A stretch of 64,000 bases of DNA from positions 27,652,001 to 27,716,000 of the forward strand of contig JBANAY010000003.1 of NCBI GenBank assembly GCA_037952775.1, read 5' to 3'. A model generated the notes under the pieces. The model saw only the letters and a program-made list of their open reading frames with translations, ran no database searches and was not told the DNA's origin. Shown one piece after another: positions 1 to 64,000 of this stretch. The stretch is from Clonostachys chloroleuca. Taxonomy: Eukaryota > Ascomycota > Sordariomycetes > Hypocreales > Bionectriaceae. Each line of letters opens with the position of its first letter. Positions within the stretch are counted from its first letter, which is position 1. A program made the position numbers and the translations under genes.

Positions 1-193
1 GCGAACCGAAACACAGTACACCTGACATCCTTTCATCATCTACAGCATCGCGCATTTTCTTCAATCTTGTAGCTATATCCCTTCCCAATATTCACAATTA
101 CACTCTTCGGCTAGGATTTATACAAACACAACCAAATCCTCAAACCATTAGGAAGTCACGCTAATCATATGATCAATCATTATAGTTGAGTCC

Positions 194-1893
194 ATGTCTA
201 TTGCTTTCGCGCGTTAGGCGGCTTTATGCGGGGCCGTCAGTACAATCAACGTTGTGAAGGGCTGGGTCAGCGAGCTCCGCGATTTTGTGAGAGATGTCCG
301 GGAAGTAAATCAAATCATGCGACGAATGGAGAATGAGTATGCTACAGTTCAAGCGCAGTTCCAATTGTGGCTCAAAATGTGGGCCGTTCATCAGAACGTC
401 TCAAAGAGCTGGTTGTTCGCGCTGTGGGGGAAAACCAACGGCACTATTACGCAACAGATGGAACTCATCAAGATACTCCTTCAAGAAATCGAACAGACAC
501 TCGGAGAATTCCGTGAGACGCCTGCTCTGACAAGTGCATCACAGCCGAAGCGGTGACAAAGATCAGTCATATTCGTCATATCGGAACGCCCCAAGATAAT
601 TCGAAAACTAGAAATTACCCGCACAACCATGGCAGCAGTGAAAAGGCTTTCTAAGGACGCATTTCAGATACATAACGGAGAACAAGTTCAAGGGGACGTC
701 ATCTTAAGATCAGAACTTGAGTCAAAGAAATGGAATCATCTGTTCCAGGAGATATACGAATCTAGGCTGGCCTCCAAGAGACTATACGAAATCTGCTACA
801 CAGCACGAGGGAAGTTTTTCCCGGATGACCTTGACCTTAACATTGATGTCTTCCGACAACGCGTTGAGCCTCTCATTGACCAAGATAGGCTCCCACTCTC
901 ACTGCACTATCATTTTTTCTTGGCCTGGGAATCTAAAATTTCTGAGCTCCTAGTTGAAGGTCCTTGCCATCCAAAAGGTGGTCCCTATCCAGGCAACTTT
1001 ACCAATGTGACATCTGATTTCTACGGTGCGTGTCGCGGAAACTGTCTTTTACCAGTTTACGGATTCGCTGACGAGAGCTGGTTCCGGGCTTACGTGCCTC
1101 AGCAATCTCGTCGGATCTCAGTACCTCAAGAAGAAGAGCAGTTCAAATCACTGCCATCACTCTTATATGACCTCCGTGTGGCTATAGATCATGAACCTCT
1201 TGATAGATTTTCTCGCTCAGAGAGGCTTCGGGTTGCCTTCAAGCTTGCAGAATGCGGAATCTTCCTCTCAGGTACTACGTGGTTGACCCACCTGCAGTCT
1301 TCCAGAATAAGATGTGCCCGAGATGACAGACACGACCGTCAATTCCTCCTCGGAACAGAAGCATTCAGATAATCTTACAACGATAGCCACTACAAGGAGT
1401 TTGCTACGCACGTATACGCTATCGGACTCCTGTTTGACGAGATAGGAATTGGTCGATGTATTGGTGTTGTACGGCGCTCGAGGACCACAGGCTATGCTTT
1501 CCACGTGTATTCAGCTGGAGACAGCCCACCATCGAATCCACAAGAAGTACCCGAATCAAGAGTTCTGGAGGTACTGAGAATTAACATGGGCTGCAAATAT
1601 GCGGACGTTGTGAAGAATTGTCTAGAGAGTAGGGAGAGTTGGAGGGAAGCCAAGCAACTCACACCCGAGGGGCGGTCGGAGGGATACACGAGACTATTAA
1701 GAGAATACTACGACGCGGTATATTCTCCGTAAGTTTTCTATTTAAAGATGAGTTAAAGATTTTGGAGATCAAGCTAACATGTTGTGCATCTAGTTTAGAA
1801 AGTCTTCAAAGGCAAGTGGATGACAAATTTGGTTCAGGATCGGTTTCCCAACAGTACGATACCCTTTATCGCAAGATGGGCGCAGATGGCTAA
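194..1893 (+). pseudogene. HeLo-like / DUF7580 protein, dead copy
   Basis: One reading frame runs from ATG 194 to TAA 1893, interrupted by stops at 215 (TAG), 554 (TGA) and 1370 (TAA). A clean intron lies at 1729-1793 (GTAAGT donor, CTAAC branch, TAG acceptor). Without the stops the product would be about 545 aa, the usual length for fungal proteins with an N-terminal HeLo-like (prion-inhibition and propagation) region and a C-terminal DUF7580 region. Visible family traits are the helical N-terminus around FVRDVREVNQIMRRMENEY and the C-terminal segments FLSGTTWLTHLQSS and YAIGLLFDEIGIGRCIG. Known family members are linked to programmed cell death and incompatibility, often as NLR-like or membrane-acting proteins; that role is inferred here. 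All three stops could arise from CAG, CGA and CAA by one C-to-T change. The 5' coding start is the least certain part. Confidence 0.65.
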
Positions 1894-2437
1894 TTACGTT
1901 GTAAAAAGCGCGGAATCCGAGACGGCAAGTAATATGAACTGAAATGTTCTACAACTTGTACGCGAAGTGTACGGCTAGAACCTACCTCGAGGTTATCGTC
2001 GAGCACAAACATATTATTATTGTCAGATACAGGACAATCTAATGGAGTCATGTAAGGTAGAAATGTGCAAATATAATACCGTACTTATTTGTCCAAACTC
2101 TATAAATGCTAGGCTTTGTCAGCATAAAAAAAAAATTTAAAGTTTTTCACCTTTAACAATATAATAAGAGGATTTAGTTAGCTACTGGCGATATCGAGTC
2201 TACTAGTATCTGAGCCCTTGAATGTACTTCCTATCATGAGTGCGGCAAGGCCGAATAGTCTAGGGAGAATACAATAGACTTACCAGGAACGCCATGGTTC
2301 TTGAGCTTCTGTTTACAATACGAGCCATTGACAGCTTCACGTGACAGACCCATTCAGGTGGTGGAAGTCCACCGCCTGAGTTTTAACTCATTCCATCGCT
2401 AAACACAGGGCCATTCACTATCATCACTGCATACACC
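1894..2437. other. Intergenic, AT-rich
   Basis: No supported gene. The stretch holds the dead gene's 3' region, an A9 run near 2127 and the promoter side of the next gene. Confidence 0.5.
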
Positions 2438-3624
2438 ATGCCTAACAGTATCAGCTCAATTGAAAGTTATGACTCGGACGAACCTGCCCCATTGGAGATC
2501 GATAAGAAACAGCTTCTGGCATGTGCGACAAATATGTTGGGGACCCTTTGCACAAGTGCTATCCCCATGACACGAGGGGTCAATCATGAGGTCTTCCTTC
2601 TCTCATTTGAAGCCAACGGCAATACTCACCCAGGCCTCGCAAAGGCTGGTCATCGCTGCATTGCACGGTTCACTCGCGTGAACTCAGTTGCTGCCTCACG
2701 AAGAGATGCCAGCGAAGTGGCAACACTGCAGTACCTGAAGCGCAAAACCGACATGCCTGTCCCTAAGTCTATTACCAGGATCTCGGCCCCGATAATCCAG
2801 TGGGAGCACCTTACACTTTGATGGAGTATATACAGGGACGGCATCTTTACAAGCTCTGGGATGCTCTTAACCTCGTTGCAAAGAAAGCAGTGCTGTCGCA
2901 ACTTGCCACAGTAGTCGCCAAATTCGCATCGCTGTGCTTCCAATCAATTGGATCTCTCCACGACGAAGGCATCGTCGGACCTCTCATCACTCCCGCTACA
3001 AATATCCAAAGAAGTCAATTCTTTTCAACCAAAGAATACTTTCTCTCATTCGTGTCAACTGATAATATTTCTTCGCCGGAGCTGATGCAACTGTTTAGTC
3101 AGATTCAGAGGGAATTTGATGCATTCTTTACAAAGACAAAGGAGGACCCAGGACTTGCGCCACCATTTGCCATGATTCATGCCGATTTTGATTGTCAAAA
3201 CATGCTCTTTACTGAGCAGCCTGACGGTTTGCCACCAAAACCCATTGGGATCATTGACTTTGAGTACTCTTATACCGGACCTCTGTACTTTCTGTTTGAA
3301 TACCCGATTTTCATACAAGATGTTTCTTGGTCGAAGGAGCTTTACCCCATCAACGCGATCTTGCGGCCTCATTTTGTTCGCGAAATTTTCAACAGGCTAC
3401 CCGATGAAGAATCACGGAGTATACTGATTTCATGTATGAACAGCAAAAGCTATACGCTAAATAGCTTCCAATCGTCTTTCATGTCCATTGAATCCTCAGA
3501 AAATGGTCTCATCGACCTGGCTAAATCTTATTTGCAGTGCGTGCGAGAGTGTACACACCCTGCCTACACGGGAAGGTTGGATTACACTGCGGAGTTGTAT
3601 CTTGCAGACGGAAGTCTGGTCTGA
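2438..3624 (+). CDS. APH-family phosphotransferase-like protein, one frame break
   Basis: This is a kinase-like fold protein of the aminoglycoside phosphotransferase (APH) superfamily, common in fungi with unknown small-molecule or protein substrates. Residues 1-110 lie in one frame and the rest in another. The switch falls at about 2767-2768, where PVPK is followed, after one missing base, by YYQDLGPDN and then GAPYTLMEYIQGRHLYKLW. The APH catalytic loop is intact as HADFDCQN (from 3178), and the metal-binding segment reads GIIDFEYSYTGP. Length with the break repaired (about 395 aa) is normal for the family. A 12-nt intron would be needed to bridge the frames by splicing, which is too short, so this is a one-base deletion or a sequencing error. 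The intact active site makes an error or a very recent lesion plausible. Confidence 0.65.
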
Positions 3625-3838
3625 AAATACTGACATATAATACTATAAATTATTATTTTAGATTAGTTCATAGCCGCTAATTGGGTAATCTTATATAATG
3701 ACACTGGTACTCGTGAATATTACGGCCGCGGATACGTACCCATGGGCCATCGCGTAAAAACGCGTATCAGCGAGCACGCGCCGCGTGGCCAAACTTGTGT
3801 TGATCTCGAAACCTACCAACAGCAATATTTTGTGAGCT

Positions 3839-4483
3839 ATGTCGCAATCAACGGAAGATCGGCAAGATATAATTATACCCATACACCCCGAGCATGTGGC
3901 CAACATTGTTAGTCGAAGTAAAAACCATGAATTTCGCAACTATCTTCTTCCACAATCTACCCAACGACTTTGGATATATGAAACCAGCCCCTTATCATCA
4001 ATTCGATACATCGCTACTATAAGTCATGGAAAACGCCCCGGGGAGATTTGTAACCCGCATGGATTAAGAAATGATGAATTCGATCGTGGCGACCTGGAAG
4101 GCCGTGTCAAATACGCCTATGAGATTCTAAAGCTTGAGAAACTGCAAATACCTTACTCCCTCGCCGACCTGAAGAGAAACGGGTGGCTGAATGGTGCCCC
4201 TCAGAAGTATTGCTTCCTCAAGCCTTCTATGAGAGAAACTATCAGTATGCTTGCTTTGGAGCCAGTGTTTACTTCTGAAACACTGGCGTCTTCTGATAAA
4301 GAACCAGCAAAAATAACAACACCAACTGTAATTGTTCCAAAGCTCCAGTCACAGATGAAAACTCAACAACCAGACCGGATCTATAAACAAAAAGGAAAAC
4401 GCGTGCCGTTAAGAAGGCAGAATGAGAAGCAAGCATCACTGCAGCATTGGGTAAAGAGGCAAGCCTCTAATGGACTGGACTAG
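3839..4483 (+). CDS. PUA/ASCH-like domain protein
   Basis: Single-exon protein of 214 aa. Residues about 14-145 match the fungal PUA/ASCH-like pattern: IHPEHVANIVSRSKNHEFR near the start, RLWIYETSPLSSIRYIATI as the core strands, NDEFDRGD, and a NGAPQKYCFL segment. ASCH folds are thought to bind RNA or modified nucleic acid; the substrate of this fungal branch is not known to me. The tail from about residue 150 is basic and low-complexity. It ends in QASLQHWV (4430-4453), which resembles a PCNA-interacting (PIP) box but has V rather than an aromatic residue at the last position. The ATG at 3839 is the first in frame. No intron signals interrupt the frame. Confidence 0.6.
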   Translation: MSQSTEDRQDIIIPIHPEHVANIVSRSKNHEFRNYLLPQSTQRLWIYETSPLSSIRYIATISHGKRPGEICNPHGLRNDEFDRGDLEGRVKYAYEILKLEKLQIPYSLADLKRNGWLNGAPQKYCFLKPSMRETISMLALEPVFTSETLASSDKEPAKITTPTVIVPKLQSQMKTQQPDRIYKQKGKRVPLRRQNEKQASLQHWVKRQASNGLD

Positions 4484-5088
4484 GCAAATGCACAGTTTAC
4501 TCACTACTACGGAGGAGAAAGAGAATAAAGTTCAACAACAATGAAGCTGCCAGGGCCTGACAACTCAACTCAATGAATACGAATTATTCACCACTACATA
4601 TGAGCTAATATTATTTGCTGGAACCTGTCTAAGATTGGGAAGACTATCCGAAGTGGGCGAACATATCGAGACCCGGGCCATAACAAGCCGTTGAACGGAG
4701 TGAGGTGTGGTGTTAAATGACAAAACCAAAAGAGAGCAACGATCGACCAATAACCAAAGCAAAAAATGCAATCGGATCTCAAAACACATAGGAAACACAA
4801 ACCCCGAAAAATGACTTGCCAGCCAGATGACCATGTGTACGCCAGTGAAAGCTTAGGGTAGCCGACATAACCCCCCTGACGAAAGTGGGAACAACCTCCA
4901 GGTCTCCGAGTGAGCCATAATCGCCCTAACTGGGTTGCTAAGCTCTAGCAAGCGGGGAGTTGCTCGCCTGACGGTCTGCCTTGCTGGCATTGGCCTCACA
5001 CCACACAATGGCAACCACCACGGTAGTATCCCAGAGCTTCTAGGCAACGTTGTGTTGATGATCCCTAGATGGACGTCGAATTCCTCAG

Positions 5089-7332
5089 ATGTCGATAACT
5101 TTTACCAATGCCCTCAATCGACTGAGACGCCGATGCATGAGCAATCTGTACGGCCAACTGAAATGTCAGCCCGCACGTGATCTTCAGCCCCTTAATATTA
5201 CTTCGTTTCTGCTTGGGCGCTCCATGCCGATCATAGCCCGCGGAGAATTTTCAACGGTCTGCCACTCGAGGATGATGCAACAGGACAAGGCGATTTCTCA
5301 CCATGATGGCGATTGCGTAGATGATATGGGGGAGAGCCTCTCCAGCATCGTCGCGCTCTCTGGAAAATCAATCACCGATCATCTGCTCAGCATACAAAAG
5401 CACCAGTTCAAAGAACATGAGTCGACCTCGTTTGTCAAAGAACTTGTTTGCTTCTCTCATGAACCACGATCTAGCTCGGATTTACAATGCAAAAATGGCA
5501 ACGGACAGGCTCATTACGGCCATTTGAGTCGGCGCATTATCGACGGTCGAACACAGCGAGACTATGTGGCTCTCTCTTATACTTGGAACCCGTCGGAAAG
5601 AGAAGGGAGTTCGAGTGGAGGTTACACAGTTGAGCAGGCCGAGGGCTCCGATTTTCAGCATCTTCCCTCGCCTGTTCGCGACTGTGCCCTGACCCGTGCC
5701 ATTCGGTACATGCAGCACATGAAGGTTGGGTACCTGTGGATCGACCGACACAGCGTTGATCAAGATGATGAGCAGAAGAAGCAAAAGGGAGTTCAGGCGA
5801 TGCATCTCGTGTACTCCTACAGCAATCATCCAGTTGCACTTCTCGCACGAACTGTCTACTCCCACACCGAACTCGAACGTCTTCACAGACTTCTCGCTGG
5901 TAAGGTTGTAAGAAGGGTCACGGCCCGAATCGTGAAGCAGCAACGCATTTCACTTAAGCTCGCCAAAGGCATCACACGGGTAGAGGTTCTCGAAACCATC
6001 CGCCTGCTCTATGAAATGTCACGAGATGACTGGTGGACACGAGCATGGACATTCCAGGAAAACTATCGCGCCGGTGTCAGGATGACTTTGCTTATTCCCC
6101 ACAACACCCTCTTGGAAGGTGAGAAAAGGCGCTTCGGGGTCTTCGGAGACTTACCAGGCGAACTGTCTATCAAGGCTGTCACCCTTTCAGATCACGCCAC
6201 CAAGTTATGTCAGGTGTTAAAATCCGGGGCTGTCGGCACGCTCTCCCAGGAGACGAAGACGATGATCAAGAACATTCTCAAAACTATGGGCAAGTACACA
6301 CGGATACTTGGCCGATCGCAACTGATGACCCCAAAGATCATTTCCGATATCTCCAACAGAGGCATCAAAGATTCCTGGGACCGTCTAGCAATCACGGCCA
6401 ATTGTTGCTGGTTCCCAACTCGGCTGGATACGCTGGGACTTAAACACGAAGGCCACAGTCTCAGCCTGTCAATTCTAGCTCTGTTTCTGCTGAACGGTGG
6501 AATTTTAGATAATGGGGTCAGAAGCTCCCCTCATGAGGCGTTATATTACACTACTCCTCAGTATCTCAAGTTCCAATCATTCAATCGCTTCCGCAGTCCA
6601 TACCAAGCACACCCGCTCACTTTTAACAAGAACTGCCGTTTTCATAAGGTGAGCCTTGTCGACGACGGGATCAAGACAAACGGTCACTTGTGGAAGCTTG
6701 GGAGGTTGATTGATAGTTCAATTCTCCACGACATACCAATCGGGCCGGAAGCCAAGTCATTTCGACTAAATGAGGAGCAAAGGCAAAGTCTCCGCCAGTT
6801 AGAGTTGTCGTTGAAACAGGAAGGTATGAGAACACTCGCGTTCAGTCTTGGCTGCTTGCTGGAGTTGGATGGCAGTACGGTACAGGAAGAGGACTGGAAG
6901 CTATTGCCATTCAAGGAGCAGTATCTATTGCAAATGGCCTTGGAACTAGCGTACGCAATTAAAAAGGGAGGAAAGCTGCGCGTGGGAGCGCTGTGGGACT
7001 CTCGTAATCCCTCGCCGTCTCCGAGTGAGCAGCGGGCTCTCTTTGTTTGGAACGAAGATGCAGATGGGTTAACAAATTCGCATGATAAGGATGCCATCCC
7101 ACCAGCCTTTGCGTTCACCTCCATCGTTCCAGTGGGGACTGAAGACGGAGAGTATCGCAAAGATGTTAATAGGCACGTTTCCCTCGAGGTGGAAATGGAA
7201 GTTTTGGATAAACTCGAGAGTGACGCGTGTGTGCCACGGCTGTATATCAAGAACTGGCTGCTTGGAGTGTGCTTCGTTGAGGAGGCCACACCAAGGGATG
7301 TAATTTTCCCATGGCCTACGGAATTGCAATAG
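5089..7332 (+). CDS. HET-domain (heterokaryon incompatibility) protein
   Basis: A single long exon of 747 aa. The HET domain spans about residues 155-330. Its blocks are YVALSYTWNPSE (about 159), LWIDRHSVDQDD (about 216) and WWTRAWTFQENY (about 314). The second block departs from the usual WIDAICIDQ form: RHSV replaces AICI while the flanking WID and DQ remain. The long N-terminal extension (150 aa) and the roughly 400-aa C-terminal region show no domain I recognise. HET proteins trigger regulated cell death when incompatible fungal individuals fuse; recent work ties HET to TIR-like folds. The gene sits within 10 kb of a HeLo relic and two AIG1-like GTPases, which suits a recognition role. 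The start ATG at 5089 is not preceded by an in-frame alternative. Confidence 0.85.
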   Translation: MSITFTNALNRLRRRCMSNLYGQLKCQPARDLQPLNITSFLLGRSMPIIARGEFSTVCHSRMMQQDKAISHHDGDCVDDMGESLSSIVALSGKSITDHLLSIQKHQFKEHESTSFVKELVCFSHEPRSSSDLQCKNGNGQAHYGHLSRRIIDGRTQRDYVALSYTWNPSEREGSSSGGYTVEQAEGSDFQHLPSPVRDCALTRAIRYMQHMKVGYLWIDRHSVDQDDEQKKQKGVQAMHLVYSYSNHPVALLARTVYSHTELERLHRLLAGKVVRRVTARIVKQQRISLKLAKGITRVEVLETIRLLYEMSRDDWWTRAWTFQENYRAGVRMTLLIPHNTLLEGEKRRFGVFGDLPGELSIKAVTLSDHATKLCQVLKSGAVGTLSQETKTMIKNILKTMGKYTRILGRSQLMTPKIISDISNRGIKDSWDRLAITANCCWFPTRLDTLGLKHEGHSLSLSILALFLLNGGILDNGVRSSPHEALYYTTPQYLKFQSFNRFRSPYQAHPLTFNKNCRFHKVSLVDDGIKTNGHLWKLGRLIDSSILHDIPIGPEAKSFRLNEEQRQSLRQLELSLKQEGMRTLAFSLGCLLELDGSTVQEEDWKLLPFKEQYLLQMALELAYAIKKGGKLRVGALWDSRNPSPSPSEQRALFVWNEDADGLTNSHDKDAIPPAFAFTSIVPVGTEDGEYRKDVNRHVSLEVEMEVLDKLESDACVPRLYIKNWLLGVCFVEEATPRDVIFPWPTELQ

Positions 7333-8722
7333 CATATCCCACAAAGGTAGAAAACCGTATCCAAAGTTCTCTTCTCCAAGTTCGTTGAATGCTGTCACTG
7401 GGAGCTTCCTTTCTCTCACTTTTCGGCACGACATCTAAAGTGTCGACCAAGTGGCTGTGAATGAAAGGGTCCGGAAGACCTGATGCAGCCGGGTTAATTC
7501 TTCATCCTCGTTTTGTTATCTCTGTGACACGAAGCCTTTCCTACCGTCCTAACTTAGCATATCTAGAACTCATAGACCAGCATCCACCACGTTGAGCCAC
7601 ACCATCTCACAATATCCGTTCCACTGAATGCTTGATGGTGCCCCCGGACTCTTTCCAGGCTTAATGGACTTTTCTCGCCGTGCCGTGGGAGAGTTCTCCT
7701 TTTCCCCTGCAAAAAGTTTTCTCCACGGATACTCTTGCCGCAGATGTCATCAGACCTAGTTATCGAGCCCCGTCATCGATTACTTCATGCACGTGTCGAG
7801 CATTGTTGATGACAGCCTCATCCCCTACTAAATTGCTACCGGCAGGTGCACGCAATTCTTTCGAGAAACACAGGCTGGCTGTGTCAAAACAAGGAACCGT
7901 ATTCCTTATAACGAAGAAAGTGGTGATTTACGAGGAGGCCCACTTTGGAAGTGGGATAGATGGTCACGTCAACGCAGACGAGTGAAACAACGGTCACCGG
8001 CAGATGCCATTCATACATTCCACAGTGTCTTGCTGCCCATAAAAGATCACGGAATGTGACAGGATGACGTCTTACACTTTTCGGGATACCAGATCGCCAA
8101 ATTTCCATTGATGGATACCCTTTGCCCACCCGCACTGCAAGAAAACGACTGAGGATGAGCTTTGATGAATGGACCTTATGGATGTGAAATACGATACTGA
8201 CTTTCTGAATTTTTGACATCCACACTCCCAAAGCGCCATTTAGCCATGTGCTTCTCCATCGCACTAAGAATCGGATGTTGTCCTGTTTCGATCTAGTCGA
8301 AGATAAACAGAAATTAGGGGTCTTCTTTTGCTTGTCTTTGGGGACTCGGCCGATACTGAATCGTCAGCGCCAAAGACCGTTTGAGCTAAACTTCTACTAA
8401 AGACCGATCTCGCTAACGAGCGGTGGAATCAGGGACCAATGAAATATGACGACTTCTACGCGCTATCCGTGCATTCCATCAGGTCTTAGGTCTGGACTGG
8501 TCCGACATCATCAAACGCGAGTCATTATTCATGGACCTGGACGCCGAAGTAATGCCCGAAGTAGAATTTTTTTCTCTTGCCCCTGGCCTAGTAGAACTTT
8601 ATTTGGGGCTATTCCCCTAATAAATTTAATTTCCTCTTTCTGACGTTCGTCTGGGCGGACGACAGTTGTCTGGTATAATCAGGAGACTAGTATTCTTGCT
8701 TTTTTCTGTTGCAGGCTTCACA
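7333..8722. other. Intergenic and likely 5' UTR of the MFS gene
   Basis: No convincing gene. Open frames here (for example 7680-7985 on + and 7884-8264 on -) have no recognisable motif or repeat support. A TTGCAG acceptor at 8709-8714, just before the MFS start codon, suggests a 5' UTR intron. Confidence 0.4.
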
Positions 8723-10180
8723 ATGGGGATTTTCACAAAACATTCTCATAAAGATGTTTCTACTAATCAGATGATTCAAGAATATCGTGAGCTTCAGAAG
8801 TCTCCATATACCAGTGATGAGGAGGCCGTGCAGTCCCCGAAGAAGGATGCAATTTTATCCTCGGAATCACTCCAAACAACTGTTTCGGAGATCGAAGACA
8901 TTTCGTACCCAGAAGGAGGCGCGAAGGCCTGGCTAGTTGTGTTCGGTTCCTTTTGCGCTACAGGGGCGGTATTCGGCCTGATCAACACCAGTGCAGTTTT
9001 TGAGTCGTATCTCAAGGAGAATCAGCTCAGGGACTACAGTCACTCACAGATTGGATGGATCTTCAGTATCTACCTTTTCCTGGTCTTCTCGCTTGGAATA
9101 TTTGTCGGACCGATCTTCGATCGCTATGGCCCTCGTCTCCTAGTCGCCGCTGGCAGCGTCGTGACGGTGGCCAGCATGATGCTTCTTAGCCTTTGTACAG
9201 GTAGAGTACCGACCTACTGTTTTGATATAGCCAATTGCTAATATCATGCAGAATACTATCAGATCCTTTTGACATATTCCGTCTTGGGAGGAATTGGTGG
9301 TGTGTTGCTTTATGCACCAGCCTACGGGTCCATTGCACACTTCTTCAATGTCAAGCGAGGGTTCGCAACAGGAATTGCCACCACCGCAGGAGGGATTGGC
9401 GGAATAGTCCTGCCGCTTTTACTACAATATCTCCTGGGCGATGATGGTGTCGGGTTCGGCTGGAGCTGTCGAGTTCTTGCGTTCATTTTCCTCGGGCTTT
9501 GTTCAGCATCGAACGCCTTCATCCGCAGTCGACTTGGCCCTCCTGCGAAGTCGGCCACCCTGAAATCGATATGGCCGGACTTCTCCATTCTCCAAGACCG
9601 AGGATTTGCTCTTGCTACCATCGGGATCTTCTTCATGGAATGGGGTCTTTTTGCTCCTCTGACATACGTGGTGTCCTACGCTAAATCTCACGGGAACACC
9701 AGTGCCGAGAGCTCTGTTCTTTTGGCCCTCCTCAATGCTGCCTCAGTTTTCGGTCGGTTCCTGCCAGGACTGTTAGCTGACAAGGTCGGCCGATTTAATG
9801 TCATTATCTCGACTATTGCGTTATGTGTCGGGAGTATACTGGGACTGTGGCTACCAGCTGGCGACTCCAAGGCCATTTTATTTGCCTTCTGCATCTGTTT
9901 TGGGTTCGCCAGCGGGAGTAATCTAGGCCTGATTCCGGTTTGCATTGGCCAATTCTGTGACTCGAGAGACTACGGTCGATACGTCACAACTGCCAATACA
10001 ATCGCCAGCTTTGGGACACTTTCCAGCATACCAATGGGCGGTGCTCTGTTGGGCGCCGGCGGCCAGGCTGGATGGGAGCGGCTTATCGGTTTCTCAGCGG
10101 CTTCTTACAGTGTCGCATGCATTTGTTATACCTTGGCACGTGTATCTGTTACAGGTTGGGAGTTGAGGAAGAAGTTTTAA
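8723..10180 (+). CDS. MFS monocarboxylate-type transporter
   Basis: Two exons (8723-9200 and 9252-10180) give 468 aa. The 51-bp intron has a CTAAT branch and a GCAG acceptor. After a roughly 75-aa polar cytosolic N-terminus comes the entry motif PEGGAKAWLVVFGSF, typical of fungal SLC16/MCT-like proteins, then about 12 membrane segments. Further signs are GPIFDRYGPR in the first cytosolic loop, FFNVKRGFATGIATTAGGIG in helix 4-5, and GLLADKVGRFN in the second half. This family is expected to move monocarboxylates or related acids across the plasma membrane; the substrate is not predictable here. ATG 8723 is preferred over an upstream TTG in the same frame because the family N-terminus is polar. 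Confidence 0.85.
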
Positions 10181-10784
10181 AGCTTCTGTCGCATGGTGAT
10201 AGCTATATGTATACATTACACTTGGATTCATTGAAGCACGGCATATTAGAATAGACATAGAATCGCATCGCATCGCAAGCGTATATTCACGAAATCACAT
10301 AGAGTTTCTCAGGCTTTCAGTTTGGAATCTGGCTTCTTATGCTTTATCTGCCAATTGGTTTCTGTCGGTGTTAGAATGTAACTGACAGAAAGTATCAGCT
10401 ACCAGCTTCAAACTACCAGATCTCCGGTAGAATCCTTATCAAGCTCATTCTCATCTGAGTCCCGTGGCACGCCACCTTGATTATGCATCCTTCGTGCCTC
10501 ACCAATCAAAACCATCATCAACAAAATTCTGTTGGCGGGCCTCCTGCATGCCGCTTATCTTTCTCCGCATTGTTCAGTCAGCGACCTGCGTAAGAGGAAC
10601 CTTCGTAATCGGCGGGGAAAGGACCAAACCCCAGATGTTGGCCTCCTACATTGTTGCGAGCCTAGACTCTAATTCACCAAAGTAAAAGAAAAAAACAGCG
10701 TTTCTTTGCCTAAGAATTTAGCCAGCAAGCCTTTCACAGCCGAATACCAGAACATACAGCAAATTAGAGTCTTCTATCATCACC
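10181..10784. other. Intergenic
   Basis: Terminator side of the MFS gene and promoter side of the zinc-finger gene. The short open frame at 10464-10685 lacks features I can support. Confidence 0.4.
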
Positions 10785-11015
10785 ATGCAATATCGGTGCG
10801 GCACCTGTGACAAGCAGTTCAGCAAAGGAAGACAGGAAGGAAGACAGGCCCGCGACGACCATTGTCGCTTGACTGGCCACTTAGCCCCAGATTTCGAATG
10901 CGCTTCCTGTCCGAAGGTTTTGCGTAGCAAGCGAAGATGCGAGCAACACATGGACGATCTCGGCCACTGGACTGACGCGGCGATCGATGCTGTGTGGGAC
11001 GAAACGTGGCTGTAG
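10785..11015 (+). CDS. Small two-finger C2H2 zinc-finger protein
   Basis: A 76-aa single-exon protein made almost entirely of two C2H2-like fingers. Finger 1 reads YRCGTCDKQF with the paired ligands HCRLTGH; finger 2 reads FECASCPKVLRSK followed by CEQHMDDLGHW. The spacing in finger 1 is four residues longer than in a single-copy version because of a perfect 12-bp tandem duplication at 10825-10848 that adds GRQE. Small fingers of this form are widespread in Pezizomycotina and may bind nucleic acid or protein; the role is unknown. The ATG is in good context (ACCATGC). Confidence 0.7.
   Translation: MQYRCGTCDKQFSKGRQEGRQARDDHCRLTGHLAPDFECASCPKVLRSKRRCEQHMDDLGHWTDAAIDAVWDETWL
10825..10848 (+). 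repeat. 12-bp perfect tandem duplication in finger 1
   Basis: AAGGAAGACAGG occurs twice back to back (10825-10836 and 10837-10848), in frame, inside the finger-1 loop of the C2H2 gene. Confidence 0.9.
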
Positions 11016-11561
11016 GAGGAAGATTGTACGGATCACGAAGAGAAGAATTCCACTATTGTTTCGTGCGTAGCAGGCACTTCTTGAATTAAATGACATCAAG
11101 ATGGTGACGTTGGAGTCGTTATAGTTCTTCACAACCGGTTGATGTGAGGCTTGTGGGCATTTCTGTAATTGAGGCCAACAAGCCGTGGAGAGTGCTGAGA
11201 ACAGATCACCTGGATACATTTGAATGAAGGATTGAAGTTAACTTGCACGATCAAAAGCCTAAGCGAAGTTCCATTGTAGGATATTTGTCAAAGGACCAAA
11301 TGACTATCCTCGAGAGAATCTTTGCTTTGCTGCGCGATCTGTCACATTTCTCCTTTGTATACATTCGGTAAATTCAAGGTCCAACCACCATTTTATCAGT
11401 ATTTTTAGAAGATGTTCTATATGCTCACCTATTTTAAAACTAATCTTCGTCCAAAATAAATCTCTAAACCGTCTTGTTGCAGCAGAGATCATTCATTCCG
11501 TGCGTTGAGCTAACTTGTGTGGCTATTGCGACAGAGCCATTCAACAAGCACCCGGAAAGGT
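11016..11561. other. Intergenic
   Basis: No gene seen between the zinc-finger gene and the tRNA. The open frames on the minus strand have no recognisable motifs. Confidence 0.4.
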
Positions 11562-11643
11562 GCCCGGTTAGCTCAATCGGTAGAGCGTGAGACTCTTACG
11601 AGTTCATATCTCAAGGTTGCGGGTTCGACCCCCGCATCGGGCT
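11562..11643 (+). tRNA. tRNA-Lys (CTT) with a 9-nt intron
   Basis: Cloverleaf: acceptor GCCCGGT pairs with ATCGGGC, A box TTAGCTCAATCGG, anticodon stem TGAGA/TCTCA, and T arm with GGTTCGACCCC. The anticodon CTT is at 11595-11597. A 9-nt insert at 11599-11607 follows position 37, the canonical place for introns removed by tRNA-splicing endonuclease. The mature length is about 73 nt. Confidence 0.9.
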
Positions 11644-11838
11644 GTTCCTATAAATGAACGATTGATAACATCTCTTTTTTGCGTTTTTGCAGCTTCTTTC
11701 CCCAGTTACTTTATTTTTTTTTTAACTCTGCATATCAGAGGCTACATTTCAATATCATACAAATTCGCCAGGACCTGCACGCTAACGGTGCCCAGTTGTC
11801 ATAGCTGAGATTGCGAGGCCAGCGATCTTTGCGCGCGT

Positions 11839-13906
11839 CTACCAAAAGCTCGAGATCGCGCTCGCGTTAGGCCCTGAAGATTGAAAACGTACTTTTGGAC
11901 CTTTAATTTCGGTCCTCAGAGCACGTTGAATGCACTCATTGTAGACCAATATGTAGTCGGTTCCATTCCTGGGGTCCAGCGTGATGGACTGTAGTGCACG
12001 ATTGTCATCAGATTTTACTTCCCGGCCACAAGTTGTATAATTCAGGGGCTTCGACTTACCAGGATAATGATTCTTTTCTTTTCGTTGTTGAGGAAGTACG
12101 CAAGGTCGTCATAATGGTTCCCTAGGTCATACCTAAAAAGACTTTTATCACCCGGGGCAGTATAGGCGACAAAATAGGTGCCTTCGTAGCCGAAGGCTAC
12201 ATCGACGACATCGATTTGGCCGTCAAGAATTTTTGGTATATCTATTGGTGATGAATAGAGATGCTGTCCGTCCTGCCATCTAGCGAAGAATTGTCCATGA
12301 GGACCAAGAAAACAGCACTTGAGCCGTTGAAGACCCCGTGAAGTGATACCGTGCCCGAGCTTGGGGTACACTCTCGCCAGATTGTTGGACGCCACTAAGA
12401 AATGGGTTAGAATCGATTACTTTGTCTGTATTGATTCATGGCGAGGAAGCTGAAGGGAATCAAGTCACTTACTCCATCTCTCTTCATAACGGGCAATCCA
12501 TGATCTGAATCCACCAGATGCCACGTCACCAAGACTGATTGATCGTAGGAAAGCCGAGTCTGAGTCCAATTTTAATCGCGGGTATTGCGTAGAGCTGAGG
12601 CCTACATCCCCAATAATACACACGACATCTCCCCACATGGAGACAGAGGTGGCAGAATTACCGGGTGGCATGCGTACGGCTTGGGAAACTCCTTTCAATT
12701 CCGGTTGCTGGATTTGTCTTGGTCGAGTTTCGGACAAAGAAGCTCTGGGAGGGGTCGGAGGGAGCTCTCTCTCCGTAAGACGCGCTTTCGTGTCTTCATC
12801 CAAAGACTGACGATGTATAACTGTGGGTGTGATCGAGTGATCCACTGTGTGTCGCCTCCGATGGTCTTTGTCGATGAGCTTCTCCACGGTAATTCGAAGG
12901 TTCGTGATCTCCATCTCCAACTTCTTAATCTCGTCCGCATACTTCTCGCGCTCCTCGCTGAACATTGCCACAGCCGCTGCATTGCCCTCTTTGATGGCCT
13001 GTCGAAGATGCGCCTCCATATCGCGACTTATCCCAGCAAGTTTGTTCCTCTCCGCGAGCAGCTCACTCTGTATCTTTTGCCCAGCTGAGGTTTCGTTCAA
13101 TGGGAGATTTTGCTCCACTAGCTCTCTCTGCAAATCTGTGACAACGGGTTCCTCGTGGCGAGCCAGTTGACGAATGATCCGCACCGCTGACTTGGTAGTA
13201 TGGTCGTGGCGAGAGACCATGCATCCCTGGGATTTCATCCATCCCCAGAAATCTTCCGTCTCGATAAGCTCTCTTTCGCGACTCTCGGCTATCTCTTGGT
13301 CGGCGATATCCCACATTGTTGTGGCAAGAACGACCTTTTGAAGAGCGTCAAAGCCGCAAAGCTTGATGAATACATTCAGATTTCTTCGGGCGGATCCGAG
13401 CATGCGGCGGTCTGTAATAGGATGCAGATAAACGATTCCATGCAGCAATATTTTATGCTGATATGACTCCCCAAGCCAAGCAGCAATTTGAGTGAGCACT
13501 TCAGCATCGCCCCTGTTGGTGTCATCGAATCCGGGGGTGTCAATAAGATAGACGGTTTGGTTGGGGGATAAATCAAAGGCATGGACATCAACAGTGGATG
13601 TACCTAGACTTCGATTAGGATACTGTAGGCGTCACATCATGGGAACCTCTCGACGACTTACACCCAGTTAAGTCATGGCCAACACGGACCAGTCTTCCAC
13701 AACATTGAGAAATGAAGGAGCTCTTTCCGGAGCCAGTAACGCCCATGATAGCGATGAACACATCATTCGGCCTGTTGAACGTTAGAGACACGCCACCATG
13801 CTTTAACAGTTCCTGAGGCCGCTTACTTTGGGGCCCGGCCACCACGAAAGATGGCGGGGCTTGGTCCTGGCGGATCAGACAAACCGAGATCGGGATGCCT
13901 GTCCAT
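11839..13906 (-). CDS. AIG1-like GTPase with coiled coil and long C-terminal domain
   Basis: Five exons read on the minus strand: 13827-13906, 13662-13771, 12473-13603, 12060-12394 and 11839-11988. All introns are GT-AG, and the total of 1806 nt gives 601 aa. Motifs: P-loop GVTGSGKSS, G3 DTPGFDD, and VVLATTMWD in the G4 position, as in AIG1/Toc-type GTPases (GIMAP relatives). An acidic coiled coil follows at about residues 240-330. The C-terminal roughly 220 aa include SIARYEERW-like and FFARWQDG segments and a DPRNGTDYILVYNE segment; I do not recognise a named domain but it recalls tails of other fungal recognition proteins. The neighbour at 14515 is a paralog in divergent orientation. In animals and plants AIG1 GTPases act in immunity and membrane trafficking; the fungal role is inferred only. 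Confidence 0.75.
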
Positions 13907-14514
13907 TGTAGCAATGCGTCTGCTGGAACTGGATTTCATCTGAAGAATCGCTGTATGATCCCCATGCGATGATTAAATGACGGGCTGGGGCCGATCAAGA
14001 CGCATCGCTTGCCTTTTGAGGTTTGGTGGATTGGCTCAGCCTATGTAACTCTCGGATCAGATAAGAAAAGGGGAAATCCGGGACGTCCAGGACGCCTCGC
14101 CTATCTCAGTTTCTCGTATTCTAAATGAAGTGCAGGTCCATGCGCACAATTGTGTACTGAAAGCGCCCAACAACCCACAAATGTGATAGCAACATGCACG
14201 CTCAGGAAATGTTGGGCGCCTCTATCACCCGGCTTACCCCCCTTTTTGAGGGTGGAAGTGGTTATTGATCAGCATGTGCATATTTGCAGCCAATAGATTG
14301 CTGACTCTGTCCTGCACGGCACAGTTATCAATCAATAGTTTATACGCCATGCTCAGCCCCCGACGCACATGGCATAATTACATACAGCCGTTCAGAGTAG
14401 ATATGCAACTTGCGAGTTCTAGCAACCATTGCAAAGCTTTGGTCAACTTTGCAAGATTTTCAAACGCAGCAGGGAATCGTTACATGTCAGTTGCGAGCAA
14501 ACATCTGAGAAGAG
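13907..14514. promoter_or_regulatory. Shared upstream region of two divergent GTPase genes
   Basis: About 600 bp lie between the two start codons, with no gene inside. Head-to-head layout of paralogs suggests co-regulation, but no specific operator was recognised. Confidence 0.4.
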
Positions 14515-15853
14515 ATGGACCTTCCGGCCGAAGAACTGGTAGACAAGGTCGCCCTATATGCGGCCTTTACCGGAATCACAGAGCCAAGCAGCAACGACAT
14601 GTTTTTCCTCGTAGTAGGAAGAACTGGCTCCGGTAAAAGCACCTTCATTAGCCAATGCACCGGCAAGAACGCCAACATCGGGCACTCTCTCCGATCTTGT
14701 CAGTTTTGGCATGTGCTTTTCTACGTTTCTTTCCAGTTAACACATAGCAACTAGGTACACAGTCAATAGAAGTATTTGACTTCCACTGGATGGGCCGACA
14801 CATATTCCTAATCGACACCCCCGGCTTCAACGACTCGAACCGCTCCGACGCCGAGATCCTCGAGGCCCTTGCCTCTGGGCTAAGTGCCTCGTATGCAAAT
14901 AAAGTACGAATACATGGCATTATCATCTTACATCCAATATCTGATACACGTATGTCAGGCTCGAGTCTGCGCAACATAGACATGATGAAGGCCGTGTGCG
15001 GGTTCGCGCGGTACGACAACCTAGCCATCGTGACAACCATGTGGCCCCGACTACTACAACACAACGCAGAACACGACAAACTCGAATCTCGATATAACCA
15101 ACTTCTTACGAATGATCGATTCTTTGGAGGTCTTCTCCGCCAGGGTGCTGAGGTGTTCAAGTACGGAGCAGACAGCTCAGATATGCCTACTGCGAAGAAT
15201 ATTGTCACCCATCTCGTCTGTCAGGCACTTATGCACCCGATTACTGCGCTTCAAATACAACATGAGATCGTGGATCAACAAAAGCCTCTTAGAGAGACAG
15301 CGGCGGGCCTTGTCATCGGTACCGATATATCCCAACGTATGGCAGACGAGGAAGAGCTCGTGGCCTCTCTGTCAACGACAACTACCACTGATCTAACATA
15401 CGAGGTTACGGAACACTTGGAAAAGTGCAAGAAAGAGATGGAAATACTAGAAAAGTCACTAGATGACATGCACAGAGAGGGTAAGAGCCGGTGGGAAGAG
15501 AGCAAGGTCAAAATAGATGCGATGCTCGATCATGAGCTGGAGAAAGCTGATCAGGAACTGCTCGATGTTCAATCATCTAAGCACCGGTCCGTAACACTAA
15601 CGGATAATTTTGAAGAACGCTACTCTCACATATTGACTCTCAAGGAGAAGATCTCAAATATTCGGGCAGCGCAGGAGAGGTTCGCACGATACAAAGGACA
15701 TATGATCAACGGCGCGATCAACGGCCTTGCTGCTGGTTTAACAGGGGGTATAATTGCAGGTGAGGTTTTCGACTTCACAATCAAGATGGATCACATGCTA
15801 ATTTGTAAATATTTCCAGCTGCTGCGACGGGACTGGCCTGCAATATCATGTAG
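14515..15853 (+). CDS. AIG1-like GTPase with glycine-rich hydrophobic tail
   Basis: Three exons (14515-14698, 14755-15759, 15819-15853) give 407 aa. Motifs: P-loop GRTGSGKST, G3 DTPGFND, and IVTTMWP at the G4 position. The segment RMSGSSLRN followed by VCGF matches RMLGSARRN and LCGF of the neighbour at 13906, so the two are paralogs. A charged coiled coil spans about residues 290-350. The last intron (15760-15818) joins a hydrophobic C-terminus, GLAAGLTGGIIAAAATG, that could insert into or bend a membrane, as in GIMAP proteins with membrane tails. Without this last exon the reading frame would run on in a polar sequence, so splicing decides whether the tail exists. Confidence 0.75.
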
Positions 15854-16458
15854 TAATATAACAAGCAGTGCTATGTGTGCAAGTAGACTACCATTCGATT
15901 AGATGCGGACATAACAACATTATCGTGATAGCATATGTCATCACTTCTATCTCTACACAAGTACTGTAACTGGTTGTAGTATACTTGGCCACGTTTCCAG
16001 CAGAGCTTTGTCCTCATCAACAGACTGCATATCTAGTCTGGGGGAGCTAATGTGGCTCGGTTGACGCACGAGTACGCCAGTAAACCGCCCGATTTTGTGC
16101 AACATGCAGAAAACATGAAGAAATAGCATAAGCATTATTTGGCGAATCTGCCATCGCTTAAGACATTAGGCAGACAGTTGGGCAGACCATCGGATAGTTG
16201 CATAGACCGGGGCTGGGCTCAGCCGTGCGGCCGCCACGTATCAACACATTCTCACATTTGCGCATGTCCAAGCCGTAATATTACAGGTCTCCCAATAAAT
16301 CAAAAGAAGGTGAGGGGTAATACATAAGGCGCGTAGGCGTCCATTGCATCACCCGAATCAGGACAGGGTCACCTTCTGCTCCGACAGATAGCCCACCCCT
16401 CCAAGATCCCCGATTCTTGCTCGCCATTTCATGAGCAGGTCCTCGCAGTTTATCCAAG
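15854..16458. other. Intergenic
   Basis: No gene supported. Upstream region of the siderophore transporter gene; I did not find a clear GATA-type (SreA) HGATAR cluster. Confidence 0.35.
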
Positions 16459-18615
16459 ATGTTTGAGGAACAGAGCCAAAGTAGCAGAGAGGAGTCAAAG
16501 TATGGGCGGGCGAGTGTCTTGCCGGCAACCTCTGAGCCGGCTTGGGAGATGGAATTTGCGCCCGTGGGTGAGAATCCTCCAACCGCGCCGCCAGACGAGA
16601 GTTACGACGTGAGCCGAAGGTCGAGCAGAGATTTTGTCCAGGATGGTGTTAGGGGTATGGAGGCAATATCCTTAGCTTGGACTGGCTGGTCCCTTCTGGT
16701 TCCTTATTGCAGGTACGTCTACACGACTTTGATACATAGCCAGACTGATATTTGGTCCGCTGACGGGAAAATCAGTCTTCTTCTTACGGCATTCGTTACA
16801 TCCCTTGAGGGCCAAGTCACCTCCCCATTGTTGTCATTGATGACAAAGCCCTTCCAGCAACACTCGCTGCTATCAACCACCTTTGTCGTTCGGGACATCA
16901 TATATGGTTGGTGGATTCCACTCAGTAGATGCTATAGATTTAGGACTAACCGTCTCTATTCTACAAGTTGTGGCCAAACCCCCCATAGCCAAGTTCGCCG
17001 ACGTGTTTGGCAGACTTGAAGCATTCTGTCTCACTGTCAGCCTTCTAATCATCGGTTATATTCAGCTGGCTGCCACATCAAGTGTCCAAGCTTTCGCGGC
17101 AGCACAGGTCTTCTACTCAATAGGATCCACTGGCCTTCTTCTGGTCCAGCAGATATTCATCGCCGATACGACTGACCTCCCCAACCGTGCACTATTCTCA
17201 ACCTTACCTGATCTACCCTACTTGGTGACGGTATGGATTGGCGACATCATCGGAGATCAAATAGTAGATTCTTCGGGATCTTGGCGGTGGGCATTTGGGA
17301 TGTGGACGCTCATTCTTCCCATTGCCTTTATTCCATTGGCCTATTCTCTGTTCATTAATGGGAGAAAAGCTAGTCGAATGGGCCTTGGCCCTAGGACATA
17401 CACTACTCTTCAGGGCGGCCTAACGGGAGTCCCACAGAACCTTTGGAGAGATCTCGATATTGGCGGGATCATCTTGCTGAGTTTGGGGTTATCTCTCATC
17501 CTTATTCCGTGCTCGATTGCTGGATATGTCTCGGGCGGCTGGGCAAATGGAAACCTGGTCGCCATGGTCACAATGGGAGCCATCTTCCTTGTCATCTTCC
17601 CTTTTTGGGAGTACAGCTCTCGTTTTGCGAGGAAGCGGGGAATAGAGGGCAGATTGGGCTCTTTTCTGGGTAGCCTCGCCCCCTATCCACTCATCCCTCT
17701 ACGCCTACTCAAGTCATCTACCTTCAGCGCTGGCTGCCTCCTTGCTGTTTTCTACTTTAGTAAGTGTGCTCCCACTTCAGTTTCTCATCGTATGTATTGT
17801 ATCTTTGCTTACGATGATGACCAGTGGCCTTTTACCTTTCCGTCCAGCCGCATCTATATTCCTACCTAATTGTTGTAAGAAACTTTAGTGTTTCGGATGC
17901 AAATTATGTCTTAAAAGTCTTTTACGTCACGGCTACTGTTTCTTCATTGATTGTCTCAGTCTTCATCAAAATTTCAAACCGGTACAAGTGGTTTGTTACT
18001 GGAGGCTCTTGCGTCTACCTCCTCGGAATTGGCCTCATGATCCAGCTCCGCGGCGAGCCTTCCCGATCAGCCATCGTGGCCTCGCAGATCCTCATTGGTA
18101 TCGGCGGAGGTATTCTCAATGTCCCTGCACAGCTCGGCGTGCAAGCAAGCGCCGGGCACCAAAACGTCGGCGTTGCCACGGCCATCTTCCTCTCCCTCGT
18201 TAGTGTAGGCGGTGCCATCGGCTCGGCGATTAGCACTGCTCTCTGGGAACGCTATATTCCGAGTAAGCTGCAGGACTACTTGCCTGATGGTGAAAAGAGC
18301 CGGGCTAGGATAATATACGAGGACTTCAATGAGGCTCTTGAGTATCCTGTGGGTTCGCCGGCCCGTGATGCCATAATCCGCAGCTACCGGGAGAGCATGA
18401 CGGTTCTTCTTATCATTGCTGTTGCCATTGCTGTCTTAGTGGTTGCTTGTTCTTTATTTATGGAGGATTTCAGTTTGAGCATGGTCCAACAAGGTGTAAC
18501 AGGCAGGGTTGTGGGAGGCCAAGTTGATGAGAATCAATGGAAGAAGGGTGATAAACGGTCTTACCTTCGCAAGGCATTAGATTGGATCACAGAACGGCCG
18601 GCACCGAGTGTTTGA
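16459..18615 (+). CDS. Siderophore iron transporter (SIT-type MFS)
   Basis: Four exons (16459-16712, 16776-16906, 16968-17759, 17825-18615) give 655 aa. A polar N-terminus of about 65 residues leads into roughly 14 membrane segments. Family signals are the segment VVAKPPIAKFADVFGR in helices 3-4, GSTGLLLVQQIFIADTTD, the loop SDANYVLKVFYVTATVSS and the late GGGILNVPAQLGVQASAGH. These match the fungal SIT/ARN branch, which takes up ferric siderophores across the plasma membrane. Intron 2 has an unusual donor, GTTGGT. No siderophore synthetase is nearby, so uptake of foreign siderophores is as likely as uptake of its own. Confidence 0.85.
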
Positions 18616-18993
18616 AGCGGACTTCTAAAAAGTTTACATGCAGTATTGGACGTGGCCTATTTTTTTTCACACCAGAGTTGAAACATAGCTTATTTGTTGT
18701 CAAATTCACTCTAAAAAGTGCCAGCATACAGCTCATCAGTCCAAACCTCATTAATCAATAATCCAAACTCGTTTACAAAAGTTCAAACCCCAGAATAACC
18801 AATGACCATCATAATTCTACCTTTTCCAAATTTCTTTCGTTGCGCATTAAATCGTGGTGCCCGTAGTTGACATAGGAAAAACCCAACCCCCTCATCAGAA
18901 GCTTCGACCAAATTGACACCGGTCTCTTATCTCATGTGAGATATTTGACTCCTCGAGTCATGGATAGAAGACATCGATTTAGCACAGCTCGGA
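18616..18993. other. Intergenic between convergent genes
   Basis: A short region between the 3' ends of the transporter (+) and aquaporin (-) genes; nothing else seen. Confidence 0.4.
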
Positions 18994-20676
18994 TCACTCG
19001 CGAAGAGAAGGCTCTTTTGTGACTTGCTCCTTAGCAACAAGAATTTCTGGGCGCTTCTCGGAGCTCCTGGGTACATCTTCGCCGTCGGCGCCAGGGTTTG
19101 CCATCTACACAACAGAGTTAGTGAAATTCTCAGGTATTGTATTTGAGGGGAGAGAAGCTTGCCTCATATTCCAGAGTCTTGATGAACCGATAGAAGCAGA
19201 CGGCAATGAGAGAGCCGACGAAAGGCCCAACCCCTAATCGACATGGAATCAGTATTTATTCCTTGCCACTCAGCAACGTATGATATAAGGAGTGAGAACT
19301 CACAGTAAATCCAATGTTCGGCATCAAAGGTGCCAGTGATAACGCATGGGCCAAAGCTACGAGCAGGGTTCAATGAGCCACCAGTAAATTGAACACCGAC
19401 AAGCTCTGAAATGAACAGAGCCAGTCCAATGCCAACTGGTGCGATGAATGTGGCACGGTGCTTCTCCTTAGCAAGCATGAAGATTGTGAAGACAAGCTCC
19501 GATGTCAGAATGGCCTCGATAAATACGCCTTGCACTGTCGAAGCACCACCGCCAAGAGTCGTACGGACGTTGAACGACTCAGGGAAGAGGTAGCGTACGA
19601 TAGCGGATGCGGCGATGGCGCCGGCCATCTGGGCGATAAGGAGGCAGATGGCACGGACGATGGATATGGCGCGGGTTAAGGACCATGCCGAGGGTAACCG
19701 CGGGATTGAAGAGACCTCCCGAAATGCGGAAGAAGATCCAGACATTAACCATGAGCGAGAAACCAAAGGACAGAGAAATATACAGCAGAGTGGCCACGCT
19801 AAAGCCCGTTGCCTCACCAGTGGTGGTGTTGTCGCTGTTAGACTGAGAGCCAATGTTGGCAACCTCGGTACCAGCAAAGGCAAAGAAGAGGAACATGAGG
19901 GTCCCGACAAACTCGCCAAGACTCGCAACGAAGTGATTCTTCACGTCCGAGTTCATCCACTCAGTCAGAGGTAGACGCATGACCTCACGCTTCTCCCTGG
20001 GCGAGAGGTTGTTCCAGTCGAGACGGGCAAGTCCCGCACCGAAGCTGTTTTGTTGGCTGGATGACTCACGACGGATAGGAGTTGGGTATTGATATCCCAT
20101 CTCCTCGTCAGCCATGCGCCGCGTACGGGGGCTCTCGTAGAAAGGGTCCTTGGAAAACCGCATCTCTTCGTGGTACATATCATCGTCTGAGTCATGTCCA
20201 CCCATCATCATGTTACGGCGATTGTTGAAAATGGCAGGAGGGGGACGAGCACTCCTACGGGAAGTGTATCTATCCAGTCCGGTGCGGTAATCGCCCCGCC
20301 AGTTGCGCTCGTAGTCTCTCATGGTGGGGTAGTCACGTAGGTCATATTCGTATTCCCAGTCATCACGATACCGAGGTCTTTGAGATCTCATAGGGTGGCC
20401 GGCGCCTTCGTCGAAAGAGTACCGTCTAGCTTTGGAACCAGACGCAGAGCCTAGGCGAGAGGGCGGGCGTGCGCGAAGACCATCGTGACTGTCGTTACGA
20501 GCAGGCACGGCTGTGTCTGAGTCAGATTCCCGGATCTTTGCTTCTTGGACATCGTGTTGTGATAGTCCCACCGGGGAGTCGATAGTAGCATTATCTTCTG
20601 GAACACTGAAAGGGGAGATGTTGGCGGCAGGGGTACTCCGCGCTGATCGGTGTGCAGATGGAGTTTGGAATGCCAT
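18994..20676 (-). CDS. Aquaporin (MIP family) with long N-terminus, one frame break
   Basis: Minus-strand exons 19304-20676, 19163-19233 and 18994-19104. The second intron is GC-AG (GCAAGC donor at 19162). The first roughly 230 residues are disordered and charged, as in other fungal aquaporins, then LPLTEWMNSDVKNHFVASLG leads into six membrane segments. Both pore motifs are present: NPAVTLG and LNPARSFGP. Between them the frame shifts at about 19676-19680 (minus-strand context CTTAACCC), where one extra base separates GMVL from TRAISIVRAI. Repaired length is about 517 aa. NPARS and its context suggest an orthodox water channel rather than a glycerol facilitator. The gene is otherwise intact, so the extra base may be an assembly error. 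Confidence 0.7.
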
Positions 20677-22500
20677 GTTGAAGAGACCAATAGGAAAGCC
20701 GAATCAAGAAAGAGAGGAGGGGTAGAGTGGCTGCTGTATCCTGATAAACCGAGAAAAGGTAGTGATTGTCAAGTATATCAAGGAGGAGCAGTCACGGAAA
20801 TGTGTCGCATTATAAGTGCAGGAGAAATCAGCCACGTGGAAAGATTGACGCCGAGTTAACGAGACAATTCTTCGGCATTGACGACAGTGTCTCCATCCCG
20901 AGCAGTGACACGAGCAGCGGCCAGCCACGCCGGTGCCGGTGGGGAAGTGAGGCAGTTCCAGGAGGCGAGCTGAGTGCCCAGTTCGGTTCATACAGCGAGA
21001 AGTGAGGCACGTCAGCGATCTTAGCGGAAAGAGAGGATGCTGCATCCAGAGATTTCACGAACTTCTGTGCAGTGGGCTGGGAACTAGGATCCACGTTCTA
21101 GAAAAAGTAGGTTATAAAAAAAGGAATTAAGGGTCTCGATCTGGGGAGGACCCTGGAGCGATCTGTAGGTCAACGTGGCTCGAGGGTGGGATACACGGAA
21201 GCATAAGAGCCTTGGCCTGCAAAACGGGAATATGACGTAGCAAAGTATCCCGTCGATCGTGTTCGATCTTTGGGATCTGAGGAAGAAGTCTGGATCGGAT
21301 GTGGGCGATGTCGTCAAAATGCAAGGATGGTGGCTATAATAAGATGTCTGATATACTGCTAGTGCTTCGTCTAAAAGGTCTCTATCCAGATGCTCCACCG
21401 GTGACAGAAGACAGCTGCACGAATGGCTGTCAAACCTGACTGACGTATGGGCTGTCAATGCGATTCTCCTCACGCATCTAAGACAACCTTGGTTTCAACG
21501 CTGTGGGCGCCTTGGGAATGCTCGGCCTTGTTCTCGAAGCCGGTTTTCAGGTCTCCCGTTTCGAGATGCTCTTCTCGGCCTTCACCGCGGGTCCGTTCTC
21601 CGGAAAGCTAAGAGTTATTCGGCCCATCCATCGCATTGAGTATCGTCACTATCATCTTATGTTCATATCAAGTAGGGTGCTGTCGTTCTTGACTTGTCTC
21701 TTACATAGAGGTGCCTAAAATGAGGTCTCATTGGATCTCGCTGGGCATTGACAACCCAGCGAACAACACATCTCCTAGGTGACATGTCTTGATTAGACCG
21801 TGACATCGGACAAAGCAAGATTTCTAGCGGTGATAAGATTTAAAAGGCCGCTTTTCCTTCATTCTTCTTCAATAGCATATGAATAGCTCGCGCCTATTCG
21901 GGAACAAGACGCGACTTAGCTGCCGCAACAAAGCAACTTATTACTGCGCTTCCTTTGACCATCACACAAATTCAGGCACGGCTGAAAGCAGCGAGCTGCA
22001 GGAAGTAGGAAGCTATTGTGTGTAACATTCTTTGTGCCCACACATCTCGGTAAGCAAGAGATCTTGTCAACTGTGCGCTGCACATACCGGACACACCGCA
22101 CCTTGTCAGCTGAACAAATGGAACCAGGGCCTGGTGTGAGGCGAAGGTCCCCATGCTTTGCCCACACCTTTTTTTCAGCCCCAAGATTCTTTGGTTCATG
22201 CTTACTCGAGAGGTTGGTAATCTTATCATCGCTCAGTGGATATTAGATTCATGCGTGGACAGCTCTATGACGTAGAGACAGGGTTCAGGGCTGAAACACG
22301 AAGCTTTACATGGTGAAACCCCTTAGCTGAGGGTTTTCCCACAACACTTTTTTTTTTTTTTGGAGCAATCTGGTGGGTTGGGATAATTCTCCAGTTAATC
22401 ACTGCCATGGCAGCATACATGGAGAGTGGACAATTCAACAGTGGACCGAGATTTCATCTCGAGGGCATATCCCCATTATATCTAAGCCATAAAATTAGAT
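20677..22500. other. Intergenic, ending in the repeat block
   Basis: No supported gene over about 1.8 kb. A T14 run lies near 22347 and the sequence becomes steadily more AT-rich towards 22500. Confidence 0.4.
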
Positions 22501-22508
22501 ATAGAATC

Positions 22509-22531
22509 AAAAAAAAAAAAAAAAAAAAAAA
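22509..22531 (-). terminator. Long T-run on the minus strand after the 5S-like sequence
   Basis: About 23 A on the plus strand, hence T on the minus strand, directly beyond the 3' end of the 5S-like sequence. It fits a Pol III terminator or the tail of a Pol III-derived retroelement. Confidence 0.4.
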
Positions 22532-22536
22532 CAAAG

Positions 22537-22660
22537 AATACAACCTACAACAGCCGGTATTCGCTGGTCATCACTGACCCAACTACTAATCAGCCCCTTA
22601 CTAGCTTAATATACGGAGAGCAGACGGGATCCCTCGTATTCCGGTAGTAATACTGTTTTC
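22537..22660 (-). pseudogene. Degraded 5S rRNA-like sequence
   Basis: Read on the minus strand, the 3' half resembles fungal 5S rRNA: a TTAAGCTAGTAAG box-A-like stretch, then TTAGTAGTTGGGT, TGACCAGCGAAT and CTGTTGTA near the end. The 5' half is badly diverged. It is either a RIP-decayed 5S gene (5S genes are dispersed in many ascomycetes) or the head of a 5S-derived SINE. Confidence 0.5.
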
Positions 22661-24497
22661 TAGATAATCTGCGGAAGGGGCTAGCTGCTTCCCTACTACT
22701 GAGCTGAATAATAACTATTTATCAGCTGACCGGGGCCAGGACTGTTAAAATCTTCTGCTAAGTACCCGGCTTAAGCTAGCTATCTGTTTTATATATTATA
22801 ACTTTCTAAATTTTATTTTTTATCTTCTTATAAAAAGAAGGGTTATATTAGAATTAGCTTTAGATATAATACTATATAGATATAAGTAAGCTAATAGTTT
22901 ATTTATAAGTTTAGATATACTACCCCCCTCTTTATATATTAATCTATAAGTTCTATAACCCTTTTTCCTCTATTCTCTATCTCCTAATTTACTTAAGGGA
23001 ACTATCGTGCTTCCAGCATCTATTGTGAAGGGCTGGGAACTCGTCCCTACCAGCTGGCCTGGTGCTAGCTGGCCCAGTACTGGCAAACCTACTGACGCTG
23101 AGCCCCCTGCCGGCTAATCTTGGGCCGAGAAAGTGGTTAATAGGGTGAAGGCTCACCAAGTTTTCGTCAGTTAAGCATATCACGACGAAGATATCTTGAA
23201 GCCGTTAGCTTGGAAAAGGCCATTATATAGCAATAACGTTTGATCCATGGTTTCTATTATTGGCAGTCACTTTAACTGTGCTGCCTCTCGTATTTGCCTC
23301 TCTGCTTCTTTGTTAGTTTTGTTATTGTCCGCTCTCAGCCCCCGCCACCCCTCTTACTGCTTTTGCAGCCTTCCAGTCTAGTTATAACCAGATAGCTCTA
23401 TCCATATCTATATATATTATCTATTCCATACAACGAACTAGTAGTATATTTCGATATACTGTATATTATAATATTATTAATAATATAACTTCCAACTATT
23501 TAAAATAAAATATTATCTATACAGGTAGGAAGAAACCAGTTTAAGTATTATTAATATAAGGATAATACTTGTAAACTGCGCTAGCGAGTACTCGCCACAG
23601 GGTTTAAGCTATAACTGCTCCAGGCAATTGGTACCTATACTATATCCCTTTTGTGAGGGAAGTAGGGTGTAGTAAAAAATAGTGGGGCGATATATGAGTA
23701 TAGAACCAGCTCCAGCTCCCTTAAACCCCGAGCTAACCTTCACTTTTGTATTATTACTGATAATCATATCTCTATCGCTATAGATATTTCCCAGTATATA
23801 GCAAATCCGGAGGCTTATAATATACTCTCAGCCTACCAGATTACTAAGTTCTTCAATAAGTATAGACTTACGAGGAATGAAATTAATTATTTTGCGGCTA
23901 ACCTCTTGGGTAGTTCTGTCTCTGCTATACTTGTACAAGGCGTAACTAGCTATACTGTATCTAGTGATGAGGCAGCCCAGGTAGTCTAGTTTCAGTACTT
24001 ATAGCTACCTATGAACCTTATCGAGCTAGTAAGGCAACTGTATAGTAAATCTTATACCCGGGCTGGCTTTCTATTAAGTTAGGAAATAGTTATTTTCTCC
24101 TGCTCCTTAAATAGAATTATATTTGTAATAAACTGTGTAAGACTTTGCAAGGTCTGATACTCTATCTGTAGTTGTTTATATATTATATCTGGTTAATAAA
24201 AAGATATATATAGATTCTTTGCTTTAGTATAGACTAATAAGTATACCCATATATTAGAGCCACCTCCTGGCTTACTTAACAAGTACTTCGAGATCCTGAA
24301 CAAAGTCTCTCTAGATTTGCCTCCCCAGCTATAAGAAAGGCTAGACGAGGTTCGCTAGGGGCTGCTAAAGTTCTTCCGGCCCAGTTATCCTATAGTTCTC
24401 CAATATAATAACCTCTTGGTATAGAATTTAGAGTTCTTTATTTCCTCTCTGTTCTAGGAGAATAATCTTCCTGAAATAGCGGGTTCTACAGCTGGAA
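22661..24497. mobile_element. Degraded repeat/transposon remains, AT-rich
   Basis: Strongly AT-rich with many TATA and TAG/TAA steps. A decayed coding stretch can be followed on + from about 23760 to 24110 in the frame of ITDNHISIAIDISQYI and NLIELVRQLYSKSYT, with TAG codons at points where CAG would keep it open. I cannot name the element family. The pattern fits RIP. Confidence 0.5.
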
Positions 24498-24499
24498 TA

Positions 24500-26074
24500 T
24501 TGTTGAGATTTACCCTATAGACTATAGGGTAGATCAAGATTACCCTATATCAATTGATCAAATGATATATAATTAGTATAGGGTAAGGGGGAATGAAATA
24601 ACTAACTTAGGGCTCTCCAAAGCTGGAAGCCCTCTGAAGCCACTGGCCTAACCTACTGTGGCTGCCCGTTGGGGCAATTGCGTTAGCGGTCACAACCGCT
24701 GTAACAGCCGCTGTGGCGTCCGTGCTAGCGATCCCGTATTGCGCTGAAGCAGCTGCATTAGCGGACTTCGTGTCCGCTGCAGCACTTGCATTAGCGGACC
24801 TCGTGTCCGCTGTACGAGAACCTTAGTACTTAGTTTAGTGAACCTCGTAACCACTATAGCAGCTGCATTAGCGGACTTCGTATCCGCTGTAGCATCTGCA
24901 TTAGCGGTCTCGTATCCCTCTGTATGAGAACCTTATAGCGGTTACGAGCCTGTATTACAGAAGGCAATGTATTATCTTCAGGGCTCTTACAGCCTGGAAA
25001 TACCTATAAGTACAGGGCTTCCTCCCTGCTAGATAGAGATTCTATAAGTCACCAATATACTCTTTTATCTACCCTACAGTCTATCTTTCTTAGCTACCCT
25101 GTAGCTGATAGAGCTTTATTTTCTCTTATAGAGCCTGTACCTTCTACTATGTTTTTTCGAACGATCCTTCTCTAGTATTTCGGAGCCTACCCTATAGGCT
25201 TTATCTACCCTAGACCTAGCTTACCCTACAGCTAGTCTACCCTATACTAGAGACCTTGACCTTTCAAAAAATATATACCTCTTAAAATAATACCGATTAA
25301 TAATTTTTGGGAGGTCAAGGTCTCTAGTATAGGGTAGACCAGCTATAGGGTAAGCTAGGTCTAGGGTAGATAAAGCCTATAGGGTAGGCTCTGAAATACT
25401 AGAGAAGGATCGTTTGAAAAAACATAGTAGAAGGTACAGGCTCTATAAGAGAAAATAAAGCTCTATCAGCTATAGGGTAGCTAAGAAAGATAGACTGTAG
25501 GGTAGGTAAAAGAGTATATTGGTGACTTGTAGAATCTCTATCTAGCAGGGAGGAAGCCCTGTACTTATAGGTGTTTCCAGGCCGTAAGGGCCCTGAAGAT
25601 AACACGTTGCCTTCTGTAATACGGGCTCATAACCGCTATAAGGTTCTCGTACAGAGGGATACGAGGCCGCTAATGCAGATGCTACAGCGGATACGAAGTC
25701 CGCTAATACAGCTGCTATAGTGGTTACGAGGTTCACTAAACTAAGTGCTAAGGTTCTCGTACGGCGGACACAAGGTCCGCTAATGCAAGCGCTGCAGCGG
25801 ATACGAATTCCGCTAATGCAGCTGCTTCAGTGCAATACGGGATCGCTAGCAAGGACGCTACAGCGGCCGTTACAGCGGTTGTGACCGCTAACGCAATTGC
25901 CCCAACGGGCAGCCATAGTGGGTTGGGCCAGTAGCTTCAGAGGGCTTCCAGCTTTGGAAAGCCCCAAGTTAGTTATTTCATTCCTCCTTACCCTATACTA
26001 ATTATATATTATTTGATCAATTGATATAGGGTAATCTTGATCTACCCTATAGTCTATAGGGTAAATCTTAACAA
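24500..26074. repeat. 1.57-kb inverted-repeat (foldback) element with TA target duplication
   Basis: Two arms of roughly 780 bp are near-perfect reverse complements around a loop of about 30 bp near 25,290. The outer ends are TTGTTGAGATTT on the left and its near complement AAATCTTAACAA on the right, flanked by TA at 24498-24499 and 26075-26076, as for Tc1/mariner-like insertions. Each arm holds many ACCCTATA motifs and several copies of a unit containing AGCGGACTTCGTGTCCGC, itself a small hairpin. Arm differences are mostly C/T and G/A. No coding sequence is supported inside, so it is non-autonomous. Confidence 0.75.
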
Positions 26075-26704
26075 TAATTACTAACCCCGATTCCTGTTCA
26101 GGAGAATAATATCCACATAGATAAGGCTACTAGCCATATTACAGGCAAGTAGTTATACGGGATTTCCCCTCCTTTCACTTCGGTGTTCGAGAGCGAGGCC
26201 TAGGAAGATAAACTAATTAGCTCGTTACAGGTATTATTAATTAGGCTGATACGAAGATTGCCCCGTTTAGAGTATCTCTCACGAGCATAGAGATCATCCT
26301 TAGTATCCAAAACAGAACTGATTAGCACTTTCATCCCAACTATTATAGCCTTCAGCAGTTGTTCTGGAATACTTTCTACAGTGTAACTAGTCATATCTCG
26401 AATAATAATTGATATATAATAGTAATTACAAGGCTGTTCGGATTCTTCCGAAATCATAGCTCCGTGGAGAAAGAATACGCAATCGTATACCTTTCAGCTT
26501 TATATCTGCTTTAAATTAATTACTTCCAGCTGCCCGCCCCCGGCCCAGGTCAAAGAAATGGGTTATAGTAACACGAGCCATGACCCAGGATGTATTCGCA
26601 CATCTGATGAGCTAGCAGCGAATGACGAGCTTGGAAGTGGATCTATCGGCGGGAGAAGAAGTACTTTGACGCACCTGGCGCTAAAAGACTAGCATTAGCC
26701 AGCA

Positions 26705-27112
26705 ATGTTATTACACTGCAAACGACTTGCCCAGCAACATGTAAAGGTTGTGGACCGGAGCGGCATAGCTAACATGCTTTCTATTGCCATTATTTTCTTT
26801 ATAATTGCTCTCTACTCCTCAGTTTTAGTCCAAACAGTACTTCGGCCGTATAAGCCAACCGACAGAATTTTTAAGTCCGGTGCCGCCTATTATTGGCTAC
26901 TATGTTCCTTCTATAGTGCAATTTACACTTTGCAATGTGGGTTCTGTTTTCTTTTTATTGCTTTGAAGATTAATAGACATATAACGATCTCTATAATAGG
27001 ATTTGCTTGTGTAGTCTTAATGACGCTGTGTATTCTGCTCATAATTAAGTTGAAGCCAGACAGGAAAAGGGTAAAATCTGAGACTCCTTTACACGCACAA
27101 GAATTTAATTAG
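26705..27112 (+). CDS. Small membrane protein, unknown
   Basis: An open frame of 135 aa with three hydrophobic segments (about residues 23-45, 60-87 and 94-116), KPTDR and a basic C-terminal tail. No homologous family is recognised. It lies in AT-rich DNA just outside the repeat block, so it could be a real orphan gene, a fragment of a larger decayed gene or a chance frame. Confidence 0.3.
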   Translation: MLLHCKRLAQQHVKVVDRSGIANMLSIAIIFFIIALYSSVLVQTVLRPYKPTDRIFKSGAAYYWLLCSFYSAIYTLQCGFCFLFIALKINRHITISIIGFACVVLMTLCILLIIKLKPDRKRVKSETPLHAQEFN

Positions 27113-27362
27113 GCAATAACAATGGGGAATATATTTAGGCCTGTCCCAGATTGGTGGAAATGAAGAGTATAAAGGGGAAAGCGAGTTGAGGATAGCTGTT
27201 CTATTTCACTTAAGTTGGGTAATGGAGTTCCTGTTCGTCGTGAAGGATGTCATACAAATGTTCAACTTAATGCATTTAATACAACATAGCCCTCGTTTCC
27301 AGGTTTGAATCCTTTTTGAGCGTGCCAACATCAGCAAAGCTTTCGACCCATATTCAAACCCT

Positions 27363-27629
27363 TCATTTTGAGCGTAAAGGATCTTCGTTCGACCGATCGG
27401 CAACCACGTCTTCCTCTGACTCTGTAGGCCTAGGTTGTGCATCTCCCGCAGGCATTCTGATTGTGTTATGTTTTCCCGGTGGGAGTGGATCATCTGTCGA
27501 CCTGTCTGCGACAACATCCTCCTCGCTCTCAGTTGGTGTACGACGGAGATTGTCTTGCAGAGTCAGATCTGGTGGACGGTCAGAAAGCGAAAATGAATAC
27601 TCATATCTCACGACACAAATAGGTCTCAT
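27363..27629 (-). CDS. Acidic repeat protein, partial model
   Basis: A minus-strand frame carries two copies of PTESEEDVVADRS, 36 codons apart (codons starting at 27536 and 27428), each followed by a D/E-D-P-L segment. The 13 residues are identical, but 10 of the 13 codons differ synonymously, including serine TCA against AGC. That is hard to explain unless the frame has been under protein-level selection. The stop is TGA at 27363-27365. The 5' end is unclear: the ATG at 27629 is directly preceded by stops in frame, so an upstream exon is likely. An ATG GCT AAA A/GTAAGC context near 27678 is one candidate. No domain recognised; the product is acidic and probably disordered. Confidence 0.5.
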   Translation of the reverse strand: MRPICVVRYEYSFSLSDRPPDLTLQDNLRRTPTESEEDVVADRSTDDPLPPGKHNTIRMPAGDAQPRPTESEEDVVADRSNEDPLRSK

Positions 27630-29099
27630 TTATCATTCAGGCTATTGCAGGAGTCGGGTGTGGCTTACTTTTAGCCATGGCGTTCGCGCCCAATGACGTG
27701 AATGCCCTCGTGTTCCAAGGTAAGCGCCGACAGCGCCCGATCATCGCATGAGACATTTTCTGGATGAAGATAAGAAACAATATATAATATATTACGTGAA
27801 GATTGGAGAATGGGTGGTGTTTCGAAACGTTTCATTCTGCCGGGAGAGATGTAATATGTGGTTTGCACGAGCTACGTCATAACTCTGTCGGTGCCGTCAG
27901 GATCAGGCGGGGTAATTTAAGTGACGTGACCCAACAACCCAAGGTTTCGGAAGCTCCTCCATGTTAGACCCTGGTATCTATATGCTAGATCTTTATCTCT
28001 ACAGGTCGGTAAATGGGGGCGGATAAGCGAGGCTCAATACTATTTGGGCATCCTGGGCATTGGTTCACCCAGAGGACGCTAGCGGTAGTTTAAAAGAACA
28101 AACGGAGAGAAATCCCCTCCTCATTGAAGTAGGATGGTGATATTTCATTTTGTCAGGTGTTTAATAGACGAGAAATGCTTAGAAGGATCAAATATGATAT
28201 AATTTTTGCCCGTCCGGGTTTGGAAAATAATGTCTACCGGCTACACGTATTCCCGAATATACAAAGGAACCTAAATCTACCACTGTCTTATGTAGTTACA
28301 AAAGGCCAAGGGGAGTGTGACAAGGTGGGATAGGTAATCGAGCTGGATCGAGTCATTGGCCTGTTTGTGCCACGCAGAAGCGCAAAGCGTTATGGTGCTA
28401 GGCTTATTTCTTTAACGGAGCCTGTACTGCCCTGGATGCCTTGGGTCCGCTCTCCTGTTTATTGCCACAAACGCAGCCTTTCGCACTCAAGTCCGCTGCC
28501 TACTGATATCAGAAAACGTTCATTGAAGAGGCCAAGGCTTGACCATCCGGTTCTCTCAGCAGCCAGATTCTAGGACAGTCTCTAGGTGCCATTGTTAACG
28601 AGGGATGGAGACGATCACCAACTGCTTTAAAGAGATATACTAGGTTCCAAAGATGGAGGCCAGGGGGTGGCCTTTGAGATACCAATGCTCCCAGAATGCG
28701 AGGACATGACGGGATCCAGTGCTGTCTAGTAGGTATGGTCGTAGATGAAAGGTGGTGGTGGTATGTGGATTATAGAGGTGTGGTTGTCTCCTTCGAGCGT
28801 CTGCGGTATGGTGTTGTGATTCAGAACACGGCCGTGGACAAGACCAACAATACAGCCCAATGCGCCACATCCTGTCACAGACCCAAGAAATGTTCGTGTC
28901 AATTGAATCTCATTCGATATGATAGCTCATTACAGTTCGTACGATATTTTCTGTGAAGTGCTGAACTCTATCGAGGCAATGTAATGCATTCAAGTCAGTC
29001 CGTTGCGTGGCTGCAGGGTAGCTGTGAAATATTGGGAAGTGGTGAGGTATGATAGTTAAATGCAGCGGCGACCCACATTAACACCACTAGATGTGACAA
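27630..29099. other. Intergenic or unresolved
   Basis: No gene can be supported. The minus-strand frame at 27671-27868 may be an upstream exon of the acidic repeat protein but I could not join it in frame. The rest shows no motifs. Confidence 0.3.
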
Positions 29100-29224
29100 A
29101 GCAATTTGGCGCAGTGGAAGCGCGGTATGTGTGGCCCACTTCTTCCCAATCTAGAATTTCCAACTAACTCGTCCTAGCCGGGCTCATAACCCGGAGGTCC
29201 TACGATCGAAACGTAGAATTGCTA
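29100..29224 (+). tRNA. Initiator tRNA-Met (CAT) split by a 53-nt insert
   Basis: The two flanks form a perfect initiator cloverleaf. Acceptor AGCAATT pairs fully with AATTGCT, giving the eukaryotic initiator A1:U72 pair. The D stem is GCGC/GCGC. The anticodon arm is CCGGG-CTCATAA-CCCGG with CAT at 29185-29187, including the G:C pairs next to the loop that mark initiators. The T arm is CTACG-ATCGAAA-CGTAG with the initiator-type A54 and A60, and the discriminator is A. The A box (TGGCGCAGTGG) and B box (GATCGAAAC) are both intact. The only oddity is the insert 29125-29177 between positions 26 and 27. A T7 run at 29237-29243 follows. Compensated acceptor and T-stem pairs argue for a working gene. 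Confidence 0.85.
29125..29177 (+). other. Spliceosomal-type intron inside tRNA-iMet
   Basis: 53 nt with donor GTATGT, branch CTAAC at 29164-29168 and acceptor TAG at 29175-29177: every signal of a small fungal mRNA intron. It lies after G26, not at the 37/38 site used by tRNA-splicing endonuclease. Confidence 0.7.
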
Positions 29225-29236
29225 TATCTGGCTTTC

Positions 29237-29243
29237 TTTTTTT
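29237..29243 (+). terminator. Pol III terminator of tRNA-iMet
   Basis: A run of seven T 13 nt after the tRNA, with a second T6 run at 29247-29252. Confidence 0.7.
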
Positions 29244-29574
29244 GCGTTTTTTAAGATGATCCTACCAGTTGAAATGATTATCCTTCATATAGCTGACGCT
29301 TTTTAATTTTGTTCAATCGTTTGTTTGAGAAAATACCCTCAATTCAGTTTGTGTCTTTTGGTTGCACTGAATGCCGTCAAACGCGGAACGACAGCAGGTA
29401 TGTCACCTCAGATACAGACTCGTAAAGCCGCTGAACTGGTAGGCGACTGGGCTGATGTCATTAGATTATTAGGAAGTGCCTCCATTTATGAATTTAGTGA
29501 GCTGACAATAATATTGGGTTCATCGTTTAGCACATGCCAATAGGTGTAGGATCTTCCCACATTGAGACCAGTAT

Positions 29575-30880
29575 TTATCTCTCGCCACTCCACGGTTCTC
29601 TGCCATGAGGCACTTGACAGTTATCCACCAAGAGAAGGTCTCCTTCTTCAAAGGAACGATGGATTTCTTCCTTGTCGATCCCCTCTATCAACTTGTCGAG
29701 ATACTCACGGGATTGGAGTTTCATCACCATAAACGCAAGGGACGTCTGTTGTAAGAGAATGTCAGAATCTCAGCCTCAGACTCTGTTTCATCTGGGAACT
29801 CACATACCATTCCATCGCGGCCTATATGGGGATGATCCAAAGCCCCGATGTCCCTTGTGATTCCATGCCGCCAGCAAGCCCGTTGAACCAGGTTGGCCTC
29901 CCGCTGGCTGGGTCTCTTCGAAGTCCAACCACATCCACTCCTGTTAGCGGATTGTGGATGCACCGGCTAAGTTCATTGCCGGGAACATGCTGCGCAAGCC
30001 CCAGGCTACTGTGATCGTTCCATTTGCAATCGCATGTCAGTCTATGAACCTGCTTCTCCACCTTGGGTTCTCCTAGTCGTTTCGTCATCCTCGGGAAGAA
30101 TGTCCTGCCCGAAGCTAAAATTTCCAGCCCAGTTGAAGGCATTGAGTAAGCCTTCGTTACCTGGAAGACCATTTTCAAGCCCAGGCCCCGGGATAATGCA
30201 CCTCCTTGACGAGGTCTGGAATCTCTGCCTGCACTTTCTCGAATACGTTGGCGCCATGTGCAATAGGTGACTTTCCTCATATTGAATCATCCTTATTAGT
30301 CTTGGAGTGACATTCATGAGCATCAGCATTGGGGAAAGGCAATCAGATTGGCTTTGCATACTCTCAAGGGCTTTCTTTACACAACAAAAATGAGCATTGG
30401 ATGGGAATCGAGTGAATTTCGAGTACTGTCCCAAAATGACCATGATTCTATGGAGTACAAGTAACTTTGGAAATCAATCATGCGGCAACAGTTCTCTCCT
30501 CTTTATGTTTGTAGAAACGGACCAAAGTGAGCCCTCGTTAGCGGTCCAGACGTTGTTGGCCACCTCATTCCCCCTGCCAGTCAGACCAATTTTCTCATAC
30601 GGGTGATAACCTCGCGCTTGTTCGGCGGCACCGACTAGGTCTGCCAAGGTCTCGGCTGAAGGGTGCCCAAACGCGCGGGTTAGAACGGCGCCGTGCTGGT
30701 TTAGTAGTTCCTGAATCTTGCCCGATGCGGCGTACTCCCGGAGAGCTCCCGCCGAATCCGCGACCGACGGCGGAGCATCATCGATGCTAGCCTTTAATTA
30801 TTTGTAGCCCAAAGGGGAGGGACATTGCCGTAGTAGGTACGCGCATCTAGCATGTCGAACGACTCAAGGGTGACAGACAT
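29575..30880 (-). pseudogene. TauD/TfdA-type dioxygenase, decayed
   Basis: Minus strand from ATG 30880. Family segments appear in order but in changing frames: GAVLTRAFGHPSAETL, then RFYKHKE (place of the HxD/E iron ligands), FTRFPSNAHFCCVKKA, PGPGLENGLPGNEGLLNAF, EDDETTRRT, WFNGLAG, RHGITRDIGALDHPHIGRDG, and finally EEGDLLLVDNCQVPHGREPW with the second iron-binding His. Alpha-ketoglutarate and Fe(II) dioxygenases of this branch are common in fungi. Lesions include a base missing in the G4 run at 30814-30817, a TAA at 30798-30800, a shift near 30520, and shifts near 30190, 30100 and 29700. One intron (GTATGT...CAACAG, about 29745-29810) is still recognisable. With this many breaks it is not functional. 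Confidence 0.7.
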
Positions 30881-31451
30881 GGCCGAGGCGAGGATATTGA
30901 ACTTACGCAAGCAGAAAACGGATACCAGCACAGGGGGAGAGGATGTGGATATAAAGGTCAGGGTGTTTGGAGCTTCATTGTTTCTACGGATGTTAGTTGC
31001 CGGCAGATATATGAACTAGGGGGAGAGACCCTCTTTGAGATCACGACAAGGTGAGCGACCAGCACGCCATCAACCAGTGTGTCCAATCAGCCACACCTAC
31101 AATAGAATGCTTCTGGAAACTTTGAGCAAATAAAAATTAAAGCCGCGATTAAGAAAGGCCCGGGCTCCCCATTGAACGGCACGACAACCGAATGATAACC
31201 TTACCGTTAGTCATGACAACGTATATGGAGTCAGTGACGTGATCCGGAATTTGTATTGCACCACGGCCAGATCAGCAGGAGGTGCCGTACCTGCCGCGAC
31301 AAATCTCCGTGAAGATTAAATAGTCTGGGTGCTATATTAGCTATATCATGGCCTGTTTTAATGATGCTCTGGCTAGATGGTTAGTCTGTTCAGATTTCGG
31401 CCTCAAGACTTGTTTGTTGCAGCTACAGAGGTGCCGAAGAGGATAAAAAAG
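30881..31451. other. Intergenic, promoter side of the permease gene
   Basis: No gene supported. Confidence 0.4.
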
Positions 31452-33438
31452 ATGGGAGAAAAATACGAGATCACCGCTGTTCAAGGTACATTTTCCTGAA
31501 GAACCTCCACCCTTGCTCTCTTTGACAAGCTAACATGATGCAGCGGCCCCGGATCTGCAACCCACCACCAGCGATAGCGATGGGTCCGAAAAGCGAGGTT
31601 TCGAGAACATCAAGGAGGAGAATATTTTGCAAGAGCGGACAATTGGACTCTTCGGAGCAGTGTCGCTCATTGTGAACAAAATTGTTGGTGCTGGGTAGGC
31701 TCTTTTTTCTTCATTCATTCTTAGCTGAGCTAATGCCAGGATGTAGTATCTTTTCAACTCCATCTGGGATCTTGAAGACATCCGGAAGCGTTGGAATGGC
31801 CTTGATGTGCTGGATCATAGGAGCTGTTATCGCAACTTCTGGAGCGTTTGTGATGCTCGACTTTGGAACCGCCATTCCCAGGTCTGGAGGTCTTAAGAAT
31901 TATCTTGAGAGAGCATTCCACCCTCGGTTACTGCAAACATGCATCTACGCCTTCTACTGTGTCTTCCTCCGTAAGTCATTTTTGACCTACTTTTATATTC
32001 TAACCCCATGCACTTTCGGCTCAGCATCTTAACTGGATAATAGAGGTGTCGGCTAGTAATGCGATCACATTTGCTTCTTACATTCTTGTCGCTGCCGGAA
32101 GCGAAGAGACAACATGGAAACTTCGTGGAATCTCAATTGCTGGCGCAGCCTTCTCTGTCGGGATTCACATTGTTGCCCCCAAGTACGGGAGATGGCTACA
32201 GGATTTACTCTCCGCTGTCAAGCTTTTCACGCTCCTCTTCATCTGCTGCTGCGGCTTTGCAGCTTTGGCTGGACATCTCAAGATCGAAAAGCCCAATAAC
32301 TTCACCAATGCCTTCGAAGGCACATCGAATAGCGGCTATAACATTGGAACGTCGATCTTGAATGTTATTTTCTCGTATAGTGGCTATGATAACCTTAACA
32401 CGGTATGTCTGTTTACAGCGAACTAAATAGTCAATTCATCACCGTGGCGGATTGCTGACATTGCTGTAGGTCTTATCAGAAGTCAAAAATCCGGAAAAGA
32501 CTCTGAAGAGAGCGCTGCCATTGTCCATGATTTCTCTCACTATTCTCTACATGTTGGCCAATGTTGCATATGTAAGTTCTTGCACTTTCAAATGTTCATC
32601 AAATTTGACTAACGCCATAATGCCAAGTTCGCTGGTGTCCCACGAGACGAATTTATCGCAGCAAAAGTCACTGTCGCAGCCAGCCTGTTCAAGAACCTTT
32701 TCGGCCAGTCTGCAGCAAGCAAGGCCATGCCAGCATTAGTGGCTCTCTCTGCTCTTGGACATTTACTCGGAATCGCTTTCACGATCCGTATGTCTTTCAA
32801 GCAATCAAGTTTCTGAGTGAAAGCTAATGATGTTATCAGCACGAGTTATTCAGGAATTAGCAAAGGACGGGATTTTGCCATTCTCCAACCTGTTCATGCA
32901 GAACAAACCTTTTAGAACTCCGATCTGGGCTCTTCTTCTTCACTTGGGCGTAACGATCATCTTCATCTGCGCTCCTCCCGCCGGTGACGCGTTTTCGTTC
33001 ATCGTGAGCTTGTCGACCTACCCAGGCGTGGTAATTTTGACGGCTATTACGGTTGGCCTAGTCAAGCTTCGTCTGTCCCCGAAGGAGAACTTCGTATCTC
33101 CCCAACGAGCTCCATGGGCTGTTGTTATCGTGTACTTGGCAGCGAACATAGTGAGTTTGTTCCACAAAGAAACTATATCCATAATGTGTTCTATATCTTA
33201 CAATTTCTTTCTTTAGTTTTTATTGGTCATGCCCTTTGTTCGGCCGCCTAATGGAAAGGGTAACACTTACCTTCCGTATTGGCTATCTTCTGTCGTCCCC
33301 CTTGGTATTCTATCCCTAGGAATTATCTACTATGTGCTCCGATGGGTGGTTTTCCCCAAGGTATTCCGTTACCGGATCGAAGAGGTTCAGTTGGAGCTCA
33401 GCGATGGATCAAAGATCACTAGATTCAAGAGAGTGTAA
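31452..33438 (+). CDS. Amino-acid permease, MUP1-like (APC/LAT type)
   Basis: Eight exons: 31452-31485, 31544-31694, 31747-31970, 32044-32402, 32470-32571, 32628-32787, 32840-33150 and 33217-33438. They total 1563 nt and 520 aa, with consistent phases throughout. Signature segments are TIGLFGAVSLIVNKIVGAG followed by IFSTPSGILKTSGSVG in helix 1, FSYSGYDNLNTV in helix 6, and FAGVPRDEF. These match the fungal high-affinity methionine permease (MUP1) branch of the APC superfamily, which imports methionine or related amino acids over the plasma membrane; the exact substrate is inferred. Exon 1 encodes only 11 residues. The acceptor of intron 2 is the second of two AG sites (31745-31746); using the first would hit a stop. 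Confidence 0.85.
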
Positions 33439-34310
33439 TAGGCTTCGAAGGCTTGGCCTTTGATAAAATCATTCCCATTAGCCCTTCTTCGCCGACAAAT
33501 TAATGTCTCATAAAAAAGGGCACGTTGAAGAAAACATACGTTGAAGAAATGCAAAAAAATCGCTTTGTCGTCTGATGTATTCATTGCTCGGCCGTTGTTA
33601 TTCACGTGCAGCACGACAAGGTCCTTTACTTAGCTGACTGGGTGACAAGTCGTGTTAACACGTTGAGGCACTTTGGGTACTCTGGTTGCACCTAACGCTT
33701 CTATCAAATTCTGCATTAAGGGCCAATCATATGTGAGTGCAGTTTGTAATAAACTTGGTGGATTGGTCGTTGGAAACTACCTGTGTTGGTGAAATATCGC
33801 TTGCCGAACAATGGCGATGAGTTACTCACAAATTGTTTCGAGAGCACCAGTCGCACCATCTCATTGTTTTCTAAGCCAGCCATTGTGATGCAGAGATTTT
33901 CTGTAGTTTCGGTAACAGGTTTAAATTGCATCCTTTTCCATCCGCTTGATCGCAATCACCATGTTTCAGGCTTCTGAAAATTGACACAGCCGCTAGAACA
34001 GAGTCGATCTTAGCAAATTTGAACTGCTAAATTCTAAATTAAACCGTAGTTGATAAACTGAACATCTTTGAATTTACAATAGCCTACTGAGCAGATAAGC
34101 AACATCTCATTGTTCCCATACAATGTGTGTTTAACTTCATATTCTAAGCAATGTCACTGCCTAGGCTACAAGTGAATCATTATGACCCTCTAATTTTTAA
34201 GGTTGAATCATCATCATACCTCTAAGGTTGAGGTTCTGAACAACTCAGCTGTTAACCGAGTGGAAAGTGGAAAGAGGAAGAAAGTTACGATCAATTATTC
34301 AGTTTCTCAA
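33439..34310. other. Intergenic
   Basis: No gene supported; moderately AT-rich. Confidence 0.4.
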
Positions 34311-35842
34311 ATGGATGTTCAGCACCCGACCGCCTGGGCCTCATACAAAGGCATAAAGAGCGCTTTGAAGAAAAGGGTCGGCCTGTGCCTGAAGAGGCTT
34401 GACACGACGCCAGCGCTCGAGGAAGCCACGAGGATTTTCGGGAGGGAGTTCGAATCCACACCCACATTCTCAGCAGGTCGGAAGTGGCTTTGCATCCAGT
34501 TCCTATCTAAACCGAAAAGCGGCGAGAATAACGGCCTCACAGTCATCTTGCGCGTGAGAATACCGCCCGCGAGAGGGGAAATTCTTAGTGAAGCATTCAT
34601 GAGAAATGATAATGCCGGGTTCTTTCGCGAACAAATCAATGCGAAGGTACTGGGAGAGCACATGAAAAGTATCCGGATACCGAAGATCTACCATGTCTCT
34701 CCATGGGGCTCGGCACCCGCCGAAAAAGCTGGGTATCCCTTTATGCTGATGGAACGTATGGGTGGTAATAAGCTGAGGGAAATTTTGCGGCACAAGAAAA
34801 TCGAGTCATTTTCTAGGTTGGATGTAAGGATGCCCTCATTTCTCCGAATACACAGCCTTACTCTGATTTAATAAGCACTGACAGGCTTATAGGCAGCGAC
34901 TCAAGACCACATTATGTCTCAGTGGGCTGCCATGGCCGTGGAAATGTCCGCGCTCAAATCAAACCTTATTGGTCCTGTTGCAGCCGTTGATTCCGTTTCT
35001 GACGCCAGCGGCACCTGCTTGGGTGACCCGACGATGATATATGACTCTACCGACTGTGGGCTATTCATCCGCCCCTCGCAATACTTTGCATTCAACCTAA
35101 AGCTAAGAATTGATAAGCTTAACAAGGCCAGAGAGGACCAACCTGAGTCCCAACCAACCGATGTCACAGCGGAGTTCCTCGGCGTACTGGTGTTTGGAGA
35201 TATCTTGTTGGAACATTTTGAGAGAAAAGATGAGACACAACTCGTTGAGTTCCCGTTGGTGCATAGAACACTGACTGATAAAAACATCTTGATGGATGAT
35301 GAGTTCAACTTTGTGGCTCTCGTCGATTTGAAAGATGTAGTCTTTCTTCCAGAAGAACTGCAAGAGTCGTACGCCTGGGACTGGTGGACTAAAAATAATT
35401 CCAATGCCAAGTACCATTCTATGCTCCTCAGAGCTGAAGAGCACGAGAGGAAGAAAGGACGCGTACTCCGCTCCCCCTCAGCAAGGTAACGGATAACACG
35501 CTCAAAACAGCCTTCAAGCTGTATAGCAATCTAGGCGTTAATCTGTCCAACGATCCTGACATTGTGATGAAACTATTGGACTTGGTTCGAAAACCAGACA
35601 AATATGAACCGATGCACTATCTTGCTGGGTGTGTTGTTAGGCATTGGTCTAGTTGCTACGGGATATCTGTGGATTGCGCGAACCATCCAGAGACGGGCAG
35701 AGTGGCCTTTGAGGATGCCGTGAGAGCTATGTACCCTGAAGTGGATGAAGGCCAGTACACTGACTCGACGAATGAAGGTTTTCGTCGCAATCTAAAGGAA
35801 ATATTCTCGAGTGCGATCCGTTGGGCAAAGCTAGCTAGCTGA
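34311..35842 (+). CDS. Divergent APH-like protein, one frame break
   Basis: Exons 34311-34823 and 34893 onward; the intron 34824-34892 has GTAAGG and TTATAG ends. APH-like signs are IRIPKIYHVSPWG, then YPFMLMERMGGNKLREIL (hinge), FPLVHRTLTDKNILMDDEF (catalytic loop) and VALVDLKDVVFLPEEL. The catalytic loop reads HRTLTDKN, where the family usually has HxDxxxxN, so the general-base Asp is replaced by Thr while the metal-binding D of VDL remains. It may be a pseudokinase. The frame breaks in the C5 run at 35473-35477: one more C would join SPL-SKVTDNTLKTAFKLY to the rest, ending at 35842. The ATG at 34311 is chosen over an upstream TTG. Confidence 0.6.
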
Positions 35843-36866
35843 TGTTCTTCAAGGAGTTGATAAACACCTCAAGGAAATGTTATCAATATGAAAAAGAAAC
35901 CTCAATATGTTCTGAGAAGAAAAGAAAATCCCTCCTAGAAGATTTCAATCTAAGGCCAAGCCATGTGAGAGTTCTGTGGACACGTGGGGGGCATTCCTGA
36001 TGTGTGTTGAATGGTTCCGTAGTAAGTCGCCGACTTGATTTGTTACTGAGAGCTTGGGAAGAGATTTTGGCGCCAAATGGTCGGAGTTGTTGCTGAGCAA
36101 GTTTACTCGTCTGTTGACCCAGACTCCTGGGTCCGCATCCACAACACCAAAACGCCTTATTTTAGGGTCTACCGAGGGGGAGGAATGTTGTTAGACTATG
36201 GGATCCCCCGTGCATCTAGACCAACTGTGTAGCCATAACAGAAAGGGTGAGAGGGCAGGGAAGCCATGGCTCAGACTCAGATGTGAAACGGCCAAACTCT
36301 CATCTACGGCGCACCCGGAAGATCTCCAACTGCTCACGCCAACACAGTTAGAGCATGAACCATGATGAAGAAGTGGCGTATTTATTTCATCTTCTTCCAA
36401 TCATTGAACGTGTGAAGTACTCACGCTAGCTCAGGATGGTAATTCAGCATTGTCTACATTCCATTCCAAGGTCCGAGAACCCAATGGTCCGGAACAGACC
36501 CATCTGCATTCCAATCCACGGTTATGGCTCACCATGTGCTGAAAACACTTGGCGGATGGGTTTGAGCCAGGCGGCACAGTTCGATCTGGGCCTGAAATTC
36601 TGAGGTTATGAGCCTGTAGGCCTCCAGCTAATATCGAAGAGTAAGCCTGACTGTGGCAAATATGAGAAGCAGCACATAGTCAGACGTTATAAATCACCTC
36701 GTTCCGAGACCGAGTATAGAACGTAACCACTGGAGATGTCCGATAATTATTGCTCTGTCTCGACAAAGTGCTGTGATACATACAAATCACATTGCCTCGT
36801 GAGTCTTGGCTGGTACATCATCGTCCTCTAATCCTCTAGGACGAGCTATATCGACAAATCGCCAAT
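35843..36866. other. Intergenic
   Basis: About 1 kb without a supported gene. Confidence 0.4.
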
Positions 36867-38265
36867 ATGACAGAATGGTACCCGCCGCCTGATTCGCAGG
36901 GTTACATGCTCAAGAACCTCAATATTTCGCTTGTCGTTGCTTCTTCTATCATATTGATCGCCAGATTGAACACCCGAGCATTTATACTCAAGTCTCTAGG
37001 TGTAGACGACTTAATAGCAACCATATCATGGGTATGTCAACGCATTACCTCATCGTACGTCGATTGTGTTAACAAGGTTTTTGGCTCCCCTTAGATTTTA
37101 CTTGTCACATATTCATTAATGATTATTCGAGGTATGTGAGGCCCCCTAACTTACTCACTTCCTCATGTCTTACCTGGAAATAGCTGTGGGCAGTGGCGCG
37201 GGGACTCACATAGATCAAGTCCCTCCTGAGCAGCTTGCCAACTTCTTCAGAGTGAGTAGAGCGATACGTTTGATCCAATCGAAGCTTATCCTGAAAATCT
37301 AATCTGACTTTTACAGTCCTTGCCTACGATACAACTATTATTTTTCGCAGAAATTGCCATGGTACGCTTCTCTGTAATTGCCTTTTACTCAAGGTTGCAT
37401 AACGATAGTTAGTTCTCCCCAAAACATATAGCATTATGCTGGGAATAGCGCTAAACCGTAACCTTATAGGATGGTACCGCTGCGGTTTGTTTGTTTTAGG
37501 CTTCATCAACTTCGCCATGACAATGATTGTCGTCTTCTTATTTCTCACGGAGTGCAAGCATATTCCGTACGTATTCTCTTATTTTCATCAAGTCGGCCGA
37601 TATCTGACAAGGTTTTATCTCAGTGATCTCTGGGACAGCAGGGCAGAGAATAGAGACTGCATGGACAAAGCAGACGAGAGGAAGATATTTTGGGCCCACG
37701 GCATCACTGGTGTGGCGATCGACGTAGGCCTGCTTGCTCTACCTATCTCGCTCATCTTCCGAGTTATGAAACTTTCTGGCCAAAGGATGCAAGTGCTCCT
37801 TGTATTTTGCGTGGGCATTGTGGCTCTTGTTGCTGGGGTTATGCGACTGGCATATAGCATAATGATCGACTTTACTGTTGACACGTATGTATTCCCTCCC
37901 CGACTATGATTTTCTATGAATGATTCCTACTAGAAGCTTATTTATCTGACTTTACTTGATTACAGAACCTACAAGATTTTCATCATTGTGGTATGGGTTG
38001 ATCTAGAAGGACACCTTGGTCTCTGGACAGCGTGTTTCCCCGCCCTTCAACCTCTCTTCCGCTTGATCAACGAAAAGATGGTGCTAGATTCAAGTTCCCA
38101 ACAGAAAAGGGGAGGAGACTGAGTGCTCAACTGAAGTGGGGAGGGAGGAAGTTGAGCACCCAACTGAATTGGGGAGGCTATTTCAAAAATGTTCCATGTG
38201 TGGACAAGCTTGGCACCTCTGTCAGCTCTGAAAGCTCTGACAGTTCGATTGCGGACAGTGTATGA
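36867..38265 (+). CDS. PTH11/rhodopsin-type seven-helix membrane protein, broken frame
   Basis: Exons 36867-37031, 37095-37131, 37184-37251, 37317 to about 37566, 37624-37884 and 37966 onward. The start has LNTRAFILKSLGVDDLIATISW, the DD motif typical of the fungal rhodopsin/PTH11-like domain, followed by GAGTHIDQVPPEQL, FFAEIAMVRFSVIAFYSRL, and late helices ending in DLEGHLGLWTACFPALQPLFR. PTH11-like proteins are plasma-membrane sensors, one of them needed for appressorium formation in Magnaporthe; the ligand here is unknown. One base is missing at about 37407-37411. A second break at the G4 run 38109-38112 separates a short tail (TGA at 38120) from a tail to 38265. That longer tail has an 11-residue tandem repeat, RRLSAQLKWGG and RKLSTQLNWGG, and probably belongs to the true protein. 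Confidence 0.6.
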
Positions 38266-38622
38266 GCCACTGTAAAAAAAATGCCAGGCTGGATTTTGAA
38301 GAGGCTGCATTTGATATTTTTTAAAAAAAAGAGGAGTATTTAAAAAGCATAACGAAACGGAATGGAGTAATAAAATATTGACGTATTTTTTGGGCTGTTG
38401 AATTTGGAAATTGAAGATTAAATTGAAGCAGGTTACATTAGAAGCCTTCGAAGTTGTAAATCGCATTGAGGGATATTCACAAGTATTTGAGTGTCATTGT
38501 CTTTGCTAAAAGTCGCCTGTCTCAAACAGGTCATATCATTTAGCCCAGTACTTGTTGTTGATTGTGAATATAAAGATGTTCACGACAACACCCTAATTTA
38601 TTTAGAAGCGTCCCTGAAGAAT
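38266..38622. other. Intergenic between convergent genes
   Basis: AT-rich 3' flank; no gene seen. Confidence 0.4.
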
Positions 38623-39988
38623 CTATATGTATGAGGCTTCGACAAGGTAACCAATGGCAAAGTGGAAATGTCGTTGAACTGTTGGCCACATGATGGTATT
38701 TGGGGCCTACTTGGGTTAGTATAACTTTCCCACGGGACGCTGCTTCTCTCAACTTACATCATTAGGTGTATGGATATATGGGCTAGTGTTTGGATCGAAG
38801 TCTTCGAAAAGCAAGGCCGAAGCTTGAGAGAAATACCGTCAGACACTGGATTCCATACTGGGTCTGACATTCTTCTTCTTGGTTGGGGACCATGACTTAC
38901 GGAATCCATTGGCAGTTGCAGAGGCATGATCAGAGCATCCATATCCGCACGAGAAGGCATTTGGCTCAAGAGGCTCGCCAGTCTGGTATTGGGTCGCGAG
39001 GATTCTCACAAATGCATTCAGACCCGGGTCTGTGTAATCCTCAACAATGGCGGCGGTCCCACTCGCAGAGTAGCCAGCCATATCCTGGTTCACAAAAGAT
39101 AACACAGTCTTGTTCTGGTTCTTGTACGCTCTGTAAACGTCGGCAGAACCCAAAAGGCCGCCTTCTTCGCCGCCATACCAATGGAACTCGAGTGTGTTAT
39201 CTGGGGCAAAACCAGCTTGGGCAAGCACGCGAAGGGACTCGAGAACTACAACGCTGCCGGACGCATTGTCATCAGCACCAGGAGACACGGTGGTAGCATT
39301 ACCAGAGGTGGAGTCATAATGGGCCCCGAGGATCACTTGAACACAGTCAGCATGGGCGGATATACATGTATCACGGACGGGATATTCCAACCAAGCTCAT
39401 CGCTTTTTCCTGGAAGGCGGGCAATGATAGACGGTTGGTCGAACGAGTGCTCAAACTTCTCCACGGTGATGGCCGTGTTGGCAGAGGCGATCTCAGTAAC
39501 CTTCGCAAACAACCAGTCAGAAGCTTCCTTCCCGGTCGGAGACTGGTAATGTCGGGTTCGGTATCTGGAGAATTCAGTCGAGGCACGTAGCGACCCTGCT
39601 CATTGGGAGGTACGCACGATGCAAGATGCTCAAGCCACTCCTTTGGACCGTCGGTACTCGAGCTATCAATCAAAGCATTTGCCTCCTCAATGTGTGCTAA
39701 TGCGGATGGATATCCGACTGCTTGAATCCCGGCCGAGTTCGCTGGCTTGGTCGACAGGGCCGCAAGGACTTCAGCGTCTTTGATATCTGTAATATCGATG
39801 AATCCAAGGCCCTTTGAAGTGAAGAGTTCAAATTTGGCCTCTTCGCTGACCCACTGCCCAGGATCATCCTCTGAGGTTTTCACTAGACGCAATCCTACCT
39901 CGGCTTCCGTGGATGAGCTGGAGGCCGGAGAGGCAGATGCCAGTCGGGATAGTACCGCAAGGGCAAGTAGCGATGTTTTAAGAGCCAT
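38623..39988 (-). CDS. Secreted leucine aminopeptidase, M28 family
   Basis: Five exons on the minus strand (39618-39988, 39392-39564, 38901-39335, 38758-38822, 38623-38706) give 375 aa, the normal length of fungal leucine aminopeptidase 1. A signal peptide (MALKTSLLALAVLSRLASAS) and a propeptide precede the catalytic domain, which starts near YRTRHYQSPTGKEASDW. The two-zinc site is complete: GAHYDS, GADDNASG, YGGEEGGLLGS, NQDMAGY and SDHASA. It removes N-terminal residues from peptides outside the cell. Introns are 53, 56, 78 and 51 bp; the second has an unusual GTTGGA donor. Without splicing the frame looks broken in three places, but every join is in phase, so the gene is intact. Confidence 0.9.
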
Positions 39989-41237
39989 GTTGGGGCTGCA
40001 CACACCTAGAAAAAATAGTGTAAATTGTTGAGATAGGTACGAGCCCAGAATCTGCTCGATCGTGGGCAGAGACCCTGTTCTATAGCCAGCCCAGCCATAC
40101 AAATTTTATCGACCCCGCTCGACTGTTATTATGTTTCAGTCGTTCAAATCCCTTGTATGGACGAGAATCAACTTCCTAAACAAGTCTTGAACTTATCCCA
40201 GTCATGCGGTTTTGTTTCAATAAGCTCAAAGATAAGGAAATCAAGCCTGCCGATCAGACCTTGTTTTGGGCCAAGTCAAGAGGCAGCCGTCAGAATGGGC
40301 AGGTATTTGGTCATCATGTCGGAGTAAATCAATAGGTTTTGGTTATGCTTGATGATCTTCCCCGCGGATGTGTTGCAATGCTTGGGAATGCTACGTTGTG
40401 ATGGGGCACGATAATGGGGCATTTGGTAAGGTTAGGAAGGTGAACAACGGATAAATTGGAGTGTTATGACGCTACGTGAATTGATAATGATGAAAATCAT
40501 TCCCCAAAATAGAGATAGGGGGTGACACTTATTGTGTGCGAATGTCGCCATTCGCATCTGGAGATCTAAAACCGGCCCCTTTTACTGCTAGAATTCATGC
40601 GTGAGTACTCCATGATCATCCCTTAGCTCCGTCTGCCATCTCTAAACTCAACAAATGGCATTTCGGAGAATTGGCTAGTATGATTAGTAGAAACGCGGGT
40701 CTGAATCTCTCCGATTGTACGCGGTCCGAACGATCCCTGTTCATTAAATCCAACACTCCACCTTCTAGCGAGCTCGCATTCGGACCAGTATCGCATTGAG
40801 GGCTCAGTGGGCAACTTCTCCAAAGCCGTGCCGAGGTCGAAGTCTCGCGATGCCTGCATCTAATATGTAGATGCCGCGCACTGGCCTCATAATTGCTGTT
40901 CGGTTCGTCGATTGTTGGCGAAATCCGCCCCAAGATTTTGGGAAGCCCATGAAATGTCCGGGATTCGCACTCACACTCATGAAATGCCGTCCGTCAGTAA
41001 CTGCGTATGAACACTTGCATATTTTACGCTATGCGGGAGAGATAAGTATAAGTAGAGGGGTGAACTCTATATCATTCTTCATTCATATCTTAGAAACCTA
41101 TACTATTATCTTTAATACAAGGTTGAGCCAAGCTAAACCGGACCCTCAAAACACAAAGTCGAGTACTCAAATACTCTTCAATTTAAGGCTAGCCAAAATC
41201 TATTTTCTTGACCGTTGCATCTCACCCAAATAGGGAA
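39989..41237. other. Intergenic between divergent genes
   Basis: About 1.2 kb of upstream region shared by the aminopeptidase (-) and monooxygenase (+) genes; no gene supported inside. Confidence 0.4.
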
Positions 41238-42641
41238 ATGGCTGCATCCAACTTCAAGATCATCATAGCCGGCGGGGGGCCAGTCGGTCTGACAGCCGCT
41301 ATCGCCTTGGCCAAGGCCGGTATTGACTTTGTCCTTCTCGAGAGGCGTTCCCAGATCATCATAGACACCGGATCGAACTTGGTTATGCTTCCAAATGGAA
41401 TGAGAGCTCTCTACCAACTTGGCCTTGGTGACTCTCTAGACAAGGTCAGCTCGGCACTCTCAAATGTCGACGTCTTCAATCACCAAGGGAGGTACACTGG
41501 CGACCTGCAGTGGCTGAACCTGCTCGAGCAAAAGTAAGAACAGAAAGATGCAGTCTGGGTTTTAAGTTTTTACTAATACTACTGTTACGGCAGCTTCGGG
41601 GCTTTCCCTAGAGTTCTCAGCCGTGAGGACCTCACCAGAATTCTCTACGAGGCCATACCTGAGGATGTCCGGTCCAATATCTACGTCAATAAGAAGATCT
41701 CAAACATCGCTGTCGAAGGAGAAAGCACCATCGTTCACTGCGCCGACGGTACATCTTACTCAGGCTCCACCGTAATTGGAGCAGATGGCGCACACAGCGT
41801 CGTCCGAGCAAATATGCGCACGCTTGCACTTGCTGCCGGAGCTTCAGAGGTGAATAAGGAACAGCCGTATCTCACCACCTTCAGATGCTTATGGTTTAGA
41901 GTTCCCTCATCAGCCGTCAACCTGAAGCCGGGAACCACCCTTGAAACACATGGATCAGGAGCTGCGACCCAATTGTTCGTCGGTGAGGACTCGGCCGTTA
42001 TTGGGCTGTATGAGGCGCTTGAAGAACCGACGCGGGTCAGATTCCGCTTCACTGAGGCAGACGAATCTGCCGTCATCGAACGTTGGGGCAACCTCGCACT
42101 AACTGCCGGAGGTTCGCTGAACCTGAGAATGGCCTACGATCGACGAATCCAGTCTGGACTTGTGAGTTTGGAAGAGGGTGTTACTGAGCACTGGAGCTGG
42201 GATGGGCGTATCGTCCTCGTCGGAGACGCGGCGCACAAATACACACCCAGCACAGGCGCAGGCTGCAACACAGGTGTCTTAGACATTGTGACACTGGCCA
42301 ACGAGCTTCACAAGGTGGTATCTAATGCAGAGGGGGGCGCACTCAGCAGACAAGCACTAGCTTCTGCTTTCAATGCGTACCAAGAATCCCGCTATGCCGG
42401 CGTAGTGGAGGGATGTCAACGTGCGGGTATGGTCACTTCCATGACCACCTGGAGGACGTGGAAGCTCTGGTTCCTAGACCAGTACGTCTTTTCCTGGCAC
42501 TTTGTGCAACGATATATAGCCAAGTTTGTGGCAGTAAAGTATGCATCGATGGAAGTGTTCAGCTACATCAAGGCCGCTGAGAGGATGGTGGGGAGGCATC
42601 CATGGGTAAACAGTTTTCCGGCTTCTACCAAGGCCAATTGA
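41238..42641 (+). CDS. FAD-dependent monooxygenase (PHBH/salicylate hydroxylase type)
   Basis: Exons 41238-41533 and 41594-42641 give 447 aa. The N-terminal FAD Rossmann motif is IIIAGGGPVGLTAAIALAKAG followed by VLLERR. The mid-region has GADGAHSVVR and the second FAD motif is VLVGDAAHKYTPSTGAGCNTG. The last 60 residues contain aromatic-rich helices (WRTWKLWFLDQYVFSWHF) that may contact a membrane, as in monooxygenases of meroterpenoid pathways. It is expected to hydroxylate or epoxidise an aromatic or prenylated substrate with NAD(P)H. No PKS, NRPS or terpene cyclase is in the window, so a pathway cannot be assigned. ATG 41238 is the first Met in frame. Confidence 0.85.
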
Positions 42642-43481
42642 GGCAAGGTTTGGGTACTACTGTGTCATAATTATTGATATCGGTTGCCCCATCAGGATAT
42701 AGATCGCGTTTGAATTACAAGTTGGCTTGAAGATTTGTTTATTGATAGGAGGAAATGATACGATCAATGAGGCACACATACGGATATCTCTATCCATGCC
42801 ATGCACTTCCTGCTCTACGTTCTCAGCATCAGAATAGGGCGACAAGACGTACAATATTAGGATAAACCCAATTTAAGCACCCTCTTGATCAACTCAGGGT
42901 ACTAACGTGTAATTACCCGAGGCCGCAGAACAGATGTAAGCTCACGAATCTCGGTGAATTTTCACATGCTGTTTTTGATGCTTAGATAAGCGACTTGTCT
43001 CGTATTACCACCCTGTGGTCAGCCGTTCAGTCAAATTACCCGTCCCACACACCTAGGGGAATCATGTCTCGAGATTTGATTGGAAACACGCCCATGATCA
43101 GCTGGACTGAGACGGGGAATACAAACAAAATATAGTGCCACGCTGGACTCAGGTATCTGGCTTTTGACGAATGAGAAGGCAACTTATGTATCTATAACAA
43201 CCTATTAATAATTAGAAGCATCCCCGATCACGTTCTACACTATCTCGCTATCAGCTACATAAGAGAAGTAAGCATCCCCTTGAGACAGCTTAAGTAAGAA
43301 AACATCATTGTGTTTAATGTCATAAACCTTCTCGCTTGTAAGTAGTAGCATCATTTGAACGGGTTTCAATTAGCAACCCAATATCATAGGAACACGATCG
43401 AAACTGTGTCTTGCTTGTTCGTCACTTGCCAAAATCGAGGAAAACTCCCTAAGAGAAATTAAGCACAAGTCGAAGTAAGAT
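42642..43481. other. Intergenic between two flavoprotein genes
   Basis: No gene supported; promoter region of the FMO-type gene. Confidence 0.4.
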
Positions 43482-45492
43482 ATGGAGAAGTTTGATTGCG
43501 TTGTCGTGGGTGCCGGTAAGTGTCACTGAAGGAAGCTTTTCTGCTATCCTAACTCAAACTCAGTGCCGTCAATTTTCGACGTATTTCATCTTTCTAATTA
43601 TACCCTAATCTAGGCTTGTATGGTCTTGCCGCGGCGAAACAGTTTCGCGCCTTGAATCAACAGAGTCCTTTGGCCATCTTTGAAGGCGAGTCCAGTATTG
43701 GCGGCACCTGGGCCCAGCACCGCATATACCCAGGCCTCAAGAGCAACAATCTGCTTGGAACATATGAATACCCCGATTTTCCCATGACTGCAGAGAAGTT
43801 TGGCGTGAAGGTAAATGAGCATCTGCCAGGAAGCAAGATACATGCCTATCTTCAAGCATACGCCGATCACTTTGGCATCAGTCATCTAATTCGGTTCAAT
43901 TCAAAAGTCACCGTCGCGGAACACATGGATGAGGATGAAGGCGGATGGCAGTTGACTATCAGAAATGTGAGGTCCAATCAAGAGGCCCATATATTGACCC
44001 GAGGCCTTATTGTAGCAACCGGCATCACTTCCGAAGCTTTCCTTCCTCATTTTGATGGACAGGAAACATTCAGGGGGAGGTGTTTCATGGAAAAGATTTC
44101 CCCCAACATAAGGCCACACTTGAAAAAGGACAGACCGTGACCGTATTTGGAGCTACGAAGTTCGCCTGGGATGCTGTATATGCTTATGCAACAGCCGGAG
44201 TAAATGTGCATTGGGTTGTTCGTTGTAAGCATTTAAAGGCCAAAACGATTTATGTCTTTGAGAATCATGCCTAACATCGAGTCTTAGCATCAGGACACGG
44301 TCCATGCTGGATGACGCCTCCATATGTCACGCCTTTCAAGAAGTTGATGGAAGAGCTCGCCAGTACGTATATTATTCAATTAGTGCCTACATCGGATTCC
44401 AGACTAATGAAAATAGATACTCGGGCTCTAACTTGGTTCAGCCCATGCGTTTGGGGACACGCAGACGGTTATCCAAAGATTCGTAACTTCCTCCACGGCA
44501 CCAGCCCAGGCCGACTGCTCGTCGAACTCTTCTGGAAATTCATGGAGAAAGACGTTTTGTCACTTAATAAATACGACTCGCACCCTGACACGGCAAAATT
44601 GAAGCCTTGGACAAAGGCGTTCTTTACAGGTCCCAGCTTCAGTATTAACAACTACGATACGAGTATTTGGAATGTGATCAAGAGTGACCTAGTCAAAGTC
44701 TATGTCGGAGAAATTGATCATTTAAGTGACGACAAAGTTCATCTGGCAGATGGCACAGAGTTGAAATGCGATGCCCTTCTTGCTCATACAGGGTGGAAGC
44801 ATGTGTCCTGTATAAAGTTTCTCCCCGAGGGCATTGAGACCGAAATAGGACTGCCTCATGCACTCTCGCAGCATTCAGCCGATGCGGATTTAGGTGCTCG
44901 AGAGCCGCTACTCCAAGTGGCAGATGAAGAAATCTTGACCCGATTCCCAAAGCTTAGAAAGCAGCCTGTATGGAACGCAAACTATATTCCTATGACACAG
45001 CAGAAGGGGATCAAAAGTAACGATGAGATCTCACCTTATAAGCCGCTGAGCTCTTATACGTTACATCGCTTCATGGTGCCTCCCTCTGAGCGGCTGCTGA
45101 GGGCTAAAGACATCGCATTTGCCGGCGTTATTGGAAATTTCAGCAATCCAATCACAGCTCACCTACAGGGCTTGTGGATTAATGCCTACCTCAAAGGCCA
45201 GCTTGACAATGATCCGTCAGCTGCGGTGGGAAACAGCGAGGCTATGGCGAAGCTGCATTATGAGACAGTGTTGCACAACAGGTTTGGTAAATGGCGTTAT
45301 CCAACGGATTGGGGCACCAACAAGACTCCGGGGTTCATCTTTGATGCCGTTCCGTATTTTGATCTGCTGCAACAGGATCTTGGCCTCTCATCACATCGGA
45401 AAAGGGGTTCGTGGACCGAGATGTGGAGTCCCTATGGCCCAAGGGATTATATGTCTGTCAACGAAGAGTGGGAGAAGAAGCATAAAGAATAG
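43482..45492 (+). CDS. FMO-type flavin monooxygenase, one frame break
   Basis: Exons 43482-43515, 43614-44224, 44288-44362 and 44417-45492; repaired length about 598 aa. Motifs: FAD site VVVGAGLYGLAAAKQF split by intron 1, then FEGESSIGGTW, the FMO-like RGEVFHGKDFPQH segment, a second Rossmann motif VTVFGATKFAWDAVY (G-A-T in place of GxG) and a long C-terminal region with WFSPCVWGHADG. The frame breaks at the G5 run 44073-44077, where one more G would join TFRG to EVFHG. The third intron (44363-44416) is 54 bp, so retaining it also leaves the frame open. Such enzymes oxygenate amines, sulfides or ketones; the substrate is unknown. Confidence 0.7.
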
Positions 45493-47341
45493 TAGGGTTA
45501 TGAACAGTGAGAATGGAAATTTCACTTGGGGCGGATGTCCAGTGTTGATTATTCTACGCTAAGCTCTGTTGATGGATCAGTTATTGCAAGCTCCGGAGGA
45601 AGGCAGTCTCTCTTGGCGTTGGAATTAACGGAAGCGTTGATTTCATAATGCAGTTTCATATTCCATACCATAACGAGGGAGAATCTGAGTTTTGTTTATT
45701 GATTTTACTCTTTGCTTGAGCTGAGTCTGAGTTCGTCCAGATTGGATAGCATAATCAACTTCTGCATACTTCAGAAGCATCGAAGTGCAGCATAATGAGC
45801 TTAAACTCTTTCGAGTGCGTCAGCCATGACGCGGCACTTTGGGATCAAACGAAGTGGCCGGCTATCCTATGTAAAAACGTGAATAGACTCGTGCTGCGGG
45901 TAATCGAGAGTCGGGTTGCTGGTTCCCGAGCTGATATTATTTGGCCACCTGTCATCTCATCCCGTCCACGTGAGAAAACTTCGCAGCGAATTTCGCAAGT
46001 GTTCCCGTTCCATCTCAGCCGACAGAGCGGAGCAGTGGGAACAATGGATCCCACCGAACCACGGCCAAGGACACTAGATACCTTCAGTTGGCTCGCTTCT
46101 ACCGTAGCCAAAGAACAAGAGGGGCAGCCCATGCATAGAATCCTTCCAATCGAACGAGTTGTCGTTCCCGCCTGCTGGATCTGCTCTAACCCACCCCTGC
46201 TGTTTGCCATAAGACGGACAAGGGTTTAGCGGTGGAGGCAGGGCACAAAGCGGGGGAAGGAATCAGTGATAACGGTTTGGTGGTGCTTTCTGAGCCATGA
46301 ATGCCGGTGAGGAAATTGCTTATCTTACGCCACCTAGAAGGAATTATTAACGTGGCAGTGTTTCAGTTGGATGGATAATAATTTCGCGAGTGGCAAGTAC
46401 TACCAGCGCCCTTATACGCCAGAATGTCTGTGTTTAATGTTTTTCTATCCTAGTATCAGTTAATGAATATAGAATTATCATCTAGACACAAGGTCTTGGG
46501 AGGAGGTGATCGGTTGTATGGCGAGGTCCGCCATGGCCCACCGGATGGAACGTGTACGGGCTGCCATTACGTCTCAGCCAGTCGGCTACGTGACCGACGA
46601 CTTTGGAAAACGCCTGCCGATTTCCATACAACCTCGAGCAGGCATCACAGCAGATTGTGGTGTGACTTGTGCCGAGTGGGCATGGGACGATCAAACCGAG
46701 GCAACGTCGGAAACCGGACCGCCATCCAGAAACCTCGAGATACCTGGTAGTTTGTCTTCATAGACGCTGACCTCTATTGAAATTGCAGACACTCAAATTC
46801 GCTAGCCCTTTAGCTCCCTGTAAGATAACTGCGCGGCCACGTGTGGCCTGAGCGAAGAAACTACATGTAATTTGGCCACATGCGTTCTCTAGGGTTATCC
46901 TAGAACTTGCAGCATTCTGAGATGTAAGCAAGTTATTGCCCGTGAGATGACAAGGATAATCACAAAAGGCATCAATTTTTGCCCATAAACGGTATGATCC
47001 TCTGTTAGCCTGAGTCATTTCTCTCTCCTCTGGGCTGATATCCTTGGCAGCACCATTGGCGGTTATTGGATGAACTGACGGATTAATTGATCCTCATGCA
47101 CGTCCAAAAGGACCTTCCTAGAATTTGGTATGGAAGTTTTTGGAAAACTGGAGCGAGGCAGTCTTGGCATATCCTCTTGGTCAATACCAAGGCGCCTTCT
47201 TAGGTAGCCTTCGAGTATATATGTAGATACGGGTTGAGATAGCCGTTTTCATTCGGGCCAGCTCACTGCCGCCTCTTCACCTGCAACTTTACCTTCTTCA
47301 ACCGCCAAGATATTCCATAGACGACGATAAATACCGACATA
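45493..47341. other. Intergenic
   Basis: About 1.8 kb without a supported gene. The overlapping frames at 45795-46229 on both strands have no recognisable motif. Confidence 0.35.
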
Positions 47342-47608
47342 ATGATCGCCAAGAAGCTCGCTGTTGTGATTGTTTCCCTCGCCGCCACGGTAGCTGTGGC
47401 CGCAGTGCCGCCTTACTTCCAGTGTGGAGGCAAGAACTGGGAGGGAGAGACTGAGTGTCAGACAGGTGCGTGAATATTCCTGATATACAATCAATATCGT
47501 GGTTATTGATGAGAAACTGATAACTGATTCTACAATATAGGATGGAAATGCGTCGAGCAAAATGAGTGGTACTTCCAGTGTGTCCAGGACGACGGCGACT
47601 ACTGTTAG
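47342..47608 (+). CDS. Stand-alone secreted CBM1 protein
   Basis: Exons 47342-47465 and 47541-47608 give only 63 aa. A signal peptide (about residues 1-22, ending VAVAA) is followed by PPYFQCGGKNWEGETECQTG and a second half with WKCVEQNEWYFQCV. The QCGG start, the spacing of cysteines and the aromatic residues W, W/Y and Y match family 1 carbohydrate-binding modules, which bind crystalline cellulose or chitin. CBM1 is normally joined to a hydrolase; here nothing else is encoded. It may mask chitin, prime cellulose, or act as an effector-like protein. The intron lies inside the module, in phase 1. A short acidic tail, DDGDYC, ends the protein. Confidence 0.8.
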
Positions 47609-48120
47609 AACAAAGCTCTTTCTGTTGGAATACTCTTCTGGGGGAAATGGTATATTGGAATGAAGAATACGCGTGTGACGTTCTAACGCGATATAATACT
47701 ACAATACTGGGGTTGGCAAGACCGCAATAATTACCTGTGAACTCAATAGATTTTGTTTTGCTAGGCAGCAAGCAATCTTCTTATCTTTTCGCCATCATTC
47801 GTTCTGGTTCACTGATCACATAAACTCGTGAGAGTAGGCCTCATAAATGCCACGTATTACCTTATCTCATATCCCGCCATACGCTACATCAACGAGGTGT
47901 TTAATATTAGTTTTGGTGGACCTTGGAAGCTAACCAACTGGCTCTAAGCTTGCTTTGACTGTTTGCCTTCATTGACGGCAAAGAGGCTGCAGTCCTTGAT
48001 ACTTATACGGAAGAATATGTAAATACTACGGGATAATGATTCTATGCTCAAGACACAAGCTTTGATACAACATTCCGCCAAATCTACCCGCACAAGACTC
48101 ACTACTAATCAGTCACTCTC
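47609..48120. other. Intergenic between convergent genes
   Basis: 3' flanks of the CBM1 and M36 genes; no gene seen. Confidence 0.4.
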
Positions 48121-50303
48121 TCAGCACACACCCTCTGGCAAGTCGAAATTGTCGACACGAGGGTCAGCAGTGACCGCACCGGCACCCAACCCCCTCTTTG
48201 CGAAGCCTTTCCAAATCTCACATCTATTTCCTCCGCCGGTGAGTGCAACATCAGCATCAATTATCGCGTCTCGCGCTTGAACCATAGTTGGGTTGCAAGG
48301 CTGGCTGAACACGGTGATCTTGGTCAGAATATTTTGTGTATGAGAACGAGCTTCTTCAGGGACGGGATCTCACATTGCGAAAGCATCAATCAGAAGTTTC
48401 AGCATCAGAAACTTTCCATCGGTCGGGACACCGTTGACTAGATCTGGCCGCGAATTGTCATTTTTGCCATGCTTGTTGATGAGGTTCCATAGCGATTCGT
48501 ATAGCATCGTAGCCCAAACCGTTCCAACTTCGTGTACCTTCGTGAGACCGTTGGCCGACGCATATGTGAATTCGTTTACGTCCATATTGGTAGAGTACAT
48601 CCTCAATCGCGCTGTTGGGGGATCTGTCTGGTTAAGTGACCAAGCCGCAAATCCATAAGTGGCGGTATCAGAAGTGTCACTTGGCTTGATTGTAAGCGCT
48701 GCAGCGAAGAGATCACTCCATCCTTCCGCCATACCGTCAGCTTCCCAGGCATTAAGGCAACCTGTGGTGCTCGCTCCACCAGTGAGGCGATCCGACACTG
48801 TGAGCAGTCCAGGTCAGCTTTACGCTCAAGAAAGTCTTAACAGTCATTCAATAAGTACTTACTCCCATGAGTGTATTCATGAATAATAAATCCGTTATCA
48901 AATGCGCTATCTCTTTCTGGATCGGTGTGGTTGAAGAGGTACATCGTGAGTATTCCTCGACCACCATCAGCCGATTGCTGGAATTTTCCGTTGTTCTTCC
49001 CTCCAGCTATAGAGTTTAGTATGTTTTAAGATATGCAAAACATGAAGAAATGTTAGAAATTACTCACCTGTTTGCAAGTTGACCTGGACTGGATCATTTC
49101 CCCTTCCGCCTTCACCATTGTTGTCTTTCTGGTAGTTTCCAGCGGCTGGTGTGAAGCCCAACAGATAATACAGGTCATGGAGCATGTTTGTGGTGTAAAA
49201 TGCCTGCGTGACTGCAGCCTCATAAGAATCGTCTGGAGTTCTGGCATCAGGTGTATAAGGGAAAATAAAGGATTCATTTGGACTCCGAGCCTCTTTGAAG
49301 TTTCCCGGTATCACTGGTACGGCCCCGGCCATAACATTGTTGCCTTCTGTGTCGTACATCCCACTGACAGTATTTTTGGGATCGTGCCAGCCAAATGGCG
49401 AGGCCGTTGAGTCCTGCGGGTTGTCAACAGTTGTGCGCTCCCCCTCGCGGGGATCATTGAGTCCAAAGGGGCTGAAGCTGTCAGTGATTGTAATGCCTTG
49501 GCGAGGGAAGTAATTACTTACTAAACTTCATATGACCAGTAATCAACATGGTCAAGAACAGCAACTACTTCCGAAGCGCCAGCATCGATATCGACATAGG
49601 ATGAAAAGGATGTGTCCTTCACAATTGTCTGAATCTTCCATGCGAGCACCAATTTACCCTCCGGCTTGACTAAATACACCTGCTTAGCGGCAGGGTCTGT
49701 TTCAGCACCTTCCACATTCTTGATGAGATAGCTTTCTTGTTCGTCAGAAACTGATTCGGTAACTGCATTATTTGGGACCTGAATTGGTAACTTCAGGGTC
49801 TCGCGAACGGCCTCCAGGGCCCCAACGGGATCTAGAGTCAGTCGTCGACTCTTCGGAGACTCTTTTGGAAGGTCTCCTGCAAAGAGAGAGTTTCCATATG
49901 AAAATACGTTTCCTTCTCTGTCGATCTGGCGAGGAAATTAGTCTGAATCCCATCCTTGAAGGGGTAGATCTGGACCAAGCTTGCCGCGTACATTGACATT
50001 TAAGATGGCATTGTCGATGTCTACATCGTGGACGGTTTGCTGGAGGAACACATGACTGAGGCCATTTGCTCCCAGATAGCTATCGTCTTTTACTCGAAAT
50101 GTCGCATTGGGGGCGATGCTCTTGATCAAGTCGATGGCCGTTCCCACAGAGTCACCCCGTCTGAGCAGCTTGATTCTTGAATTGCCTGCTACATCAGATG
50201 ACTTGGTATAACTCGCTAAAGCCTTCACTCGCAAAGCATCAAGGTCCACTGCTCTCACCGAAGCAGCGATACCTATAGTAGCCAGAAGACAGTGAAACCG
50301 CAT
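48121..50303 (-). CDS. Fungalysin, secreted M36 metalloprotease
   Basis: Six minus-strand exons (49992-50303, 49522-49925, 49068-49471, 48863-49006, 48374-48797, 48121-48304) give 623 aa, the usual length. A signal peptide ([18 protein letters not shown]) and a FTP-like propeptide precede the mature enzyme, which has [15 protein letters not shown] near its start. The zinc site is IIHEYTHG (HExxH) with the downstream [14 protein letters not shown] supplying the third ligand. Late segments LQPCNPT-like (here [13 protein letters not shown]) and [18 protein letters not shown] are conserved. It degrades extracellular protein and in some species is a virulence or allergen factor. Introns are 50-69 bp and all joins are in phase. 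The HExxH codons sit a few bases from the intron 4 donor. Confidence 0.92.
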
Positions 50304-51158
50304 TGTGTTAAGGAAAATACTGTTGTCAGAAATCACTTGCTCAAGAAAGCCGCATCGGTCAGCAAACCGATCTATTTAAGCACAAACATGTTATTACGCC
50401 GTCAGCCGGACCCTTGTATGAAACTCGGCATTTAAAAGCCTCAGTCATCACGGTCAGCGTTGTATTTCCAAAAATTGGCTCTAGCTAATCAGGCAGGTGA
50501 TTTGTCATAATGTCATCCAGCGGTTTGTGTATCAAGGGTTCTTAACCGCTTGCCTCATGTTGACGGTGCGTCTGAGCCGTGGCACAGAATGACAGGTTGT
50601 CCCAGGGATCTCAACTCCACCAGGCAGAAATTGACCAAATGTAACTGTCCGGATGCTCAAGTAAATTAATTAGCACTTACATTTATCCCCGTCTTTGGCT
50701 TTTCCTATTGGAACCCAACTTGGGGCTTAGGATATCATGACTACAGAATAGAAAGTCCTATGAAGACCTCCGAAGCGTAACAAAGATTGAAGGTCGCCCA
50801 GATCCATGTACTACTGTCACCATGATTCCGTTCCAGCTCGGCGAAAGCCGTTCTGTTCCCGCCATCAATTAGCAGATAATCGATCTTCAAAAGAGCTGCA
50901 TTTGTTGACATGGAGCTGTGAGCATCTCACACCCAAAGAAATTGATTTGCAACGAATACATATATGTCTGCCAACGGCTAACGGATAATTGAATCTCTTC
51001 TCACGGTTCTGACTAATAATATCAGCGATAAGTTATCTAATTCAAGACCCTGCTCGTGGCAAGAATGAAGCCCTAGAATAATCTGCCATGTTCATGCAGG
51101 AGTGATTTCATACATCTTCAGCAATGGACGTGATGTAAGCGTTGAACCAGCCACATTC
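50304..51158. other. Intergenic, promoter of the M36 gene
   Basis: No gene supported. Confidence 0.4.
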
Positions 51159-52507
51159 TCAATGCGGTTTCATCATGCCAGCTTTCACAAGGAATGTATC
51201 GAATCCTTCTCCATCAGTCTCCAGAAATATCGCAAGAGCCTGCATGGGAAAACGTGCCGAAATCCAAGGCATTCCTTCCTCAAGCCTTCGATATGTGAGG
51301 AGCTCAGTCTGTATCGTGGCCAAAAGAAGACTCAGCGTAGGCTCTCCACATGGGTGAAAGTAATATCCGTATGTTTTGCAAGCAGATATGATACTATCAT
51401 TCCATTTATGAGGTTCCACTTTGGCAGCGAGTCGGCGAATCTGGACGATGCACTCCCACCCAACTTGACATTCACTGCTCCACTGCCCGGTAATCGCCCA
51501 AGGCACTGTCTGTATAAACTCAAAGGCATCCATAAAATTATGATAGCATTGCCCGGGCTCCGCAATCCCGTACAAATCTTCCACAGACACGTCAAATTTT
51601 GTCAGCACGCGTATGTCTATGTCCGTCTTTAATAGACAAGTCAGACCGCAATAGTCCCAAACAATGTTTCCCCAGCCGACTCACCTGCGCTTATCCCGGT
51701 CCAAGGAGGTAAAGAGGGCGTCAAGTTGACCTTGCAGCAACATGCCGGATCGATACTGGTCCCTCTCCGTTTCTACCAGTTGCATCATGGGTGATGGAGG
51801 GGTTATTTCTTTGCCAGGGCTCATCTCAGCCGGGCTTTCGATGTTGATATAATTTGGTGTTCGCACACTTGTGCCGAAAGGAGAGGGCTAATCAGCTTGG
51901 TTAAATGTCTTGGCCCATGCTGCATATGGCAAGCTCCATGATGATAATCTATCAAAGGCAGGAGTGAGTAAAGATTTCTCCTGCATGTGAAACTCCGACT
52001 TACACTCCTGGTGCAATCTTGAGGTTCTCTTAGGCTTGTATTTCGCTTTTGAGATTCCTTGCAAGTTGTTTCTTGTCGATATGCTTATCGGAATTTCCTT
52101 GCTTGAGGGTAACGTTGGATGTGCTCTAACCAGGTCGTTGTCTTTTGCCAAGTACTAATACGATGTCGCATTTCTCTGTTTGGAAGGTGCGCTTTCGTAT
52201 GCCCCATTCTGTGAACTAACCCTTGTATTGGGACTCTCTGGAATGAAATTGAGAGTGAGCATGACAATATCAACCAGAGCCTGTGAGCTTCAGGTTTAAG
52301 AAACGATGGTACTCACGCAGCGTGGAAGTTGTAGTTGAGCTTCATGAAGGCTGCGACCTTGGAGCATGTCATAGCCTTTCCAGATGTATCGCGGCAGTCC
52401 ATGTACAATGGGACTATCACGGGTTTGAGGTGCGTCCACCTGTCATTGTTTGGATAATTGAGGAACTTGGCCTCTTGTGATTGGGAAATTAGGTCGTCCG
52501 CCTTCAT
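51159..52507 (-). pseudogene. Clr5-domain protein, decayed
   Basis: From ATG 52507 on the minus strand, the first exon reads RWTHLKPVIVPLYM and KVAAFMKLNYNFHAA, and after the intron 52238-52316 (GTGAGT...CCAG) ESQYKG and FTEWGIRKRTF. This is the Clr5 domain found at the N-terminus of many fungal nuclear proteins, some of them regulators of cellulase genes. A TAG at 52216-52218 interrupts the domain between QYKG and FTEWG, where homologs have W, R or Q. Downstream frames (51888-52151, 51681-51866, 51159-51608) look coding in part, but I could not join them cleanly. The stop would follow from one C-to-T change on either strand. It is probably dead. Confidence 0.5.
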
Positions 52508-55500
52508 GATGACCTAGAGACGATAGAAGAGCAAAAAAAAAACGCTGAAAAGCGTGAGACGGAGAGTAGGATGAAATCTTGGATAGAAAAAAAGAAGCAG
52601 TTCGAAGCCCTGGGATGGGAGATGGCTCGAATACCCTCCGCCACCCAAAGTACCTACATTCTGATTGGGCGGCCGCACAAGGCAAACGAGACGCAAGCAG
52701 AATGTGATCGAGGGGACTGGGAAAAGCAGCTCCGCTTGTATTGGCGCCATAAATTTCAACAAAACGCCAGCGACCAACCAACGATGACGGCCACCCTCCA
52801 TTAGCAGAAGCTGCATGATGACTTGGCCAAGGAACGAGGCGTTTTCCTGCAGTGCAAACTTGCAGGACACCTGCAGGTTTAGCTCTGTGAAGGAAAATTC
52901 ACAGAACTAATCAGCCTCACTATTGATTGCGTTCGTCATGTGCAGCTGTTTGGGCTGGCTCAGTGTGGTTGCAACAAAATATTCGAGGTCACCGGTAGGC
53001 GGCATAAAACGTGCTAAGCCACCGACATTGTATCTCGACAGAATGCCATACCAATCACGTATAATGAATTGATTATCAAGGCAATTATCATAAAATAGTA
53101 TGCTGTTCACTTAATGTCGTGGTTGGTATTGTCGACCAAGAATACTAGGTCTATCTACAGTTCCAGCCACTTAAGGGCGATCCTGCCTTCACCAAAATCC
53201 AAACGCAACAACCTCCGGGGTGGGTAGAAAATTGCTGCTTCGTGTGCTTGATACCATGCAAGAAAGAGGCTCGCATCATCTGTCGACAAGGCTCGTCCTC
53301 TCTGCCCGAACCGTGTTTACATACGGGATATGAGAGCTCACGAAACCAAAGCCAATACCCAGAAAACAAAAGTCCGCCTTCCAATCAAAATTACGGAATC
53401 TACCGTCTAATTGCACATAGAGACGTCCGCCAAGACGAAACAAAAGTGTACAAGTCAATGCGAGAGTAGCTTCGGTAAGAAGTTTGTCTCATGTACTGTG
53501 GCGTCCCCAATTAGTATGAGATCCTGCTCATCCCACGTCCGTCATTAGTACTTTCAAGCAAATATTACCATGGGCCACTATTCTCGCACACAACATAGTC
53601 AACTAATGAGCCCTTGCTCTTCATCAGAAAATATTAGCGATTAGGCAGCAACCCTGTCTCTGTTTGTCAAATATACTCGATATCTGTTGCCCTGGCCAGT
53701 TACCATGCAGGTATCCTATACGAAGCCAGTCTTGCCTAACGGGCACGCATCCCTATCATGAATTCACTCCGCCGAAGAAATAAAATGCTCTCGGCTTAAA
53801 ATGCAAACGTCTCCTATTACTATGCTTCCCTATACCTACACAAGGTGGCCATCGGCCCCAAAAGTCTTCTCGTCTACCTTCACCTTCTTTCCTGACTCCA
53901 AAGCGCCATCCACACATACATTCTTTATCTACATTCTATATAATCATAATTACACGACTCTGTCACCTCAATTACCCGTGATATACGCCCGGCATCATGT
54001 CTACTAGGTACCAGCGGTTTACCCAAGTGATCAAGATTTTGCCTTTATTGGATCTCAATTCGACCCTAAACAGTAATCGACCATTCGAGTCAAATACTAC
54101 ATCGGCCAAAAATCCAGCTAACTTCAAAACAGACATGCCTCTGGCACGCCTACGGCTAGTTCAAAACAGTCACTTAGACAGAGTCTTGTGTGTCATTCCA
54201 GCACATCATAAGAGGGCTTGTCTTATAGAAGTCGGCAGGTCAATATGGAAATAATCCGCTTGGGAGGCCTTGGGTATTTGAGGCATGAGCTATCGTTCAA
54301 ATCACCTCGCTTACAGGTAGTTCAGCTGATTAGCTTCAATATTTACTACTCCAACTTTGAAATTGCTCTGAATAACCAATACATACTCTCATTCACAAGC
54401 GATTTTCCTCATGCGCTATGCAAAAGAGCTACGATAGCACATCCACTAATGACAGGATAGCTGTTATTCGATATACCTTCCAAAAGATATAAGAGATTAA
54501 CAGCGATAACAAGGCTTTAGAGCGCCCGTAGACTCGAAATCTCGCTAGATGCATCGAATAAATGCAATCTCAATGATTATGCTCATATCAGCTGCCCGAG
54601 TTGATCTGAGATATAAAATTATTAGAGCGTGAGCATAAAGCTCCTAAAATACATAGATGAAATGCGGATAGTAGATTTACTTCACAATGTCAACCCAGGA
54701 GCTTTAAATTCTAATAGAAAACTTATAAGAACATATCTTAAACGGCACATACGTCACTTAGATGAGTTTCGGGTTAATTTAGGTCTGTGTGGTTTTAGAG
54801 AAGATAGATATACTACTTAGTTTCAAATTTCCTTTCCTCTTTCCTTTGTTGCTATAACATTCACAGAACGCTAGCCCCATCGTTTATCCTGCTGTTTCTC
54901 TCGTAGGGCCACCGGAGGTTCTGCTTTTCTTCTTCCCCTCTCTGTAATAGCTCTGCCATCCCGCACAAGAAGAGTCGCAATAAGGTGGGTTTATCGACTC
55001 AGCACTTCATCGTCCAGATCATTATCCGCTATTGATATCAGCGATTCGCTATAAAGCTTGAGAAGTTGCCTCTAATCCGATATGACTGGTAGCTGTGCCC
55101 TGGCCCAGGAATTAGAACCTTTTTTGGTATCATCCGTCTTCTGGTAGGCCAAACCAGTTTCTGTTCCTTGGTGATAACCGCACGAACACCATACTCTTTC
55201 TACGATCCCGTCAGGTTGGTATGATAACAGGTTTGGTGTGCATGGCCTCCTGAATGTCTCAAGCTATGTCCAAGGCGAAGTAAGTGTGTATTTTCCCTGT
55301 ATATCGGTTAGTTATAGGCACTCCTACTAACCAGGGCGGGTTTATTATTTAGCAAGAAAGAGGAATAAGCTTGCTCAACACGCCGAGGAGAATGATATCT
55401 AAGATTACCCTACTTGGCTCTAAAGTACCGAATGGCGTGCCTAATTACATCCAGTATCCTCAATAAAGCACAGATCGTGCTGCGTTATGTACTTTCCGTG

Positions 55501-56166
55501 TATTGTAAGCATGAGAATGCAAAAGCGGCAAGCAATCTCCATTAAGTCCACAGTAGCTATGGAGGCAGATATCAGACATCTTTCCAAGAGAAGCTCAAAA
55601 AATGTACTGAAGATCCTTGACGACAGCTTACGTCCGGGGTATTATCTTGGCGTTCTATACGCTCCTTTCGCCACCCCAGCCCTACAATTACGCGGCATAT
55701 TTCAGGGAATTGCCCCATTGTTGTCTGAGCTGCCGTGAGTTAGTAAGCTGGTAATACAATTAGGAACTTGAGAAAAGAACGCGAGCAAAGTGTGGACAAA
55801 GTGCTAAAAATAACAGGTACAACGCGCATTCCATGCGAGAAAGCCGATCCCGAGACAGAAGCAGCCAGTTGGAGAGCGCAAACGCAAGCATCGCGTTTCA
55901 AGGACCCATTTTGGGGCGCCTCATGCATGCAGTCATGGTGTCCTTTCAGGCTGATACGTTGCCAATCAAGCATAAATTACTAGGGTTTCGGCGAAGCAAC
56001 AAGGGGGAGCGACTTATCATTCACCGATTTGATAAAGAGCCCTTTCTCTAAAACAAAATCCTTCGTTCCCCCTTCTGTAACGAAATCTATCGCCCTACGC
56101 CATTCTCAAGGGCTTCCTCCACACTTTGGTCATAGAAGCTTGATATACGCTTGGCCGCGAAAAGAA
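52508..56166. other. Long region without a supported gene
   Basis: About 3.7 kb. From 53,900 to 55,700 it is AT-rich with broken, low-complexity frames such as 54629-54820 and 55487-55738 that may be remains of a mobile element, but no family can be named. Confidence 0.35.
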
Positions 56167-58361
56167 ATGCATAGCCGGTTAGACGATGCGAGTGACTACT
56201 CACGTCACTTCCCACCCCAGAACGCCGAGACCGATATCGCTCTCGAGGAGGCATCATGGTACGATGACGCTCGACAGTCGAAGCTACCACTCGGGCCCAA
56301 GGGCAAGGCGTCCGATTCACAGTACGATGTTTTAGAGCAGTGTCGCGAGGTGAGGGACGATGAGGTACCGGAGTCTCCGGTGGTGAGATATAAACCAGGG
56401 ATCGATACTTTCATAGCCGACTTTTTCGCCTTGACAGTACCCATCGCATTCTTGATTTTCGTGATCATTCTAGTATCTAAGAGTGGCCATAAAGCCGATG
56501 TCGCGAGTATCCAGCAGTGGAAAGATGCAGCTTACGTTGTGAGTACCAAGTTGCAGAAATATCATATCGACATCCTAATTGACTGGGTCCTCGCTAGCTA
56601 TCAACATTGTTTCCGCTCTTGTTTGCCGCCATCGTCGGTCGCCTGATGACCCAAGCCGCCCGATGCAAGCTCGAAAATGGCAGTACGATCGAAACCCTGG
56701 AACAGCTGATGGGAAGCAGAACCGTTGGGGGCGTCTTCGTCACACAGTTCCAGCTGCGGGCTCTCAACATCCTTGGTTTGTCGCTCCTGCTACTGTGGTG
56801 CATTTCACCACTCGGCGCGCAGTCAATACTTCGCCTGGTGGAAGTAGGAAGTGCCGCGGAAACAGCGTCACGACCGATGATGTACTTCGACACTCTGGGC
56901 TCAAGTCCATCAGACAACGAACTCCCTCCGTTCCGAGAGCACGAAGCGTCGGTACAGAACGCGACATTTGACAGGATCAATGCTCTCTACAACAGTGTGA
57001 TTCTAGCCCCCCTCACGATCAAGAACAATACAATGGATATGTGGGGGAACGTCAAGATCCCATTCCTAAGCTCACTGGAGAAGTCCGGCGACGACGAATG
57101 GCAGAGCAATGAGCCTGGGACTGAAATGCTCTACTCTTCTTTGGTGGGTCTGCCAGTGCTCAACATCTCCTCCGGAAACACAACCTTTGAAGCAGAGTCG
57201 ACGTATGTCGAACTCGAATGTGCCACCATGGAGAATCTGAGGACATCGGGTTCTATCGAGCGAAAGCCTTACAACTCTACATGGCTTGGAAGGCTCGCAA
57301 GCTCGTCGGCAGATCCCCCTCCCAACGGGACATTCCAAGGCTTCCGTCTCGGGGGCAATGGTTCCATCTACAACGAGGCCGCCTGGACCTTTGCCATCGA
57401 TCGGTTCATTAATCACGATTGGCTTTATACTACAGAATCCAGAGGAATGTCGACCAATTATCAGACAAATGCGAGTCTGCAGAGATTGAGAATGTTTGAA
57501 AATGAAACGGGCATCGAAGCCGGGCCTACAACCCTGATGCTCGAGGCCTATATCTCATCAGCGCTCACACAACCATTGACGTACTTGGGAACATCCTGCG
57601 ATGTGAAGCAGAAGTATGTCACCTCGCAAATCACCTGTTCAAAGCTGGAGCAGGTCGACCAGCAAAATTGCAGCGTCACTGCCCAACGTCCCTCCCGCAC
57701 CTACAAAATGCCGGAATCTTTGAATATACTGAACTTTCCTGAGGCTATGTACATTGTGTCCAAATTCTGGCCGGTGTCTTCCGGGCAGAATGTGGCCAGG
57801 ATTGGTGTCTACGACATCACTCTACAGTACCTGGCGGACCCAACGCTGAACACCACCGCGTACAACATGTCTAGCGTTGACGCAAAAACGTTGAGCTATC
57901 GCCTGAGCCAGGTGTTGAACACTTTCATTCAGATCGCCTCCATGGACGTCAACGCGCTTCGGCTCGGCGACTCGGGTTCCACGTACCTGGAGAAGAATCA
58001 GACGGCCGGTGCGGAAGTAGAAACCCCAGTGAATGTCTTCTTCATCCCCAAGCTGTGGGCGGCTTTCTGCATCGCATCGGGTCTCATCCTACTCATCGCA
58101 GGCGTCGCGAGCGTCTTCTTCGTGCACTGGGCGGTCGGGCCAGAGGTGCTGGGGTACGCCACGACGGCGCTGCGCAACAATCCGCTGGTGAGCGTGCCAG
58201 AGAGCGCGATGAAGATGGACGGGATAGAGCTTGCAGTGCAGCTGCGGCAGAGACGCGTGCGCTTCGGGTTTGCGGGCACCGGGAGTAGGGGCGGGAGTGT
58301 GATTGGCGTGAGCGACGAGAACCTCACGGACAGATTTAGAGACATGATTATGAAGCGATGA
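56167..58361 (+). CDS. Large fungal membrane protein, unknown function
   Basis: Two exons (56167-56538 and 56598-58361) give 711 aa. A polar N-terminus of about 75 residues is followed by membrane helices at about 87-107 (ALTVPIAFLIFVIILV) and 125-140, and then ILGLSLLLLWCISPLGAQS. A large loop of about 400 residues follows with more than ten N-glycosylation sequons (NISS, NNTT-like, NGSI, NASL, NETG). A late membrane segment FFIPKLWAAFCIASGLILL and a cytosolic tail complete it. The layout, including SPLGAQS, is that of a widespread but unnamed Pezizomycotina family of surface proteins. Start choice: the open frame extends upstream, but ATG 56167 gives a family-like N-terminus. Confidence 0.75.
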
Positions 58362-58693
58362 GATCTGTGTAGACTGCATATAACGTAGCGATATCAATTT
58401 GAACCTTGCTTGACCTGAAACTCGACGGGCCAGAATTTACCTATTCGCAACGGCAAGAGAACTGACCGCACAAAACCCAACTCCAAACCACCCAAGACGT
58501 GTGTTCTCATCCTGGGTCTCCGCCTTTGCCTTCCTTGCCATCAGTCACGAGTGCTATTGACGGCTTTGCCCTTGGATGTTCTTGTCCTCGACGATGTGCC
58601 TCTATTCTTCCAAGACAGCTCCAAATAACCCGCGTCTTCTTCACCATGACGGCAAGCCGCCAAAAGCAATGAAAATGAGCTCAGTGGTTCGCG
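58362..58693. other. Intergenic between convergent transcripts
   Basis: 3' flanks of the membrane protein gene and U2 snRNA; nothing else seen. Confidence 0.4.
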
Positions 58694-58872
58694 TCACCTG
58701 GAGGCAGTGTAATACCAGGGACACTGTGGGCGGAATCATGTGCAAGCACAGAGGAAGCCGCCCGAAGACCAAAAATAGGAATAATCACGATTGATCTCCT
58801 TAGAGATCTTTCAGAGATTAAACTGAAAAGAACAGATACTACACTTGATCTAAGCCAAAAGGCAAAGAGAGC
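58694..58872 (-). ncRNA. U2 spliceosomal snRNA
   Basis: Minus strand starts near 58872 with CTCTTTGCCTTTTGGCTTAG, then ATCAAGTGTAGTATCTGTTC, which contains the GTAGTA branch-site recognition sequence, and TTTTCAGTTTAATCTCTGA. An Sm site (TATTTTTGG) lies at about 58771-58779. A GGGCGG...CCGCCC stem and a final CCTGG...CCAGG hairpin follow. U2 pairs with intron branch sites, such as the CTAAC motifs of this window. Ends are placed by structure and may be off by a few bases. Confidence 0.85.
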
Positions 58873-58920
58873 TAAAGAAGAAAGAAGAAAACAGACAAAA
58901 GCTGGGCGAGGTCGGCGGAC

Positions 58921-58929
58921 CTTTATAGG
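58921..58929 (-). promoter_or_regulatory. TATA-like box upstream of U2 snRNA
   Basis: CCTATAAAG on the minus strand, about 50 nt upstream of the predicted U2 5' end. Confidence 0.5.
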
Positions 58930-59638
58930 CTGTGGGCGGGCGGTGAGAGTGAGTGATTGGCAGAATTCTGTAGGCAGCAGCGAGAATTAAATTTGAACCA
59001 ATCAGGACGCGCTTCACCACAAACAAAAGTGCGCGTTCATTTGGCAAATTCTGATTGGTTCATCTCCAGACAGCAAAGCATCCTACCCTAGACTTGAGAT
59101 TTCAACACAACAGATGACAGCTTTTCCATTCTCATCGTGTTGTAGCTCGTTGATGTGCTCGTGGATTGCCATGGACCATCATTCTATATAATTTATTATT
59201 GTTAACCATGTTTGTCTTAATTTAGGCAAGTGACAAAGAGCATAGTGGACCAGACGCATCTTCCGTAGAGACGGTAATCGGATAGGTCCTTATTGCTCTA
59301 AAAACGAGTACGCTGAGACAGTACAGCCACCTCCATTCGCTCGGTTTGATCAACTTCAATATGGTTCGTAGAAGAATTCTCACCAGTCTCAGGTACCGCT
59401 GAACCTTTGTCACCAAAAGGAGTCTTAGTAGTGTTTATTTATGGCTGAAATTGGTGGCGCTTGAGTCACGCTGCTGTTGGCTCATTAGGCTCCAGACTGG
59501 GATCACGTTCCCTGCAGGTGTGGAATCAATTGCCAGGCCTCGATAAATTCTGACTGTCCACCGGCGAGATGGAGAGCGACAGGATATATTGCCTCAGGCG
59601 GTCACAATTTTCTCATTTGGGCTAAAATTGTTGCCGCG
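58930..59638. other. Intergenic between divergent genes
   Basis: Promoter regions of U2 and the second HET gene. Two ATTGGTT/AACCAAT-type motifs (about 58998 and 59053) could bind a CCAAT factor. Confidence 0.35.
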
Positions 59639-61615
59639 ATGGTCAAGTCTTACGACCACCAGCCGTTGGAAAGTCACTCCTCGATTCGCGTCCTGTCTGT
59701 TGCGCCTGCGCGTCTTCCCGATGCTCAGATCGAGTGCCATGTCCGCCACATCGATCTCAAGAAGAACCGAAGACGGCCGTCGTATGAGGCACTCTCCTAT
59801 GTCTGGGGGTCTCCCAAAGGGACAATTCCGATCCTCTGCGATGGTGATGAGCTCCTGGTCACTCCAAACTGCCTTGATGCCTTGAAACGACTTCGCCTTC
59901 CCCGGCAGAGTCGCACACTTTGGATCGACGCGATCTGTATTGACCAGCGTGAGACTCTTCGAAGCACTCGCGAGAGGATAGAGCAGGTCAAAATGATGGG
60001 TGAGATCTACGAAGGTGCAAAACGCGTGTTGGTCTGGCTGGGGCCGTGTGAAGATCTGGGGTCTAGCGCCAAACTGTTCAGTCTGATGAAGGAGTCGGGG
60101 AATATCTACAATTGGCAGCGGAAGTCTAAATTGACCTCTATCGCATTGAAACCTGTTGCGACTCGATTGGAGGAGAAATTTGATGGTATGATTCTCCTTT
60201 CTGATTTGCAACCAAGCTAACCTCTAGCAGGTGCCAGCAACGAGTCTCGCAGATATCGTCAGTCGCTAACACAACTCCTCGAATCACCCTGGTTTACGAG
60301 GGCTTGGACCGTCCAAGAGGTCGCGTTTTCCAAGCGATGCACAATCTTCTACGGACCACTGGAAATTTCTTGGCGGGCTTTGGCCGACGTCAGCTCCTAC
60401 TTTTGCAAAGAGATACGAACAAATCATACTGGAAAACTCATGCAAGGCCGTCAGCTGACGAGGTTACTCGTTAAAGCATACCCGAAAGAAGTGGATGGGC
60501 AACTTGATAGCTTTTCTAATAAATTGACGCTGTCGCTTCACCAAAAAATGCAATCTCAAGACCGCAACTTGTTTGGTTTGATCAGCATGCTATCCACGAC
60601 TGTTGCCCAGGACCGAATATATGGCTTATATGCCGTCTTTCGTAGGATGGGCATAAACATACCCGAACCTAACTATTCAAAGAGCGTGGAGGAAATATCC
60701 GAGGAAACTGCGAGGACAATCATTTCCGGACGAGAAAATCTCATGATTCTGCTGAGCTGCGTGCGCCCTGAAGGATACACTTCGTTGCCTTCATGGGTGC
60801 CTGAATGGACCAAGCCATACCAACTACCATTCGAGTATCCTGACCTCTCCGGAGTTGCATTTTTCAGAAACTCCAAGTCAATCTCGGCCTCTTCGGCAAG
60901 TAACACAAGCCTGGCAACTGCCCAAGATAAGGGAAAATTGGGCTTGCGAGGTTTGATCATATGCCGTATCAAATCTCGTTTCGCTTCTTCTGTAGTTGGT
61001 AGTTTGGATGACCATGTGGCCAATAATGGCGGCTTGGAGATCATCAGAGTACACCAGCAGTACTGCCGAGCTGTTCAGGTCACTTCCCAGTATTCTGACA
61101 GCGATGGTAGAATTGAAGCAGCTGGACGAACCCTTCTCCGAGCGCATCTATTTAAGGGGGAAGAGCTCAAGGCAGCGCTTGATCCTTCCTTTCGCTACTG
61201 GTATGATTTGATGCTCTACCCAGATTGTACCATATACAAGCCAAGCCAAGTGAAGGCGCTTGCAAAGGACAGTTCCACTGGTGCGTCAGAGGTCATAAGA
61301 GATTATCTGTTGCATTGTGCCTCTTCTGATGAGAAGAGTCTTGAGGGACAAGTATGGGAAATACATGCTCATATTCTTGGAATAGCCAATTATGGATTGC
61401 TTATCTTTGACTCGGGCCACTTGGGCCTTGCTTTCCATAACTGCAGGGAGGGAGATGTCGTTGGTCTCCTGGCTGGTTCATACCTCCCAGTTATCTTAAG
61501 AGAGAGCGGAGATAGTTGTCATCGTTTCGTCGCTCCCGCCTATGTGCATGGGCTAATGGGCGGGGAAGGATGGCCAGAAGATGAATCCTCGCTAATAGAT
61601 ATTTTACTAATATAA
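59639..61615 (+). CDS. HET-domain (heterokaryon incompatibility) protein
   Basis: Two exons (59639-60185 and 60231-61615) give 643 aa. The HET domain spans about residues 45-230 with consensus-like blocks: SYEALSYVWG, LWIDAICIDQ, MGEIYEGAKRVLVWLG and, after the intron, SPWFTRAWTVQEVAF. The C-terminal 400 aa include AQDRIYGLYAVFRRMGI and RPEGYTSLPSWVPEW, typical of this HET class. Unlike the HET gene at 5089, all core motifs are canonical. The acceptor is a TAGCAG tandem (60227/60230), so isoforms differing by one residue are possible. The gene likely acts in non-self recognition between fungal individuals, or in another cell-death response. Confidence 0.88.
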
Positions 61616-62678
61616 AATGCTGAGGTGCCACCGCCTTAAGTGGTTGCTTGAGGTTTATAAATCTGAGGTGCTAAATTCTTGACCTACTGGGCATAGCCCT
61701 TTCCTCACCCACTCAAGTCATTTTGTTCAACGTCAGCATTTCCGGTATGATTCGAGTATTCAGTGTATTTTTGTTTTTGGATAGCTGAAAACTGACTATG
61801 AAATTTACTTCAGTTCATAACTCCCTCGAGTTTTAAGAGAATACAGATGGAGTTTTCTCCTGGAATCATCCGGCACTCACAACATCTCATCTACCACTTA
61901 GATTGTTTCCAAGAAATCTCCAGTCAGCAAATGCCTGGGTCTTGGGGCTGAGTTTCCAACATGGTTCTCGTCATCCAATGTAGAAAAAAGGCTACAACAC
62001 TCTCGCCACAAGTGGCTGCTCGGAAATACTGATTTAACTCAGCCGAACCCCAGCAAAATTAGGTAGGAGCCAGACTCTAGGCCGAGCTCTACATCGAAGC
62101 AATGCCTCGTGAAAAAAAGCCGTAATATCGGGCAAGATCATTGGCGCCAACAAGGGGGAAACTAGACGGATGGACTGGATGTTGTGGTTAAAAATCACCT
62201 GAATGGGCTAGACTAACACCCTATGCCTTAATCTAGCAAGTACCGCGGCGGTGCACTGATCCGAGAACAAGCTCAAAGCTGACAGAAGACCTAAATGCAG
62301 AGTACCAAGGGGCCTAACAAGCTTGACCGTTCTGGGGGTGAGGCGGGTTCGCTAAGCTCCAGGTTATGGTAAGGGACCAAGATAGATACGCGAGCGATGC
62401 ATCACCACAACTCTCCACCACGAGGCTCGCCGAGGTCTATTCTCGGTACAGGTCTGGAGGGAGGCATGGCCTCATATCAAGTATAAACCCATCAAGTGCA
62501 GCTGTGCAATGGACACCTTCCTTCATTACCATCACCAGCATCAAGCATCTCTCCTCAACTTCAGCAGCAGTCTTTCGTGGTTGATCGATTACTATCAACC
62601 GAACCCTTCAGCATATTTTTTGAACCATTCTTTCAGTCAACACAAATTACTTATTGAGCATTGTATTTTACCATCAAC
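61616..62678. other. Intergenic
   Basis: About 1 kb without a supported gene; upstream region of the secreted-protein gene. Confidence 0.4.
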
Positions 62679-63284
62679 ATGCCTTTCTCAAAGATCATCG
62701 CTTTGGCCTCTCTCCTGTCCGCCATGGGCCTAGTCTTAGCAGCACCGACCGACATCATCAGGCCGGGCCCCGATGGAAGCCGGATTGGTCCCTTCCAAAT
62801 CTACAACCTCTACCCTCAGGAGCCTGAGCGTTCTGAGGCGCCTATCCAGGCAATCCATGTCGAGACATACCGTGGACAGTCCATCCGAGAACAAGTTGTC
62901 GTCTTCAAGGGCATCCCAGCTGAGGCCCGGCTGTGCCAACTGAAATGGGCCCAAGCCCCGACCCCCAACCAGGTGTTCATTGCAAAATATGCTTCAAACA
63001 CCGAGCCGGGAATCTCAACCCGCCAGCTCTCGGGCTTTCCTGCCGAGGGTGTTGCGCCATCGTACGCCTCAGTCCAGCCATTTGACACCAAGGCGCCAGA
63101 GACTTCCCCAACCATCAACTTCGAGAACTGGGATACTCCAGGCTCTTCTGGCACCCGCGAGGGCGGCGGCATGGTTTGCGCCGAGACGATTTACCTTAAG
63201 CTGGCGTTTAAGAACACCACTGCTGATATGCACGCCTATATGGCCCAGGATTACGGCAATGGCCTTCGAATGTATTACAAGTGA
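62679..63284 (+). CDS. Small secreted protein, possibly But2-like
   Basis: A single exon of 201 aa. A signal peptide (MPFSKIIALASLLSAMGLVL, cleavage after AA-PTD) is followed by a compact domain. The stretch VVVFKGIPAEARLCQLKW resembles the core strand pattern of the But2 C-terminal domain found in many secreted fungal proteins, but the match is loose. Two cysteines remain in the mature part (residues about 93 and 168). A late sequon NTT may be glycosylated. Function unknown; secreted structural or effector-like roles are both possible. The ATG at 62679 is chosen over an in-frame upstream alternative because it opens directly with the signal peptide. Confidence 0.65.
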   Translation: MPFSKIIALASLLSAMGLVLAAPTDIIRPGPDGSRIGPFQIYNLYPQEPERSEAPIQAIHVETYRGQSIREQVVVFKGIPAEARLCQLKWAQAPTPNQVFIAKYASNTEPGISTRQLSGFPAEGVAPSYASVQPFDTKAPETSPTINFENWDTPGSSGTREGGGMVCAETIYLKLAFKNTTADMHAYMAQDYGNGLRMYYK

Positions 63285-64000
63285 TCGAGAGTCTTACGCG
63301 ACTTAGGCAAATGAAGAAGAAGGAATCGTTGCTGTGAGCAAGACTTAGATTTAGAGATGGAGCGGTTGCTTAGTTGATTTCTGCCTGCTTTGGCCCACAT
63401 TCTTTTCTCCTTACTTTCCTTATTTACTTGTTTGTATTCGAGCATTTTGAATTTATTTTCCATACAAGAGGCATTAGATAGTTGGTACTTTTAGGTCTAC
63501 ATTATAGATAGAATTCACATGACTGTTTTTATTTAATGAACTTCAGTATAATGTGAGGACTCATACATGAGATGATCTCATCTCATGATTCATTGTGCGA
63601 ATTGCAGAATTTACATGAATGCTTGTTAGGCATAGCGCTGTTTAAAGAAATTCGAAGTGTCTGGAATTGGTTTAACTTCTTGATCTTTCCACTAAGGCCT
63701 CCTATTCTAGAGCCTCACCAAAGACACATGAATAGCTACAGAGTTATAACATTTTGCATTTTTCTTTATCCCCTGTGCGAGATATGCGACGACTGAAGAA
63801 TAAATTTATTATTAGAAATAGTTCTAGTGATTGAAAAGAAATATTAACAATAGAAAAAAAGGTTTCCCGAGTTCTAGAATGCGGCTAGACGCCTTCAAAC
63901 TGCATCAAAGAACCTCGATGACATATGTGCCTCAAAAATTAATTAAGTATGCTTAGGACCTCGTTGAGGATGTTGCCCACATCACCGAGAAGGTTTTGCA
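63285..64000. other. Intergenic to window end
   Basis: No gene supported; AT-rich. Confidence 0.4.

Follow-up and report, generated by a model that had tools for sequence, protein, structure and literature searches.

Nuclear tRNA introns normally lie at position 37/38, between the A and B boxes of the gene, and are cut out by an endonuclease. As regards other RNA genes, an mRNA-type intron was reportedly found in U6 snRNA genes by Tani and Ohshima, spliceosomal introns in the rDNA of ascomycetes are said to have been described by Bhattacharya in 2000, and Takahashi reportedly described an intron in the U2 gene of Rhodotorula in 1993. In the last two cases the hosts are neither tRNA genes nor genes of RNA polymerase III (Pol III).

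The U6 case, known from Schizosaccharomyces pombe and others, concerns an essential Pol III RNA whose gene has a short intron of the mRNA type, and it establishes that such an RNA can be spliced; according to the source, the intron lies near the catalytic bases and is thought to have come from reverse splicing (PMC10484740). A second source notes that genes for noncoding RNAs are on occasion interrupted by spliceosomal introns, and cites rDNA and U2 (PMC2586383). Eukaryotic tRNA introns away from 37/38 are also on record, namely the ectopic introns of Cyanidioschyzon merolae and of nucleomorphs; in the accessible portion of that source these are tied to a bulge-helix-bulge, many of the nucleomorph ones are without a defined motif, and mRNA splice signals go unmentioned (PMC3978253).

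Here, we describe an initiator tRNA-Met gene of the ascomycete Clonostachys chloroleuca, found in a window (the whole stretch of DNA that was analysed) of 64,000 nt, which is interrupted by what reads as an mRNA intron. On the sequence, we put at about nine in ten the probability that a U2-type spliceosomal intron interrupts this initiator tRNA gene and that Pol III transcribes the gene. Fission-yeast U6 and ascomycete rDNA come closest as precedents, but U6 is itself spliceosomal, whereas the host here is a tRNA, with several gene copies and two kinds of tRNA involved. The insert shares with the canonical 37/38 introns a place between the A and B boxes of a nuclear tRNA gene, and differs from them in position, size, signals and, on this reading, enzyme. 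A search of the open-licence literature, some of it available in part, turned up no tRNA gene described as carrying a spliceosomal intron; the author of an earlier note on this DNA likewise knew of no such description. Two patterns were each run against the GTDB genomes and IMG/VR as a search for relatives, with no match in these collections, neither of which is fungal.

Structure of the split initiator gene

The gene occupies positions 29100-29224 on the forward strand, as do all of its features given here, and a 53-nt insert separates tRNA positions 26 and 27. Exon 1 (29100-29124), which is identical in all five initiator genes of the genome, supplies the 5' strand of the acceptor stem and the D arm as far as G26, and includes TGGCGCAGTGGA (29107-29118), which we take, from general knowledge of tRNA genes, to be the A box, an internal Pol III promoter element. 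The putative U2-type intron at 26/27 spans 29125-29177; it opens with the 5' splice site GTATGT (29125-29130), carries the branch-point motif CTAAC (29164-29168), and closes with the 3' splice site TAG (29175-29177). The boundary of the insert is ambiguous by one G in the DNA, and the GT-AG register was adopted. Exon 2 (29178-29224) comprises the anticodon arm (CAT), the variable loop, the T arm with its AUCGAAA loop, the 3' strand of the acceptor stem and A73, which is position 29224, the exon before it being 29178-29223. The sequence GATCGAAAC (29204-29212) is presumably the B box, again from general knowledge, and a run of seven Ts (29237-29243), whose surrounding trailer is common to the intronless copy described below, is a probable Pol III terminator.

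When joined, the exons equal an intact copy elsewhere in the genome, a 72-nt initiator tRNA-Met (L039:4890-4961), and possess the hallmarks of an initiator: the CAT anticodon, A1:U72, a GGG:CCC anticodon stem, and A54 and A60 in the T loop. This bears out the earlier note, which had described an initiator tRNA-Met gene with an insert between G26 and C27 marked by GTATGT, CTAAC and TAG. The cloverleaf that it called perfect is indeed the minimum-energy fold of the intact copy, with A1:U72, GGG:CCC and the AUCGAAA loop; the centroid structure, however, departs from the cloverleaf, and the stability of the fold is ordinary (z -1.31; 20 of 200 shuffles fold as well). The predicted fold of the unspliced window precursor is unremarkable (z -0.51).

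As had been foreseen, neither ARAGORN nor Rfam reported the window gene, and ARAGORN called no gene in the split-copy loci scanned (L002, which holds both split copies of contig C1, and L004). A group I or group II self-splicing intron was considered and rejected, as the catalytic core of these introns takes some hundreds of bases; inserts of 51-54 nt are too short, and Rfam gave no such match in the window.

As for the surroundings, a large palindrome lies about 3 kb from the tRNA gene (24498-26076), with 777-nt arms that are 95% complementary and 25 nt apart. Among the seven window ORFs scanned, one encodes a HET (heterokaryon-incompatibility) domain that passes the Pfam cut-off, and another encodes a fragment of such a domain that falls short of it; on general knowledge, we read this as the mark of a Pezizomycotina ascomycete.

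Copies in the genome

In the genome analysed (59.4 Mb, four contigs), the core of the 5' exon, TGGCGCAGYGGAAGCG, has five exact matches, all of them initiator genes; with up to two mismatches there are 110 matches, against 76 for the reversed control, and among the matches listed, four with one mismatch are tRNA-Trp genes. Inserts occur at the identical site in four of the five initiator genes (53, 51, 53 and 54 nt), while the fifth, within G000:C3:16104287-16104365, is intact and precisely without one; the 71 exon bases and A73 are the same in all five. The inserts begin with GTATGT, GTACGT, GTATGT and GTAAGT, have CTAAC 9-10 nt ahead of the end, and finish in TAG or CAG. When the interiors of the inserts are compared, including those of the split copies C1a, C1b and C3b, four of the six pairs cannot be told from shuffled sequence (as good a score in 0.27-0.46 of 500 shuffles), one is borderline (C1a-C3b, 0.098), and one shows a relationship (C1b-C3b, 0.002). 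Since most interiors fail to align, it is the splice sites and the branch point that have been kept.

By a hand estimate that assumes equal base frequencies, GTRNGT, a spaced CTAAC and AG would occur together in one random insert with a probability of about 5e-7, and a chance match was ruled out by four copies that are unlike inside, yet have kept the signals. The insert was also considered as a dispersed repeat and rejected: a DNA search with the window gene, which skips low-complexity and very common words, gave the five initiator loci alone.

The researcher should keep the intact gene in mind, since it could in principle supply the tRNA, which counts against the spliceosomal reading; it also encodes the same mature RNA, and the mature tRNA alone is therefore no proof of splicing. 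Copy-specific 3' trailers differ between the split copies. The earlier note had granted that several intact intronless initiator genes elsewhere, with this copy silent, would tell against it, and the objection holds in part, as one such gene was found, not several. With good boxes and a terminator, and called as tRNA-Met by ARAGORN, this gene might be the sole source of initiator tRNA, the split copies being silent or yielding dead precursors. We consider this unlikely: dead copies should decay, whereas all four split copies match the intact one over 71 nt of exon, even though most of their introns and flanks have diverged, and all four have kept splice signals and T runs. Gene conversion could keep the exons alike, but hardly the signals inside diverged introns.

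All five initiator genes possess A and B boxes and a T run of at least seven within about 20 nt. These features also bear on whether the split genes are transcribed by Pol II within longer RNAs and spliced there, which would suit the splice signals, these being the ones found in Pol II transcripts. We rate that account as very improbable, given the boxes and T runs and given that no clear open frame runs through the junction of the window copy (22 codons, a length matched at 0.438 of random places). An intron within a protein gene was likewise rejected, there being no coding support across the junction.

A split tRNA-Trp gene

The tRNA set of the genome is incomplete, the family search having scored 63 of 1737 candidates. 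Four tRNA-Trp(CCA) genes were identified, one of them split (L047:1494-1618, from G000:C1:5791657). Its 53-nt insert, GTATGT...CTAAC...TAG, follows GCGCG and lies at 26/27, as in the initiator. An intronless copy at C1:5790713-5790788 is identical to the split gene over both exons, and the other two intronless tRNA-Trp genes show small differences (exon 2 match 98%). Only a T5 run, about 30 nt downstream, follows the split gene. With this gene, the inserts number five (four initiator, one Trp), and in the chosen register all have a GTRNGT 5' site, a 3' YAG, and CTAAC with its branch A 10-11 nt from the intron end.

Two side observations may be recorded here. The 5' end of the tRNA is duplicated just upstream of the split Trp gene (GGAGCTTTGGAGCTTTGG), and a tRNA cluster at G000:C3:9147943-9162838, with Ile(GAT), Asn, Val, Phe and Leu(TAA) included, looks like mitochondrial DNA inside a large contig.

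Pattern scans of the whole genome, confined to the one intron position, point to the same genes. An A box followed by 7 nt and GTRNGT matched 24 times; the five matches with a fully paired D stem, CTAAC and a B box are the four initiator genes and the tRNA-Trp gene, and the other 19 have no B box. Two more ungapped A-box patterns, designed for D loops of different length, matched 26 and 19 times, with a four-pair D stem in no case; three of the four pairs form in six of the 26 and three of the 19. Because the reversed-pattern controls exceed the matches each time (40 versus 24, 60 versus 26, and 50 versus 19), matches without tRNA features are to be taken as chance-level.

With five inserts at hand, one can also ask whether they are ectopic tRNA introns of the Cyanidioschyzon or archaeal kind, removed by the tRNA splicing endonuclease at a bulge-helix-bulge. 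Such introns do exist in some eukaryotes, going by the available part of the source (PMC3978253), and a 4-base helix with the D loop of exon 1 is possible in two of the five inserts, the initiator exon 1 having been used for the Trp insert too. Three inserts, that of the window included, show no helix in this simple scan, the helices of the two lie at least five bases before the exon end, and no junction helix is common to the copies. Moreover, that pathway makes no use of the conserved GTANGT and CTAAC, the inserts lie at 26/27 rather than 37/38, and the 82-nt tRNA-Val of the window (11562-11643) appears, by eye, to have a short intron of the canonical 37/38 kind. We rate this explanation, too, as very improbable.

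Comparison with mRNA introns in the window

The window was scanned for mRNA-like introns (GTRNGT..CTRAC..YAG, with the length bounded by us at 45-75 nt). The 17 matches, compared with 4.05 +/- 1.83 (maximum 9) in 20 Markov simulations, include three overlapping duplicates and the tRNA insert itself, leaving 13 distinct mRNA-like candidates; the excess over the Markov null counts in favor of the spliceosomal reading. Coding support is strong for three of the 17 (16713-16775, 32403-32469 and 49472-49521; 63, 67 and 50 nt), at a level reached by at most 1.3% of random places, and three more have fractions of 0.057-0.066. That the distinct candidates come down to 13, and that so few of the 17 have strong coding support, weighs against the spliceosomal reading. 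The tRNA inserts measure 51-54 nt and the mRNA-like candidates 48-73 nt, a match in size that is partly built in by the bounds of the scan.

The earlier note had gone further and held that the signals of the insert are exactly those of mRNA introns in the rest of the window, which is too loosely put. GTATGT and CTAAC do occur among the 17 matches (in three and eight, respectively), but GTAAGT (seven) is the commonest 5' site and CTGAC (nine) the commoner branch motif. All three candidates with strong coding support have CTGAC, not CTAAC, and this counts against the spliceosomal reading.

Other small RNA genes

The two U6 matches above the cut-off in the genome span the model end to end without an insert, and no large insert was seen in U6 or 5S genes, as both U6 matches and the 45 5S matches (43 above the cut-off) cover the whole model; these searches scored 47 of 3816 and 47 of 2918 first-look candidates, respectively, and the 5S list omits the weak match in the window itself. 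That match (22542-22660, reverse strand) is divergent at 40.5 bits, compared with 78.9-93.5 bits for 38 of the 45 listed 5S matches, and is perhaps a 5S pseudogene. A U2 snRNA match in the window (58683-58875, reverse strand) covers the whole model and has no intron; together with the two U6 matches, it counts in favor of the spliceosomal reading.

Proposed processing

What argues for a spliceosomal intron, as the earlier note proposed, is that the motifs and their spacing recur at a single site, shared by four of the five initiator genes and a tRNA-Trp gene, that the exons are identical, and that intronless counterparts exist. In the proposed pathway, Pol III would transcribe the gene from the A and B boxes to the T run, and the spliceosome would recognize GTATGT, CTAAC and TAG and join G26 to C27, after which RNase P, 3' trimming, CCA addition and modification would complete the tRNA. 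This spliceosomal route would then be required by four of the five initiator genes and by one of the four tRNA-Trp genes, and the making of initiator tRNA probably depends on the mRNA splicing machinery. Counting against this are the very short exon 1 and the nature of the transcript, Pol III tRNA transcripts being without an mRNA cap.

Possible intron gain and loss

The 3' trailers of the intronless and window copies of the initiator gene correspond over about 30 nt (94.8% by blastn over 77 columns, 46 nt of exon included; a trailer score of 19, compared with a mean of 4.4 for shuffles and reached by 0 of 300 of them), and their 5' flanks show no significant likeness (0.17). The trailers of C1a, C1b and C3b are alike among themselves (0.000-0.013, uncorrected), that of C1b resembles the intronless copy (0.030, uncorrected), and likeness extends to the leaders of C1a-C1b (0.000), C1b-C3b (0.017) and C1a-intronless (0.023; all uncorrected). 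Since several other pairs also show flank likeness, short flank scores are weak when taken alone. The simplest reading of the intronless copy is an intron loss, in which a spliced precursor would have been copied back into DNA; if true, this would itself record splicing. Two independent gains are a less simple alternative. No convincing target-site duplication was seen around the intronless copy. A 13-nt perfect inverted repeat flanks this gene (L039:4854-4866 and 4966-4978), its right arm lying in the trailer and T run.

A lead that the initiator and Trp introns are related is the motif GAWCCC, which stands shortly before CTAAC in four of the five tRNA introns (both copies in L037, L038 and L047, not that of the window) and in none of the 13 distinct mRNA-like introns, a pattern noticed post hoc. 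Two of the four initiator introns align with the interior of the Trp insert better than shuffles do (0.002 and 0.024), with values of 0.08 and 0.75 for the remaining two (all uncorrected). Together with the position of the Trp insert, and with an intronless copy that has the trailer of the window copy and not its 5' flank, these observations suggest a broader, rather doubtful proposal: that one family of tRNA introns spreads by reverse splicing into the junction of D arm and anticodon stem of other tRNAs and is lost by the copying of spliced pre-tRNA into DNA, which would tie initiator supply and start-codon selection to the activity of the spliceosome.

Implications

If the spliceosomal reading is true, an essential Pol III RNA of translation is made by way of the spliceosome, and tRNA genes are open to spliceosomal introns. 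This reading would also explain why initiator genes are missed by a standard tRNA finder, and it could couple splicing capacity to translation initiation. With split and intronless versions of one RNA gene side by side in a nucleus, the fungus would, in addition, offer a natural system of intron gain and loss.
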